Positions 1-64,000 of a DNA stretch of 64,000 bases are shown piece by piece. Positions within the stretch are counted from its first letter, which is position 1. The number at the start of each line of letters is the position of its first letter. This stretch comes from Ancylobacter gelatini (GTDB lineage: Bacteria; Pseudomonadota; Alphaproteobacteria; Rhizobiales; Xanthobacteraceae): contig NZ_JAKVIL010000004.1 in assembly GCF_022601675.1 (NCBI RefSeq), forward strand, positions 186,001 to 250,000, given 5' to 3'. The notes beneath the pieces are model-generated. The model saw only the letters and a list, made by a program, of their open reading frames with translations, ran no database searches and had not been told where the DNA came from. A program made the position numbers and the translations under genes.

Positions 1-115
1 GGTCGACCCGCGCCTTCATCGTGCGGTCATAGCCTTCCATCATGCGCGCGAACTCGGCGACGGTCCCCTTGAGGCCGTTCATCTTCCAGTTGCCGGCAAT
101 GAGGGGGCGGGGCAT
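1..115 (-). CDS. tpiA: Triosephosphate isomerase, N-terminal fragment (runs off the window)
   Basis: Glycolysis and gluconeogenesis enzyme interconverting dihydroxyacetone phosphate and glyceraldehyde 3-phosphate in the cytoplasm. Only the first 38 codons are present. They begin MPRPLIAGNWKMNGLKG, and the GNWKMNG block carries the conserved Asn and catalytic Lys of the family. The ATG is at 113-115 on the reverse strand; the rest lies to the left of the window. The gene diverges from ppiD across about 180 bp. Confidence 0.93.
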   Translation of the reverse strand, partial: MPRPLIAGNWKMNGLKGTVAEFARMMEGYDRTMKARVD

Positions 116-294
116 GGGCGTGTCATCTCGCTCGTGAAACTCGGATGACCCCGCGTAACAGACGTTTTTTGCGCACGCAAATGATGTGAGCTGTGGCGTT
201 GCGGCACACGGGAGGCATCCCTATGATGCGCGCCTTTCGCGAGCCGGCCCCGATCCCGGGACCGGACCTGTGCCTATGCCCAACGAGAAACGAA

Positions 295-2199
295 ATGCTG
301 CAGAGCCTGCGCAGTCGCGCTTCCGGTATCGTCGCCAAGATCCTCATGACGCTCCTCATCCTCAGCTTTGCGGTGTGGGGCATCGCGGACGTGTTCCGCG
401 GCTTCGGGAGTCAGACGCTGGCGACCATCGGCTCGACCGAGATCACCGTCCCGGAGTTCCGGCAGCTCTATCAGGACCGGATGCAGCAGATCAGCCAGCA
501 GATCAAACGCGGCCTGACCCCCGATCAGGCCCGCGCGCTCGGCATTCCCGACCAGATTCTCAATGAGCGCCTCGCCGAGGCCGCGCTCGACGACATGGCC
601 GGCACCATGGGCCTCGCGCTCTCCACCGAGGAGATCGTGCGCCGGGTGCACCAGAACCCGGCCTTCTTCGGGCCGTCCGGTTCGTTCGATCCGGCCTATT
701 TCAACCAGCTCCTGCGTTCGAACAACTTCACCGAGGCGCGCTTCGTCGAATCCGAGCGCCGGCTCGCGCTGCGCCAGCAGCTCATCCAGTCGCTCGGCGG
801 CGGCATCGAATTGCCGCAGGTCATCAAGGACGCCGCCGCGCGCTTCGAGACCGAGGAGCGCTCGGTGAACTACGCGGTGCTCACCGCCGCCGGCCTCCCT
901 GCCCTGCCCGAGCCGACCGAAGAAGAACTCCGCAGCTTCTTCGAGGCGCGCAAGGTGGCGTTCAAGGCACCGGAATTCCGCAAGATCGCCGTGCTCGCCC
1001 TCACCCCGCAGGCGCTTGCCGAAGCGCAGCAGGTATCCGACGCCGAGGTCGAGGCGGCCTATCAGGCCAATCTCGCCAGCTACGGCACGCCGGAAAAGCG
1101 CGTGGTGCAGCAGATCGTGTTCTCCAATGAGGAAGAGGCCAAGGCGGCCGCCGACCGCATCGCCGCAGGCACGCCCTTCGCGGACATCGCGGCCGAGCGC
1201 AAGCTGGAGGCCAAGGACATCGATCTCGGCGACGTGACCCGCGCCGACATCTTCGACAAGGCCATCGCCGATGCCGCCTTCGCGCTGGCGCCCGACAGCA
1301 CGTCGGGCGTGGTCGCCGGCCGCTTTGGCCCGGTGATCGTGCATGTCGGCGCGGTGACGCCCGGCACCACGCAGCCGCTCGCGGAGGTCGCACCGGTGAT
1401 CCGCGCCGCGCTTCAGGTCGACGGCGCCCGCCGCGCGCTGCTCGCGACCTATGACAAGATCGAGGACGAGCGCGCCAGCGGCGCCCAGCTCGGCGAGGTC
1501 GCCTCCCGGCTCAACCTCACCCTCCAGCAGATCGACGTCGACCCTCAGGGCCTCACCGCGGACGGCACGCCGGCGGCTGATTTCCCGGGCCGCGCGGAGG
1601 TGCTGCGCGGCGCTTTCGCCAGCGATGTCGGCGCCGAGAACGACCCGGTCCAGATCCCGCAGAGCGCGGGTCAGGGCGGCGGCTATGTCTGGTACGAGGT
1701 CGAGGCCATCACCCCGCCGCGCGACCGCACATTCGAGGAAGCCCGCGTGCAGGTGCTGGAGCGCTGGAAGCAGGACGAGACCGCCAAGGCGCTCGACGCC
1801 CGCATCGAGGAACTGACCAAGAAGATCGAGGCCGGCACGCCGTTTGATCAGGCCATCACCGAGGCGGGGCTCGAAATGCGCACCGCCAACGGCCTGACCC
1901 GCGGCCGCGCCACCGATGGCCTGCCGCAGGAAGTGCTGGCGAGCGTGTTCGACGCGGCACCCGGCAAGGTCGCCTTCGCGCTCACCAATGGCGGCGACAG
2001 CCGCGTGTTGTTCCAGCTGGTGCGCAGCACGGTTCCCGCCGGTGCCAGCGTCAATGACAAGCTGCTGGCCGACATCCGCCAGAGCATGGAAAACGACCTG
2101 ATGACCGAATATCTGGTCCGGCTGCAAAACGATCTCGGCGCCCGCGTAAACCGCGCGGCGCTCGACCAGATCGTCGGCGGTGGCGAAGCGGTGAACTGA
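295..2199 (+). CDS. ppiD: PpiD-like periplasmic peptidyl-prolyl isomerase / SurA N-terminal domain protein
   Basis: Inner-membrane-anchored periplasmic folding factor of about 634 residues. It has one N-terminal membrane anchor (around residues 12-32, ILMTLLILSFAVWGIADVF) and a SurA-like chaperone domain, including a conserved segment near FRQLYQDRMQQISQ. A parvulin-type region follows at roughly residues 235-370 (KRVVQQIVFSNEEEAKAAA through FGPVIVHV), and then a second chaperone-like half. The start at 295 is chosen because family members begin MLQSLRSRAS just before the anchor. An in-frame ATG at 223 has a better Shine-Dalgarno sequence (GGGAGG) and would add 24 residues. The stop lies only 10 bp before trpE, so the two are probably co-transcribed. 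Confidence 0.88.
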   Translation: MLQSLRSRASGIVAKILMTLLILSFAVWGIADVFRGFGSQTLATIGSTEITVPEFRQLYQDRMQQISQQIKRGLTPDQARALGIPDQILNERLAEAALDDMAGTMGLALSTEEIVRRVHQNPAFFGPSGSFDPAYFNQLLRSNNFTEARFVESERRLALRQQLIQSLGGGIELPQVIKDAAARFETEERSVNYAVLTAAGLPALPEPTEEELRSFFEARKVAFKAPEFRKIAVLALTPQALAEAQQVSDAEVEAAYQANLASYGTPEKRVVQQIVFSNEEEAKAAADRIAAGTPFADIAAERKLEAKDIDLGDVTRADIFDKAIADAAFALAPDSTSGVVAGRFGPVIVHVGAVTPGTTQPLAEVAPVIRAALQVDGARRALLATYDKIEDERASGAQLGEVASRLNLTLQQIDVDPQGLTADGTPAADFPGRAEVLRGAFASDVGAENDPVQIPQSAGQGGGYVWYEVEAITPPRDRTFEEARVQVLERWKQDETAKALDARIEELTKKIEAGTPFDQAITEAGLEMRTANGLTRGRATDGLPQEVLASVFDAAPGKVAFALTNGGDSRVLFQLVRSTVPAGASVNDKLLADIRQSMENDLMTEYLVRLQNDLGARVNRAALDQIVGGGEAVN

Positions 2200-2209
2200 G
2201 ACCCGACCG

Positions 2210-3724
2210 ATGAGCGTTACCCCGGATATCGCGGCCTTCACCGCGCTTTATGAGCGCGGCGAGCCGCAAGTGGTCTCTTCCGTTCTGGTCGCCGATCTTG
2301 AGACGCCGGTCTCGGCCTTCCTCAAGATCGCCGGCGAGCGGCCCAACAGCTTCCTGCTGGAATCGGTCGAGGGCGGCGCCACGCGTGGGCGCTACTCCAT
2401 GATCGGCATCGAGCCGGACCTGATCTGGCGCTGCCGCGGCAATGCGGCGGAGATCAACCGCCGCGCCGCCCACGCCCCCGATGCCTTCGAGCCCTGCAGC
2501 GATGCGCCGCTGGTCTCGCTGCGCAAGCTGGTGGCGGAATCGCGCATCGCGCTGCCGGCGGGCTCCCCTCCCATGGCGGCGGGCGTGTTCGGCTATCTCG
2601 GCTATGACATGGTGCGCCAGATGGAGCGCCTGCCGGAGCCCAAGGCCGATCTGCTCGGCGTGCCGGACGCGATCTTCTTCCGCCCGACCGTGATGGTGGT
2701 GTTCGATGCGGTGCGCGACGAGCTGACCGTGGTCACCCCGGTGCGCCCGCAGCCCGGCGTCAGTGCCGGCGCGGCCTATGAATCCGCCCTTGAGCGCATC
2801 GAGCGCGTGACGGCGGCGCTCGACAGCGCGCTGCCCAACCTGCCGGCCGCGGATGCCTTCCATCAGGAGGTGGCGCCGCTCTCCAACACCGAGCCGGCGC
2901 AGTACCTCGCCATGGTGGAGCGGGCCAAGGAATATATCCGGGCCGGCGATATCTTCCAGGTGGTGCTCTCGCAGCGCTTCGACGCGCCGTTCACCCTGCC
3001 GCCCTTCTCGCTCTACCGGGCGCTGCGGCGGATCAACCCGGCGCCGTTCCTGGTCTATTTCAACTTCGGCGGCTTCTCGCTGGTGTGCTCCTCACCGGAA
3101 ATCCTGGTCCGGCTGCGCGACAACACCGTCACCATCCGTCCGATCGCCGGCACCCGCCCGCGCGGCGCCACGCCCCATGAGGACAAGGCGCTTGAGGACG
3201 AATTGCTGGCCGATCCCAAGGAGCGCGCCGAGCATCTGATGCTGCTCGATCTCGGGCGCAACGATGTCGGCCGCGTCGCCTCGATCGGCTCGGTGCATGT
3301 TACCGACAGCTTCTTCATCGAGCGCTACAGCCAGGTGATGCACATCGTCTCGAATGTCGAGGGCACGCTGGACCCGCGCCGCGACGCGCTGGACGCGCTC
3401 GCCGCCGGCTTTCCCGCGGGCACCGTCTCGGGCGCGCCAAAAGTGCGGGCGATGGAGATCATCGACGAGCTGGAGCGCGACAAGCGCGGCATCTATGCCG
3501 GCGCCATCGGCTATTTCGGCGCCGACGGCGAAATGGACACCTGCATCGTGCTGCGCACCGCCGTGGTGAAGGATGGCAAGATGCATGTTCAGGCCGGCGC
3601 CGGCATCGTCTATGATTCCGTGCCGGAGAGCGAGTTGCAGGAATGCGTGAACAAGGCCAAGGCCCTGTTCCGCGCCGGCGAGGAAGCGGTGCGGTTCGCT
3701 GCGCGAGCGGGACGGGGGCAGTGA
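2210..3724 (+). CDS. trpE: Anthranilate synthase component I
   Basis: Converts chorismate and ammonia (supplied by TrpG) to anthranilate, the first step of tryptophan synthesis. The 504-residue length is normal for the unfused enzyme. The tryptophan feedback motif LLES is at residues 49-52. Chorismate-binding signatures include IRPIAGTRPRG (about residue 311) and LLDLGRNDVGRVA (about 344), followed by AGFPAGTVSGAPK. Unlike the fused TrpE(G) of Rhizobium and relatives, there is no C-terminal glutaminase domain; trpG is a separate gene 190 bp downstream. No leader peptide rich in Trp codons is visible upstream, because the gene starts 10 bp after ppiD. Confidence 0.97.
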   Translation: MSVTPDIAAFTALYERGEPQVVSSVLVADLETPVSAFLKIAGERPNSFLLESVEGGATRGRYSMIGIEPDLIWRCRGNAAEINRRAAHAPDAFEPCSDAPLVSLRKLVAESRIALPAGSPPMAAGVFGYLGYDMVRQMERLPEPKADLLGVPDAIFFRPTVMVVFDAVRDELTVVTPVRPQPGVSAGAAYESALERIERVTAALDSALPNLPAADAFHQEVAPLSNTEPAQYLAMVERAKEYIRAGDIFQVVLSQRFDAPFTLPPFSLYRALRRINPAPFLVYFNFGGFSLVCSSPEILVRLRDNTVTIRPIAGTRPRGATPHEDKALEDELLADPKERAEHLMLLDLGRNDVGRVASIGSVHVTDSFFIERYSQVMHIVSNVEGTLDPRRDALDALAAGFPAGTVSGAPKVRAMEIIDELERDKRGIYAGAIGYFGADGEMDTCIVLRTAVVKDGKMHVQAGAGIVYDSVPESELQECVNKAKALFRAGEEAVRFAARAGRGQ

Positions 3725-3914
3725 GCATGACGGTTTTTCGTCACGAGCGATGGCGGGACATGTGACGCCTCGATCATCTTCCCGGACGGCCGCAGGCCGC
3801 TCGGCGCGGATGACGGCCAACGGCGCGGCTTGACCTTGCGCCGGCTCACCCCCTAGAGCTTCTCCAAGCGGCAGAATGCCGGCACGGGAAGCTCTCCGCT
3901 CGAACGGAACCGCC
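3725..3914. other. trpE-trpG intergenic region with a possible promoter
   Basis: A 190 bp gap separates trpE from trpG inside an otherwise tight run. A possible sigma-70 type -35 (TTGACC, 3830-3835) is followed 16-17 bases later by a weak -10 (CTAGA region, 3852-3858). No Trp-codon leader peptide or clear attenuator hairpin is seen. It may give trpGDC independent transcription; this is weak evidence. Confidence 0.3.
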
Positions 3915-4523
3915 ATGATCCTTCTGGTCGACAATTACGACAGCTTCACCTGGAACCTCGTCCACTATCTCGGCGGCCTTGGCGTCGATGTGGAGGTCCG
4001 CCGCAACGATGCGCTCACCGTCGAGGAGGCGCTGGCGATGAAGCCCGAGGCCATCGTCATTTCTCCCGGCCCGGCCACGCCAAACGAGGCCGGCATCTGC
4101 CTCGACCTCATTTCCCGCGCCGCCGGCGAGGGCGTGCCGGTGTTCGGCGTCTGCCTCGGCCATCAGGCCATCGGGCAGGTGTTCGGCGGCGACGTCATCT
4201 GCGCGCCGCTGCCGATCCACGGCAAGCTCGCCGAGGTAAAGCATCGCGGCGAGGGCGTGTTCCGCGGCATCAACGGCCCGTTCAAGGCGACGCGCTACCA
4301 TTCGCTGGTGGTGGACCGCACCACCCTGCCCGACGCGCTCGGCGTCACCGCCGAAACCGATGACGGCCTGATCATGGGCCTCTCGCACAAGGAACTGCCG
4401 GTGCACGGGGTGCAGTTCCACCCAGAGAGCATCGCATCGGAACACGGCAAGACCATTCTCAAGAACTTCCTCGACCTTGCGCGGGCGTGGAATGCCGGCC
4501 CCCGCCGCGCGCGCGCGGCCTGA
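3915..4523 (+). CDS. trpG: Anthranilate synthase component II, glutamine amidotransferase
   Basis: Releases ammonia from glutamine for TrpE. It is a 202-residue class I amidotransferase with the complete triad: nucleophile Cys80 in GVCLGHQ, and His169 and Glu171 in FHPES. The oxyanion strand SPGPATP is at about residue 50. The start is the ATG giving [15 protein letters not shown], the universal N-terminus of this family. An upstream in-frame ATG would add 13 unconserved residues. The C-terminal tail (RRARAA) is Arg/Ala-rich. trpD follows after 31 bp. Confidence 0.97.
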
Positions 4524-4554
4524 CGACGATCGCGGACGAAAGATTTCAGGGCTC

Positions 4555-5580
4555 ATGGAAAACCTCAAATCCATCATCGGCAAACTCGCCGCCGGCACCA
4601 CGCTGACACGCGCCGAAGCGGCCTTCGCCTTCGACGTCATGATGTCGGGCGAGGCGACGCCCTCGCAGATCGGCGCCGTGCTGATGGGCCTGCGCGTGCG
4701 CGGCGAGGATGTCGAGGAGATCGCCGGCGCGGTCTCCACCATGCGCGCCAAGATGCTGCGCGTGGAAGCGCCGGAGAACGCGGTCGACGTGGTGGGCACC
4801 GGCGGCGACGCCTCCGGCTCCTACAACATCTCGACCTGCGCCTCCTTCATCGTGGCCGGCGCCGGGGTGCCGGTCGCCAAGCACGGCAACCGCGCGCTGT
4901 CCTCCAAGTCCGGCGCGGCCGACGTGCTGATGGCGCTGGGGGTGAAGATCGACCTCACCCCGGCACAGATTTCGCGCTGCATCAACGAGGCCGGCATCGG
5001 CTTCATGTTCGCTCCCGCGCATCATCCGGCGATGAAGCATGTCGGCCCGAGCCGGGTCGAGCTCGGCACCCGCACGATCTTCAACCTGCTCGGCCCGCTC
5101 TCCAACCCGGCCGGCGTGAAGCGGCAGATGGTCGGCGTGTTCGCCCGCCACTGGGTCGAGCCGCTGGCGGAGGTGCTGAAGACGCTGGGTTCGGTGCGTT
5201 CCTGGGTCGTGCATGGCTCCGACGGGCTCGACGAGATCACCGTCACCGGCCCGACCTATGTCGCCGAGTTGAAGGACGGCACGATCCGCTCCTTCGAGAT
5301 CACGCCGGAACAGTTCGGCATCGCCCGCGCGGACGCCGCGGCCCTGCGCGGCGGCGATGGCGAGACCAATGCCGGCGCGCTGCGTGCGGTGCTGGCCGGC
5401 GAGAAGAGCGCTTATGCCGATGTCTCGCTGCTGAACGCGGCGGCCGCGCTGGTCGTTGCCGGCAAGGCGGAACATCTCGGCGAGGGGCTGGAGCTCGCCC
5501 GCGCGAGCCTGTCCAGCGGCCATGCCGAGGCCGCACTGAACCGGCTGGTCGCGGTCTCCGCGCTCGCCGCAGCGGAATAG
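4555..5580 (+). CDS. trpD: Anthranilate phosphoribosyltransferase
   Basis: Transfers phosphoribose from PRPP to anthranilate. The 341-residue length matches the stand-alone TrpD family. The PRPP-binding glycine loop [14 protein letters not shown] is at residues 81-94, and [17 protein letters not shown] follows from residue 109. The start is the ATG of [12 protein letters not shown], preceded by an AGGG element in TTCAGGGCTC. It lies between trpG and trpC with gaps of 31 and 10 bp, so it is part of one trpGDC transcription unit. Confidence 0.97.
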
Positions 5581-5590
5581 GAGACGGCCG

Positions 5591-6406
5591 GTGGCGGATA
5601 TTCTGGAAAAGATCGGCGCCTATAAGCGCGAGGAAATCGCCGCTGCCAAGCGCGCGGTAGCGCCCGCCGAGATCGCGGCCCGCGCCAGCGCCGCCCCGGC
5701 CCCGCGCGGATTTCTGAGCTCGATCCGCGCCAGGATCGCGGCAGGCGAGACCGCCCTGATCGCCGAGATCAAGAAGGCGAGCCCGTCCAAGGGGCTGATC
5801 CGTCCCGATTTCGCCCCGCCGGCGCTGGCCCGCGCCTATGAGGCCGGCGGGGCGGCGTGCCTCTCCGTGCTAACCGACCAGCCCTCCTTCCAAGGCGCGC
5901 CGGAGTTCCTCACGGCCGCCCGCGCCGTCTGTTCGCTGCCGGCGCTGCGCAAGGATTTTCTCTACGACACCTACCAGGTGATGGAAGCCCGCGCCTGGAG
6001 CGCGGACTGCATTCTCGTCATCATGGCTGCGGTCGATGACGCGCTGGCTCTCGATCTGATTGAGGCCGCCCATGGTCTCGGCATGGATGCGCTGGTCGAA
6101 GTTCATGATGAGCCTGAGCTGGAGCGCGCGCTCGCCCTGCCCGCCGCTCTCATCGGCATCAACAACCGCAACCTGCGGACCTTCGAGGTGTCGCTTGAGA
6201 CCTCCGAGCGCCTCGCCCCGCGCATCCCGGCCGATCGTGTGATCGTCGGAGAGAGCGGCATCTTCACGCCCGACGACGTGGCGCGGCTCGCGCAATCGCG
6301 CATCGACACGATTCTGGTCGGTGAGAGCCTGATGCGGCAGGAGGACGTCGCGCAGGCGACCCGCGCCCTGCTCGCCCGCCCCGATCCGATCCGCGCGGCG
6401 GGCTGA
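5591..6406 (+). CDS. trpC: Indole-3-glycerol phosphate synthase
   Basis: Closes the indole ring in tryptophan synthesis using a TIM-barrel fold. The 271-residue protein starts at a GTG ([16 protein letters not shown]) with GAGACGG as ribosome binding site. The active-site lysine motif [11 protein letters not shown] is at residues 58-68. Later signatures are [23 protein letters not shown] and [11 protein letters not shown]. It is not fused to TrpF. moaC begins three bases after the stop, so translation of the next gene is probably coupled. Confidence 0.96.
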
Positions 6407-6409
6407 GCC

Positions 6410-6916
6410 ATGGGCGCGGATGCGGCCGACGGCTCCGGGAGCGCCCAGCTCTCGCATATCGACGCCAGCGGCGCGGCCAATATGGTCGACGTCACCGACA
6501 AGCCGGCGACCGACCGCACCGCCACCGCGCTCGGCAGCGTGGTGATGCTGCCGGAAACGCTCGACCTCATCCTCTCCGGCAATGCCAAGAAGGGCGACGT
6601 GATCGGCACGGCGCGCCTCGCCGGCATCATGGCCGCCAAACGCACCCACGAGCTGATTCCGCTCTGCCATCCGCTGCTGCTCTCCAAGGTCAGCGTGGAG
6701 ATCGAGCCCGACACCGCCCTGCCCGGCCTGCGCCTTTCCGCAACGGTGCGCGTGAGTGGTCCGACCGGGGTGGAGATGGAAGCCCTGACCGCCGTCTCCG
6801 TGGCGTGCCTGACCATTTACGACATGGCCAAGGCGGTGGATCGCGGCATGCGGATCGAGGGCATCCGCGTGGTCGAGAAGGCCGGAGGGCGCTCGGGCCA
6901 CTGGAAAGCGGAGTAG
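6410..6916 (+). CDS. moaC: Cyclic pyranopterin monophosphate synthase accessory protein
   Basis: Acts after MoaA to form cyclic pyranopterin monophosphate in molybdenum cofactor synthesis. The 168 residues are typical. Recognisable blocks are [17 protein letters not shown] (about 15-31), [38 protein letters not shown] and a C-terminal GGRSGHW. These include the catalytic Lys and the substrate-binding His and Asp residues of the family. It starts 3 bp after trpC and is followed by moeA 5 bp downstream. Confidence 0.96.
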
Positions 6917-6921
6917 CGCCG

Positions 6922-8151
6922 ATGGCCCCCACCCTGATGCCGGTGACCGAGGCGCTGGCGCGCCTGCTGGCCGCAGCCACGCCGCTCACCAGCGAAACGG
7001 TGCCGCTGATCGAGGCCCATGGTCGTGTCACCAGCGCCCCTGTGATCGCCCGCCGCACCAGCCCCGGCGCCGACGTCTCGGCGATGGACGGCTATGCGGT
7101 GCGCGCCGCCGATGTCGCGCGCGCTCCGGAGACGCTGGAACTGATCGGCGAATCCGCCGCCGGCCGCCCGTTCGCGGGCGAGGTCGCCCCGGGCACCACG
7201 GTGCGCATCTTCACCGGGGCGGTAATGCCGGTGGGTGCGGACGCGGTGGTGATCCAGGAGGACACCACCCGCGAGGCGACGCGCATCACCATGACCGAGG
7301 CGGCGACCGCCGGTCGCCACATCCGCCGCGCCGGCGGCGACTTCGCGACCGGCCAGATCATTGTTCCCGCCGGCCGGCGGCTCACCGCGCGCGACCTCGC
7401 GCTCATTGCCGCCGCCGATATCGCCGAAGTGGCGGTGCACCGGCGCCCCCGCGTGGCCCTGCTCTCCACCGGCGACGAGCTAGTGCGGCCCGGCACCGGC
7501 GCCGATGCCCATCAGGTCATTGTCTCCAATCTTTATGCCCTTATGGCCCTCATCCGCTCCAGCGGCGGCGAAGCGTCGGATCTCGGCATATTGCCCGATG
7601 ACATGGCGGCGACCACAGCCGGCATGCGCGCGGCACTGGATGGCGGCTTCGACGTGCTGGTCACCACCGGCGGCGCCTCCGTGGGCGACCATGATCTGGT
7701 GGCTCCGGCCCTGACAGCGGAAGGCGTGACCCTCGCCGTGCACAAGATCGCGCTCCGGCCGGGCAAGCCACTGATGTTCGGCCGCTCCCGGCGCGAGCCG
7801 GCCACGCTGGTGCTCGGCCTTCCGGGCAATCCGGTCTCGGCCCATGTCTGCGCCCTGCTGTTCCTGAAGCCGCTCTTGCGGGCGCTGCAGGGCGAGGCGG
7901 TCACGCCGGAGGTGCCCGTGCAGGCGGCCGAGCTCGGGATCGACCTGAAGGCCAATGATCACCGCATGGATTTCATGCGCGCCGAAATTATCGGTCATGG
8001 CGCGGGCGGGCCGATCGTGCGCCCGCTTCCCGTGCAGGACAGCTCGATGCTGAGCGTGCTCGCCCGCGCCGACGCGCTGCTGGTGCGGGCGCCCAACGCC
8101 CCTGCCGCGAAGGCCGGCGAGCCCTGCGCGATCGTGCCGCTCGACGATTGA
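6922..8151 (+). CDS. moeA: Molybdopterin molybdenumtransferase
   Basis: Inserts molybdenum into adenylylated molybdopterin. The 409-residue protein has the MoeA order: an N-terminal region with [15 protein letters not shown] (about 52-66), the middle domain, the MoCF-binding domain ([14 protein letters not shown], then [11 protein letters not shown]) and a C-terminal domain [17 protein letters not shown] is the conserved PGNP motif. The ATG at 6922 gives [16 protein letters not shown]; a longer reading frame upstream overlaps moaC and is not conserved. It closes the trp-moa run. Confidence 0.96.
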
Positions 8152-8193
8152 GGCTGGCCCACCACTTCGCGATTGACGTTGCGCCCCCGCCGC

Positions 8194-8217
8194 GCTGTGC
8201 TGACATCACCGCACAGC
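8194..8217. promoter_or_regulatory. Inverted repeat upstream of the HpxZ/AtzH gene
   Basis: GCTGTGC at 8194-8200 and GCACAGC at 8211-8217 form a perfect 7-bp inverted repeat with a 10-base spacer, about 20 bp before the downstream start. A possible -35 (TTGACG, 8173-8178) lies just upstream, so the left arm would overlap the -10 position. It could be an operator for the GntR regulator encoded next door. This is inference from position only. Confidence 0.3.
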
Positions 8218-8237
8218 ATCAGGGAGCCGGGCACGCG

Positions 8238-8636
8238 ATGGAGATCAACATTCCCGAGATTCGCGCGGAGGTCGAAGCTGCCTTCGCCGCTTATGAACGG
8301 GCGCTCGTTTCCAACGATGTCGACGGCCTCGACGCCCTGTTCTGGGACAGTCAGATCACCATCCGCTACGGCAGCGGCGAGAATCTGTACGGAATCGAGG
8401 CGATTCGGGCCTTCCGTGCCGCCCGGTCCGCCTTCGGGCTGGAGCGCTCTCTGGAGCGCACTGTGATCACAACGTATGGCCGCGACATGGCCACGGCCTC
8501 TACCCTGTTTCGGCGGGAGAACGCGCCGGGCCGAATCGGCCGGCAGATGCAGACCTGGATGCGTACCGCCGACGGCTGGAAGGTGGTCGCCGCCCATGTC
8601 AGCATCATCGACGAGCCGCAGCCCGCCCCGCGCTGA
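8238..8636 (+). CDS. hpxZ: HpxZ/AtzH family protein (DUF3225, SnoaL-like fold)
   Basis: A 132-residue single-domain protein of the cone-shaped NTF2/SnoaL superfamily, DUF3225. Its hallmarks are [21 protein letters not shown] (about 35-55) and [22 protein letters not shown] near the C-terminus. Members are annotated HpxZ in oxalurate/urate clusters or AtzH in cyanuric acid clusters, where AtzH acts on dicarboxyurea upstream of allophanate hydrolase. An AtzF-type hydrolase 0.9 kb away favours an AtzH-like role, but this is inference. The start ATG follows AGGGAGCCGGG. It is followed by the gntR gene in the same direction after 72 bp. Confidence 0.82.
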
Positions 8637-8708
8637 GGTACCGCCGCCAACGCGCGCGGGCGCGTAATAGTTGCGGCGCCTCGCCGCTCCGCTGGATAGA
8701 TTGCCCCG

Positions 8709-9437
8709 ATGCCCGCCTCCTCCGCCCGCCCCCGATCCGCCGCCCCCGCTGGGCGCTCCCCGGAACCTCGCGAGGAGCCGGCGCGCCCCCGGCTTCCCCG
8801 CCCCACGCGCGCCGAGGAACTGCGCCTTCAGATCGCCGAGGACATCACGCGCGGCCTGCTGCCGCCGGGCACAACGCTGGACGAGACCGCACTCGCCGCG
8901 CGGTTCGGCGTCTCCCGCACCCCGGTACGCGAGGCGATCCGCGAACTCGCCGCCTCCGGGCTGGTGCAGACCCGGCCGCATCGGGGCGCCGTGGTGGCGC
9001 GTCCCAGCGTGGCCCGGCTCGAACATATGTTCGCGGTGATGGCGGAGCTGGAAGCGCTCTGCGCCGGCCTGTGCGCGCTCCACATGACGCCGGCCGAGCG
9101 CAATGAGGTGGCGGCGCTGCACGCCGGCATGGGCGAGCTGGTCCGTCACGGCGACTTCGCCCGCTACCGGGAGGCCAATGAGACCTTCCACACCACGATC
9201 TATGCCGGCAGCCATAATGACTATCTGGTGGAACTCACGCTCGGCACGCGGCGCCGGCTCTCGCCCTTCCGCCGTGCCCAGTTCCTTGCGCTCGGCCGGC
9301 TTTCGCTGTCGCACGCCGAGCATGAGCGCGTGGTGACCGCGATCCAGCGCGGCGACCGGGATTCGGCTTCAAGCGCGATGCGAAGCCACATCTCGATTGT
9401 TCATAACGCGTATGAACAATATTCTCAAACTATTTGA
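8709..9437 (+). CDS. GntR family transcriptional regulator (FCD subfamily)
   Basis: A 242-residue regulator. A Pro/Arg-rich N-terminal tail (about 1-35) precedes a winged helix at about 38-105 with the classic TLDETALAARFGVSRTPVRE recognition segment and LVQTRPHRGAVV wing. A C-terminal FCD ligand-binding domain follows, with metal-ligand-type residues in FHTTIYAGSHNDYL and SHAEHERVV. It lies between the HpxZ/AtzH and allophanate hydrolase genes and probably controls them in response to a pathway metabolite. The exact start is uncertain because the first 30 residues look poorly conserved. The last codons are AT-rich and contain a perfect inverted repeat (9396-9420). Confidence 0.88.
   Translation: MPASSARPRSAAPAGRSPEPREEPARPRLPRPTRAEELRLQIAEDITRGLLPPGTTLDETALAARFGVSRTPVREAIRELAASGLVQTRPHRGAVVARPSVARLEHMFAVMAELEALCAGLCALHMTPAERNEVAALHAGMGELVRHGDFARYREANETFHTTIYAGSHNDYLVELTLGTRRRLSPFRRAQFLALGRLSLSHAEHERVVTAIQRGDRDSASSAMRSHISIVHNAYEQYSQTI
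9396..9420. repeat. Perfect 10-bp inverted repeat at the 3' end of gntR
   Basis: ATTGTTCATA (9396-9405) and TATGAACAAT (9411-9420) are exact reverse complements separated by ACGCG. The repeat lies in the final codons of gntR, about 60 bp from the convergent hydrolase stop, and opens an AT-rich stretch (9396-9475). It could be a weak bidirectional terminator stem or a regulator binding site. Confidence 0.6.
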
Positions 9438-9481
9438 TATTACACGATATATTTTACTTTTAAACGGACAGGCGAACGTCC

Positions 9482-11323
9482 TCATCCTCGCGCAAAGCTG
9501 GCGGCATTGCGCTTGGCCACCTCGTCCGCGAGGAAGGCCTTCCAGCCGCCGAAAGCGGTGATATCCCGGGCGGAGCCGGCAGCGACGGCCTCCAGCACGA
9601 AGCCCTTAACCTGGCCGCCATCTTCCAGCTCGACCGTTCCCAGCCCGAGCGGCGCGGGAATCGCCGCGACGAAACGGCCATAGGCCGCCGCCGGCAGCGC
9701 CCAGATCTCGCAATCGATCGGCGCGCCGCTGCCCGGCCGGCCGCGCAGCAGCCCCGGCCGCCGCACGCGGCCCTCCGGCAGCAGATAGAGCTGGTAGTCC
9801 GCGCTGGTCCGCGCCGACCGCAGCAGCACGCCGCCCGCCGCGAGCAGATCGACATTCAGCGGCAGGCCCGACAGGTGAGCGCCGAACAGCGCGATCTCCA
9901 GGAAGCCCGGCGCGGCCCGGGCGGGAACGTCCGGGGTCGAGGGCAGGCCGCGCCCGGTCGCGCCCATGGTGAGCCCGCTCGCGGCATGAAAGCGCGAGCC
10001 GAGCGCCGCCAGATGGGCATCGCGCCCGGCCGGCGCGAGCAGCGTGATGCCGAACGGGGCGCCGTCGTCGCGGATTTCCGACGGCACGGCGAGGCCGCAC
10101 ATGTCGAGCAGATTCACGAAATTGGTGTAGACGCCGAGATGGCTGTTGAGCCGGATCGGGTCCGCGCGCATCTGCGCCACCGTGTAGACCGTGGGCATGG
10201 TCGGCACCATGAGCGCGTCGAAACCCGCCAGCACCTTGTCGGCGATCGCCTTCAGCTCAGCGAGGCGGTAGCGGCCGCGAAAGGCGTCAACCGCGGAGAA
10301 TCCCCGCCCCTGCTCGACGATGGCCCGCACGGACGGATCAAAGGAATTCGGCCGCGATTCGAGAAAGGAACCGACAGCGGCGAAACGCTCGGCCACCCAC
10401 GGGCCCTCATAGAGCAGCCGCGCGGTTTCGTAGAACGGCTCCATCTCGATCTCGACGAGGCTCGCGCCGAGTTCGCTCATCCGCGCAATGGCGCGCTCGA
10501 AAGCGGCCTCCGACACGCGATCGCCGAAACTCACGCGGTCCCGCACGCGGGGCACGGCAAGGCGCGGACGCACCGGAAAGGCGCCCCGCGCGCCCAGCGG
10601 CAGGGGGCGCGAGAACGGATCGTTCTCGTCCGGCCCGGCCATGGCGGCGAGCACGGCGAGGGCATCCTCCACATTGAGCGCGAACACCGACACGCAATCG
10701 AGCGAGCGGCAGGCCGGCACCACGCCATTGGTGGAGACCACGCCGAGACTAGGCTTCAGGCCGACAATATTGTTCAGCCCCGCGGGCACGCGCCCGGAGC
10801 CGGCCGTGTCCGTGCCCAGGGCGAACGGCAGCAGCCCGGCCGCCACCGCCACCGCCGAGCCGGAGGACGAGCCACCCGGCACCAGATCGGCCCGCATCGC
10901 GTTCACCGGCGTGCCATAGGGCGAGCGCGTGCCGTTCAGCCCGGTGGCGAACTGGTCAAGGTTGGTCTTACCGATGACGATGGCCCCGGCGCGTCGCAGC
11001 CGGGCGACGGCGCCGGAATCATGCGTGGCGTCATAGCCGAAATCCGGGCAGGCGCAGGTCGTGGGCAGGCCGGCGACGTCGATATTGTCCTTCACCGCGA
11101 AGGGCACGCCATAGAGCGGCAGCGTCGCGGGATCGATGCCTTCCAGCGCCTTCAGCGCGGCGGCAATGGCCTGTGGCGAGCTGATGGCGGTAAAGATGGC
11201 CGGATCGCCATGTGCCTCGATTCGCGCCAGGCAGTCCGCCACGGTCTGGGACGGGTGGAATGTTCCGGCGCGATGCCCCGCGACGATTTCCTCGACAGTT
11301 GCGAACAACGGCGCCCCCGACAC
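9482..11323 (-). CDS. atzF: Allophanate hydrolase (AtzF-type amidase-signature enzyme)
   Basis: Hydrolyses allophanate to ammonia and CO2 in urea, biuret or cyanurate use. An amidase-signature domain occupies the first two thirds: Lys in FAVKDNIDVAG, Ser in PGGSSSGSAVAVAAG and GTDTAGSGRVPAGLNNIVG complete the Ser-Ser-Lys triad. The GSGRVPA arginine is typical of allophanate hydrolases. The last ~170 residues (IALFGAHLSGLPLN onward) form the AtzF C-terminal domain. The start is set at the GTG at 11323 (VSGAPLFATVEE), after a GGGAA element. A TTG at 11308 is also possible, and the open frame extends to 11461 with unconserved sequence. Urea carboxylase and AtzD/E genes are not in view. Convergent with gntR and divergent from lexA. 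Confidence 0.9.
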   Translation of the reverse strand: MSGAPLFATVEEIVAGHRAGTFHPSQTVADCLARIEAHGDPAIFTAISSPQAIAAALKALEGIDPATLPLYGVPFAVKDNIDVAGLPTTCACPDFGYDATHDSGAVARLRRAGAIVIGKTNLDQFATGLNGTRSPYGTPVNAMRADLVPGGSSSGSAVAVAAGLLPFALGTDTAGSGRVPAGLNNIVGLKPSLGVVSTNGVVPACRSLDCVSVFALNVEDALAVLAAMAGPDENDPFSRPLPLGARGAFPVRPRLAVPRVRDRVSFGDRVSEAAFERAIARMSELGASLVEIEMEPFYETARLLYEGPWVAERFAAVGSFLESRPNSFDPSVRAIVEQGRGFSAVDAFRGRYRLAELKAIADKVLAGFDALMVPTMPTVYTVAQMRADPIRLNSHLGVYTNFVNLLDMCGLAVPSEIRDDGAPFGITLLAPAGRDAHLAALGSRFHAASGLTMGATGRGLPSTPDVPARAAPGFLEIALFGAHLSGLPLNVDLLAAGGVLLRSARTSADYQLYLLPEGRVRRPGLLRGRPGSGAPIDCEIWALPAAAYGRFVAAIPAPLGLGTVELEDGGQVKGFVLEAVAAGSARDITAFGGWKAFLADEVAKRNAASFARG

Positions 11324-11453
11324 GACACTTCCCGGACTGCATACCACTTGAGCACGGCGAGAGCCATTGCATACATTAGGCGCCCCTGCCTCGTTTCTCG
11401 GCAGAACCGGCGGGGCAGCCGGACCGACATTGGCGATTTGTTTACCCATTGTA

Positions 11454-11468
11454 GAACACAAAAAGAAC
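11454..11468. promoter_or_regulatory. SOS box of lexA (perfect alphaproteobacterial form)
   Basis: GAACACAAAAAGAAC is an exact GAAC-N7-GAAC direct repeat, the reverse-strand form of the GTTC-N7-GTTC LexA site known from alphaproteobacteria. It lies 78 bp before the lexA start, as expected for autoregulation. Confidence 0.88.
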
Positions 11469-11479
11469 GGATATGGTTT

Positions 11480-11494
11480 GTTCGTGATTTGTTT
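11480..11494. promoter_or_regulatory. Second, one-mismatch SOS box at lexA
   Basis: GTTCGTGATTTGTTT matches GTTC-N7-GTTC except for the last base. It lies 12 bp from the perfect box and in the opposite orientation, between it and the lexA start. It may be a second, weaker LexA site. Confidence 0.5.
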
Positions 11495-11545
11495 CGCTGA
11501 TTTGGTTCACCCCGGCGCCGCCCTCCCGCAAGAGACGAATGCCCT

Positions 11546-12241
11546 ATGCTCACCCGCAAACAGCATGAGCTGCTTCACTTCATCAATGAACGCCTGAAGG
11601 AGACCGGCGTCCCGCCCTCCTTTGAGGAGATGAAGGAAGCACTGGATCTCCGGTCGAAGTCCGGCATCCATCGTCTGATCACGGCGCTGGAAGAGCGCGG
11701 CTTCATCCGCCGCCTTCCCAATCGTGCCCGGGCGCTTGAAGTCATCCGCCTTCCCGAAGCGACGCAGGCGCCCCGCGCCGCGGCGCGCCAGTTCGCCCCG
11801 AGCGTCATCGAAGGCAGCCTCGGCCGCGTGCCCCCGCAGAACGAAGAAGATGGCGGCCGTCCGATCCCGATCCCGGTGATGGGCCGCATCGCCGCCGGCA
11901 CGCCTATCTCGGCGATTCAATCGCGGGACCACACCATTTCCATGCCGCCGGAAATGCTCTCCGCCGGCGAGCATTTCGCGCTCGAAGTGCGCGGCGATTC
12001 GATGATCGAGGCTGGCATTCTGGATGGCGACCTCGCTCTGATCCGCAAGAGCGACAGCGCCAATACTGGCGACATCGTGGTCGCGCTGATCGATGACGAG
12101 GAAGCCACGCTGAAGCGCCTGCGCCGCAAGGGCGCCTCCATCGCGCTGGAAGCCGCGAACCCGGCCTATGAGACCCGCATCTTCGGCCCCGACCGCGTGC
12201 GCATCCAGGGCCGGCTGGTCGGGCTGTTCCGCCGCTACTGA
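11546..12241 (+). CDS. lexA: SOS response repressor LexA
   Basis: Represses DNA-damage genes and cleaves itself when RecA is activated. The 231 residues comprise an N-terminal winged helix (residues 1-65, with [20 protein letters not shown]) and a C-terminal S24 protease domain. The cleavage bond is Ala117-Gly118 in GRIAAGTP. The nucleophile is Ser152 in RGDSMIEAG and the general base Lys190 in EEATLKRL. Two SOS boxes upstream indicate autoregulation. Elsewhere in the window, perfect boxes occur at the micro-gene near 35.6 kb. Convergent with comEC. Confidence 0.97.
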
Positions 12242-12330
12242 GGCCGGCGGTTCGGGAGCGTCCGACATTTCGGGCGCCGGTTCCGCCTCTGTCCGTCATG
12301 TGAGGGGCGGATCGTCCAGCGCTATTTTCT

Positions 12331-14661
12331 CTAGGGCCTCGCCGCGTCTTCGGAGGTGGTCTCGGGCGACGGAATGGGCGCCCCGGTTGCCGTTCCTTCC
12401 ACTCCGGGCGGGGCGACGCGTTCGCTCTGGCCGAAGCCGGGATGCCAGAGCCGTCTCGGCTGCCGGGGCCGTGCTGCCTCGACACGCCAGCCTCCGTCAG
12501 GCCGGGCAAACAGGGCCAGCCCGCCATTCTGCCGACGCGGATCGATGCGCAGCACCTGCGCCGCGCATCCCTCGGGCGGCGGGACCTTCGTTACCAGCAG
12601 CGCCGCGAGGCGGCAGTCATCGGCGAGTGAATCCGGGCCGCGGGACAGAGCCACGCGCTGGCCATTCGACGTCGCCAATGTGCACCCCTCGGCATCGCAG
12701 CGCGGCGCGGCGGCATCGGGCGAGGGGCCGGCCGCGCCGCGCTCGCCCTCCATGCCGCGCCATTGCTCGACGGCGAAACGACGCTCCAGCCCGGCATCGC
12801 GGTCGCCCATCACCTGGAGCCGGCCATCGGCGCCACGCACCGCGACCGTTCGCGCCTGCGGGTCGACCAGAACATCGGGCAGCGGCGCACGCCAGCCGAA
12901 CCAGAGCGCGCCGATGAGCATGGCGGGCGCCAGCACGATCAGCCAGCTGCGCGCGAGACACAGCGCGATCACCATCCCGCTCAGCAGGACCATGCTCGCC
13001 GCCGGCATGGCGCGGATGCCGCTATCGGCACCCGGTAGCGCCGCAACGGCCTGCGATACCGCCACCATGGCGTCGATGCCCCAGCCCATCGCCCACCACG
13101 CCGCGCCGTCCCAGCCGAACGGCATGAGCAGACAACCGACGAGTCCGGCCGGCATGATGATGAACGACACCAGCGGCATGGCGGCGAGATTTGCGACAAG
13201 GCTCAGGGGCGCCAGCCGGTGAAAATGGAAAGCGGCATAGGGCGCGGTGGCAAGCCCCGCCGCGAGCGAGGTCAGCAGCAGCGCCGCGACATAGCGCACC
13301 GGCATGCCCATGAGGCTGCCGCCTATCCCGCGACCGCCCGCCGCCCTCCCCGCCGGTGCGGAAAGCCGGTGGCCGAAGCGCTCATAGGCCGCCACCAGCG
13401 CCAGAGTCGCGGCAAACGACATCTGCGCGCCGGGGTCGAGGATCGCCCACGGCGTCATCACCAGCACCGCCAGCGCCGCCAGCGCCAGCGTGCGCAGGGT
13501 CAGCGCCGGGCGCGCGGCGATGACGCCGGCCAGCACCAGCAGCGTCATTACATAGGAACGCTGCGTCGGCACCTCGGCGCCCGACAGCAAGAGATAATAG
13601 GTCGCGGCCAGCGCCGCCGGCACCGCTGCCCAGGCCCTGATCGGGTAGCGCAGCGCCAGCGGCGGAAACAGCGCGAGCAGCGCCCGCACCAGGAAGAACA
13701 CCGTGGTCGCCACCAGTGCCATGTGCAGGCCGGAGATCGACAGCACATGCGACAGGCCGGACACGCGCATGCTCTCCTCGATCGGCTCGGGCACCGCGTC
13801 GCGCAGGCCCGTAACGAGAGCCACGGCGATGCCGCCGGACGCGCCGGGCAGGCTGGCACTGATGCGCGCCGCCATCTCGTTTCGTCGCGCATCCAGCCAG
13901 GCGCCAAGGCGCAGCGACAGCGGCACCGGGCCGGGCGCGGCGCTGTCCTGCGCCTTGCCCAGCGCAAAGCCGGTGGCGCCGATCCCGTCGAACCAGGCGG
14001 CGCGGCCGAAATCGAAACCGCCGGGCCAGGTCGCGCCGGGCGGCGGAGACAGCGTGGCTCGCAGCGTTACATGACTGCCGATCGGCGGGGCGACACGCGC
14101 GGCCAGCGTCACGCGCACGCGCTGCGGCACCGCACTCAGCCGGCGTTCGATGCCGGTGACGAGGAGCGTGATGCGGCTGCCGCGCATGCGCCGCTCGCGT
14201 GCCTCGACGAAGCCCGAGACCTTGACCGCGGTCAGCGTTTCACCAAGCACCGGATGGGCGATGCGCTGGACCTGAAAGCTCGCCACGGCAAAGCCGCAGG
14301 AGACCGCCGCCGCCAGCGCGAACAGGTGGAACGCCCCGGGCCGCGCCCGGGCCAGCCAGGCCAGCGCGGTGAACAGCACGGCCGGCACCAGCGCGACATA
14401 GGCCATCGGCTCGTGCTCGGCCCCGAAATAGAGCGCCACGCCGATGCCGAAGCCGATGACGGCGTAGAGAAAGCCGCGCCTGTCCTCGACCTCGCGCGCC
14501 AGCGTCGTCGCCAGCACCGCCGGAAGCCGCCCGGCGAGCCCTTCCGGCAGAAAGGGCAGGCCGGCGGCGGGACCGCGCGCGACCTCGCCCGCCGCCCGGG
14601 CGCCGATGCGCGCCGGAGCGATGCTCCCCTGCTCCGGACGATACCCGCCCCCGGCTCCCAC
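12331..14661 (-). CDS. comEC: ComEC/Rec2 family DNA-uptake channel protein
   Basis: Predicted inner-membrane channel for single-stranded DNA entry in natural transformation. Of 776 residues, the N-terminal part has membrane helices and a DUF4131-like soluble region ([20 protein letters not shown]). The competence domain with many helices begins near [14 protein letters not shown] and carries the conserved [17 protein letters not shown]. The C-terminus is a short periplasmic region without a complete metallo-beta-lactamase HxHxDH motif, as in many alphaproteobacteria. The frame begins at a GTG and the exact start is uncertain. It diverges from gltX across about 145 bp. Confidence 0.9.
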
Positions 14662-14806
14662 GCCCCACTCCGGCGCTTGCAGACACCTGATGCAGCCGGC
14701 GGCCGATCCTGTGCCTTTTCCCCTGTCACGGACCTATGGTACACGCACCGTCCGCGCCCGCTATGCTTTGGCCCGCCTGATTTCCGCGGCGCGAGACGGA
14801 ATTGAT

Positions 14807-16240
14807 ATGTCCGAAAAGGTCGTTACCCGCTTCGCCCCCTCGCCCACCGGCTTTTTGCACATCGGCGGCGCCCGTACCGCGCTGTTCAACTGGCTCTATG
14901 CCCGCGCCAAGGGCGGCACCATGCTGCTGCGCATCGAGGACACCGACCGCCAGCGCTCGACGCCCGAAGCCATCGAAGCCATCATCGACGGGCTGAAATG
15001 GCTCGGCATCGATTGGTCCGGCGACGTGGTCTACCAATTCGCCCGCGCCGCGCGGCACCGCGAGGCCGTGGAGCAGATGATCGCCGCCGGCCGCGCCTAT
15101 CCCTGCTACGCCACGGCGCAGGAGTTGGAAGAGATGCGCGAACTGGCCCGCAAGGAGGGCCGCGCCCCGCGCTATGACGGGCGTTGGCGCGACCGCAACC
15201 CCTCCGAAGCGCCGGCCGGCGCCAAGCCCGCCATCCGCCTCAAGGCCCCGACCGAAGGCGAGACCGTGATCGACGATCTCGTCCAGGGCCGCGTCGTGTT
15301 CCAGAACAAGGAACTCGACGACCTCGTGCTGCTGCGCTCGGATGGCACGCCGACCTACATGCTCTCGGTGGTGGTCGACGACCACGACATGGGCGTCACC
15401 CACATCATCCGCGGCGACGACCACCTCACCAATGCCGCGCGCCAGACGCAAATCTACCATGCGCTGGGCTGGGGGGTGCCGAAGATGGCCCATATCCCGC
15501 TGATCCACGGCGCGGATGGCGCCAAGCTGTCCAAGCGCCATGGCGCGCTCGGCGTCGATGCCTATCGCGCCATGGGCTATCTTCCCGCGGCGCTGCGCAA
15601 TTATCTGGTGCGGCTCGGCTGGAGCCACGGCGACCAGGAGATCTTCTCGACCGAGGAAATGAGCACGCTGTTCGACCTCGATCGAGTGGGCCGCTCGGCC
15701 GCGCGCTTCGATTTCGCCAAGCTGGAGAACGTCAACGGCCACTATATGCGCGCCACCCCGGACGCCGAACTGGTGGCCGCGATCGATGCGCTCATTCCCC
15801 ACCTGCCCAACGGCGCCGAGTTGGCGGATGCCCTGACTCCGGAACGCCACGCGCAGCTCCTCGCCGCCATGCCCGGCCTCAAGGAGCGAGCCAAGACGCT
15901 GGTCGAGCTGATCGACAGCGCCTCCTATATCTGGCGCGCCCGGCCGCTGGCGATGGAAGACAAGGCACGCGCCCTGCTCACCCCGGACGCGCGCGCGCTG
16001 CTGGCGGCGGCGGGCACGGAACTGGCGAAGGTTTCCGACTGGTCGGCCGCCAGCACCGAGGCCGCCGTGCGCGCCGCTGCGGAAGCCGCTGGCGTCAAGC
16101 TCGGCGCCATCGCCCAGCCGCTGCGCGCGGCGATGACCGGGCGCACCACCTCGCCGGGGATCTTCGACGTTCTGGCGGTTCTGGGCAAGGAAGAGGCGAT
16201 GGCGCGCCTCGCCGACCAGGCGGCCTCGACTATTGGATGA
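14807..16240 (+). CDS. gltX: Glutamyl-tRNA synthetase
   Basis: Charges tRNA with glutamate. The 477-residue class I synthetase has the HIGH-like motif in [12 protein letters not shown] (residues 10-21) and the KMSKS-like KLSKR at 240-244. [21 protein letters not shown] supplies the substrate-binding block. A C-terminal anticodon-binding helical domain follows. The ATG ([15 protein letters not shown]) is preceded by GAGACGGA; an upstream extension in frame is not conserved. It precedes gltA by 276 bp. Confidence 0.97.
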
Positions 16241-16406
16241 TCCCGCTCCAGCATGGATATGATGCAACTGCGAAATACCGAAAGCCAAGGCGAGTGAAGC
16301 ATCTGGCAACCCTCAGATACCTCATTCGCTGCGCTTGCGAGCAGCAGGCGAAACCGCTACCACTTGGGAAATCGGGCCAGAGGAGGGCACCCCGCCTTCC
16401 GGCGAC

Positions 16407-16451
16407 GCATGCCAATAACGCGCGGCGCGGCACCCTTCAGAACAGGCATGC
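16407..16451. other. Inverted repeat in the gltA leader region
   Basis: GCATGCC (16407-16413) and GGCATGC (16445-16451) are exact complements enclosing a GC-rich loop, about 65 bp before the gltA start. The 276 bp gltX-gltA gap holds no convincing gene. The repeat may form an mRNA leader hairpin, but no known riboswitch consensus was recognised. Confidence 0.3.
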
Positions 16452-16516
16452 AGGGTCACGCACCGTAACGTCCCAACCCACCGACATATCGGTCCATTTG
16501 CTTCAGGGAGATCCGC

Positions 16517-17827
16517 ATGGACGCCAGTAACGGCAATTCGGCGAAATCCGCCACTCTGACCATTGGCGAGCAGAGTTGGGATCTCCCGATCCTGAAGGGA
16601 AGCATCGGCCCGGACGTGGTCGACATCGGCAAGCTCTACGGCCAGACCGGGATGTTCACCTACGACCCCGGCTTTACCTCGACCGCGAGCTGCGAAAGCT
16701 CGATCACCTATATCGACGGCGACGAAGGCATCCTGCTCTATCGCGGCTACCCGATCGAACAGCTCGCCGAAAGCGGCGACTTCCTCGAGACCTGCTACCT
16801 TCTGCTTTACGGGGAGTTGCCCACGGCGGCGCAGAAGGCCGATTTCGATTACCGCGTCACGCGCCACACCATGGTGCATGAACAGATGAGCCGGTTCTTC
16901 CACGGCTTCCGTCGCGACGCGCACCCCATGGCCGTTCTGGTCGCTTCGGTCGGCGCGCTCTCGGCCTTCTATCACGACAGCACCGACATCGCCGATCCGC
17001 AGCAGCGCATGATCGCCTCGATCCGCATGATTGCTAAGATGCCGACGCTGGCGGCCATGGCCTACAAGTACACCGTCGGCCAGCCGTTCGTTTATCCCAA
17101 GAACGACCTCGACTATTCGTCGAACTTCCTGCGCATGTGCTTCTCGGTGCCCTGCGAGGAGTACAAGGTCAACCCGATCCTCTCGCGCGCCATCGACCGC
17201 ATCTTCATCCTGCACGCCGATCACGAGCAGAATGCCTCGACCTCGACCGTGCGCCTCGCCGGCTCCTCCGGCGCCAACCCCTTCGCCTGTATCGCCGCCG
17301 GCATCGCCTGCCTGTGGGGACCCGCGCATGGCGGCGCCAACGAGGCGGCGCTCAAGATGCTCGGCGAAATCGGCTCGGTGGACCGCATCCCCGAATATAT
17401 CAAGCGCGCCAAGGACAAGAACGATCCGTTCCGCCTGATGGGCTTCGGCCATCGCGTGTACAAGAACTACGATCCGCGCGCCAAGATCATGCAGAAGACC
17501 TGCCATGAGGTGCTCGGCGAACTCGGCATCAAGGACGATCCGCTGCTCGACATCGCGGTCGAACTGGAGCGCATCGCGCTGCAGGACGAGTATTTCGTCG
17601 AGCGCAAGCTCTACCCGAATATCGACTTCTATTCGGGCATCACGCTGCGCGCGCTCGGCTTCCCGACCTCCATGTTCACCGTGCTGTTCGCCCTCGCCCG
17701 CACCGTGGGCTGGATCGGCCAGTGGAAGGAAATGATCGAGGATCCGGGCCAGCGCATCGGTCGTCCGCGCCAGCTCTATACCGGCGCGACCTCGCGCGAC
17801 TACATCCCGATCGCCCGCCGCAAGTGA
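16517..17827 (+). CDS. gltA: Type II citrate synthase
   Basis: Condenses oxaloacetate and acetyl-CoA in the TCA cycle. The 436 residues match the hexameric, NADH-sensitive bacterial type. Conserved blocks are [41 protein letters not shown] (catalytic His), [12 protein letters not shown] (His) and [15 protein letters not shown]. It ends in the usual ARRK tail. The start has CAGGGAGATCCGC as ribosome binding site. A strong bidirectional terminator separates it from convergent lpxB. Confidence 0.98.
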
Positions 17828-17885
17828 GCGATAAGTAGCGGCGGCGCGGGACTCTTGGGCCCAGCCGCCCCTCGACCAACAAAAA

Positions 17886-17920
17886 CCCCACCTTCCGGTC
17901 AGTGGAAGGCGGGGTTTTTT
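17886..17920. terminator. Bidirectional Rho-independent terminator between gltA and lpxB
   Basis: CCCCACCTTCC (17886-17896) pairs with GGAAGGCGGGG (17904-17914) with one mismatch around a 7-base loop. Six T follow on the plus strand and five A precede it, giving a U-tract in both directions. It ends gltA and the long minus-strand lpx operon. Confidence 0.9.
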
Positions 17921-17957
17921 GTGTCGACGACGGTGCCCCGATCGGATGACGGCAAGG

Positions 17958-19124
17958 TCAGCGGGCCGCGAGCGTCTCCAGCACAGCGCGCGCAGCGTGG
18001 CGGCTCGGGCTCTCGCCGTCCTGCCCCATGATCGCGTCGAGCCGCGCAAAGGCGGCAAGCTGCGCCTCCCGTTCCGCCCCGCCCTCAATCAGGCGGCGCA
18101 ACTGCGCAGCCATGGCCGGCGGATCGATATGCCACTGCAAATATTCCGGCATGGCGTTCTCGCCGAGGATCAAATTCGGCAGGATCGCGGTCTTGACCCG
18201 GATGATGTAGGGGGCGATCCGCCCCTCCAGCCACGGCACGCGATAGGCCGCGACGGTGGGAATGCCGGCCAGCGCCATTTCCAGCGTCACCGTGCCCGAG
18301 GCGGCCAGAGCGGCGCGGGCCTTGCGGAACCAGCCGCGCTTTTCGTCCTCATCCACCACGAGGCGCGGCTTCACCCGCCACCCGGCCACCATGTCTTCGA
18401 CCTGCGCGAGACGACGCGGCAGGGTCGGCAGCACGAGTTCCACCTCCGGACCGTTCGCCTTGAGGTCCGCCAGCACCTCGCCAAACGCCGTGCCGAGACG
18501 GCTGAGTTCGGCGCGCCGGCTCCCCGGCAGCACCAGCACGACAGGCGGGGCGGCCTCGCGGCGCAATGCGTCCGCGGCGTCGGGGCGCAGTTGGTCGAGT
18601 TCCCCCAGCAGCGGATGGCCGACATAGGTGGTCGGCGGGCCGCCGAGCCGTTGCATTTCCTCGGGCTCGAACGGCAGCAACGCCAGTACGCGGTCGAAAT
18701 CCGGCGCCATGGCCTTCGCCCGGCCCGGCCGCCACACCCAGACTGTGGGCGCGACATATTTCACGATGGGCAGTTCAGGCCGCCGGGCGCGGACACGGCG
18801 CGCCACGCGATGCGTGAAATCCGGCGCGTCGACCATCACCAGAACGTCCGGCGGCGCCGCGAGGATCGCCTCCACGGTCCGGCTCATGCGATTGAGAATT
18901 CGCGGCAGGCCGCCAATCACCTGTGCGAAGCCCATGGCGGTGATATCCTCCATGGGGAACAGGCTGGCGAGGCCCTGCGCCTGCATCCGCGCGCCGCCGA
19001 CGCCGCGAAACCGCACGCCGCCGGGCGAGAGCGCGGCGAGTTCCGCCATCAGCCCCGCCGCCAGCGTATCGCCGGATTCCTCGCCGGCGACGAGGAAGAC
19101 GTCGAGCGGCCGCAACTCGCTCAC
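17958..19124 (-). CDS. lpxB: Lipid-A-disaccharide synthase
   Basis: Joins UDP-diacylglucosamine and lipid X into the lipid A disaccharide at the inner membrane. The 388-residue GT19 glycosyltransferase begins LDVFLVAGEESGDTLAAGLM and contains VDAPDFTHRVAR, YVAPTVWVWRPGRAK and a C-terminal LASGTVTLE-like segment (ALAASGTVTLEMALAGIP). Its ATG overlaps the lpxI stop by four bases (ATGA), so it is translationally coupled. It is the last gene of the lpx run before the terminator. Confidence 0.97.
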   Translation of the reverse strand: MSELRPLDVFLVAGEESGDTLAAGLMAELAALSPGGVRFRGVGGARMQAQGLASLFPMEDITAMGFAQVIGGLPRILNRMSRTVEAILAAPPDVLVMVDAPDFTHRVARRVRARRPELPIVKYVAPTVWVWRPGRAKAMAPDFDRVLALLPFEPEEMQRLGGPPTTYVGHPLLGELDQLRPDAADALRREAAPPVVLVLPGSRRAELSRLGTAFGEVLADLKANGPEVELVLPTLPRRLAQVEDMVAGWRVKPRLVVDEDEKRGWFRKARAALAASGTVTLEMALAGIPTVAAYRVPWLEGRIAPYIIRVKTAILPNLILGENAMPEYLQWHIDPPAMAAQLRRLIEGGAEREAQLAAFARLDAIMGQDGESPSRHAARAVLETLAAR

Positions 19125-20029
19125 GTCGCGGCCTCCGACGCCGCGTCGGCCGCAAAGGCATAGATGAACAGGCCGGCGGTATCGGCCGCACGCAACAGCG
19201 CTTCGACATCGGTGACGATCACCCCGCCGGCCTCAACCGCGATGCCGGCCAGCCCGGCGCGGGCGGCGCCCTCCACCGTGCGGGGACCGAGCGAGGGCAT
19301 GTCGATGCGCCTGTCCTGCCCGGCCTTGGGGCGCTTCACCAGCACGCCGCAGGGCGTCGGCATCTTTATGCGGCCATTGGCGCGCAGCTCGGCGACGCGC
19401 GCGAGCATGAGATCGGTGCCCTCCGCCGCCTCCAGCGCCACGACATGACGGTTCATCACCACCACACCCTGCCCGATATCGAGCGGTCCGGTGACGCCAA
19501 GCACGCTGCGGCCGGTGGCGATATCGTCAAGCGCCTCCTGCGAGGGCACGCGCGCGCCAAGCTGGCCGGCAGGGATCAGCATCTCCGGCGCCACCTCGTG
19601 GGCACCGAGCAGCCGGAAGCCGGCCTCCTCGAACAGCCGGGCGATGCTGGTCAGCAGGTGATCGTCACCGCCGCGCAGCATGGAGAACACACGCGGGAAC
19701 ATCCGGATCGTGGTCCAGTCCAGCCGGATGTCGCGGATGCGCGGGCGCAACACATTGCCGATCATCACCACGTCGCGGCAGCCATGGCGGCGCAGTTCGG
19801 CGGTCAGCGTGCCGAAGCGGCCGATCGGAACCCAGACATGGGGCCAGCGCTCGACTTCGGGGTCGGCAAAGCCGCGCAACGGAAAGAGGACGACCTGCCG
19901 CCCGCTTCGCCGCGCCGCGGCCGCAACCGCCAGCGGGAAGGAGCCGCCGCCGCAGATGATGGCGAGCGGCTCTCCGCCGGGCTCGCCCGCGCCCGGCCCG
20001 AGATCAGGCCGCCGCGGGCTCGGCGGCAT
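19121..20029 (-). CDS. lpxI: UDP-2,3-diacylglucosamine diphosphatase LpxI (DUF1009)
   Basis: Hydrolyses UDP-2,3-diacylglucosamine to lipid X, replacing the LpxH of Gammaproteobacteria. The sequence shows LAIICGGGSFPLAVA at the N-terminus, MIGNVLRPRIRDIR, GGDDHLLTSIARLFEEAGF and the C-terminal active-site region RRIDMPSLGPRTVEGAARAG and GIAVEAGG. About 302 residues if started at the ATG at 20029, which lies inside the end of lpxA (26-base overlap). Earlier ATGs at 20041 and 20074 are possible. It sits between lpxA and lpxB, exactly where the step belongs. Confidence 0.94.
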   Translation of the reverse strand: MPPSPRRPDLGPGAGEPGGEPLAIICGGGSFPLAVAAAARRSGRQVVLFPLRGFADPEVERWPHVWVPIGRFGTLTAELRRHGCRDVVMIGNVLRPRIRDIRLDWTTIRMFPRVFSMLRGGDDHLLTSIARLFEEAGFRLLGAHEVAPEMLIPAGQLGARVPSQEALDDIATGRSVLGVTGPLDIGQGVVVMNRHVVALEAAEGTDLMLARVAELRANGRIKMPTPCGVLVKRPKAGQDRRIDMPSLGPRTVEGAARAGLAGIAVEAGGVIVTDVEALLRAADTAGLFIYAFAADAASEAAT

Positions 20030-20834
20030 GGTCGTCGGCATCGGCGGGAACGGTGAGGCGGCGCTTGCCGGCACTGCGCACGAACGCGACGATCGTCATG
20101 ACATGGGCATTGTCGCCATAGGTCTCGGCCACACGCTCGGTTCGCTCCGACAGCGTGCCGGCGCCGTAGAACAGCTCGCGATACGCGGCCTGGAGCTGGC
20201 GACGCTGCACCAGCGTCATGCCACGACGCTTAAGCCCGGTATAGTTCAGCGAGCGCAGCCCCGGATGGCCCTCCATCATCAGGCCGAAGGGGATAATGTC
20301 GAAATGCACGCCGCACATGCCGCCGACCATCGCACCTTCACCGATGCGCGTGAACTGGTGGACCGCCGCCAGCCCGCCGATGAACACATTGTCGCCGACC
20401 GTGACATGGCCGCCCAGCGTGGCACCATTGGCGAACACCACCCCGTTGCCGACCACGCAGTCATGGGCGACGTGGGTGCTGACCATGAACATGCAATTAT
20501 CGCCGACAACCGTCTCCATCGCACCGCCGGCGGTACCGGGATTCATGGTGACCTGCTCGCGGATGATGCAGTTGCGACCGATGATCAACCGGCTCGGCTC
20601 GCCCTTGTAGTGGTAGGATTGCGGGGGAAACCCGAGAGAGGCGAACGGATAGATGACCCCGCCCTCACCGATTGTGGTGTGGCCGGCCAGAGCGACATGG
20701 GAGATGAGCTTCACCCCCGCACCGAGCTCGACATTCGCGCCGACCGTGCAGAACGGGCCGATCTCGACACCCTCACCCAGCCTGGCGCCATCCTCGACGC
20801 GCGCCGTGGGGTCGATCTTCACCTTGTCGGTCAT
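20004..20834 (-). CDS. lpxA: Acyl-ACP:UDP-N-acetylglucosamine O-acyltransferase
   Basis: First step of lipid A synthesis. A left-handed beta-helix trimer with hexapeptide repeats through most of its 276 residues. The catalytic His is His124 in [15 protein letters not shown]-terminal helical part ([21 protein letters not shown]) follows. The start ATG overlaps the fabZ stop (ATGA, 20831-20834). The extreme C-terminus is a short Asp/Ala-rich tail that shares bases with the lpxI start. Confidence 0.97.
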
Positions 20835-21304
20835 TTTGCTCCTTCGCGCGAAATCATCGCGCCGACTTCCGCCTCGGCGACGAGTTGCCCGTCCACCTTG
20901 GCCTCGCCCCGGAACCACCACATGTTCCGGCGCTTGCTCATCTGCGTCATGTGGTATTCGAGCACATCGCCCGGCAGCACCGGCTTGCGGAACTTCGCCT
21001 TGTCGATGGTCATGAAATAGACCCGCGTGGGCGCCGCCGCGCCGGGCTGACCCAGCAGGCAGATCGTGCCGGCGGTCTGGGCCATGCCTTCGAGGATCAG
21101 TACGCCCGGCATGACCGGGTTTTCCGGGAAATGGCCCTGAAAATGCGGCTCGTTGGCCGACACGTTCTTGATGCCGATGGCGCGCTTGTCACCCTCGATG
21201 CCGACGATCTTGTCGATCATGAGAAACGGATAGCGATGCGGCAGCGCCGCGAGAATTTTCTGGATATCGGCGCTCCCCAGCGCGCCTTCGGTCGGAGCGT
21301 TCAT
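20831..21304 (-). CDS. fabZ: 3-hydroxyacyl-[ACP] dehydratase FabZ
   Basis: Dehydrates 3-hydroxyacyl-ACP in fatty acid elongation and competes with LpxA/LpxD for the same hydroxyacyl-ACP pool. The 157-residue hot-dog protein has catalytic His58 in [15 protein letters not shown] and Glu72 in [11 protein letters not shown]. The start ATG overlaps the lpxD stop by four bases. Its place in the lpx cluster, as in most Gram-negative bacteria, balances lipid A and phospholipid synthesis. Confidence 0.97.
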
Positions 21305-22377
21305 TTCCCCGTTTGTCCTTCCTGTACGCTTTTCGGTCCGCCCGGCGCCTCCCCGCGCCCGAGCCGCTGGACCGCCATCACTTCTCGAAACCACTCACGC
21401 ATCGGCTTTGCCGGCGAGCCGCCCCATTCCACGCCGGCCGGCACGTCGTCCTTGACATTGCTGGTCGCCGCGATGCGCGAGCCGTCGCCGATCCGCACAT
21501 GGCCGATCACGCCAACCTGGCCGCCGAGCACCACATAGTCGCCCAGCGTCGCGCTGCCGGCGATGCCGGTCTGCGAGACGATGATGCAGTGGCGCCCGAT
21601 CACCACGTTGTGGGCGATCTGTACCAGATTGTCGATCTTGGTGCCCTCGCCGATCACGGTGTCGCGAAGCCCGCCGCGATCAATCGCGGTGCCGGCGCCG
21701 ATTTCGACGTCGTCCTGGATCACGACACGGCCGATCTGCGGAATCTTGGCGTGGCTGGCACCTCCCAGATAGCCGAAGCCATCCTGCCCGATGCGCGCAC
21801 CGGGATGCACGATCACGCGGTCGCCGAGCAGCGCATGGAGCAAGGAGGCGCCCGGCCCGATCGAGCAGCCGCGCCCGATGCGCACGCCAGGCCCGATCAC
21901 GGCGCCGGCGGCGATGCTTGTGCCCTCGCCGATCTCCGCGCCGGGGCCGATGACCGCGCCCGGATCGATGGTCACGTCGCCTTCAAGTCGCGCCTGCGGG
22001 TGGACCACGGCGCCGGCGGCGACGCCGTGCTGTGCGAAGACCGGGCCCGGACGCAGCATGTCGGCATGGAGCCGCCGCGCGATCGCGACGAAGGCGGCAT
22101 GCGGCTTGTCGACCACGACCGCAGCGGTACCGGCCGGGACATGGGAGGCGTACCGGGCAATGACGAGACAGACACCGGCACGGGTCGCGGCCAGTGCGGG
22201 CACGTTGCGCGCGCCGTCCATATAGGTGAGGTCGGTCGGCCCCGCGCCTTCGAGCGAGGCGACGCCGGTCACGCGAAGCGCCGGATCGGCGCCCTCGCCC
22301 ACCGTGCCGCCGACAAGCGCGCCGATGTCGTCAAGCGACAGCGGAACCGGGACGGCATGGAAGACCGGATCGCTCAT
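21301..22377 (-). CDS. lpxD: UDP-3-O-(3-hydroxyacyl)glucosamine N-acyltransferase
   Basis: Adds the N-linked acyl chain in the third step of lipid A synthesis. Of 358 residues, the N-terminal uridine-binding domain is followed by about ten hexapeptide turns ([20 protein letters not shown] and so on). The catalytic His lies in [14 protein letters not shown], and a C-terminal helix ends the protein. The start is set at the ATG of MSDPVFH; a GTG four codons earlier is possible. It overlaps fabZ by four bases and lies 88 bp downstream of bamA. Confidence 0.96.
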
Positions 22378-22413
22378 GCTGAAGCACACCGCCCCTTGTC
22401 GATCAAACGAACC

Positions 22414-22438
22414 GGCGGCCCGGAGAACCCGGACCGCC
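22414..22438 (-). other. Hairpin between bamA and lpxD
   Basis: On the reverse strand GGCGG-T-CCGG and CCGG-G-CCGCC face each other around a short GTTCT loop (plus-strand positions 22414-22438). No U-tract follows, so it is more likely a partial attenuator or RNA-stabilising stem at the 3' end of bamA than a full terminator. Confidence 0.45.
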
Positions 22439-22465
22439 GATCAACTCTCAAGCCGGATCAGAATA

Positions 22466-24928
22466 TCAGAAGCGGGTACCGCCGCTGAAGCGGAAAGCCT
22501 GCGTCTCGTCGTAGTCTTCCTTGGTCAGCGCCCAGGCATAGTCGAAGCGCAGCGGGCCGAAGGGCGACTTCCAGATCAGGCTCACGCCGACCGAGGACCG
22601 GATCATGTCGCTATCGGCGACGCAGACATTGTTCAGGCCCTGCGTGCTGGAGCCGGCAATCGCCGAACAGTCGGTCAGGTTGTTTTCCCAGCCGGCAATG
22701 TTGGTGAAGGTGGTGTCACCCTGATAGTCCCAGAGCGAGCCTGCATCGGCGAACACAGCGGCCTTCAGCCCGAGTTCCTTGGGCAGGAAGGACAGCGGGA
22801 ACTGCAGCTCGGCCGTGGTGCCCCAGTAGAGCGTGCCACCCAGCGCGTCCGGTTCCTCATCATAGCCGCCCGACGCAAGGTCGCGCGGGCCGATGCCGTT
22901 GGGCTCGAAGCCGCGAACGAGGTCCGGACCCTTGAAGAAGTTATCGAGGATACGCAGGTTCTCGCCACCCCACGAGGTGATGTTACCGGCCTGGCCGCGC
23001 AGCATCAGGACGAAGTCACCATAGACGGGGATGTACCAGCGGGAGTCGAAGGTCGACCGCAGATAGTTCACATCGCCGCCGAGGCCGGCAAAGTCCTGCT
23101 TGAGCTCAAGCAGGTAACCGCTTGTCGGCTCAAGATTATTGTCCAGCATGTTGTAGGACAGCGTGTAGCCGATCGCCGAGGTGATGGCCGGGTCGTTGTT
23201 GACCTCGCGCAGCGCCCACGAAACGTCATTGTAGTAACCGAACGAGAGGCACTCCGCGGCCGAGTAGTAGCTCGGGCATTCGTTGATCGAAATTTCCTTG
23301 CGCGACAAGGTATAGCGCAGACCCAGCGTCAGCTCGTCGGTGAGCGGCAGGCCGAGGCGCAAGGTGCCGGCGGCGGTTGACGTATCGTAGGGGCTGTAAT
23401 CGGTCTCGGTGGTTTCCTTCCAGGACAGATCGAAGCCGGCCGCAACGCGGTAGTCGAGGAAATAGGGCTCGGTGAAGCTGAACTCGGCGCCCTGCACGTT
23501 CTCGCCCAGCGAACCGGCAAGGCGCACATACTGGCCACGGCCAAGGAAGTTCTTCTCCGAAACCGCGACTTCGCCGATGAAGCCGTCCGTCGTGGAATAG
23601 CCGCCCGAGATCGAGAACTCGCCGGTCGGCTGGTCTTCGACCTGCACGACGAGGATCACGCGGTCCGGCGCGGTGCCGGGCTCGTTGGTGATCTTCACAT
23701 CCTTGAAGTAGCCGAGATTGCGCAGACGGCGTTCGGCGCGGTCGATCAGCACGCGATTATAGGCGTCGCCTTCGGCAAGATCGAACTCGCGGCGAATGAC
23801 CCAGTCGCGAGTACGGGTGTTGCCGCGGATTTCGATACGCTCGATATAGACGCGAGGACCTTCTTCCACCGCGAACACCAGCGAAATGGTGCGGTTCTCG
23901 ACGTTGCGATCGCCGCGCGGCCGCACCTGAGCGAAAGCGTAACCGGCCTTCGAGACTTCGATGGTCGCGTTCTCAACCGACTTCTCGACCAGATCGGCGT
24001 TGTAGACCTGGCCCTTCTGCACACGCAGCGCGGAGCGGATGGTGGCGGGCTGCACGTCCTTGATGCCGGAAACGACATCGACATCGCCCACGCGGTACTG
24101 CGGACCCTCATCCAGCACATAGGTCAGGATGAACCCTTCCTTGGCGCGATCGAGGTCGGCAGTCACGGAGACGATGCGGAAATCGGCATAGCCGTTCTTC
24201 AGGTAGAAGCGGCGCAGCAGTTCCTGATCGTTGTTGATGCGGTCGACGTCATAGACGTCGGTGTTCTTGAGCCACGAGAGCCAATTGGTCTCGGTCGTGG
24301 TCATCTCGTCCTTGAGCTTGTAGTCCGGGAACGCCTTGTTGCCCACGAACGCGATGCCAGCAATGCCGAGCTTCTCACCCTCGGTAATCTCGAAAACGAG
24401 ATCAACGCGACCCTGCCCGCGATCAATGGTCTTGGGCTCGACGCGCACGTCATAGCGCCCCGAGCGGCGATACAGCTCGATGATGCGCTGGGTATCGGCC
24501 TGCACCGTGGTCTTGGAGAATGGCGCGCGGGACTTGGACTGCACCTCGCTGGCGAGCTGCTCGTCCTTGATCTTCTTGTTGCCCTCGAAGGCGACGCGGT
24601 TGACGACCTCGTTCTCGGCCACGCGCACGATCAGACGGCCACCGCTGTGGCTGATGGTGACATCGGAGAAAAGACCGGTCGCATAGAGCGACTTCAGCGC
24701 CTCGTCGATCTTGGCAGCGGTCAGCGGCTGACCCGGCTGCGTCGCGAAGTAGGAGCGGATGGTCTCGGCGTCAACGCGGCGATTGCCTTCGACGACGATG
24801 GAACTGGCAGTCTGCGCAACGGCGCTGACAGGCACGACGACGGATCCGGCGACCCCAGCCACAGCCATCAGTGCCACTACACCGACCACCGAAGCCATTT
24901 TACTCAAAAACCGGACACTAACAGTCAT
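22466..24928 (-). CDS. bamA: Outer membrane protein assembly factor BamA (Omp85)
   Basis: Inserts beta-barrel proteins into the outer membrane. The 820 residues start with a signal peptide (about 1-39, ending VSAVAQ). Five POTRA domains follow (about 42-425, e.g. SIVVEGNRRVDAETIRSYF and RVYIERIEIRGNTRTRDWVI). The 16-stranded barrel contains DLVRGFEPNGIGPRD (the conserved VRGF of loop 6) and ends SGGTRF, the C-terminal Phe recognised by the Bam machine. It lies between rseP and lpxD, the order common in Proteobacteria. Confidence 0.97.
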   Translation of the reverse strand: MTVSVRFLSKMASVVGVVALMAVAGVAGSVVVPVSAVAQTASSIVVEGNRRVDAETIRSYFATQPGQPLTAAKIDEALKSLYATGLFSDVTISHSGGRLIVRVAENEVVNRVAFEGNKKIKDEQLASEVQSKSRAPFSKTTVQADTQRIIELYRRSGRYDVRVEPKTIDRGQGRVDLVFEITEGEKLGIAGIAFVGNKAFPDYKLKDEMTTTETNWLSWLKNTDVYDVDRINNDQELLRRFYLKNGYADFRIVSVTADLDRAKEGFILTYVLDEGPQYRVGDVDVVSGIKDVQPATIRSALRVQKGQVYNADLVEKSVENATIEVSKAGYAFAQVRPRGDRNVENRTISLVFAVEEGPRVYIERIEIRGNTRTRDWVIRREFDLAEGDAYNRVLIDRAERRLRNLGYFKDVKITNEPGTAPDRVILVVQVEDQPTGEFSISGGYSTTDGFIGEVAVSEKNFLGRGQYVRLAGSLGENVQGAEFSFTEPYFLDYRVAAGFDLSWKETTETDYSPYDTSTAAGTLRLGLPLTDELTLGLRYTLSRKEISINECPSYYSAAECLSFGYYNDVSWALREVNNDPAITSAIGYTLSYNMLDNNLEPTSGYLLELKQDFAGLGGDVNYLRSTFDSRWYIPVYGDFVLMLRGQAGNITSWGGENLRILDNFFKGPDLVRGFEPNGIGPRDLASGGYDEEPDALGGTLYWGTTAELQFPLSFLPKELGLKAAVFADAGSLWDYQGDTTFTNIAGWENNLTDCSAIAGSSTQGLNNVCVADSDMIRSSVGVSLIWKSPFGPLRFDYAWALTKEDYDETQAFRFSGGTRF

Positions 24929-25063
24929 TTGGTGCGCAACCTTACCGTTGTTCTGGGCACAGACTCATCCACTCGCGCGGACAGGCATAGCCCTTCACCC
25001 TGCGTCCCGCTTTGTACAGGCTTTTGGTATGCCTGCAAACCAAAGCGGCCCCCGACCCACGCC

Positions 25064-25105
25064 TTTTCCGCACGGCGTGGCTCCGAGGCCACGCCCTGCG
25101 GAAAA
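25064..25105. repeat. 42-base near-perfect palindrome between rseP and bamA
   Basis: TTTTCCGCA (25064-25072) pairs with TGCGGAAAA (25097-25105), and GGCGTGGC (25074-25081) with GCCACGCC (25088-25095). There is one C-C mismatch and a 6-base loop. It begins 6 bases after the rseP stop. No U-tract follows on either strand, so it resembles an extragenic palindrome or processing/attenuation stem rather than a standard terminator. Confidence 0.75.
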
Positions 25106-25110
25106 CAGGG

Positions 25111-26256
25111 TCAAGATTTTGATATATTGAGTATATCGTTCCACGTAGCAAACAGCATAAGCATCAGAACCAGTGCCAGACCGATGCGGAATCCGACCTC
25201 CTGAGCCCGGTCGCTGAGCGGGCGACCGCGCAGCGCCTCGATGGCGTAGAAGAGTAGATGCCCACCATCGAGCAAGGGTACCGGAAACAGGTTAAGAAGT
25301 CCGATCGAGACCGAAAGCACCGCGGCGAGCTGCAGTAGCGCGCCGAATCCGAAGGTCGCCACCTGGCCGGAAACCTGCGCAATGCGGATCGGGCCCCCAA
25401 GCTGGTCCGCCGATTCCCGCCCTGTCACCACCCCGCCGAGATAGCTGAAGGTTCGGTCGACGATGAACCACACTTCGCTGGTCGCCGCCGACACCGCCGC
25501 GACCGGACCGAGACGCTCGGTCTTGACCTGGCCGTTGCCGGTCGAACGCGAAATGCCCAGCACGCCGAGCCGATGCACATTGCCGAAGCTGTCGGTGATC
25601 TCGCGCCGGTCCGGCGTCGCCTCGATGACGACAGCGCGCCCGTCGCGCTCCACCTCGACGTCCAGCTTCACGTCGGCGCTCGCACTGACGATACGCTGCA
25701 TGTCGCCGAACGACTCGATCTTGGTGCCGTCGATCGAGAGAATCACGTCGCCCGGCAGAAAGCCCGCGCGCTCGGCGGCACTGCCGGCCTGCACGGCATC
25801 GACCTGCGGGGTGGTCACCTGCCTGCCGACCGTCATGAACAGGCCGGCGAAAATGACGATGGCGAGGATGAAATTGGCAATCGGCCCGGCGGCGACGATC
25901 GCCGCCCGCGCCCCGACCGGCTTATGGAAGAAGCTGTCGCGCTTGTCCTCTTCGGTCATCCCCTTCAGCGAATCGCGGTCGGGCGTGCTGGCCGCATTCT
26001 CGTCGCCGAGGAACTTCACATAGCCGCCGAGCGGGATCGCCGAAAGCTTCCAGCGCGTGCCGTGGCGGTCGTTGAAGCCGACGATCTCCGGCCCGAATCC
26101 CACCGAGAACGCCACCACGCGGACGCCGGCACGGCGGGCGACCCAGAAATGGCCGAGCTCATGGAAGAACACGACGATGGTCAGCACGAAGAGAAACGGC
26201 ACGACATAGCCGAGCAGCCAGCTCGCATTGCCACCCATCGAGGCGAGAAAATCCAT
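25111..26256 (-). CDS. rseP: Site-2 intramembrane metalloprotease RseP/RasP
   Basis: Zinc protease that cleaves membrane-embedded substrates such as anti-sigma factors and signal peptide remnants. Of 381 residues, the first helix carries HELGH (32-36) and a PDZ domain spans about residues 130-215 (SAAERAGFLPGDVILSIDG). The third metal ligand lies in NLFPVPLLDGGHLLFY near the C-terminus, before the final helix. One PDZ domain is evident rather than the two of E. coli RseP. It lies between cdsA and bamA on the same strand. Confidence 0.95.
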   Translation of the reverse strand: MDFLASMGGNASWLLGYVVPFLFVLTIVVFFHELGHFWVARRAGVRVVAFSVGFGPEIVGFNDRHGTRWKLSAIPLGGYVKFLGDENAASTPDRDSLKGMTEEDKRDSFFHKPVGARAAIVAAGPIANFILAIVIFAGLFMTVGRQVTTPQVDAVQAGSAAERAGFLPGDVILSIDGTKIESFGDMQRIVSASADVKLDVEVERDGRAVVIEATPDRREITDSFGNVHRLGVLGISRSTGNGQVKTERLGPVAAVSAATSEVWFIVDRTFSYLGGVVTGRESADQLGGPIRIAQVSGQVATFGFGALLQLAAVLSVSIGLLNLFPVPLLDGGHLLFYAIEALRGRPLSDRAQEVGFRIGLALVLMLMLFATWNDILNISKS

Positions 26257-26378
26257 GTGTCAGCACAGTCCCAAATGAGCACGCCGGACGACGCGCCCCT
26301 CACTCATGCGTGAGGTTTAAGGCCAAGTTGGGCAAAAGTCCGCCCGAATCCGAAATCTCCCGCGCCGGATCGCCGCAT

Positions 26379-27257
26379 TCACCAGATGAGCAGCCCCCGT
26401 GCCGGCGCATCAGGCGCGTGCAGCAGGCCGATCGCCAGCGCCAAGGCGGCGCCGACGATGAAGCCGTCGAGCCGGTCCATCAGCCCGCCATGTCCGGGAA
26501 TGAGGTGGCTGGAGTCCTTTACGCCGAAGCGCCGCTTCATCGACGATTCGAACAGATCGCCGCCCTGGCTCGCCACGCTGACCACGAACGCGACCGGTGC
26601 GGCGGAGAGGAACGATTCGATTCCCGCGGCGCGCAGCACCAGCACACCGGCCAGCGTCGCCAGAATCGCCCCACCCAGTGCCCCGGACCAGGTTTTATTG
26701 GGGCTGACACGCGGCCACAGCTTCGGCCCGCCGATCAGCCTTCCGCAGAAATAGGCCGCGATGTCGGTGGTCCACACCACGGCGAGCAGCCAGCCGAGGC
26801 TGATCAGCCCGAGCGTATCGTCGGCGCGCAGCAACTGTGCGGGAAACATCACGCCGGCCGCGTAAACCATGCCGCCCAGCGCCCAGAGCCGCGCCGGCCC
26901 GCCGCCGCGCGCCACCAGCGCCAGCGCCGCCGCGCCGATCAGCGCGATGGCGGCAGCAAGCGGGAGAGTGCCGCCGGAATAAAGGCTCGCCAGCGCCGCC
27001 AGCAGTGCGCCGCCGCCGAGGGCGAGCAGCACGCGACCCGGCCGTGCCGCGGTCATCGCAAGCCATTCCCACAGCACGAGCACCGCGGCGATGGCAAGCA
27101 TCACGGCGAAGGGCCAGCCGCCGATAAAGGCTGCGAACAGCACCACCGGCGCCAGCAGCATCGCCGAGGCGACGCGCGGCAGAAGATCGGGACCGATTGC
27201 CAAGCTCTCAGCGCCTGCGACTATCGACGCCGCCGAAGCGCCGCTCGCGCCGGCCAT
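26379..27257 (-). CDS. cdsA: Phosphatidate cytidylyltransferase
   Basis: Makes CDP-diacylglycerol from CTP and phosphatidic acid, the branch point of phospholipid synthesis. It is a multi-helix membrane protein with the full family signature near the C-terminus: [20 protein letters not shown] followed by LMDRLDG, plus SPNKTWSG before it. If it starts at the ATG at 27257 it overlaps uppS by 50 bases; a TTG at 27203, six bases after the uppS stop, would avoid this. Length is 274 to 292 residues accordingly. Confidence 0.94.
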
Positions 27258-27990
27258 ATTCGGTCAGCGCGCTCTCCAGCCATGAGCGATCGAAATCGGG
27301 CCACAGCACGGGCATGAACACCAGTTCGGCATAGGCTGCCTGCCACAGCAGGAAGTTCGACAGGCGCTGCTCGCCGCTGGTGCGGATTACCAGATCGAGC
27401 GCAGGCAGGTCCGCCGTGTCGAGCCGTGCCTCCAGCATGTCGGTCGTGATGTCGGCCGGAGAGAGCCGGCCCTCGGCGACTTCGCGCGCGAGCTGCTGCG
27501 CGGCGCGGGCAATCTCGTTGCGCGCGCCGTAATTGAACGCGACCGAGAGCACGAGCCCGGTATTGTCGCGGGTCAGCGTCTCGGCCTCGCGGAACAGCGC
27601 CTGCACCTCGTCATCGGTCGGGTGGCCCTCGCCGATGATGCGCACGCGCACATTGTCGGCGTGAAGCTTCTTCAGATCAGACCGCACGAAACGCTTCAAC
27701 AGGCCCATCAATTCGCCGATCTCGGCGGCCGGACGCGACCAGTTCTCGCTGGAGAAGCTGTAAAGCGTCAGCGCCTCGATGCCGAGTTCCGCGGCCGCGC
27801 GCACTGTCCGGCGCACCGCCTCGACGCCGCGCCGGTGCCCCTCGAAGCGCGGCAGGCCGTGTGCGGTCGCCCAGCGGCCGTTGCCATCCATGATGATAGC
27901 GACGTGACGCGGGACGGCTCCGCCAGCCGTGCCCGGCGTCTCCGCCCGGGTCGAGGTGCTTTCAGGCAGCTCGATATTCGCGATCTTCAC
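27208..27990 (-). CDS. uppS: Isoprenyl (undecaprenyl) diphosphate synthase
   Basis: Cis-prenyltransferase that makes the lipid carrier for peptidoglycan and O-antigen units. The 260 residues include the active-site Asp35 in [27 protein letters not shown], and the C-terminal substrate-binding block [19 protein letters not shown] and LWPDF. It lies between frr and cdsA, 30 bp downstream of frr. Confidence 0.97.
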
Positions 27991-28020
27991 GGAGAGCCCC
28001 CTCTGCGCGCCCAGCGCTGG

Positions 28021-28584
28021 CTATACTGCCAGAATTTCCTTTTCCTTGGACGCCACGATCTGGTCGACTTCGCCGATCGATTGATCCGTCGCCTTCTGGA
28101 CCTGATCGGCGAGGCGATCGAGATCGTCCTTGCTGACGTCGCCATCCTTCTCCGCCTTCTTCAGCGAATCCAGACCGTCGCGCCGGACATGGCGCACGGA
28201 GACGCGCGCAGCCTCGGCATATTTATGCGCAACCTTGACCAGTTCCTGACGCCGGTCCTGGGTGAGCTCAGGAATGCGCACGCGCAGCACCTGGCCTTCG
28301 GTCTGCGGGTTGAGCCCGAGATTGGACTCGCGGATCGCCTTCTCGACCGCCGAAACCATGCCACGGTCCCACACCTGCACCGAGAGCAGACGCGGCTCAG
28401 GCACGTTCACCGATGCCACCTGGCTCAGCGGCATGTGGCTGCCATAGGCATCGACCTGGATCGGCTCCAGCAGGCTCGCCGAAGCGCGCCCGGTGCGCAA
28501 GCCGCTCAGTTCCTGCTTGAGGACGCCGATGGCCCCCTGCATGCGACGCTTCAGATCGGCAAGATCGATGGGACCAGTGCTCAT
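28021..28584 (-). CDS. frr: Ribosome recycling factor
   Basis: With EF-G, splits post-termination ribosomes. The 187-residue length is normal. Conserved elements are [40 protein letters not shown] and the C-terminal helix. The ATG start has ACGAGGTCCGCT as ribosome binding site; a longer in-frame extension is not conserved. pyrH lies 163 bp upstream and uppS 30 bp downstream. Confidence 0.97.
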
Positions 28585-28747
28585 AGCGGACCTCGTTTCA
28601 TTCCCCTGAACGCAGCGCCGGAAGCAGACGCTTCCCGCAACGGCGCTCCAGGCTCCGTCATTCAAACGCGGCTATATCGAATGGATCGGCCGCCGAGGCA
28701 AGCAGGACGCAATGACTTAATCAAATACAGGCAAAGAACGACAGGTA

Positions 28748-29482
28748 TCAGGGGGCGACAGTGGTCGACCGCCCCTCCCCACAGATGGCGGCGGCGATGG
28801 CACCGGGCTCGCGGATGGAGAACACCACGATCGGCAGCTTCGCCTCGCGGGCCAGCGCGAAAGCGGCGGCATCCATCACCTTGAGATCCTTGGCGAGCGC
28901 ATCGTCATGGGTCAGGCGATCGTAGCGCGTGGCGGACGGATTCGTCTTCGGGTCGGCCGTGTACACGCCGTCCACATTCGTCGCCTTCAGCACCGCGTTG
29001 CATTCCAGCTCCGCCGCGCGCAGCACGGCGCCGGTATCGGTGGTGAAGTACGGATTGCCGGTGCCGCCGGCCAGAAGCACGATGCGCCCGCGCGAAAGAT
29101 GGCGGGCCGCGGTCTGGCGGGCATAGGGCTCGCAGATGGTGGGCATGGGAATCGCCGACAGCGTGCGTGCCGGACTGCCGGCATGCTCGATCGCCTTTTC
29201 CAGCGCGAGCGCGTTCATGACCGTGGCCAGCATGCCCATATGGTCAGCCGTGGCGCGGTCGAGCCCCTGCCCCGCCACGCTGGCGCCGCGCAGGATATTG
29301 CCGCCCCCCACCACGACGGCGACTTCCGCGCCGGTGCGCCGGGCCTCGACCAGATCGGCGGCGATGCCCTCGATGGTCGGCCAGTGGAGGCCGAACGCCT
29401 CGCTGCCCATGAGCGCCTCACCGGAAACTTTGACCAGCACGCGCGCATAGGCGCAGGTGCCGGGCTCAGGCAGCGTCGACAT
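28748..29482 (-). CDS. pyrH: Uridylate kinase
   Basis: Phosphorylates UMP to UDP. The 244-residue amino acid kinase-fold enzyme contains VLVKVSGEALMG, AVVVGGGNILRG, DHMGMLATVMNALAL and GTGNPYFTTDTGAVLRA. The ATG at 29482 is used because GAGG lies six bases upstream; a TTG four codons earlier reads into that ribosome binding site. A terminator separates it from tsf, so it probably has its own promoter. Confidence 0.97.
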   Translation of the reverse strand: MSTLPEPGTCAYARVLVKVSGEALMGSEAFGLHWPTIEGIAADLVEARRTGAEVAVVVGGGNILRGASVAGQGLDRATADHMGMLATVMNALALEKAIEHAGSPARTLSAIPMPTICEPYARQTAARHLSRGRIVLLAGGTGNPYFTTDTGAVLRAAELECNAVLKATNVDGVYTADPKTNPSATRYDRLTHDDALAKDLKVMDAAAFALAREAKLPIVVFSIREPGAIAAAICGEGRSTTVAP

Positions 29483-29542
29483 GAGGAACCTCAAATGACA
29501 TCAAAAAATACGTTCGCGACTCGTCAACCGTCGACACAATAA

Positions 29543-29580
29543 AGCACGCCGGCAGCTTCGCAGCCCCCGGCGTGCTCTTA
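29543..29580 (-). terminator. Rho-independent terminator after tsf
   Basis: On the reverse strand AGCACGCCGG and CCGGCGTGCT form a perfect 10-bp stem (plus positions 29543-29552 and 29567-29576) followed by TTATT. It lies just past the tsf stop at 29600 and ends the rpsB-tsf unit. Confidence 0.85.
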
Positions 29581-29599
29581 TCAACGCATTGCTTCAGGC

Positions 29600-30523
29600 T
29601 CAGACGCCCGCAGCCGCGGCGACTTCGGCGGCGAAGTCGCTTTCCTGCTTCTCGACGCCCTCACCGAGGCCGAAGCGCACGAAGCCGGCGATCTTGATCG
29701 GCGCGCCGACCTTGCCTTCGCTCTCCTTGACCGCCTGCGCGACGGTCTTGGAGGGATCGTGGATGAAGGCCTGCTCGACCAGCGTCACTTCCTTGAAGAA
29801 GGTCTTCAGGCCGCTCTCGACGATCTTCTCGACCACATTGGCCGGCTTGCCGGAGGCCGCGGCCTTCTCGGCCAGCACGCCGCGCTCGCGGGCGATGACG
29901 TCGGCGTCGACGCCGGCGGCATCCAGCGCCTGCGGGTTGGCGGCGGCGACATGCATCGCGATCTGGCGGCCGAGGGCGGCCAGTTCATCAGCCTTGCCGG
30001 TCGATTCCAGCGCGACGAGCACGCCGATCTTGCCGAGGCCCTCGCCCACCGAACCGTGGACATAAGCGCCGATGGCGCCGGCCGAGACTTCCAGCTTGGC
30101 GGCGCGGCGCAGGTTCATGTTCTCGCCGATGGTGGCCACCGCCGAGGAGATGGCGTCGGCAACGGTGGCGCCGCCCGGATAGGCCGCGGCCTTGACAGCC
30201 TCGACATCGCCGTCGGTCGACAGGGAAACCTGCGCGACGCTGCGCACCAGATCCTGGAACTGCTCATTGCGCGCCACGAAGTCGGTCTCGGAGTTCACCT
30301 CGACGAGCACGCCCTTGGTGCCGGCAACGGCGATACCGATCAGGCCTTCGGCCGCAACGCGACCGGCCTTCTTGGCGGCCTTGGCGAGACCCTTCTTGCG
30401 CAGCCAGTCGATGGCGGCCTCGACGTCGCCGTCGACCTCGCCGAGCGCGGCCTTGCAGTCCATCATGCCGGCGCCGGTCTTGTCGCGCAGCTCCTTCACC
30501 AGGGCAGCGGTGATGTTGGCCAT
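29600..30523 (-). CDS. tsf: Translation elongation factor Ts
   Basis: Nucleotide exchange factor for EF-Tu. The 307 residues begin [20 protein letters not shown] with the UBA-like N-terminal domain. The core signature [11 protein letters not shown] follows, then two EF-Tu contact subdomains ([19 protein letters not shown] region). The start ATG has a strong GTGAGGAAAAGAAC ribosome binding site; an earlier in-frame ATG would absorb it. rpsB is upstream after a hairpin-rich 206 bp spacer. Confidence 0.98.
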
Positions 30524-30587
30524 GTTCTTTTCCTCACACGATTTCAACTGTCATCGACGCGTCACCGAACGACCCGTCATTCGACGA

Positions 30588-30620
30588 CACGGCCGGCCGG
30601 AGGGTTCCGGGCCGGCCGTG
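30588..30620 (-). other. 11-bp GC hairpin in the rpsB-tsf spacer
   Basis: CACGGCCGGCC (30588-30598) and GGCCGGCCGTG (30610-30620) are exact complements with an 11-base loop. Two further hairpins built on a repeated GGCGCAGGCGCC word (30643-30654 and 30672-30683) lie between it and the rpsB stop. Together they could attenuate or process the rpsB-tsf mRNA. No U-tract follows. Confidence 0.6.
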
Positions 30621-30729
30621 CATTCACATTGGCGTGGTGCGCGGCGCAGGCGCCGCGATCACCTAACCGTTGGCGCAGGCGCCACGACTACTCAAACTCA
30701 GGCGCCTGCCGGAGCCGACGCCGTCGTGA

Positions 30730-31728
30730 TCACTCGACCTCGGCGGTCAGTTCCTTGGCCTGGGCGATCCAGCCATCCACGCGACCCGGCAGGCCGACTT
30801 CCTCGCCGATGCGGTGCGCATCGACCGCATCGAGCGCGGCAATCTGCGAGTAGTGGAAGATGCCGAGATCGGTCAGCTGCTTCTCGATCGCCGGGGAAAC
30901 GCCGGTGAGCTTCTTCAGGTCGTCGGCGATACCGCGCGGGCCGGAAAGCGGCTCGAAGCTCGACCAGGTGGTTTCAGCCGGCAGGTCCTCGACCATCGGA
31001 ACCTCGGAGGCGCCGACATCGATGCCAAGGTCGCCCTGGGCGCGGCCGATGCCGTCGATCGCCGCGCGGGCGATCAGGTCGCAATAGAGGTTGATGGCGC
31101 GGCCCGCGTCGTCATTGCCCGGAACCGGGAAGGCGATGCCGTCCGGATCGCAGTTGGTGTCGAGAATCGCGGCAACCGGAATGCCCAGGCGGCGCGCTTC
31201 GGCGACGGCGAGGTCTTCCTTGTTGGTGTCGATCACGAACAGAAGGTCGGGAATGCCACCCATGTCGCGGATACCACCGAGAGCGCGATCCAGCTTCTCC
31301 TTCTCGCGCTGGAGCGTCAGGCGCTCCTTCTTGGTGTAGCCCACGCCCTCGCCGGCACTGAGCAGCTCTTCGAGCTTCTTCAGGCGGGCGATCGAGTGCG
31401 AGATGGTCTTCCAGTTGGTGAGCATGCCGCCGAGCCAGCGGGAGTTCACATAATACTGGGCGGAACGCTTGGCGGCATCGGCCACGGCATCGGCCGCCTG
31501 ACGCTTGGTGCCGACGAACAGCACGCGGCCGCCACGGGCCACGGTGTCGGAGACCGCCTGAAGGGCGCGGTGCAGCGCCGGCACGGTCTGCGCCAGGTCG
31601 ATGATGTGGATGTTGTTGCGGGTGCCGAAAATGAAGGGGGCCATCTTCGGGTTCCAGCGGTGCGACTGGTGACCGAAGTGGACGCCGGCCTCAAGCAGCT
31701 GGCGCATGGTGTAATCGGGAAGTGCCAT
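30730..31728 (-). CDS. rpsB: 30S ribosomal protein S2 with C-terminal extension
   Basis: Small-subunit protein S2. The 332 residues begin [20 protein letters not shown] and contain [26 protein letters not shown] and [16 protein letters not shown]. coli S2 has about 241 residues. The extra ~75 residues form an acidic linker and a helix-hairpin-helix-like module ([20 protein letters not shown], then [20 protein letters not shown]). A similar extension is known in other Hyphomicrobiales. The ATG has an AGAGAGACGAC ribosome binding site. Confidence 0.97.
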
Positions 31729-31939
31729 TGTCGTCTCTCTTCCGGTTGGCCTCCGCGGATTTAGCCGTGCCGAGGGATTTCGGCGTACGGCACCGGAGCG
31801 ACCTGACGGCTCGCCCATCCAATGGACAGCGAGCCCGGGCGCGAATCCGCGTGCGGGATGGCGCGGCATATACGCGAGGAGGCCGAATGGCGCAAGTCCG
31901 GCGGCTGCACGCCGCAAGGGCGAGGACGGTCTGCCGCCC

Positions 31940-31988
31940 GCCCTTATGTCCTTTGCCCATAGCCGCGGCTGGGCTCATCGATAAGGGC
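31940..31988 (-). terminator. Nested palindrome at the dnaE 3' end, possible terminator
   Basis: GCCCTTAT (31940-31947) pairs with ATAAGGGC (31981-31988). Inside it, GCCC/GGGC and AGCC/GGCT form a second stem (31955-31974). It starts 3 bases after the dnaE stop. There is no long U-tract, so termination strength is uncertain. Confidence 0.45.
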
Positions 31989-31990
31989 CG

Positions 31991-34900
31991 TCAGTGCGCC
32001 TCGACCGCCACCACACCGGGCACCGCCTTGATGGCGCCGGCGATCTGGGGGGAGAGGCTGAAGCGGCCGGGGAGCTTGACCTCGACCTCGGTTGCCCCGC
32101 TCTCGCCGAGCAGCAGCACGAAGGCGACCTCGCCATCACCCCGCCCGCCGGCCAGCGAGCCAAGGCGGGAGGCGACGCTGTCCAGCGGCTCCGGGGAGCG
32201 CAGGAAGATGCGCAGGCCCTTCTGCATCTTGGCGGCGGCCTCGTCGAGCGGCTCGCAGTTCTGGATGCGCGCGCGCACATCCTCGCCCTGCAACTCGGCC
32301 GCGACATGCAGCAGCAGCGCCCGGCCCGGCTCCAGCAAGTCGCGGAACTGGTTCAGCGTCTCGGAAAACAGCACCGCCTCGAACTGGCCGGATGGATCGG
32401 ACAGGCCGACAATGCCCATCTTGTTGCCGGTCTTGGTGCGGCGCTCCTGCTTGCTCACCACGGTGGCCGCGAGACGGCCATAGCCGTGGCCGGCGCGGAC
32501 GGAGCGCTGGAAATCCATCCAGCGCTGCACGCGGAACCGCTCCAGTGCCTTACCGTACTCATCGAGCGGGTGGCCGGTGAGAAAGAAGCCGATGGCGTCG
32601 TATTCCTTCTGCAGCTTTTCCGCAGGCAGCCAGGCCTCGACATTGGGAATGCGCAGGCTTGCCGCGGCGGATGGACCGCCAAACATGTTGCCCTGCCCGA
32701 GCGCCACCTCGGCCCCCGTTGCCGCGGCATGGCCGAGCACGCCCTCGACCGCGGCAACAGCCCGGGCGCGGTTCGGCTCCAGCGCGTCGAACGCGCCGGC
32801 ATTCACGAGACTTTCCATGGTGCGCTTGTTCAGCGCCTTGGCATTGATGCGCGAGGCGAAATCGGCGAGGTCCTTGAACGGCTTGTCGCCGCGCGCCTCG
32901 ACGATGGCGTCGACCGCCTGCACGCCCACGCCCTTGATGGCGGCGAGCGCATAGAGGATGCGCCCGTCCTTCACCGCGAATTCGCGGCCGGAATGGTTCA
33001 CCGACGGCGGCACCACCTCGATGCCGAGCCGCTGCGCATCCTGGCGGAATTCCGCAAGCTTGTCGGTGTTGCCCATGTCGAGCGTCATCGAGGCGGCGAG
33101 GAATTCGGTGGGGTAGTTCGCCTTGAGATAGGCGGTCTGGTAGGACACCAGCGCATAGGCGGCGGCGTGGCTCTTGTTGAAGCCGTAATCGGCGAACTTC
33201 GCCAGCAGGTCGAAGATCTCCGACGCCTTGGCCTTGGGCACGCCGCGCTCGATGGCGCCGTCGACGAAGCGCTCGCGCTGCTTGTCCATCTCGGCGCGGA
33301 TCTTCTTGCCCATGGCGCGGCGCAACAGGTCCGCTTCGCCGAGCGAATAGCCCGACAGCGTCTGCGCGATCTGCATCACCTGCTCCTGGTAGATGATGAC
33401 GCCGTAGGTCTCCTTGAGGCTGCCTTCCAGCGCGGGATGGGCATAGGCGGCCTGTTCCTGCCCGTTCTTCACCGCGCAATAGACCGGGATGTTGGCCATC
33501 GGACCCGGCCGGTAGAGCGCAACCAGCGCGATGATGTCCTCAAGCCGGTCCGGCTTCATGTCCACCAGCGCCCGGCGCATGCCCGCGCTTTCCACCTGGA
33601 ACACGCCGACCGTCTCGCCGCGCGTCAGCATGGCGTAGGATTTCGCATCGTCGAGCGGGATGGTGGAGAGGTCGACCTTGATACCGCGCTGGGCAATGAG
33701 GCGTACGGCGGTCTGCAGCACGGTGAGCGTCTTGAGGCCGAGGAAGTCGAACTTCACCAGCCCGGCCTGCTCGACCCACTTCATGTTGTACTGAGTCACC
33801 GGCATGTCGGAACGCGGGTCTCGGTACAGCGGGACCAGCTTGGCGAGCGGGCGGTCGCCGATCACGATGCCGGCGGCGTGGGTCGAGGCGTGGCGGTTCA
33901 GCCCTTCCAGCCGGGTGGCGATGTCGAAAGCCCGCTTCACCACCGGGTTGGCGTCGCTCTCGGCCTGGAGCTTGGGCTCGTCGCCGATGGCCTGCTTCAG
34001 CGAGATCGGGTTGGCCGGGTTCTGCGGCACCAGCTTGCACAGCTTGTCGACCTGGCCATAGGGCATTTCCAGCACGCGGCCGACGTCGCGCAGCACGCCG
34101 CGCGCCTGCAGCGTACCGAAAGTGATGATCTGCGCCACCTGATCGCGCCCGTAGCGCTGCTGCACATAGCGGATCACCTCGTCGCGCCGTTCCTGGCAGA
34201 AGTCGATGTCGAAGTCCGGCATCGACACGCGCTCGGGGTTCAGGAAGCGCTCGAACAGCAGGCCGAAGCGCAGCGGATCGAGGTCGGTGATGGTGAGGGA
34301 ATAGGCCACCAGCGAACCCGCGCCCGAGCCGCGCCCCGGCCCCACCGGAATTCCTTGCGCCTTCGCCCACTTGATGAAGTCCGACACGATGAGGAAGTAG
34401 CCGGGAAACTTCATCTTCTCGATGATCGACAGCTCGAAGGCGAGCCGGTCCTCATAATCCTTCACGGTGAGGCCCGTCGCCGGGCCGTGGACCGCGAGGC
34501 GCGCCGCCAGCCCCTCCTCCGCCTGGACGCGCAGTTCCTCGGCCTCGTCGCGGTCGAAGGTGAAACGCGGCAGGATCGGCTTCACGGTGCGCGGGCGATA
34601 GGCGCAGCGCCGGGCGATCTCGACCGTGTTGGCAAGCGCCTCCGGCAGGTCGGCGAACAGTGCTGCCATCTCGGCGCGGGTGCGGAACCGGTGCTCCGGC
34701 GTGAGCTGGCGGCGGTTGTCCTCGGCCACCAGCTTGCCTTCGGCGATGCAGATCAAGGCGTCATGCGCCTCATAGTCTTCCTGTGTGGCGAAGAACGGCT
34801 CGTTGGCGGCGACGATGGGCAGTTCGAGCCGATAGGCGAGGTCCAGCAGTCCCGCCTCGACGCTGCGCTCCTCGGCGGTGCCGTGGCGCTGCAGTTCGAC

Positions 34901-35425
34901 ATAGAGGCGATCGCCGAACATCTCAGCCAGCGTGACGAGCCGCTGCTCGGCCACATCGGCGCTGCCGGCGGCGATCGCGCGGTCGATCGGCCCGCCGGGT
35001 CCGCCGGTGAGCGCGATGAGCCCGTCGTTGATCCCGTGCAGCCAGTCCGCCTTGATGTGCGGCGCGCCGTCCGAGGCCGTGTCGAGGAAGGAGCGCGAGA
35101 CCAGCGCGATCAGATTGGCCCAGCCGGTCTCATTGGCCGCCAGCAGCACGAGGCGCGGGCGCTGGACGTTCAGCCCGCCGCGCCCGGACTGGTCGGCGAA
35201 ATCGATGGCGAGCGCGCAGCCGAGAATCGGCTGGATGCCGGAGCCGGCGAGCTTCTCGGAGAATTCCAGCGCGCCGAACAGATTGCCGGTGTCGGTCAGC
35301 GCCAGTGCCGGCTGGTGATCCTTTTTGGCGAGGTCGGCGAGCTTGGCGATGGAGAGCGCGCCCTCGAGCAGCGAGAACGAGGAATGGACGTGAAGATGGA
35401 CGTATCCGGGATCGGTTGCGGCCAT
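31991..35425 (-). CDS. dnaE: DNA polymerase III alpha subunit
   Basis: Catalytic subunit of the replicative polymerase. Of 1144 residues, the N-terminal PHP domain starts YVHLHVHSSFSLLEGA. The polymerase core carries the catalytic aspartates in MPDFDIDFCQERRDEVIRYV, preceded by GPGRGSGAGSLVAYSL. The tail holds a helix-hairpin-helix (AIKGVGVQAVDAIVEARG), an OB-fold and the clamp-binding region. The ATG at 35425 is chosen because AGGAG lies at ideal distance; an ATG two codons earlier is too close. The SOS-type micro-gene lies upstream on the same strand. Confidence 0.97.
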   Translation of the reverse strand: MAATDPGYVHLHVHSSFSLLEGALSIAKLADLAKKDHQPALALTDTGNLFGALEFSEKLAGSGIQPILGCALAIDFADQSGRGGLNVQRPRLVLLAANETGWANLIALVSRSFLDTASDGAPHIKADWLHGINDGLIALTGGPGGPIDRAIAAGSADVAEQRLVTLAEMFGDRLYVELQRHGTAEERSVEAGLLDLAYRLELPIVAANEPFFATQEDYEAHDALICIAEGKLVAEDNRRQLTPEHRFRTRAEMAALFADLPEALANTVEIARRCAYRPRTVKPILPRFTFDRDEAEELRVQAEEGLAARLAVHGPATGLTVKDYEDRLAFELSIIEKMKFPGYFLIVSDFIKWAKAQGIPVGPGRGSGAGSLVAYSLTITDLDPLRFGLLFERFLNPERVSMPDFDIDFCQERRDEVIRYVQQRYGRDQVAQIITFGTLQARGVLRDVGRVLEMPYGQVDKLCKLVPQNPANPISLKQAIGDEPKLQAESDANPVVKRAFDIATRLEGLNRHASTHAAGIVIGDRPLAKLVPLYRDPRSDMPVTQYNMKWVEQAGLVKFDFLGLKTLTVLQTAVRLIAQRGIKVDLSTIPLDDAKSYAMLTRGETVGVFQVESAGMRRALVDMKPDRLEDIIALVALYRPGPMANIPVYCAVKNGQEQAAYAHPALEGSLKETYGVIIYQEQVMQIAQTLSGYSLGEADLLRRAMGKKIRAEMDKQRERFVDGAIERGVPKAKASEIFDLLAKFADYGFNKSHAAAYALVSYQTAYLKANYPTEFLAASMTLDMGNTDKLAEFRQDAQRLGIEVVPPSVNHSGREFAVKDGRILYALAAIKGVGVQAVDAIVEARGDKPFKDLADFASRINAKALNKRTMESLVNAGAFDALEPNRARAVAAVEGVLGHAAATGAEVALGQGNMFGGPSAAASLRIPNVEAWLPAEKLQKEYDAIGFFLTGHPLDEYGKALERFRVQRWMDFQRSVRAGHGYGRLAATVVSKQERRTKTGNKMGIVGLSDPSGQFEAVLFSETLNQFRDLLEPGRALLLHVAAELQGEDVRARIQNCEPLDEAAAKMQKGLRIFLRSPEPLDSVASRLGSLAGGRGDGEVAFVLLLGESGATEVEVKLPGRFSLSPQIAGAIKAVPGVVAVEAH

Positions 35426-35526
35426 GTTCATTCTCCTGCGACTCAGCTGGCGCCGATGGTGGACACCGGCGCCGCCCGCGTCCACCGCCGCGCACGGGCA
35501 TCCCCGTTGTCCTCAGGCGCGGCGCG

Positions 35527-35625
35527 TCAGACTCCGGTGAACACGCCCGCCCAGGTCCCGATCATCGCGATGAACAGACCGATGGACGCGAGCGCGGCAG
35601 CTTCTTCGAGAAGGATGCGGATCAT
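35527..35625 (-). CDS. SOS-box-controlled 32-residue membrane micro-protein
   Basis: Not a recognised family. The peptide begins MIRILLEEAAALASIG and ends MIGTWAGVFTGV. It has a short amphipathic start with Arg3, Glu7 and Glu8, then one hydrophobic helix from about residue 9 to the end. GGAGG lies five bases before the ATG, an unusually good ribosome binding site. The promoter reads TTGACC, 17 bases, TAATGT, and a perfect GTTC-N7-GTTC LexA box abuts the -10; a second box lies upstream. The design matches SidA of Caulobacter, a 29-residue SOS-induced inner-membrane inhibitor of division, but homology is not claimed. Expression in DNA damage and a division role are inference. Confidence 0.75.
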   Translation of the reverse strand: MIRILLEEAAALASIGLFIAMIGTWAGVFTGV

Positions 35626-35638
35626 GTCGACCTCCATG

Positions 35639-35653
35639 GAACATATGGAGAAC
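35639..35653 (-). promoter_or_regulatory. Perfect SOS (LexA) box of the micro-gene
   Basis: The reverse strand reads GTTCTCCATATGTTC, an exact GTTC-N7-GTTC direct repeat. It lies directly downstream of and partly overlaps the -10 element and ends 13 bases before the start codon, so LexA binding would block transcription. Confidence 0.85.
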
Positions 35654-35680
35654 ATTATGCCCGCAATCCCCAGAGGTCAA
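35652..35680 (-). promoter_or_regulatory. Predicted sigma-70 type promoter of the micro-gene
   Basis: On the reverse strand TTGACC (35675-35680) is followed after 17 bases by TAATGT (35652-35657). An alternative reading of the -10 is CATAAT with a 15-base spacer. Transcription would begin inside or just after the adjacent SOS box. Confidence 0.6.
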
Positions 35681-35685
35681 CGAAT

Positions 35686-35700
35686 GTTCCTCTTTCGTTC
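35686..35700 (+). promoter_or_regulatory. Second perfect SOS box, upstream of the -35
   Basis: GTTCCTCTTTCGTTC on the plus strand is an exact GTTC-N7-GTTC. It lies 6 bases upstream of the TTGACC element and in the opposite orientation to the first box, 47 bp away. The only gene it can serve nearby is the micro-gene, since lolD ends at 35737 and reads towards it. Confidence 0.75.
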
Positions 35701-35736
35701 TTGACTATGGTTTCCGACAGCCTAACGCCGGACGCC

Positions 35737-36426
35737 CTATTCCAGCTCGACGATATGCCCATCCTGCAGCGTCACGCGGCGGTGCATGCGATAGGCGAGA
35801 TCGAGATTGTGCGTCGCGATAACCGCCGCGAGCCCGGTTGCCTCCACGAGTTGCGACAGCGCGCCGAACACATGGTCCGCGGTGTGGGGGTCGAGATTGC
35901 CGGTGGGCTCGTCCGCCAGCAGCACGCGCGGCGCGTTGGCCACGGCACGGGCGATGGCGACGCGCTGCTGCTCGCCGCCGGACAGTTCGCCGGGGCGATG
36001 GTCGAGACGCTTGGCGAGGCCGAGATAGCTCAGAAGCTCGGTGGCGCGCTTGGTGGCCTCGCGCTTGGGCAGGCCGCGGATCATCTGCGGCAGCATCACG
36101 TTCTCCAGCGCGGAGAACTCAGGCAGCAGATGATGGAACTGGTAGACGAAGCCGACATCGGTGCGGCGGATGCGCGTGCGCTCGGCATCGCCCAGGCCGG
36201 CGGTCGGCTTGCCGGCGATGTACACCTCGCCGGCGTCCTGGTGCTCCAGCAGGCCGGCAATATGCAGCAGCGTCGACTTGCCGGTGCCCGAGGGCGCGAC
36301 CAGCGCGACCGACTGACCCTCCAGCACCGAAAAATCCGCGCCACGCAGGATGTCGAGCGTGGCGTCGCCTTGCGGATAGCGACGCTCGACGCCTTGCAGT
36401 CGAAGGGCGGCCGATGGCACGGGCAA
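35737..36426 (-). CDS. lolD: Lipoprotein-releasing ABC transporter ATP-binding protein
   Basis: Powers release of outer-membrane lipoproteins from the inner membrane. The 229-residue ATPase has Walker [13 protein letters not shown], a Q-loop in [16 protein letters not shown] typical of the MacB/LolD family, signature [14 protein letters not shown], Walker [13 protein letters not shown] and a switch His in IATHNLDLA. It begins with a TTG, or a GTG two codons later, five bases after the permease gene. Confidence 0.95.
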
Positions 36427-36431
36427 GGATC

Positions 36432-37769
36432 CTATTCGTAACGGAGCGCTTCCACCGGATCGAGGCGCGCGGCGCGCCAGGACGGGTAGAGCGGAGCGAG
36501 GAAGGAGAGCACCAGCGCCATGATGACGACGGTCGCGGTCTCGCCGGCATTCATCTCGGCGGGCAGGCGCGAGAGGTAGTAGAGCTCGGGCGAGAACAGC
36601 TCGGTGGCGGTGAGCCAGGAAATGAACTGGCGGATCTCCTCGACATTCAGGCAGACCACCAACCCCAGCACGAAGCCGGCGAAGGTGCCGACCACGCCGA
36701 TGGCCGCGCCGGTGACGAGGAAGATGCGCATGATCGCGCCGCGCGTGGCGCCCATGGTGCGCAGAATGCCGATGTCGCGCCCCTTGTCCTTCACCAGCAT
36801 GTTGAGGCCGGAGACGATGTTGAACGCCGCCACCAGCACGATCAGCGTGAGGATGAGGAACATCACGTTACGCTCGACCTGGAGCGCATTGAAGAAGGTG
36901 GCGTTTCGCTGGCGCCAGTCGACGATATAGATCGGTCGTTCCGCCGCCGCATGGACCAGCGGCCGGAACGCGTCCATGGCGTCGGCATTGTCGGTGTAGA
37001 CCTCGATGGCGGTGACGTCGCCATCCTTGTTGAAATAGGCCTGCGCCTCGGGCAGTGGCATGAACACGAAGGCGCTGTCATATTCCGACATGCCGATCTC
37101 GAACACCGCCGCGATCTTGTAGTTCTTGATGCGCGGCGTCGTGCCCATGGGCGTTACCGCGCCGCGCGGAGCGACCAGCGTGATGCTGTCGCCGGCCCGC
37201 AGCGAGAGCTGGTCGGCGAGGCGCTTGCCGATCGCGACCCCCTCCCCGCTGTCGAAGCCCTCCAGCGTGCCCTGCCGGATGTTGCTGCCGATCGAGGGCA
37301 GCTCGCGCAGATCCTTTTCCGAGATACCGCGCACCAGCACGCCGCCAGCATTGAAGGGCGATGACGCCAAGGCCTGCCCCTCGATCAGCGGCACGGCGAA
37401 TTTCACGCCCGGCACGCCGGCGATGCGCTGCGCGACCGCCTCGTAATCGGTGAGCGGGCCATCGAGCGGCTGGATCAGCATATGGCCGTTGAGGCCGAGA
37501 ATCTTGGACAGAAGTTCGGTGCGGAAGCCGTTCATCACCGCCATGACGATGATCAGCGTCGCCACGCCAAGCATGATGCCGAGAAAGGAGAACCCGGCGA
37601 TGACCGAGATGAAGCCTTCCTTGCGGCGCGCCCTCAGATAGCGCAGCGAGAGCATCCATTCATAGGCACTGAACGGCCGGGTTCCGCCAGCCTCACGCGG
37701 GGCAGCGGCTTTTGCCGCCTTGCCGCGGGACCTGTCCGGCGTCGCGCCGGATGCGCTCTTTGCTGCCAT
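36432..37769 (-). CDS. lolC: Lipoprotein-releasing ABC transporter permease (LolC/LolE family)
   Basis: Membrane partner of LolD. About 445 residues: a Lys/Ala-rich N-terminal tail, one helix near [20 protein letters not shown], a large MacB-like periplasmic domain, and three C-terminal helices. [20 protein letters not shown] and [18 protein letters not shown] are conserved. Only one permease gene is present, as in most alphaproteobacteria, so it probably forms a homodimer. The start is set at the ATG at 37769, because GGAGAACGC precedes it. An ATG at 37796 that overlaps the proS stop (ATGA) is the alternative. Confidence 0.94.
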
Positions 37770-37792
37770 GCGTTCTCCGCCGCGCGGGGCGT

Positions 37793-39115
37793 TCATTCGA
37801 GAATCTGGGCAAGCGCCGCCGCGATCGGCAGCGTCTCGCGATGACCGTCGGCGCGGCGCTTCAATTCCACCGTGCCGTTCGCCAGCCCTTTCGGACCGAC
37901 GATGATCTGCCAAGGCAGGCCGATCAGGTCGGCGGTGGCGAATTTGGAGCCGGGCCGCTCGTCGGTATCGTCGTAAAGTACGTCGACATTGCGGGCGACC
38001 AGCTCGGCATAGATGGTCTCGCAGGCGGCATCGGTGGCGGCATCGCCCACCTTGAGGTTCAGCAGCCCGACCCGGAACGGCGCGATGGCCTCCGGCCAGA
38101 TGATGCCGTTCTCGTCATGCGAGGCCTCGATGATCGCGGCGGCGAGGCGCGAGGGGCCGATGCCATAGGAGCCCATGTGCACGGGGCGCTCCACGCCGTC
38201 CGGCCCGGTGACCTTGGCGCCCATCGGCTCGGAGTACTTGGTGCCGAAATAGAAGATGTGCCCGACCTCGATGCCGCGCGCCGAAAGCTGGCTGCCCTGC
38301 GGCACCGCCTCGAAGGCCTCGCGGTCGTGCTTCTCCTCGGTCGCGGCATACAGGCTGGTCCAGCCGTCGACGATGGTCTGCAACGCCTTCGGATCGTCGA
38401 AATCGACGCCGGCATCTGGGGTGGCCATGTTGAGATAATCGGCGTGGCAGAACACCTCGCTCTCGCCAGTCGAGGCGAGAATGATGAATTCGTGGCTGTG
38501 ATTGCCGCCGATCGGCCCGGTATCTGCCACCATCGGAATCGCCTTCAGCCCGAGCCGGGCGAAGGTGCGCAGATAGGCGACGAACATGCGGTTATAGGCC
38601 GTGACCGCGCTCTCGAAGTCGAGGTCGATCGAATAGGCGTCCTTCATCAGGAATTCGCGCGAGCGCATCACGCCGAAGCGCGGGCGGACCTCGTCACGGA
38701 ACTTCCACTGGATGTGGTAGAGGTTCAGCGGCAGGTCCTTGTAGGACTTCACATAGGCGCGAACGATCTCGGTCAGCATCTCCTCATTGGTCGGCCCGAA
38801 CAGCATGTCGCGTTCGTGGCGATCCTTGATGCGGAGCATTTCCTTGCCGTAATCGTCATAGCGCCCGCTCTCGCGCCACAGATCGGCCGACTGGATGGTC
38901 GGCATCAGGATCTCGATCGCGCCCGCCCGGTTCTGCTCCTCGCGCACGACGTTGCAGATCTTGTCGAGCACGCGCTTGCCCAGCGGCAGCCAGGCATAGA
39001 TCCCCGCGCTCTCCTGCCGGATCATCCCGGCGCGCAGCATCAGCCGGTGCGAGACGATCTCTGCTTCCTTCGGGACTTCGCGGAGGATGGGAAGGAAATA
39101 GCGGGAGAGGCGCAT
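37793..39115 (-). CDS. proS: Prolyl-tRNA synthetase, short alphaproteobacterial type
   Basis: Class II synthetase of 440 residues. E. coli ProS has about 570 because of an editing insertion between motifs 2 and 3; that insertion is absent here. Motif 2 is in [20 protein letters not shown] and motif 3 in [17 protein letters not shown]. Editing of mischarged tRNA-Pro would need a free-standing deacylase elsewhere. The ATG gives [15 protein letters not shown]; the preceding TTG is unlikely. lolC overlaps or closely follows. Confidence 0.96.
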
Positions 39116-39527
39116 CAAGTGGACTCACGATTCGGCCGGCGGGCGCGCGCGGCGGGGGCAATCCGAGTGAAACCGGATCGGTCGGAAAATTACAAGCCCT
39201 TGAGGCCCGGACGGAACGGCCATTCCGTCACGCCAGTCCGATCCCGAAGGAAATCGTGCTGCGCGAACTATCGCAATGCACAATCGATCTATTGCGGCGC
39301 AAGGATGACAAAGGTGCGACTCATGGCTTATGTTGCGTGCCTCTGAAAGAGGGTCCGCCAGACGCCGCTGCGAGCGCGATGACAGGCTCAGGTCTCGGGA
39401 GGAATGACGACTAAGAAAGCCCCCCGGCAGATGCCGAAACGGCACGGAATCGGGTTGCGGGCGGAAATTCAAGAAGAGCAGGCGGGACCGAGGTCCCGCC
39501 TCTTTTTTTGCCCGGCGCGTGGCGCGT
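39116..39527. other. 412 bp region without a confident gene, possible small RNA on the plus strand
   Basis: No conserved protein is seen. It ends in a strong plus-strand terminator (39481-39509) that no annotated plus-strand gene needs. A poor promoter-like pair (ATGACA, 17 bases, TTATGT) occurs around 39306-39334. A 45-codon frame from the ATG at 39404, behind GGGAGGA, reads through the terminator into the DUF1467 gene, so it is probably not real. A short non-coding RNA is the better guess. Confidence 0.35.
39481..39509 (+). terminator. Strong Rho-independent terminator, plus-strand orientation
   Basis: GGCGGGACC (39481-39489) and GGTCCCGCC (39492-39500) form a perfect 9-bp stem with a minimal loop, followed by TCTTTTTTT. 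The U-tract is on the plus strand; the reverse strand has only TGCTCTTCTT after the stem, so it may also weakly end the DUF1467-mce-rnj unit. Confidence 0.85.
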
Positions 39528-39794
39528 TCAATAAGGTTTGAACGGCATCGGGAACATGTCGAGCGTCAGCCGTCCGGTTTCAACCGACCAGTAGAACAGC
39601 CCGACGATCACCGCGGCGATCACCGAGGTCGCCAGAATCTTGCGCAGCAGGAGCGGGCGCTGGGGCGCGCCGGGCTCGGTGCCGTCCTCGATCACGCCGT
39701 CCTCGTGCTGGGAGCGCACGCCGAACGGCAGCACGGCGAAGATCACCGTCCACCAGACGATGAAATAGATCGCGATATAGGTGGTGATGCCCAT
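39528..39794 (-). CDS. DUF1467 family membrane protein
   Basis: An 88-residue protein of unknown function with two membrane helices (about 3-23, AIYFIVWWTVIFAVLPFGV, and about 53-73, ILATSVIAAVIVGLFYW). Between them is a polar loop with EDGTEPGAPQRPLL. DUF1467 proteins are almost confined to alphaproteobacteria and often sit next to mce and proS, as here. It begins 9 bp after mce ends. No function is proposed. Confidence 0.9.
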   Translation of the reverse strand: MGITTYIAIYFIVWWTVIFAVLPFGVRSQHEDGVIEDGTEPGAPQRPLLLRKILATSVIAAVIVGLFYWSVETGRLTLDMFPMPFKPY

Positions 39795-39803
39795 GTTCCG
39801 GCC

Positions 39804-40208
39804 TCAGGCCTGTTCCAGCTCGACGAGCGTGCCGAGCAGGTCCTTGGGATGCAGGAACAGCACCGGCTTGCCATGGGCGCCGATGCGCGGCTCGCCGGTG
39901 CCCAGCACCCGCGCGCCGGCCGCCTTCAGCCGGTCGCGCGCGGCGAGAATGTCCTCGACCTCGTAGCAGATGTGATGGATGCCGCCATCGGCGTTGCGTT
40001 CAAGGAACTTCGCGATGGGAGAGCCCTCCCCCAGCGCGCCCAGCAGCTCAACCTTGGTGTTGGGCAGCTCGATGAACACCGTGGTCACGCCGTGCTCGGG
40101 CTGGTCCACCGGCTCGGAGACCGCGGCACCGAGCGTGTCACGGTAGAGCGCGCAGGCGCTCGCAAGGTCCGGCACCGCGATGGCGACATGGTTGAGGCGA
40201 CCGATCAT
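39804..40208 (-). CDS. mce: Methylmalonyl-CoA epimerase
   Basis: Interconverts (R)- and (S)-methylmalonyl-CoA in propionyl-CoA breakdown. The 134-residue vicinal-oxygen-chelate protein has paired beta-alpha-beta modules. Metal ligands are His in LNHVAIAVPDL, His in GIHHICYEVED and Glu in GTLVELEQA. It lies between rnj and the DUF1467 gene; methylmalonyl-CoA mutase is not in the window. Confidence 0.95.
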   Translation of the reverse strand: MIGRLNHVAIAVPDLASACALYRDTLGAAVSEPVDQPEHGVTTVFIELPNTKVELLGALGEGSPIAKFLERNADGGIHHICYEVEDILAARDRLKAAGARVLGTGEPRIGAHGKPVLFLHPKDLLGTLVELEQA

Positions 40209-40235
40209 GGCAGGCTCCCTGGTTCGAGGCGCCCT

Positions 40236-41918
40236 TCATACCGTGATTACCAGCACATGGCAGAGCGGCTTCTTGCCCCACACGCCGTTCACCGAGCCAC
40301 GCACCGCGCGGCTGAGCGATTCCGCCACCAGATCGGGATCGCGGCGGCGCGGCTTGGGCAAATTGTCCAGGCAATCGAGCACCGCGTCCTCGATCACCTC
40401 GTCGATCGGGCGCCCGCCGAGGCCGAGCCTCGGCAGGCCCGACAGATCAATCATCGGATCGCCCACCACCTCGCCCTTGGCGGTCATGGCGACGGCGATC
40501 GACACCAGCCCGCCAAAGGACAGCCGCCGGCGCTCCGCCACGGCCGGATCGGCAGCGGCGGTGAGCACATGGCCGTCCTTGTACAGCTTGCCGACGCTGA
40601 TGCGCTCCGACACTTCCGCCCCGCGCGCGGGATCGCCGCCTGCAAGGCGCACCACATCGCCATCGACGATGCGGATCACTTCCTTGGCGCCCATGCGGCG
40701 GGCAAGCTCGGCATGCTCGGCCAGATGCAGCGGCTCGCCATGGACCGGCACGGCGACCTGCGGGCGCAGCCACTGGTACATCTGCTCCAGCTCACCGCGC
40801 CGGGGATGGCCGGAGACATGGACCAGCGCGTCGCGGTCGGTGATGACCTTCACCCCGTCCAGAACCAGCGCGTTGATGATGCGGTTCACCGCCCGCTCAT
40901 TGCCGGGAATGGTGCGCGAGGAGAAGATCACATGATCGCCGGCCGACAGCGCGATTTCCGGGTGGTCGTCGTCGGCGATCCGGGCCAGCGCCGCGCGCGG
41001 CTCGCCCTGGCTGCCGGTGAGGATCGCCACCACCTTGTCGCGGGGCAGGAAGCCATAGGCATCCACCGAGCGGAAGGCGGGCAGTCCGTTCAGCAGCCCC
41101 TGCTCGCGCGCCACCATCACGACGCGCTCCATGGCGCGGCCGACCAGCACCACCTCGCGACCCGCCTTGATCGCCGCCTCCGCCACCGAGCGGACACGCG
41201 CGACGTTGGACGCGAACGTCGTCACCGCCACCCGGTAGGGCGCCTTGGCGATCAACTCGCCCAGCACCGCCTGCACGTCGAGTTCGGACGGCGAAATGCC
41301 GTCGCGAATGGCATTGGTCGAATCGCAGATCACCGCGCGCACGCCTTCGTCGCCGAGCGCGGTAAAACGGGCCGGGTCGGTGACGTTGCCGACCACCGGG
41401 GTCGGGTCGATCTTCCAGTCGCCGGTGTGCACGAACAGGCCGAGCGGGGTGCGCAGCGCCAGCGCGTGGCTGTCGGGGATCGAATGCGCGACCGGCACGA
41501 ACTCGACCTCGAACGGGCCGATCTGCACCCGCCCGCCCGACGGCACGACATGGAACGGAATCCTGGGCGCTCCCGGCTCGTTCAACCGGCGCGCCTCGGC
41601 CAGCGCATGTGTGAACGGCGTGGTGTAGACCGGACAGTCGAGACGCGGCCACAGGTCGACCAGGGCGCCGACATGATCCTCATGGCCATGGGTGAGCACC
41701 AGGCCGACCAGACTGCCGCGCTCGCGCTCCAGAAAGGCGACGTCGGGCATCACGATGTCGATGCCCGGCAGGTCCGGTCCGGCGAAGGAAATGCCGAGAT
41801 CGACCGCGAGCCATTTGCGCCGGTTCTTCGGGCCGAAACCATACAGCCCCAGATTCATGCCTATCTCGCCCACGCCGCCCAGCGCGACGAAGACCAGTTC
41901 ATCCGGCATCTTGCTCAC
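40236..41918 (-). CDS. rnj: Ribonuclease J
   Basis: Metallo-beta-lactamase/beta-CASP RNase with endonuclease and 5' exonuclease activity, used by alphaproteobacteria for rRNA 5' maturation and mRNA decay. The 560 residues carry LTHGHEDHVGAL (His77, His79, Asp81, His82), HTGDWKID, VICDSTNA and VHVSGHPRRGELEQMY. Start is GTG at 41918, or ATG three codons later. It is 172 bp downstream of birA; that spacer holds a nested hairpin that may be a regulatory leader. Confidence 0.95.
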   Translation of the reverse strand: MSKMPDELVFVALGGVGEIGMNLGLYGFGPKNRRKWLAVDLGISFAGPDLPGIDIVMPDVAFLERERGSLVGLVLTHGHEDHVGALVDLWPRLDCPVYTTPFTHALAEARRLNEPGAPRIPFHVVPSGGRVQIGPFEVEFVPVAHSIPDSHALALRTPLGLFVHTGDWKIDPTPVVGNVTDPARFTALGDEGVRAVICDSTNAIRDGISPSELDVQAVLGELIAKAPYRVAVTTFASNVARVRSVAEAAIKAGREVVLVGRAMERVVMVAREQGLLNGLPAFRSVDAYGFLPRDKVVAILTGSQGEPRAALARIADDDHPEIALSAGDHVIFSSRTIPGNERAVNRIINALVLDGVKVITDRDALVHVSGHPRRGELEQMYQWLRPQVAVPVHGEPLHLAEHAELARRMGAKEVIRIVDGDVVRLAGGDPARGAEVSERISVGKLYKDGHVLTAAADPAVAERRRLSFGGLVSIAVAMTAKGEVVGDPMIDLSGLPRLGLGGRPIDEVIEDAVLDCLDNLPKPRRRDPDLVAESLSRAVRGSVNGVWGKKPLCHVLVITV

Positions 41919-41937
41919 TCAACAGCCTTTCACACCC

Positions 41938-41981
41938 GGTCCCGCTCCGCGGACGTCATCGTCCGAACGACAGGCGGGACC
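41938..41981 (-). other. Nested hairpin in the rnj leader
   Basis: GGTCCCGC (41938-41945) pairs with GCGGGACC (41974-41981), and an inner stem CGGAC/GTCCG (41950-41954 and 41961-41965) closes a GTCATC loop. It lies 20 bases upstream of the rnj start on the same transcript. No U-tract is seen. Confidence 0.55.
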
Positions 41982-42090
41982 CTCAACATTTCCTCGCGCG
42001 AGCATGATCGCCACCTGACGGCCGATCAACTCCCGCTCTCCCCTTTGCCGTGACGCCTTTTGCCATTGGATGCAATCCAAACGGTGGCGA

Positions 42091-42834
42091 TCAGCCGCCT
42101 GGCGCCGGAAAAACATCGCCGGCATTGATGATTTCACGCGCGCCGTCGCTCCGGCGCAGCAGCATGGCACCGGACGCATCGAGCGCCTCGAACACGCCGG
42201 ACGTCTCGCGCTCGCCCAGCCGTACCAGTACCGGGCGCCCGATTCCCGACGCGCGGCGCAGCCATGCGTCCCGTATCTCGGCAAACCCCGCGCCGCGCGC
42301 CCATTGCGCCAGCCGCTCCTGCATCGCCGCGTCGAGCGCCGCGAGCAGCGCGTCCGGTGATGTGGGAAAGCCTGCGCCGGCGAGGTTGACGGCCTTGTAG
42401 GGCGTATCGGGAGGGTTGTGCGCACAGTTGACGCCAAAGCCGATCACGGTGGCGCCGCGCCCATCCGGCAGCAGCGTGGCCTCCAGCAGGATGCCGGCAA
42501 GCTTGCCGCCGTCGATCAGCACGTCGTTCGGCCATTTCAGGCCGATGCGCAGCGGGTCGATCCCCGTCACCGCGCGCACGGCGTCGTGCAGCGCCAGCGC
42601 CGCCACGAAGCAGAGTTCGGGTTGACGGATCAGCGGCGCGGCGTCGACCAGCAGCAGCGTGGCGTAGAGATTGCCGGGCTCGGAACTCCACGGACGTCCG
42701 CGCCGGCCGCGCCCGGTGGTCTGGCGCTCGGCCACGAACCAGCAAGGCGCCGGACCGTTCGCACGGGCCAGCGCCTCGATATTGGTGGAACCGACGGCCT
42801 CGAAGCGGACGACGGGGCTCGGCGCCGCCGCCAT
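42091..42834 (-). CDS. birA: Biotin-[acetyl-CoA carboxylase] ligase
   Basis: Attaches biotin to the carboxyl carrier protein. At 247 residues it contains only the catalytic and C-terminal domains; there is no N-terminal helix-turn-helix, so it is not a biotin operon repressor. Key blocks are EAVGSTNIEALARA, the adenylate loop TTGRGRRGRPWSS, and LKWPNDVLIDGGKLAGILLE. It starts 2 bp after the nuoN stop, so it is the tail of the nuo transcript. Confidence 0.96.
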   Translation of the reverse strand: MAAAPSPVVRFEAVGSTNIEALARANGPAPCWFVAERQTTGRGRRGRPWSSEPGNLYATLLLVDAAPLIRQPELCFVAALALHDAVRAVTGIDPLRIGLKWPNDVLIDGGKLAGILLEATLLPDGRGATVIGFGVNCAHNPPDTPYKAVNLAGAGFPTSPDALLAALDAAMQERLAQWARGAGFAEIRDAWLRRASGIGRPVLVRLGERETSGVFEALDASGAMLLRRSDGAREIINAGDVFPAPGG

Positions 42835-42836
42835 CC

Positions 42837-44267
42837 TCAGAACAGGGCTTTCGCCGCGACGCCGGCCGCCGCCAGCAGGGGCGCGGGATAGGCGAAGAGC
42901 AGCACGGTGAACAGGCCCGAAACCGCCAGCACCGCGCGCAGTTCACCGGGCATCGGTTCGAAGGCGCCGGCCGGCTCGTCGAAATACATCACCTTGACGA
43001 TGCGCAGGTAGTAATAGGCGCCCACCACGCTCGCCAGAACGCCGACCACGGCCAGCGTGTACAGCCCGGCCTCGATCGCGGCGAGGAACACGTAGTACTT
43101 GGCGAGGAAGCCCGCGAGCGGCGGGATGCCGGCCAGCGAGAACATGAGCGCCGCCAGCATGAACGCCATCACCGGGTTGGTGCGCGCGAGGCCGGCGAGG
43201 TCCTCGTAGTTCTCGACCATGCCTTCCTTGCGGCGCATGGAGAGGATCACCGCGAAGGTGCCGAGCGTCATGGCGACATAGACCGCCATATAGACCAGCA
43301 CGCCGCGCACGCCCTGCTCGGTGCCGGCGGCGAGGCCGACCAGCGCATAGCCCATATGGCCGATCGAGGAATACGCCATGAGTCGCTTCAGATTGCGCTG
43401 GCCGATGGCGGCGAAGGCGCCGAGCACCATGGAGGCCAGCGAGACGAAGACGACGATCTGCTGCCACTGATGGGTGACGTTCGGCAGCGCCTCGATGGCG
43501 AAGCGTACGAACACCGCCATGGCCGCCACCTTGGGCGCCGCACCGAAGAAGGCGGTGACCGGGGTCGGGGAGCCTTCATAAACATCCGGCGTCCACATGT
43601 GGAACGGCACGGCCGAGACCTTGAAGCACATGCCGGCAAACATGAACACGATGCCGAAGATCAGGCCGAGCGAGGGCTCGCGCGCGGCATTGGCGATCTG
43701 GGCGAAATTGATCGAGCCGGTGAAACCGTAGATCAGCGACGCCCCGTAGAGCAGCATGCCCGAGGACAGCGCGCCGAGGACGAAATACTTCAGGCCCGCT
43801 TCCGTCGAGCGCACGGAATCGCGGTTATTGGCGGCGATCACATAGAGCGCGAGGCTCATGAGTTCGAGGCCCATATAGAGCGCCAGCAGGTCGCCCGCCG
43901 AGATCAGCACCATCATGCCCAGCGTCGAGAGCAGGATGAGGATCGCGAACTCGAAACGGCTCTGCTTCTCCGCCTTCAGCCAGTCCACCGACATGGCCAG
44001 CGCCCCGCCGGCACCGAGCAGCGCCAGAATCTTCATGAAGCGGCCGAACTCGTCGACCTGGAAGCTGCCATTGAACAGCACCACCTTTTCGGCGGGGCTG
44101 AGGAACACCAGCACCAGCGCCGCGAACAGCGCCGCCAGCGCGAGGCCGTTGACGGTGTCCACCGACTTCGGCCCGACGATGGCGCCGAACAGCACGAGGA
44201 AGATCGCCGCCGCTGCGAGCAGCAGTTCCGGCAGCGCGGGGCCGAGCGCGGCAAAAGTGAGGGTCAT
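42837..44267 (-). CDS. nuoN: NADH-quinone oxidoreductase subunit N
   Basis: Antiporter-like proton-pumping subunit of complex I membrane arm. 476 residues with about 14 helices, including the conserved [19 protein letters not shown] and [20 protein letters not shown] blocks with their pumping Lys and His. The ATG at 44267 gives [18 protein letters not shown]; upstream in-frame sequence overlaps nuoM's tail and is not conserved. It is the last nuo gene, followed at once by birA. Confidence 0.97.
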
Positions 44268-44313
44268 CGGGCGGGCTCCGCGAAATGCGTGTGTCGGCGG
44301 GTCAGATAAACGA

Positions 44314-45828
44314 TCAAGGCAGCACCAGGCTGGCAGCCTTGATGGCGCCGGCGGCCACATCGGCGCGGGCCACGATCGCCTGCACGGCGACGTTGCACGC
44401 ATCGAGGATCGGCTGCGGCCACACGCCGAACAGGATGGTGAAGAACAGCAGCGGGACGAACGAGACCATCTCGCGGCGGTTCACGTCGAGAATGCCCTTG
44501 AGGCTGTCCTTTTCCAGCGCGCCGAACACGACGCGGCGGTACAGCCACAGCGCGTAGGCAGCCGACAGGATGACGCCGCTGGTAGCGAAGAACGCCACCC
44601 AGCTGTTGCGGCCGAACACCGCGATCAGCGTCAGGAACTCGCCGATGAAACCCGACGTACCCGGCAGGCCGACATTGGCCATGGTGAAGATCATGAACAC
44701 CGTGGCGTAGATCGGCATGCGCTGGACGAGGCCGCCATAGGCCGCGATCTCTCGCGTGTGCATCCGGTCATAGACCACGCCCACGCACAGGAACAGCGCG
44801 CCCGAGACGAAGCCGTGGCTGACCATCTGGAACACCGCACCCTGGATGCCTTCCTGGGTCAGGGTGAAGATGCCCATCGTGACGTAGCCCATATGGGCGA
44901 CCGACGAATAGGCGATCAGCTTCTTCATGTCCTCCTGCACCAGCGCCACCAGCGAGGTGTAGACGATCGCGATGATCGAGAGCGTGAAGACGAAGGGCGC
45001 GAAATAGGCGGAGGCTTCCGGGAACATCGGCAGGCTGAAGCGCAGCAGGCCGTAGCCGCCCATCTTCAGCATGATGCCCGCCAGGATCACCGAACCGGCG
45101 GTCGGCGCCTCGACATGGGCGTCCGGCAGCCAGGTGTGCACCGGCCACATCGGCATCTTCACCGCGAAGGAGGCGAAGAACGCTATCCATAGCCAGTACT
45201 GCATGCCCGACGGGAAGCCGTGCTTGAGCAGCACCTCGATATCGGTCGTGCCCGCCTGCCAGTACATCGCCATGATGGCGAGCATCATCAGCACCGAGCC
45301 GGCGAGCGTGTAGAGGAAGAACTTGAAGGTGGCGTAGATGCGCCGCTTGCCGCCCCAGATGCCGATGATCAGGAACATCGGGATCAGGCCGCCTTCGAAG
45401 AAGATGTAGAACAGCAGCAGATCCAGCGACGAAAACGTGCCGAGCATCAGTGTCTCAAGCACCAGGAAGCAGATCATGTACTCCTTGACGCGGACATGGA
45501 TCGCTTCCCAGCTCGCCAGGATGCACATCGGCATCAGCAGCGTGGTGAGCAGCACGAAGGGCAGCGAAATGCCGTCCACGCCCATGCGATAGGCAGCGAA
45601 GTCGCCGAGCCACGGCGTGCGCTCGACGAACTGGAAGCCCGACGCCGAGGGCTCGAAGCCGACCAGCAGCAGCAGCGAGATCAGGAAGGTGACGAGCGTC
45701 GCCCAGAGCGCGACCCAGCGCGTGTTGCGCTGAGCCACCTCGTCATCGCCGCGGATCATCACGACGATCAGCAGCGCGCCGACCAGGGGCAGGAAGGTGA
45801 CGACGGAGAGAATGGGCCAGTCGTACAT
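44314..45828 (-). CDS. nuoM: NADH-quinone oxidoreductase subunit M
   Basis: Second antiporter-like subunit of complex I. 504 residues with about 14 helices. The conserved glutamate lies in [20 protein letters not shown] and the Lys/His pairs in [20 protein letters not shown] and [16 protein letters not shown]. The start ATG ([17 protein letters not shown]) lies one base after the nuoL stop, so the two are coupled. Confidence 0.97.
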
Positions 45829-45829
45829 A

Positions 45830-47758
45830 TCAGTGCGAGCCCCCGAACATGAACCAGGTGATGAGGGCCGCAACGCCGACCAGCATCACGAACGCGTAGT
45901 GATAGAGATAGCCGGTCTGGATGCGCACCACGCGGTTGGTGGCGTCGATGACCCGGGCCGAGACCCCGTTCGGGCCGTAGCCGTCGATCACGCGGATGTC
46001 GCCCTGCTTCCAGAGGAACTTGCCGAGCCACATGGTGGGCCGCACGAACAGGAAGTCGTAGATCTCGTCGAAATACCACTTGTTCAGCAGGAAGCGGTAC
46101 AGCACGTCGTTCTGCTTGGCGAGCGCCTTCGGCACCGCCGGATTGACGATGTACATCCAGTAGGCGGTCAGGAAACCCAGAGCCATCATCACCGTCGGGG
46201 CCCACTTCGCCCAGCCGGGAATGTGGTGCATCTCCTCAAGGATCTTGTTCTCCGGACCCATGAAGATCGACTCGCGGAAGAAGTGATCCACGTCGTGCCC
46301 GACGAAATACGGGTAGAGGATCATGCCCGCGAACAGGGCGCCAAAGGAGAGCACGCCGAGCGGCACCAGCATGGTGAGCGGCGATTCATGCGCGTGCTCA
46401 TAATGATGATGGTCATGCGGCTTGCCGTGGAAGGTCATGAACATCTGGCGCCAGGTATAGAACGCCGTCAGCGCCGCCGCCGCCACCGTCATGATCCAGG
46501 CATAGGTCGCCACCGGCGAGGCGCTCACGAAGGCCGTCTCGATGATCGCGTCCTTGGAATAGTAGCCAGCCGTGAACGGGAAGCCCGTCAACGCCAGACC
46601 ACCGATCATCATGGTGCCGTAAGTGAAGGGAATCTTGCGCCACAGGCCGCCCATGTGCCGCATGTCCTGCTCGTGGTGCATGGCGGTGATGACCGAGCCG
46701 GCCGCAAGGAACAGCAGCGCCTTGAAGAAGCCGTGGGTCAGCAGGTGGAACACGCCGACCGAATAGGCGCCGGTGCCGAGCGCGGTGAACATGTAGCCGA
46801 GCTGCGAGCAGGTCGAATAGGCGATGACGCGCTTGATGTCGTTCTGCACGCAGCCGATCGTCGCCGCGAAGAAGGCGGTCGAGGCGCCGAAGAACATCAC
46901 CACGTTGAGCGCCGTCTCGGACAGCTCGAACAGCGGGGAGAGGCGCGCCACCATGAACACGCCGGCGGTGACCATGGTCGCGGCGTGAATGAGCGCCGAG
47001 ACCGGGGTCGGGCCTTCCATGGCGTCCGGGAGCCAGGTGTGCAGGCCGAGCTGGGCCGACTTGCCCATGGCGCCGACGAACAGCAGCAGGCAGATGATGG
47101 TCGGGGCGTGCCACTCATGACCCAGGAAGGAGAGCGACTTGTCCGCCAGTGACGGCGCAGCGGCGAAGACCTGCTCGAACGAGACCGAGCCGGTCATCAG
47201 ATAGACCGCGAAAATGCCGAGCGCGAAGCCGAAATCGCCGACGCGGTTGACAATGAACGCCTTCATCGCCGCGGCGCAGGCCGAGGGCTTCTCATACCAG
47301 AAGCCGATCAGCAGGTAGGAGGCGAGGCCCACGCCTTCCCAGCCGAAGAACAGCTGGACGAGATTGTCACTCGTGACCAGCGTCAGCATGGCGAAGGTGA
47401 ACAGCGACAGATAGGCGAAGAAGCGCGGACGGCTCGGGTCCTCGTGCATGTACCCCATGGAATAGAGGTGCACGAGGGTGGAGACGGTGGTGACGAGGAT
47501 GAGCATCACCGCGGTCAGCGTGTCGACGCGCAGCGCCCATTTCACGTCGAGCCCGCCGGACGCCATCCAGGTGAACAGCTCCACCGTGCCGCCGCCATGG
47601 CCGAACGCCACGTTGAAGAAGGTGATCCAGGCCAGCACGGCCGACACGCCGAGCAGGCTGGTGGTCACGAGCTCGGAAGCCCGCGCGCCGATCACCCGGC
47701 CGAAAAGGCCGGCAACCAGAAAGCCGATGAGGGGAAGGAAGACGATCGCCTGAAACAT
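45830..47758 (-). CDS. nuoL: NADH-quinone oxidoreductase subunit L
   Basis: Distal antiporter-like subunit with the long lateral helix that braces the membrane arm. 642 residues. Conserved segments are [59 protein letters not shown] and [21 protein letters not shown] His-rich patch ([14 protein letters not shown], about 450) lies in a loop before the C-terminal helices. It is coupled to nuoM and lies 13 bp after nuoK. Confidence 0.97.
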
Positions 47759-47771
47759 GGAATGACGTCCC

Positions 47772-48077
47772 TCAGCCCTTCATCGTGTTGATGTCTTCGA
47801 CGGCGATCGACCCGCGATTGCGGTAGAACACCACGAGGATCGCGAGGCCGATGGCCGCCTCGGCGGCAGCCACCGTCAGCACGAACAGGGCGAAGATCTG
47901 CCCGGTGATGTTGCCGAGGAAGACCGAGAACGCCACGAAATTGATGTTCACGGCGAGCAGGATCAGTTCGACCGACATCAGGATGACGATCACGTTCTTC
48001 CGGTTCAGGAAGATGCCGAGCGTGCCAAGCGTGAACAGGATCGCCGCGACGGTGAGGTAGTGGGGAAGCCCGATCAT
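47772..48077 (-). CDS. nuoK: NADH-quinone oxidoreductase subunit K
   Basis: Small three-helix complex I subunit with membrane-buried glutamates: one in [19 protein letters not shown] and one in [20 protein letters not shown]. 101 residues from the ATG at 48077, which follows the nuoJ stop by two bases; a GTG two codons earlier overlaps nuoJ. Length and sequence are standard. Confidence 0.96.
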
Positions 48078-48079
48078 GG

Positions 48080-48685
48080 TCACAGCCCCTTGCCCGAAGG
48101 CACCTTGACGATGTCGATCGCCGCGGCCTTGTTGCGCGCGTTCTGCGCCGGGATGCTCTGGCGCTTCACGTTCTCGCGGTGGCGCAGCGTCAGCACGATG
48201 GCGCCGATCATCGCGACCAGCAGCACCAGACCCGCCATCTGGAAGAACATCACATATTCGGTGTAGAGCACGCGGCCGATCTGGACGGTGTTCGACACGT
48301 CGGAGGTGGTGGTCAGCACCGCGCCGGTCACACCTTCGCCAAAGGTCCAGGAACCAAGCACCAGCACCAGCTCGGCGAGGAAGACGAGGCCCACCAGTAC
48401 GCCCACCGGCAGGTACTGCAGGAAGCCCTGCCGCAGTTCCACGAAGTCGACGTCGAGCATCATCACGACGAACAGGAACAGCACCGCGACCGCGCCGACA
48501 TAGACGACGATCAGGATCATCGCCAGGAACTCGGCACCGATGAGGATGAACAGGCCCGACGCGTTCACGAAGGTGAGGATGAGGAACAGCACCGAATGCA
48601 CGGGATTGCGCGAGGCGATGACCATGAAGGCCGACGCGACGGCGACACCCGCGAACAGGTAAAAGAACAGCGCGGCGAGGGTCAT
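48080..48685 (-). CDS. nuoJ: NADH-quinone oxidoreductase subunit J
   Basis: Five-helix membrane subunit next to the quinone site. 201 residues starting [19 protein letters not shown]. The conserved pi-bulge helix lies in [26 protein letters not shown]. The C-terminal 25 residues are polar. Long in-frame sequence upstream, crossing the 91 bp gap to nuoI, is not conserved. Confidence 0.96.
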
Positions 48686-48776
48686 GCCCGGTTCTCCCCG
48701 ATGTGTCCCGCGCCTTCGCCGGGTGCCTTTGCGGCTTTCCTCGTCACGTCGTTCACCTTGAAATTCTCCCCGGCAC

Positions 48777-49265
48777 TCAGCGATAGGGCGCGTCGAGCGC
48801 CATGTTGCGCGCGATCTCGCGTTCCCAGCGGTCGCCATTCGCGAGCAGCTTGGCCTTGTCGTAATAGAGCTCCTCACGGGTTTCCGTGGCGAACTCGAAA
48901 TTCGGACCCTCGACGATGGCGTCCACCGGGCAGGCTTCCTGGCAGAAGCCGCAATAGATGCACTTCACCATGTCGATGTCGTAACGCGTGGTGCGGCGGG
49001 TGCCGTCGTTCCGGCGCGGGCCGGCTTCGATGGTGATCGCCTGCGCCGGACAGATCGCCTCGCACAGCTTGCACGCGATGCAGCGTTCCTCGCCGTTCGG
49101 GTAGCGGCGCAGCGCATGCTCGCCACGGAAGCGCGGGCTGACCGGCCCTTTCTCGAACGGGTAGTTCAGCGTCGCCTTCGGCTTGAAGAAGTAGCGCATC
49201 GCCAGGAAGAAGGCGGAGACGAACTCCGTCAGCAGCAGTGAGCGTGCAGCAAGGTCAAGTCTCAT
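48777..49265 (-). CDS. nuoI: NADH-quinone oxidoreductase subunit I (two 4Fe-4S clusters)
   Basis: Ferredoxin-like subunit carrying clusters N6a and N6b towards the quinone site. 162 residues. The eight ligands are Cys62, 65, 68, 72 ([12 protein letters not shown]) and Cys102, 105, 108, 112 ([12 protein letters not shown]). An N-terminal amphipathic helix precedes them. It lies 12 bp after nuoH. Confidence 0.97.
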
Positions 49266-49277
49266 GACATCCTCCGC

Positions 49278-50315
49278 TCAGCTTCCGGCGCCCGGCGCCA
49301 TGCCGGAAAAGTGCAGCACCGACGCCACCAGCACGACCATGAACAGCGAGATCGGCAGGAACACCTTCCAGCCCAGGCGCATCAGCTGGTCGTAGCGGTA
49401 GCGCGGGACCATGGCCTTCACCATGGCGAACATGAAGAACACCAGCAGGACCTTGATCAGGAACCAGATGATGCCCGGCACCCAGGTGAAGGGTGCGATC
49501 GGGAACGGCGGCAGCCAGCCGCCCATGAACAAGATGGCGGTCAGCGCGCACATGGTCATGATCGCCACGTATTCACCGAGCATGAACATCATGTACGGGG
49601 TGGAGCCGTATTCCACCATGAAGCCGGCGACCAGCTCGGATTCCGCCTCGCCCAGATCGAAGGGCGGCCGGTTGGTCTCGGCCAGCGCCGAGATGAAGAA
49701 GATCACGAACATCGGGAACAGCGGCAGCCAGTACCACTGGAACATGCCGTAGGGGCCGTTCTGCGCCTCGACGATGGCCGACAGGTTCAACGAACCCGCG
49801 CACATCAGCACGGTGACGATCACGAAGCCGATCGAGACCTCGTAGGACACCATCTGCGCCGCCGCGCGCAGCGCGGACAGGAACGGGTACTTCGAGTTGG
49901 ACGCCCAGCCGCCCATGATGATGCCGTAGATGCTCAGCGAAGAGATGGCGAAGATGTAGAGCACGCCGACATTGATGTCGGCGACCACCCAGCCATCGGC
50001 CAGCGGCACCACGGCCCAGGCGGAAAGCGCCAGCAGGCAGGTGATGAACGGCGCGAGCAGGAACACGCCCTTGTTCGAGCCGTCCGGGATCACCGGCTCC
50101 TTGAGCACGAACTTGATGAGGTCCGCGAAGGACTGGAACAGGCCGAACGGGCCGACCACATTCGGTCCGCGGCGAAGCTGCACAGCCGCCCAGATCTTGC
50201 GATCGGCGAGAAGCACATAGGCGACCACGATCAGCAGCCCGACCAGAAGCCCGAGGCTCTGGGCGAGGATGATCGCGACCTGGATGAGAGTGTCAAGCCA
50301 GCTGGTTTCGGTCAT
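49278..50315 (-). CDS. nuoH: NADH-quinone oxidoreductase subunit H
   Basis: Eight-helix subunit that forms the quinone cavity entrance at the junction of the two arms. 345 residues. Conserved blocks are [55 protein letters not shown] and the quinone-site loop [20 protein letters not shown]. It lies between nuoG and nuoI. Confidence 0.98.
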
Positions 50316-50328
50316 GCTCCCCCTCCCC

Positions 50329-52407
50329 TCACTCGGCCGCCGCCGCGAGGCGGCTGGACGCGAGCGCGGAGCATTCGGCCATCACGGCGGATGCGCGTGC
50401 AATCGGATTGGTCAGATAGAACTGGCTCACCGCCGCGCGGAACGGCGCGCGATCGGCCGCCCCTTCCTGCGCCGCAAGCGCCACGAGGGCGGCGACATCC
50501 GCCGGCTCCACATGGTCGATGCGGGCGAGATGGGGATGGGTGGCATAGAGCGCGGCGCGAAGCTGGCCGAGCGTGTCGAACGGCAGGCGCTGGCCGAGCA
50601 CGTCAGACAGCGCGCGCAGCACCGCCCAGTCCTCGCGGGCCTCGCCGGGCGGGAAGGCGGCGCGATTGGCGATCTGCGCCCGGCCTTCCGTGTTCACATA
50701 GGTGCCCGACTTCTCGGTGTAGGCCGCGCCTGGCAGGATGACGTCGGCGCGGTGCGCACCGCGATCGCCATGGGTGCCGAGATAAACCACGAAAGCGCCC
50801 GGCGCGATGTCGATCTCGTCCGCGCCCAGCGCGAACAGCACGTCGACCCCGCCCGGATTGGTCATGGCGACCGCATCGAGCCCGCCGGCGCCCGGCACCG
50901 CGCCGACATCGAGCGCGCCGACACGCGCGGCCGCGGTGTGAAGCACCGAGAAGCCGTTCCAGCCTTCCTTGACCGCACCGACCGAGACAGCGAGACGGGC
51001 CGCCAGCGCCAGCACCGCCGCGCCGTCGGGACGCGACAAGGCGCCCTGCCCGATCAGGATAAGCGGACGCTCCGCCTTCTTCAGCGTTTCCGCGAAGGTG
51101 CCGTTGCCGGCGAGGTCGGTCAGCGTGTCCGGGCCGGCGCCGAGATAGTCGTAGGCATAGGTCAGGTCGACCGGCTCGCCGACGAGGCCGATCGGAAAAT
51201 TGCCATGCAGCCAGCGCTTGCGGATGCGGGCATTGAGCACGCTCGCCTCAAGGCGCGGATTGGCGCCGACGATCAACAGCGCATCGGCCTGCTCGATGCC
51301 GGCGATGCTGGTGTTGAACAGATAGGAGGCGCGGCCGAGCGCGGGGTCGAGCTTGGCCCCGTCCTGCCGGCAGTCGATATTGGCCGAGCCGAGCGCGGTC
51401 AGCAGTTGCTTGAGCGCGAAGGCCTCTTCCACCGAGGCCAGATCGCCGACCAGACCGCCAATGCGGTTGCCGGGCACGCCCTTGACCTTGGCGGCGATGG
51501 CGGCGAAGGCTTCGGGCCAGGAGGCGGGCTTCAGCCGGCCACCGACGCGCACATAGGGGCGATCGAGGCGCTGGGTCTTCAACCCGTCCCAGATGTAGCG
51601 GGTCTTGTCGGAAATCCACTCCTCGTTCACGTCCTCGTTGAGACGCGGGAGGATGCGCATCACCTCGCGGCCGCGCGTGTCGACGCGGATGTTGGAGCCG
51701 ACCGCGTCCATAACGTCGACGGATTCGGTCTTCACCAGCTCCCACGGACGGGCATGATAGGCATAGGGGCGCTGGGTGAGCGCGCCGACCGGGCAGAGAT
51801 CGACCACGTTGCCCTGCAACTCGGACGACAGCGCCGCCTCGAGATAGGTCGTGATCTCCATGTCCTCGCCGCGGCCGATGGCGCCGAGCTCGGCGACGCC
51901 CGCGACTTCCGTGGTGAAGCGGACGCAGCGCGTGCACTGGATGCAGCGCGTCATCGAGGTCTTCACCAGCGGGCCGATATACTTGTCCTCGACCGCGCGC
52001 TTGTTCTCGGCGTAGCGCGAGGTGTCCACGCCATAGGCCATGGCCTGGTCCTGCAGGTCGCACTCGCCGCCCTGGTCGCAAATCGGGCAATCCAGCGGGT
52101 GGTTGATGAGCAGGAACTCCATCACCCCTTCGCGGGCCTTCTTCACCATCGGCGACTTGGTGAGGATCACCGGCGGCTCGCCATTCGGGCCGGGGCGCAG
52201 GTCGCGCACGCTCATGGCGCAACTGGCCTGCGGCTTGGGCGGGCCGCCCTTCACCTCGACCAGACACATGCGGCAATTGCCGGCGATGGACAGCCGCTCA
52301 TGGAAGCAGAAGCGCGGAATCTCCGCGCCCGCCGCCTCGCACGCCTGAAGCAGCGTGTACTCGGCGGGAACCTCGACCTCGATGTCGTCGACGATGAGCT
52401 TGGCCAT
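50329..52407 (-). CDS. nuoG: NADH-quinone oxidoreductase subunit G
   Basis: Largest peripheral-arm subunit. Of 692 residues, the N-terminus binds clusters N1b ([16 protein letters not shown] and SCAMS), N5 ([16 protein letters not shown] with its His ligand) and N4 ([12 protein letters not shown] and [10 protein letters not shown]). The remainder is a molybdopterin-oxidoreductase-like domain without cofactor, as in mitochondria and alphaproteobacteria. There is no N7 cluster motif. The C-terminus is Ala-rich. It lies 9 bp after nuoF. Confidence 0.97.
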
Positions 52408-52416
52408 GATGTTCTC

Positions 52417-53718
<1,302 letters not shown>

Positions 53719-53728
53719 GGTTCGCTCC

Positions 53729-54568
53729 TCAGTTCGGCTTGGCCGGGCCGTTGGAATCGGCTTCGCCTGCGGCTTTCACGGCCTCGGCAACCGGCGGCTT
53801 AGCCGGCGCCGGATCGCTCTTGGGCGGCGCCGGTGGCGCGGCGGCGGCGGCGGGCTCGGGCACCGGGGCAGGCTGGGCGGCGGCGGCTTCGCGAGCGGCG
53901 ATCGCCTCGCGGGCGGCGGCAAGGCCGGCACCCTGTCCGACCATCGAGCCGTCGAACAGCTCCGGCGAGATCAGCACGCGCAGGCCCGTGACCGGCTCGG
54001 AACTCTTGCGCCCGTTCTGCGGCCCGACCTTCGGGTGCTCGCCGCGATCGAAGGCGTCGATGATGTTTTCGAGGATTTCCGGGGTCAGGTCCTCATAGAC
54101 GTCGCGAACCACCTGCACCATCGGCGCGTTCACGCAGGCACCGGCGCACTCGACCTCTTCCCACGACAAATTGCCGTTTTCCGACAGGTGGAACGGCTCG
54201 GGATGAATCTTGTGCTTGCACACCTTCATCAGGTCGCCCGCGCCCTTGAGCATGCAGGGCGTGGTGCCGCACACCTGGATGTGCGCCTTGCGGCCCACGG
54301 GAAGCAGCTGGAACTGGGTGTAGAAGGTCGCGATCTCGTAGACGCGGATCGGCGGCATGCCGAGCATCTCGCCGACATAACGCATCGCCGGCTCGGAAAC
54401 CCAGCCGTCCGCCTGTTCCTGCGCGCGCATGAGCAACGGGATCACCGCGCTGGCCTGACGGCCCGCCGGATATTTCGCAATGGTCTTCTGCGCCCAGTCG
54501 AGATTCTCCGCCGTGAAGGCAAAGCTCTCCGGCTGAAGTTCCTTGGGTGCAAGCCTACGGACAGACAT
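53729..54568 (-). CDS. nuoE: NADH-quinone oxidoreductase subunit E with Pro/Ala-rich C-terminus
   Basis: Thioredoxin-like subunit with the 2Fe-2S cluster N1a, next to the FMN. 279 residues. Ligands are Cys100 and Cys105 ([12 protein letters not shown]) and Cys141 and Cys145 ([10 protein letters not shown]). E. coli NuoE ends near 166. Here about 80 further residues form a low-complexity tail rich in Ala and Pro ([20 protein letters not shown]) of unknown role. It lies 38 bp after nuoD. Confidence 0.96.
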
Positions 54569-54606
54569 GCCCTAACCTTCCGATCGAACCGCCTCGCCCG
54601 ACGGGC

Positions 54607-55806
54607 TCAGCGGTCCACCTCACCGAACACGATATCCAGCGACCCGAGGATCGCCGAGACGTCCGCGAGCATGTAGCCGCGGCAGAGGAAATCCATCGCC
54701 GACAGATGCGCGAAGCCGGGCGCGCGGATCTTGCAGCGATAGGGTTTGTTGGTGCCGTCGGCGACCAGATAGACGCCGAACTCACCCTTCGGGGCCTCGA
54801 CCGCGGCATAGACCTCGCCGGCGGGAACGTGGAAGCCTTCCGTGTAGAGCTTGAAGTGGTGGATGAGCGCTTCCATCGAACGCTTCATCTCGCCGCGCTT
54901 GGGCGGGACGATCTTGTTGTCGACGGCCGAATGCGGGCCGGGCTCTTTCAGCAGGCGCTCGCAACACTGGCGCATGATGTAGGCCGACTGCCGCATCTCT
55001 TCCATGCGAATGCAGTAGCGGTCGTAATTATCGCAGTTCTTGCCGATCGGAATGTCGAATTCCATCTCGTCATAGCACTCATAGGGCTGCGACTTGCGCA
55101 GGTCCCACGCCGCGCCGGAGCCGCGCACCATCACACCGGAGAAGCCCCAGGCGAAGGCGTCTTCAAGGCTAACGATGCCGATATCGACATTGCGCTGCTT
55201 GAAGATGCGGTTGTCGGTGAGCAGGCCTTCGAGGTCGTCGCAGACCTTGAGGAAATACGGGATGAAGTCGCGGATGTCCTCGATCAGCTTGACCGGCAGG
55301 TCCTGATGCACGCCGCCGGGGCGGAAGAAGGCGGCATGCATGCGCGAGCCCGAGGCCCGCTCATAGAACACCATCAGCTTCTCGCGCTCTTCGAAGCCCC
55401 AGAGCGGCGGGGTGAGCGCGCCGCAGTCCATGGCCTGCGTGGTCACGTTGAGCATGTGCGAAAGAATGCGGCCGATCTCGGAGAACAGCACACGGATGAG
55501 CTGGCCGCGCACGGGCACCTCAAGGCCCAGCAGCCGCTCCACACCGAGGCAGAAGGCATGCTCCTGGTTCATCGGCGCCACATAGTCGAGGCGGTCGAAA
55601 TAGGGCACGGCCTGCAGATAGGTCTTGGTCTCGATCAGCTTCTCGGTGCCGCGGTGCAGCAGGCCGATATGCGGATCGACGCGCTCGACGATTTCGCCGT
55701 CGAGTTCGAGAATGAGACGCAGAACACCATGCGCTGCAGGATGTTGCGGCCCGAAGTTGATCTGGAAGTTGCGGACGTTGGCGTCGGTTTCGACAGGTGC
55801 GTTCAT
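54607..55806 (-). CDS. nuoD: NADH-quinone oxidoreductase subunit D
   Basis: The 49-kDa subunit that forms the quinone pocket with NuoB. 399 residues, separate from NuoC, unlike the E. coli NuoCD fusion. Conserved blocks are [20 protein letters not shown] (His-containing quinone loop), [15 protein letters not shown], the [10 protein letters not shown] segment and the C-terminal DIVFGEVDR. The ATG at 55806 is 16 bp after the nuoC stop; an earlier Arg-rich extension is not conserved. Confidence 0.97.
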
Positions 55807-55822
55807 GGGTTCCGTCTCCGCC

Positions 55823-56443
55823 TCAGCCCGCCTTCGGCGCCGCGGCACCGGCCTTCTCGTCGCCGGGCAGCACGTAGTCCGGACCTTCCCACGGCGACAG
55901 GAAGTCGAAGTTGCGGAACTCCTGCGCGAGCTTCACCGGCTCGTAGACCACGCGCTTGCGCTCGTCATCATAGCGCACCTCGACGAAGCCGGTGGTCGGA
56001 AAGTCCTTGCGCAGCGGGTAGCCGTCAAAGCCGTAATCGGTGAGCAGACGGCGCAATTCCGGGTGGCCGGAGAACAGGATGCCGTACATGTCGAACGCCT
56101 CGCGCTCGAACCAGAGCGCGCCCGGAAACACCGGCGTCGCGGACGGAACCGGCGTGACCTCGTCGGTCTCGACCCGCAGCCGCACACGGGCGTTCAGGGT
56201 CGGCGACAGCAGGTGATAGACCACATCGAAGCGCTTCTCGCGCTTGGGATAGTCCACCCCGCAAATGTCGATGAAGCACACGAAGCGACAGGACGGGTCG
56301 TCGCGCAGGAAGGCGAGCACCTTCAGCACCTGCGCGGCGGAGACGACGAGCGTCAGCTCGCCGAACGCCACCACCACCTCGTCGACGGCGCCCGGCAGGG
56401 CCTCCGCAACGTGTGTTCCAAGCTCTTTAAGGGTCTCGTCCAT
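55823..56443 (-). CDS. nuoC: NADH-quinone oxidoreductase subunit C
   Basis: The 30-kDa peripheral subunit. 206 residues. Signature [20 protein letters not shown] followed by [20 protein letters not shown] is at about 110-150. The C-terminal tail is Ala/Gly-rich. It lies between nuoB and nuoD, as usual where NuoC and NuoD are not fused. Confidence 0.97.
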
Positions 56444-56497
56444 GGTCGGTTCCGCATCCCGCTCTTGGGTCGCATTGGCCGGTCGGCGTTCGGGAGT

Positions 56498-57094
56498 TCA
56501 GCGCTCGATGGTGCCGGTACGGCGGATCTTCTTCTGGAGGAGCAGCACGCCATAAAGCAGCGCTTCCGCCGTCGGAGGACAGCCGGGGATGTAGATGTCG
56601 ACCGGAACGATCCGGTCACAGCCGCGCACCACCGAATAGGAGTAGTGATAATAGCCGCCGCCATTGGCGCAGGAGCCCATGGAGATGACGTAGCGCGGCT
56701 CCGGCATCTGGTCGTAGACCTTGCGCAGCGCCGGGGCCATCTTGTTGGTCAGCGTGCCGGCGACGATCATCACGTCGGACTGGCGCGGAGACGCGCGGGG
56801 AGCGAAGCCGAACCGCTCCACATCATAGCGCGGCATCGAGGTCTGCATCATCTCGACCGCGCAGCACGCCAGGCCGAAGGTCATCCACATCAGCGAGCCG
56901 GTACGCGCCCAGTTGATGAGATCGTCGGTAGCGGTGACGAGGAAGCCCTTGTCGGCCAGCTCCGCATTCACCTCGACGAAGAACGGATCCGTTGCACCGA
57001 CCGGGCGGCCGGTGTTCGGATCGATGATGCCCCGTGCCGCGGGCGCGACCAGCGGCCCGCCGGACACAGGAGAATTCACGGCGCTCAATCCCAT
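56498..57094 (-). CDS. nuoB: NADH-quinone oxidoreductase subunit B (cluster N2)
   Basis: Binds the terminal 4Fe-4S cluster N2 that reduces quinone. 198 residues. Ligands are the tandem cysteines in [13 protein letters not shown], one in [17 protein letters not shown] and one in [15 protein letters not shown]. An N-terminal extension of about 35 residues ([18 protein letters not shown]) is typical of alphaproteobacteria. The start ATG overlaps the end of nuoA by ten bases. Confidence 0.97.
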
Positions 57095-57450
57095 TCGAGC
57101 GCTCCCTTCTTCCATTCGTAGACGAAACCGACAGTGAGGACGCCAAGGAACAGCATCATCGACCAGAAGCCGAAATTGCCGAGCTCCCCGAAGGTGATGG
57201 CCCACGGGAACAGGAAGGCGACCTCAAGATCGAAGATGATGAAGAGGATCGACACCAGATAAAAGCGGACATCGAACTTCATGCGCGCATCGTCGAACGC
57301 ATTGAAGCCACATTCATAGGCGGACATCTTCTCCGGATCAGGCCGACTGAACGCGACAAGAAACGGAGCGACAAGCAGCGCCACGCCGATGACGGCCGAG
57401 ACTCCGATGAAGATGACGACCGGTAGATAGTCCTGAAGCAGGCTGCTCAT
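57085..57450 (-). CDS. nuoA: NADH-quinone oxidoreductase subunit A
   Basis: First gene of the operon. A 121-residue three-helix subunit. The conserved loop [20 protein letters not shown], whose Cys is exposed in the deactive enzyme of related organisms, precedes [20 protein letters not shown]. The ATG has GGGAGGG eight bases upstream; a GTG three codons earlier would be too close to it. Confidence 0.96.
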
Positions 57451-57828
57451 GGGCTGCACCCTCCCCGGCCAGTGTACGCCGGTTGGCGTACCATCGCAGT
57501 TGCGAAATATTCAAAGCACGAGGGCAGGCTTATCGCACCGTTCTAGGCGAGGCAAGGGCAACAATGCGGGTTCGCCGAGCCTGGTATACAGAATTCACAG
57601 CTTGACCGAAGGGCCTCCAGCCTTTCTACCGCATTGCGGCATGTCCTTGGGTGACGCGCGGATTATTCTGGCATGCCACTTTGGTCGCATAAGCCCGTCA
57701 AACGCAGGTCGCACCACGGAAAAAGCATCATGCTGCGCTGCGATCGCGAAGGGCGATATGACGCATGCGCCCGCGGCCGCTGCCGGCGGGAGGTAGCGAA
57801 ATATGGGCAACCGGGCGCGTCGGCGCGC
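57451..57828. other. 378 bp upstream region of the nuo operon
   Basis: No convincing gene. It must hold the nuo promoter, but no clear -35/-10 pair stands out. The only sharp structure is an inverted repeat, GTACGCC-GGTT-GGCGTAC (57474-57491), 24 bp before the nuoA start. Longer open frames here are GC-rich shadows. Confidence 0.5.
57474..57491. promoter_or_regulatory. Inverted repeat in the nuoA leader
   Basis: GTACGCC and GGCGTAC flank GGTT, a perfect 7-bp inverted repeat 24 bases upstream of the nuoA start. It could be a protein binding site or a leader hairpin near the ribosome binding site. Confidence 0.4.
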
Positions 57829-58113
57829 CTAGCGGGCAGGGTCAGGCGTCATCGGCGCGCCCGGGTCGCGCGCGGCGTTGTCGGCGAAGGGCGAGGGCCG
57901 CTGCAGCGCGCGGCTGGTCGGCATGCGAGTCGTGTCCTGGGGCGCAGCCGCCGGCGCGGGGGCCTTCTCGCGCACTTGGCCCGACAGCCACAGCGTCACG
58001 CCGACGATGGCAAAGACGCTGAGCCACACGCCCGCTCCCGCGTCGCGACGCGGCGGCACCACCAGCGCGATCGCAAGAGCCGCTCCGACGATCAGGATCA
58101 ACCAGGACAGCAT
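57829..58113 (-). CDS. Small two-helix membrane protein, paralogue of the 61.2 kb gene
   Basis: A 94-residue protein of no recognised family. Helix 1 is MLSWLILIVGAALAIALVV, then a short basic loop (PPRRDAGAG). Helix 2 is VWLSVFAIVGVTLWLSG, and a Pro/Ala-rich polar tail follows. It matches the plus-strand gene at 61156-61419 in about 20 of the first 47 positions, including ML-W-ILIVG and LWL. GGAGGG lies four bases before the ATG, as in the paralogue. It is 56 bp downstream of the ABC permease gene and probably belongs to that operon. Confidence 0.75.
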   Translation of the reverse strand: MLSWLILIVGAALAIALVVPPRRDAGAGVWLSVFAIVGVTLWLSGQVREKAPAPAAAPQDTTRMPTSRALQRPSPFADNAARDPGAPMTPDPAR

Positions 58114-58169
58114 CGCACCCTCCATTTGAGAAGGAACAATGCGCCCTGCGCCGCCCGGTTCCCCGTGGG

Positions 58170-58946
58170 CTATCGTGACGGCTGGCCGCGCACCGCCCAC
58201 CGCGTCATCCGCTGCTCGACCAGAGCGCAGGCGGCATAGACGCCGATGCCCATCAGCGCGATGGCGAACAGCCCGGCGAAGGTGGTGGCGGAATCGTTCC
58301 GCGCGCTCGCCGACAGCATCAGGAAGCCGATACCGCGATTGCCGCCCACGGTCTCGGACAGCACGGAGCCGACAAAGGCCAGCGTCACCGACACTTTCAG
58401 GCTGGCGAACAGATAGGGCATGGCGCGGGGAATGCCGACCTTGGTCAGCGTCTCCCATTGGCTGGCGCCGAGCGAGCGCATCAGGTCGCGCATTTCCGGC
58501 TCGATGGTGGCGAGCCCGGTCGCGACGTTCACCACGATCGGGAAGAACGAGATGACGAAGGCAGTCACCACCGCCGGCAGCGCGCCGATGCCGAGCCAGA
58601 TCATCAGGATCGGGACGATCGCCACCTTCGGAATGGCGTTGAAAGCGATCAGCAGCGGGTAGAGCCCGGAATAGACGAAGGGCGAGGCCCCGACCGCGAG
58701 CCCCAATAGCAGGCCGAAGGCAATGGCCATGACGAATCCGGCCAGCGTGGTCCACAGCGTCTCCAGACAGAATCGCAGCAGGATGTCCCAGCGCTGGACG
58801 ATCACCTCCATGATGCGGCTCGGGCGCGGCAGGATGATCTCGGGCACCACGAAGGCAAGGCACGCCAGTTCCCAGCCGATGAGCAGCACCGCGAGGGTAA
58901 GCCACGGCATGGCGAGGCGCAGCAGGCGGCGCTGACGGCCGGTCAT
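58170..58946 (-). CDS. ABC transporter permease (SsuC/TauC/NrtB type)
   Basis: Inner-membrane half of an importer. 258 residues with about six helices and the EAA loop LMRSLGASQWETLTKVGIPRAMPYL facing the ATPase. The family covers sulfonate, nitrate and thiamine-precursor importers. The start is the ATG following GGGGAGGGGGCC. It lies 16 bp after the ATPase gene. Substrate is undetermined. Confidence 0.93.
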   Translation of the reverse strand: MTGRQRRLLRLAMPWLTLAVLLIGWELACLAFVVPEIILPRPSRIMEVIVQRWDILLRFCLETLWTTLAGFVMAIAFGLLLGLAVGASPFVYSGLYPLLIAFNAIPKVAIVPILMIWLGIGALPAVVTAFVISFFPIVVNVATGLATIEPEMRDLMRSLGASQWETLTKVGIPRAMPYLFASLKVSVTLAFVGSVLSETVGGNRGIGFLMLSASARNDSATTFAGLFAIALMGIGVYAACALVEQRMTRWAVRGQPSR

Positions 58947-58962
58947 GGCCCCCTCCCCGGCA

Positions 58963-59754
58963 TCAGGCGTGCTCCATCTGGATGCGCTCGCGCAGTTCAT
59001 GGACGATCTCGACGAAGCCGGGCTCGAAGGTGGTGTCCAGCGTGCGCGGGCGCGGCAGGTCGATGGTGCGCCGCTTCACGATCCGCCCCGGGCGGCGGCT
59101 CATCACATAGACCGTATCGGCGAGATAGACCGCCTCGCGCAGATCGTGCGTGACGAGGACGGCGGTGAAGCGCCGCTCCAGCCACAGCTTCTGCATCACC
59201 CCCCACAATTCCTCGCGGGTGAAGGCGTCGAGCGCACCGAACGGCTCGTCGAGCATGAGGATTTCCGGCTCGTGGATCAGCGCCCGGCAGACATTGCAGC
59301 GTTGCTGCATGCCGCCGGAGAGCTGCCAGGGATATTTGTCGCCGAAGCCGGCGAGCCCGACCGACGCCAGCAGCGCCTCCGCCTTGGCCTCATACTCCGC
59401 GCGGTGGCGCCGCAGCCGGTGCTTGTGCGGCGCCACGACCTCGAAGGGCAGCATGATGTTGTCGCGGGTGGTGCGCCACGGCATCAGCGTGGAGTTCTGG
59501 AACGCCATGCCGACACCGGGGATCGGCGCCGTCACCTCCCGCCCATGCACCAGCACCGTGCCCGTGCTCGGCGGCAGCAGGCCGGTGACCAGCTTCATCA
59601 GCGTGGACTTGCCGCAGCCGGACGGGCCGACCACCGCGACGAACTCGCCCTTCTCGATGCTCAGCGTGGCATCGCCGAGTGCCACCATGCGCTCGCGCCC
59701 CTCGCCATAGGCAAGGCTGACGTTACGCAGTTCGACGAGAGGCTCTGACGCCAT
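58963..59754 (-). CDS. ABC transporter ATP-binding protein (SsuB/TauB/NrtD type)
   Basis: ATPase of the same importer. 263 residues with Walker A VGPSGCGKSTLMKLV, Q-loop GMAFQNSTLMPWRT, signature LSGGMQQRCNVCRAL, Walker B ILMLDEPFGALDAFTRE and switch His in VTHDLREAV. The signature has RCNVCRA in place of the commoner RVAIARA. The ATG at 59754 is used; a GTG at 59775 overlaps the binding-protein stop (GTGA) and is possible. Confidence 0.94.
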   Translation of the reverse strand: MASEPLVELRNVSLAYGEGRERMVALGDATLSIEKGEFVAVVGPSGCGKSTLMKLVTGLLPPSTGTVLVHGREVTAPIPGVGMAFQNSTLMPWRTTRDNIMLPFEVVAPHKHRLRRHRAEYEAKAEALLASVGLAGFGDKYPWQLSGGMQQRCNVCRALIHEPEILMLDEPFGALDAFTREELWGVMQKLWLERRFTAVLVTHDLREAVYLADTVYVMSRRPGRIVKRRTIDLPRPRTLDTTFEPGFVEIVHELRERIQMEHA

Positions 59755-59771
59755 GGCCGGTGCGTGAGCGC

Positions 59772-60869
59772 TCACGGCGCGACCATGCGCTGCTCTTTCG
59801 GGGGCAGGTATTTGTCGGAGAACACCTTGTCCGGCGCCGGGGCACTCGGAAGGCCGAACGCCTCCGAGACATCGGTGATCGAGCGGGCGAAGCGTTCGGG
59901 ATCGACATTGCCCATGCCATTCGCCTTCACGAAGGGCGTCAGCACGTTCATGTCGAGCGAGAGCTTGAGCCGCTCCAGCTCCAGCGCCTCGTCGATCAGC
60001 GGATCGCGCGTCTTCACCGCGTCGATGCCGGCCTGCGGGTTGGCGGCGACTTCCTTCCACGCCTTCGCGGTCGCGCGCAGGAACGCTGTCACCACCTCCG
60101 GCTTCGCGGCCATGGCGGGCGAGCTGATGATGCCGTTGCCGTACACGTCCATGCCGTAATCGCTGTAGTTGAACGAGACGATCTCCTCGGCCGGCACGCC
60201 GCGCGCCTTGAGGTCGAGGATCGACGAGAAATAGTGGCCGGAGATGAAATCCACCGTGCCCTGCACCAGCGACTGCTCGCGAAGCTGGGGGGTGAGGTTG
60301 ACATGCTCGACGCTCTTGGGGTCGAGCCCCACCTTCTTGGCGAAGGCCGGGAACAGGCGGAATGAGGCATCGAACACCGGCGCGCCGAGCTTCTTGCCGG
60401 CGAGGTCGGCGGGCTTCTCGATGCCGTTCTTCTTCAGCGTGTGCACGCCGAAGGGCGGGAAATCATAGGCGATGAAGACGGCAAGAATCTCCTTGCCGGG
60501 ATTCTTGGCATTGTACTCGATGAGCGAATTCACGTCGGCGAAGCCTATGTCATAGGCACCGGTGGCCACCCGCTGCACCGCCCCGGCCGAGCCCTGGCCG
60601 GGATCCATGGTCACATCGAGGCCCTCTTCCTTGTAGTAGCCCTTGTCGAGCGCAAGGATGAAGGGCGAGGTCGGCCCCTGGAACACCCAGTCCAGCGTGA
60701 ACTTCACCGGCGTCTGCGCCTTAGCCGCCATCGGTGCCGCAAAAACCGCCACCGCGCCGAGCGCGAGAGCGCCGAGACCCTGCGTGAAACGCGCGATGCC
60801 GGACCGGCGCGATGCACCCTGTCCTGCCGCCGAAAGCGGCGTGTGGCGGCGTGTGATGGCTCCAGTCAT
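59772..60869 (-). CDS. ABC transporter substrate-binding protein (NMT1/THI5-like)
   Basis: Periplasmic receptor of the importer. 365 residues with a long signal sequence (about 1-52, hydrophobic GLGALALGAVAVFAAPMAAKA). The type 2 periplasmic fold begins TPVKFTLDWVFQGPTSPFIL and continues GYYKEEGLDVTMDPGQGSAG and YDIGFADVNSLIEY. The family includes receptors for sulfonates, nitrate and hydroxymethylpyrimidine. No TPP riboswitch or sulfur genes are seen nearby, so the substrate is open. The start ATG follows GGGGAGGTCCCGCG. First gene of the operon. Confidence 0.92.
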   Translation of the reverse strand: MTGAITRRHTPLSAAGQGASRRSGIARFTQGLGALALGAVAVFAAPMAAKAQTPVKFTLDWVFQGPTSPFILALDKGYYKEEGLDVTMDPGQGSAGAVQRVATGAYDIGFADVNSLIEYNAKNPGKEILAVFIAYDFPPFGVHTLKKNGIEKPADLAGKKLGAPVFDASFRLFPAFAKKVGLDPKSVEHVNLTPQLREQSLVQGTVDFISGHYFSSILDLKARGVPAEEIVSFNYSDYGMDVYGNGIISSPAMAAKPEVVTAFLRATAKAWKEVAANPQAGIDAVKTRDPLIDEALELERLKLSLDMNVLTPFVKANGMGNVDPERFARSITDVSEAFGLPSAPAPDKVFSDKYLPPKEQRMVAP

Positions 60870-61155
60870 CGCGGGACCTCCCCTGTCATGCGCAAGCAAT
60901 ATCGACCGATTCTCACGCGCCGTGGCTGAGAAAGGCCGCGGGCGAGAGGTCGTTCGCATGCAAATTCACCGCCAACGCCCGGTCGAAGCGGCCGCGCGCG
61001 TCGCCATGCCTTTGTGCAAACCGCCTGAGAAAATCCGCGCGACTGTCGCTGCGTCATCACTGGTTGCAGCCGTCAGTCCTCCCCATGTCTAGCCGGGGAG
61101 CAATGGGTGTGCGTGTTGGCCGTCGCGGAACGGAGGCGGCGGCCGGGAGGGTACG

Positions 61156-61419
61156 ATGCTTTACTGGACCATCCTGATCGTCGGCTGCCTGATCATCGCC
61201 GCCATGATCCGCATGCAGCGCAACAACGCCAAGCCGGGTTCCTGGCTGTTGATCGTGGCCGTCGCCGGGGGCGTGCTGTGGCTGGCAAGCCTCGTCGACA
61301 CGCCGAGCTATGACGAGGCGCCGGGCATCGACAGGGAGGCGACCTCCGTGCCGCCGAGCGGCTATCAGGCGCTGCCGCCACCGACGGAAGATTACGAGCA
61401 GCCCGCCGCCCCGCGCTGA
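61156..61419 (+). CDS. Small two-helix membrane protein, paralogue of the 57.8 kb gene
   Basis: An 87-residue protein of no recognised family: helix 1 MLYWTILIVGCLIIAAMI, basic loop (RMQRNNAKPG), helix 2 SWLLIVAVAGGVLWLASLV, then an acidic Pro-rich tail. It resembles the protein at 57829-58113 in both helices, loop and even the GGGAGGG-TACG ribosome binding site. It is divergent from the ABC operon, with 286 bp between the starts. Function unknown. Confidence 0.75.
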   Translation: MLYWTILIVGCLIIAAMIRMQRNNAKPGSWLLIVAVAGGVLWLASLVDTPSYDEAPGIDREATSVPPSGYQALPPPTEDYEQPAAPR

Positions 61420-61438
61420 GCGAGACGGCGGGTCGCGC

Positions 61439-61690
61439 TCAGGATCGGATCGCGCGGACGATCCAGATCAGGATGCAGGCGCCGATCACGCCGGCGACCA
61501 GATAACCCAGCCAGCCGCCGAAGCCGACGCCGATGAAGCTGAACAGGAAGCTCGCCACGGCCGCGCCGATGATGCCGAGCACGATGTTCGCCAGAATGCC
61601 GGTGCCGGTATTCATGACGGCGGAGGCGATCCAGCCCGCCAGACCGCCGATGATGATGGCGGCGATCCATCCGATTTGTGCGTCTTCCAT
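61439..61690 (-). CDS. GlsB/YeaQ/YmgE family stress response membrane protein
   Basis: An 83-residue very hydrophobic protein with three helices and glycine-rich packing motifs: WIAAIIIGGLAGWIASAVM, GILANIVLGIIGAAVASFLF and GWLGYLVAGVIGACILIWIV. Family members (PF04226) are often induced by acid or stationary phase, but their activity is unknown. The ATG at 61690 is preceded by AAGGGG. It converges on the small membrane protein gene to its left. Confidence 0.9.
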   Translation of the reverse strand: MEDAQIGWIAAIIIGGLAGWIASAVMNTGTGILANIVLGIIGAAVASFLFSFIGVGFGGWLGYLVAGVIGACILIWIVRAIRS

Positions 61691-61867
61691 GCCAATCCCC
61701 TTCATGGCGTGAGTGCGGAGCGGAAACGCCGGACGCCCCCGATCGGTTCCGGTTCGCCGCTACCTTTCGTGCCGGTGGAACGCCGGTCATGAGCGAGGCG
61801 AGCCCGGCATGTTACCGTCATTTCCGCGAGTCGTGCAGATCGGCTCATGTGCATCGGAGTGCCGGAC

Positions 61868-63121
61868 ATGAAACGCCCGAACCTGTCGCCCCGCCCCTTC
61901 CGCGCGCTGGCGGCGCGCTTTGTGGCCGCCTTGGTGCTGACGGCAGCCGCGGCCCTGCCTGCTGCCGCGCAGGAGCACGGGCGGATCGAGGTCGGCAGCG
62001 GCGTCAGCTACCAGGCGATCGGGCGCTGGGACACCGCGCGGCTCGACAGCGTGGCCTCCACGGAGGCGCCGACCTTCTTCGGGATCGATTCGGCGGCCCC
62101 GCCGGCGCGTAACGCGGTGAAGCTCTACCGCGTCACCTATCCCTCGGTCGTACCCGAGCGCGGCAACCGTCCTATCGTCGCCACCGGTCTGCTCGCCATT
62201 CCCGACACCGACGCCACGCGCTTTCCGCTGCTGTCCTACCAGCACGGCACCGTCTATGGAAAACAGCAGGTGCCCTCGTTCCCCGACCAGTCGCCGGAGA
62301 CCGCGCTCGCGCTCGCCCGCTTCGCCGCGCAGGGCTACATCGTGATCGGCGCGGATTATTTCGGCATGGGCTCCTCGACCGAACCGGAAGGATATCTCGT
62401 CAAGGAAAGCCACCAGCAGGCCACCTTCGACATGATTTCGGCGAGCCGCGCCGTGCTCGCCCATCTCAAGCTCACGGCCGGCAAGCTGGTACTGGGCGGC
62501 TGGTCGCAAGGCGGCTTCGTCACCATGGCGTTGCTGGAAAAGCTGGAGAGCGCCGGGGTGAAGGTCGCGGGGGCAGCGACCGCAAGCGCGCCGGTCGACG
62601 GCTTCCTCTGTCTCAACGGGTTCCTGTTCTTCCCGCGCGCCAATGACGCGAACTGGGTGAACTCGCTGTTCGTCCTCACCGCCTTCTCCTTCGAGAACTA
62701 TTACGGCGTTCCGGGCCTTGCCCGCTCGCTGCTGACGACAGAGGCCTATGAGGCCGGACGCAAGATCTATGAGCGCGAGCCGGTCGAGGCTGCCGACCTT
62801 CCCACCGACCTGCACAAGCTGATCCAGCCCGACTATTTCGATCCGCAATTCTTCGCCGCCTCGGCCTATGGCCGGATCCTGAAGGAGCGGACGAATGCCT
62901 ATCGCTGGGTGATCACGACCCCGGTGCGCAATTACTATGGCGAAGACGATGAGGTGATCGCGACCGATTTCGGCAAGCTGGCGGCGAGCTATCAGCACGC
63001 CATGGGGGCCGGCAATTCCCGGGTCGAGGCGATCTCGACCGGCAAGACCAACCATCGCGGCACCTACGCCACAGCCATACCGGAATGGAAGGCGTGGTTC
63101 GATTCGCTGCCGGACGACTGA
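61868..63121 (+). CDS. Secreted alpha/beta hydrolase, lipase-like
   Basis: Predicted exported esterase or lipase of about 417 residues. The signal peptide covers about 1-35 and ends in ALPAAAQ. The catalytic serine is Ser213 in GGWSQGGFV. SYQHGTVYGKQQ is a likely oxyanion region. A C-terminal region with NYYGEDDEVIATDFG and a late His (KTNHRGTY) would supply Asp and His. It resembles the secretory lipase (LIP) group more than classical lipases. Substrate unknown. The start at 61868 gives the signal peptide; an upstream ATG at 61847 adds seven residues. Confidence 0.85.
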   Translation: MKRPNLSPRPFRALAARFVAALVLTAAAALPAAAQEHGRIEVGSGVSYQAIGRWDTARLDSVASTEAPTFFGIDSAAPPARNAVKLYRVTYPSVVPERGNRPIVATGLLAIPDTDATRFPLLSYQHGTVYGKQQVPSFPDQSPETALALARFAAQGYIVIGADYFGMGSSTEPEGYLVKESHQQATFDMISASRAVLAHLKLTAGKLVLGGWSQGGFVTMALLEKLESAGVKVAGAATASAPVDGFLCLNGFLFFPRANDANWVNSLFVLTAFSFENYYGVPGLARSLLTTEAYEAGRKIYEREPVEAADLPTDLHKLIQPDYFDPQFFAASAYGRILKERTNAYRWVITTPVRNYYGEDDEVIATDFGKLAASYQHAMGAGNSRVEAISTGKTNHRGTYATAIPEWKAWFDSLPDD

Positions 63122-63212
63122 GGGCGGGCCCTCGCCTCACTCGCATTTCGCTTTCGTGCGGAACGCGAGGCCACCGGCGCGGGTTGTCTCCTGACAACAT
63201 CAGGAGGCCACG

Positions 63213-63389
63213 ATGATCATTTCCGAGCAGCACAACAAGGACAAGGCCAAGCCCGGCGAAACTCGCAAGAGCCCCGATCGGCTTGGCCCGAAATCGCCCG
63301 GCCATGCCCGCAGCGGCAATCCGCAGCAGAGCGTGCTTGCCGGCGAGGACGACGAGAAGGAAGCCACCAGCAAAGCCACGCCCCGCTAA
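63213..63389 (+). CDS. Small hydrophilic protein, 58 residues, unknown
   Basis: A short gene with a textbook ribosome binding site (CAGGAGGCCACG before ATG). The protein starts MIISEQHNKDKAKPGETRKS and is almost entirely charged or polar, with a Gly/Pro-containing middle (RLGPKSPGHARSG) and an acidic patch (AGEDDEKE). It is probably disordered. No family was recognised. A perfect hairpin spans its stop codon. It follows the hydrolase by 91 bp and is probably a separate unit. Confidence 0.65.
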   Translation: MIISEQHNKDKAKPGETRKSPDRLGPKSPGHARSGNPQQSVLAGEDDEKEATSKATPR

Positions 63390-63399
63390 AGCGGGGCGT
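63378..63399 (+). terminator. Hairpin with the stop codon in its loop
   Basis: ACGCCCCGC (63378-63386) and GCGGGGCGT (63391-63399) form a perfect 9-bp stem, and the loop TAAA contains the stop codon of the 58-residue protein. No U-tract follows, so it may be a Rho-dependent or RNA-stabilising end rather than a full intrinsic terminator. Confidence 0.5.
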
Positions 63400-63452
63400 C
63401 GGCGCGCGACGACCGCGTGGCGAGCAATTCGGATGATATGTGGGGAATTGAG

Positions 63453-63529
<77 letters not shown>

Positions 63530-63623
63530 AACGTCGGAGCGCCGTGGGCGCCGCGTCGAGTGGGGCGGGAATTACGGCAGCCCCCGCCGGGTGTCAAGCG
63601 CGTCTGACGTCATCCACAAGCGA

Positions 63624-64000
63624 TCAGCCCGGCAATTGTGGACGGCGCCCCGCGAGAATGCCGTCCATGGTCGCCATGGCGGCGATCAAAAGCGGCACGG
63701 CGAGGAATGTACCGACCGGCCCCCAGAGCCAGGTCCACAGCGCCATGGACAGGAAAACCGCGAACGGATTGAGCGACACGCGCCGCCCGACGATGAGCGG
63801 CGTCAGCACCTGCCCCTCGATGCTGGTGATCACCAGAAACGCCGCCGCCGGCAACAGGGCGGGGACCAGGGTCGGAAAGGTGACGATGCCGGCGATGGTG
63901 AGGATCAGCGTCATCACGGCCGGGCCGACATAAGGCACGTAATTGAGCACGCCCGCCAGCGCGCCCCATAGCAGCGCGTTGGGCAGGCCGAGCGCCCAGG
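63624..64000 (-). CDS. AI-2E family transporter (PerM/YdiK/TqsA), C-terminal fragment
   Basis: Membrane protein cut by the right edge; its start is outside the window. The visible 124 codons contain the conserved GLPNALLWGALAGVLNYVPY and VGPAVMTLILTI segment, a further helix pair and EGQVLTPLIVGRRVSLNPFA, all typical of the family. Members include a quorum-signal exporter and sodium/proton antiporters, so the substrate cannot be assigned. It ends near ILAGRRPQLPG. Confidence 0.9.
   Translation of the reverse strand, partial: WALGLPNALLWGALAGVLNYVPYVGPAVMTLILTIAGIVTFPTLVPALLPAAAFLVITSIEGQVLTPLIVGRRVSLNPFAVFLSMALWTWLWGPVGTFLAVPLLIAAMATMDGILAGRRPQLPG

Follow-up and report, generated by a model that had tools for sequence, protein, structure and literature searches.

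A short LexA-box-associated gene upstream of dnaE in Ancylobacter gelatini probably encodes a strongly diverged relative of the Caulobacter division inhibitor SidA

To our knowledge, how rhizobia and their relatives halt cell division after DNA damage is not settled. The closest described system is that of Caulobacter, in which division is blocked after damage by SidA, a 29-residue inner-membrane peptide with FtsW and FtsN as interaction partners (PMC4211646). Caulobacter cells lacking lexA filament due to the constitutive expression of sidA (PMC12700426). The genes yneA, divS, chiZ and sidA have been called unrelated (PMC4211646), and in the sections of the literature available here, SidA is treated as a Caulobacter peptide (PMC13384398, PMC9578287, PMC4117421). 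No work on this SidA outside Caulobacter was found among the open-access papers listed, which is no proof of absence.

The window, that is, the whole stretch of A. gelatini DNA that was analysed (64,000 nucleotides), contains a small gene between a lolD-type gene and dnaE1, all three on the minus strand, and, further away, a presumed LexA repressor gene. The relevant features are:

11454..11468, minus strand: exact LexA-type box upstream of lexA, ending 77 nt before the lexA ATG at 11546
11546..12241, plus strand: lexA, presumed repressor (open reading frame; PF01726 match with an E-value of 1.8e-17 at G000:C15:197549, which is window position 11549)
31991..35485, minus strand: dnaE1, replicative DNA polymerase III alpha; the mechanical reading frame opens at 35485, the likely start is the ATG at 35425 (MAATDPGYVHLHVHSSF)
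35527..35625, minus strand: gene for a 32-residue SidA-type membrane peptide, ATG at 35625, stop codon ending at 35527; encodes MIRILLEEAAALASIGLFIAMIGTWAGVFTGV
35631..35635, minus strand: Shine-Dalgarno sequence GGAGG, read directly, 5 nt from the peptide ATG
35639..35653, minus strand: LexA-type box 2, GTTCTCCATATGTTC, an exact GTTC-N7-GTTC that shares the final two bases of the -10
35652..35680, minus strand: promoter TTGACC (35680-35675), 17 nt, TAATGT (35657-35652), read directly, with a weak -10
35686..35700, minus strand: LexA-type box 1, GAACGAAAGAGGAAC, an exact GAAC-N7-GAAC just upstream of the -35
35737..36426, minus strand: lolD-type ABC ATPase gene upstream of the peptide gene, from the list of reading frames

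The name lolD is one that we presume from the ATPase signature and a LolC-like neighbour at 36432-37913. The first-pass annotation had described a small reverse-strand frame with a well-spaced GGAGG, and direct reading confirmed both, with 32 residues followed by a stop codon and a gap of 5 nt. Residues 9-32 of the peptide are uncharged, and this composition suggests that it would form a single helix inserted in the membrane. An in-frame ATG further upstream would extend the peptide to 42 residues, a start that was rejected because conservation in the genus begins only at MIR; the genus alignment also has a stop codon in the upstream part of this longer frame in some relatives, for instance L002, L003 and L008. 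The window peptide has no match in Pfam, where ten related peptides gave a single match below the cut-off, and it retrieved no match from either phage or plasmid records. The sole Rfam match in the window is a tRNA.

An earlier claim placed a promoter, TTGACC-17-TAATGT, in front of the gene with a perfect GTTC-N7-GTTC box at its -10. The promoter motifs are present; however, TAATGT agrees with TATAAT at only three of six positions and a strict sigma-70 consensus scan of 35300-35900 reported no promoter, so that the -10 has to be regarded as weak and the -35-like motif is the conserved part. The box likewise stood, overlapping the -10 by two bases, but the second exact box upstream of the -35 had gone undescribed. 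Two of the three exact boxes of the window flank the peptide promoter and the third precedes lexA. Three boxes compare with 1.2 expected, a number reached by 14 of 100 shuffles, and the box count alone is therefore weak evidence; boxes with one mismatch number 44 versus 37 expected. Across the host genome, 101 exact boxes are found versus 34 matches to the reversed pattern, which means that perhaps a third of the exact matches are to be expected by chance. The same type of box precedes recA (box at G000:C10:612271-612285, RecA match at 612418). We take GTTC-N7-GTTC to be the LexA site of alphaproteobacteria, which agrees with the position of boxes before lexA and recA. Upstream of lexA, a second box with one mismatch lies at 11480-11494, a pattern that fits the expected autoregulation. 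Together, the box positions provide good support for control of the peptide gene by LexA, with predicted LexA binding and predicted induction.

The peptide was found in 37 of the 61 genomes searched, among them 29 of the 30 genomes counted as belonging to the own or same genus. The frame is kept in all 29 aligned genus loci, with the stop codon of L014 lying two codons later, and each of these loci also carries both exact boxes, GAAC-N7-GAAC and GTTC-N7-GTTC, at a distance of 46 or 47 nt, together with a Shine-Dalgarno-like GGAG, GGGA or AGGA and a TTGA or TGGA that resembles a -35 motif. The conserved frame, ribosome binding site and SOS boxes for which the first-pass annotation had proposed to look are thus present in relatives. 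Synonymous-biased change, set beforehand as a test of the frame, was found as well: over 27 distinct coding sequences of the genus, pS is 0.39 and pN is 0.11 (pN/pS 0.28), and third codon positions are the most variable. This pattern supports purifying selection acting on the predicted peptide frame. In L026, three exact LexA-type boxes instead of two are located at -86, -58 and -40 before the peptide start.

When 18 related peptides were used as direct queries against the class, 5 of 385 genomes gave a match at E<=0.01. Those in G000, G421 and G249 adjoin dnaE on its upstream side; the other two (G221 and G099) lie inside long frames and look like chance. Because direct sequence search fades beyond the genus, the DNA upstream of dnaE was read instead, using the rule that an exact 7-spaced box lies within 600 bases upstream of dnaE and is followed within 110 bases by a frame that starts with ATG, codes for 24-48 residues and includes a hydrophobic stretch. 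The rule was positive in 50 of 108 order genomes (110 were sampled, two of which gave no dnaE match), in 16 of 99 class loci (a non-random set of 99 of the 360 genomes with a dnaE match, comprising the 30 best E-values, 40 listed matches and 29 picked by hand) and in 28 of 78 named loci (those with enough upstream sequence among the best 80 of at least 592). Five class loci also belong to the order set, and L248 and G009 are one and the same place. Decoy spacings of 4, 5, 6, 8, 9 and 10 gave 0-3 positives in the order set, 0 in the class set and 0-1 in the named set, the reverse strand gave 0 in each, and 50 rounds of randomised sequence, generated as chains resampled from the dinucleotide steps of each region and not as exact shuffles, gave means of 0.0, 0.02 and 0.0, respectively.

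A hidden Markov model (HMM) built from the 50 order peptides was run on 1,296 further upstream reading frames and recovered 17 more at 9.8 bits or above, the next frame scoring 6.5. Eleven of these additions belong to the order set. By the two tests combined, 61 of the 108 order genomes, more than half, carry a member of the family to which the window peptide belongs (a count that leaves out L104, which was seen by eye), and 47 of the 108 have no such gene upstream of dnaE by either test. An exact box was present within 150 bases for 3 of the 17 additions and a box with one mismatch for 11; for the remaining 3, none was among those listed. Outside the order, the exact box and reading frame occur together in 12 of 94 class loci, or in 13 once starts other than ATG are counted. 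Among the named carriers are Bradyrhizobium, Tardiphaga, Stappia, Devosia, Bauldia, Maricaulis, Hellea, Sneathiella, Phenylobacterium and Brevundimonas; among the best 80 of at least 592 named loci, none from Rhodobacteraceae, Acetobacteraceae or Azospirillum was positive by the rule.

Several comparisons bear on whether these peptides are homologous or merely hydrophobic. All ten Caulobacteraceae peptides score 9.8-26.1 bits on the HMM from the 50 Rhizobiales peptides, none of 300 shuffles of each peptide reaches the score of the real sequence, and the best of 661 decoys, hydrophobic segments that were taken from long frames irrespective of reading frame and so in part come from spurious frames, scores 7.2 bits. 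Half of the ten Caulobacteraceae peptides (L154, L170, L222, L224 and L227) had failed the automatic filter and were first chosen by eye; all five were later recovered by the HMM among the 1,296 reading frames. On the reverse HMM, which was built from the ten Caulobacteraceae peptides, the 99th decoy percentile is passed by 20 of the 50 order peptides and the 95th by 26, and the window peptide reaches 7.0 bits, a score equalled or bettered by 1 of the 661 decoys. Alignment of the two groups by hhalign over 32 columns gave a P-value of 1.5e-5 with a probability of only 57%. The core of the 50 order peptides consists of an acidic residue at position 8 (45/50), Phe 18 (44/50) and Trp 25 (35/50); the Caulobacteraceae peptides share the acidic residue and the phenylalanine and carry their tryptophan elsewhere. 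Homology of the window peptide to SidA beyond mere hydrophobicity is well supported by these profile comparisons, more weakly so in the reverse direction.

The NCBIfam model of SidA, NF033228 (cut-off 35 bits), recognises dnaE-upstream peptides of Caulobacter (L222, 60.2 bits; L224, 55.9 bits), Phenylobacterium (L225, 58.0; L226, 65.8) and an uncultured member of the Caulobacteraceae (L221, 59.6) as well as that of G416 (44.3). Below the cut-off, the dnaE-upstream peptides of two Brevundimonas loci score 25.3 and 23.9, those of L154 and L170 reach 23.5 and 20.5, and the peptide of A. polymorphus (G009/L248) reaches 13.2 bits with an E-value of 0.067. The window peptide gave no match at E<=1 or at E<=10, falling short of the at least 35 bits that membership requires, and is therefore called a variant and not a formal SidA member. 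Searched over 385 genomes of the class, the model matched 136 at E<=1, with a single match over the cut-off, the dnaE-upstream peptide of G416; it also matched 7 of 14 control genomes, one of them over the cut-off, so that weak matches carry little meaning. The host genome's own match (E 0.39) is located at C10:5792, away from the window peptide. Besides SidA, the ten related peptides matched the NCBIfam models SCO2097 and YmiC, both below the cut-off.

Sequences at the dnaE-upstream locus hence grade from full SidA to peptides that the model does not recognise. Since the Caulobacter peptides at this place match the SidA model, sidA itself adjoins dnaE. Gene numbers agree with this: in the text available, Caulobacter sidA is CCNA_02004 (PMC10769358), dnaE is CC1926 (PMC1839093) and recN is CCNA_02062 (PMC12700426); recN is also CC1983, and the resulting offset of 79 would put dnaE at or next to CCNA_02004. 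The position upstream of dnaE, which is common to the peptides of L221, L222, L224, L225, L226 and G416, is also that of the window peptide; to regard it as a trait that defines SidA is our own reading and not a published definition. The original suggestion of a SidA-like SOS peptide has accordingly gained from selection, boxes and locus, but what was proposed as an analogue for this lineage now appears to be a diverged relative, and one that the SidA model does not match.

Homology, position and regulation make it most likely that the window peptide acts like SidA. We consider it probable that the peptide is a positional, strongly diverged SidA relative, which would be repressed by LexA and brake septation via FtsW/FtsI/FtsN after DNA damage, with the FtsW complex as presumptive target taken over from SidA. 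LexA bound to the two boxes would shut the promoter, and DNA damage would open it through RecA-driven cleavage of LexA. The peptide would then insert into the inner membrane and keep the septal synthase FtsW/FtsI/FtsN inactive, so that division waits for repair. One FtsW/RodA-type protein was found in the host genome, which is taken to be FtsW. The presence of only this one family member suggests that RodA is missing.

Other readings of the locus have to be weighed against this one. An SOS-induced membrane peptide could have a different job, be it depolarisation and dormancy as for TisB, or membrane repair or modulation of the envelope. Other functions are known for small hydrophobic peptides of similar length that the SOS response induces, TisB being one example, and the tail around the tryptophan differs from that of SidA; however, pore-forming peptides are expected to be amphipathic, which does not fit the uncharged stretch of the window peptide, and the shared R/K-D/E-x-x-A-L...F core together with the sidA locus points to SidA, making a different job unlikely. 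A chance origin of the reading frame and boxes was rejected and retains next to no probability: three exact boxes in 64 kb are not rare, but the conservation and substitution pattern in the genus, the order-wide counts of box plus reading frame and the homology seen with the HMM all speak against it.

The LexA-type promoter might also serve mainly dnaE, in which case the short reading frame would be a leader and damage would raise the level of polymerase III alpha by read-through. The reading frame precedes dnaE in the same direction in all detected carriers except L109, no terminator-like site was found on the minus strand of 35300-35900, and of the 27 named loci that have the peptide and 1.7 kb or more of upstream sequence, 10 show no lolD motif in that sequence, yet their peptide still adjoins dnaE. 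What is conserved, however, is the amino acid sequence and not merely an open reading frame, the distance to dnaE ranges between roughly 30 and more than 300 nt, and the gene of L109 is oriented away from dnaE and has its two boxes directly ahead of its own start. Moreover, dnaE is not named in the available main text of a study on the Caulobacter SOS response (PMC12700426). A leader function is thus considered even less likely than a different job of the peptide.

Longer and additional forms of the peptide occur. In family f11, which comprises three genomes of the order sample, the SidA-like stretch makes up the C-terminal end of a larger frame of 103 or 116 (L104), 93 (L109) or 114 residues (L183), whose start lies no more than about 40 bases from an exact box. 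Some genus members possess a second related peptide elsewhere that has no exact box in the 300 bases upstream, and a ProQ-type gene lies just upstream in 6 of 9 paralog loci examined. In L031, L032, L041, L042, L043 and L044, such box-less SidA-like paralogs are located near position 2000, with a ProQ/FinO-type gene upstream. Ten reading frames around the paralogs, in three of the stretches L337-L340, include repressor-like, HipA-like, DUF5131 and DNA-clamp genes, which suggests that the surroundings are mobile islands. One island paralog gave no match in phage records, and a pattern search for the ProQ-like neighbour in viral contigs yielded 15 matches, none of which was confirmed.

It is tempting to speculate, although we hold this only tentatively, that SidA, instead of being peculiar to Caulobacter, is the one conspicuous case of an ancient checkpoint module of alphaproteobacteria, in which a fast-evolving LexA-controlled membrane peptide is inherited together with dnaE, so that the division brake and perhaps the supply of replicative polymerase as well depend on a single SOS promoter. 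Family f11 would seemingly have made the peptide the membrane tail of an SOS protein of 93-116 residues, and the box-less island copies next to a ProQ-type gene in some Ancylobacter-group genomes would perhaps arrest host division on their own terms. If the reading of the window peptide as a SidA-like brake is right, a damage checkpoint of many rhizobia and their relatives has been overlooked because the gene has only about 32 codons and its sequence drifts quickly. This reading provides gene targets in non-pathogenic species, Bradyrhizobium included, and it raises the question why a division brake should be tied to the gene of the replicative polymerase.

SulA, the division inhibitor that acts on FtsZ, has the same physiological role as that proposed for the window peptide. 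By description, this likeness extends to YneA, SosA and other SOS division inhibitors (PMC4211646, PMC6851548, PMC13396833, as far as their available text goes). Closer in its target is the Caulobacter protein DidA, likewise a small membrane inhibitor that acts on the FtsW/FtsI/FtsN complex; it differs, again by description, in its length of 71 residues and in being SOS-independent (available text of PMC4211646). The closest counterpart is SidA. Like the window peptide, it is a very small membrane peptide with a presumably single helix, encoded immediately upstream of dnaE behind a promoter with exact or one-mismatch LexA-type boxes, and both share a core in which a basic residue or Glu/Gln is followed by Asp/Glu, x-x-A-L-x-S and a phenylalanine. 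The window peptide has 32 residues, whereas SidA has 29, and its gene carries two exact boxes flanking the promoter, in contrast to the one-mismatch boxes of Caulobacter L222 and L224. The boxes of these two loci and of Brevundimonas L227, whose peptides are SidA or close to it, read GAAC-N7-CAAC. Finally, the conserved tryptophan follows the conserved phenylalanine after seven residues in the window peptide but after two in SidA, and this shift implies that the surface with which the window peptide would meet FtsW may differ from that of SidA.
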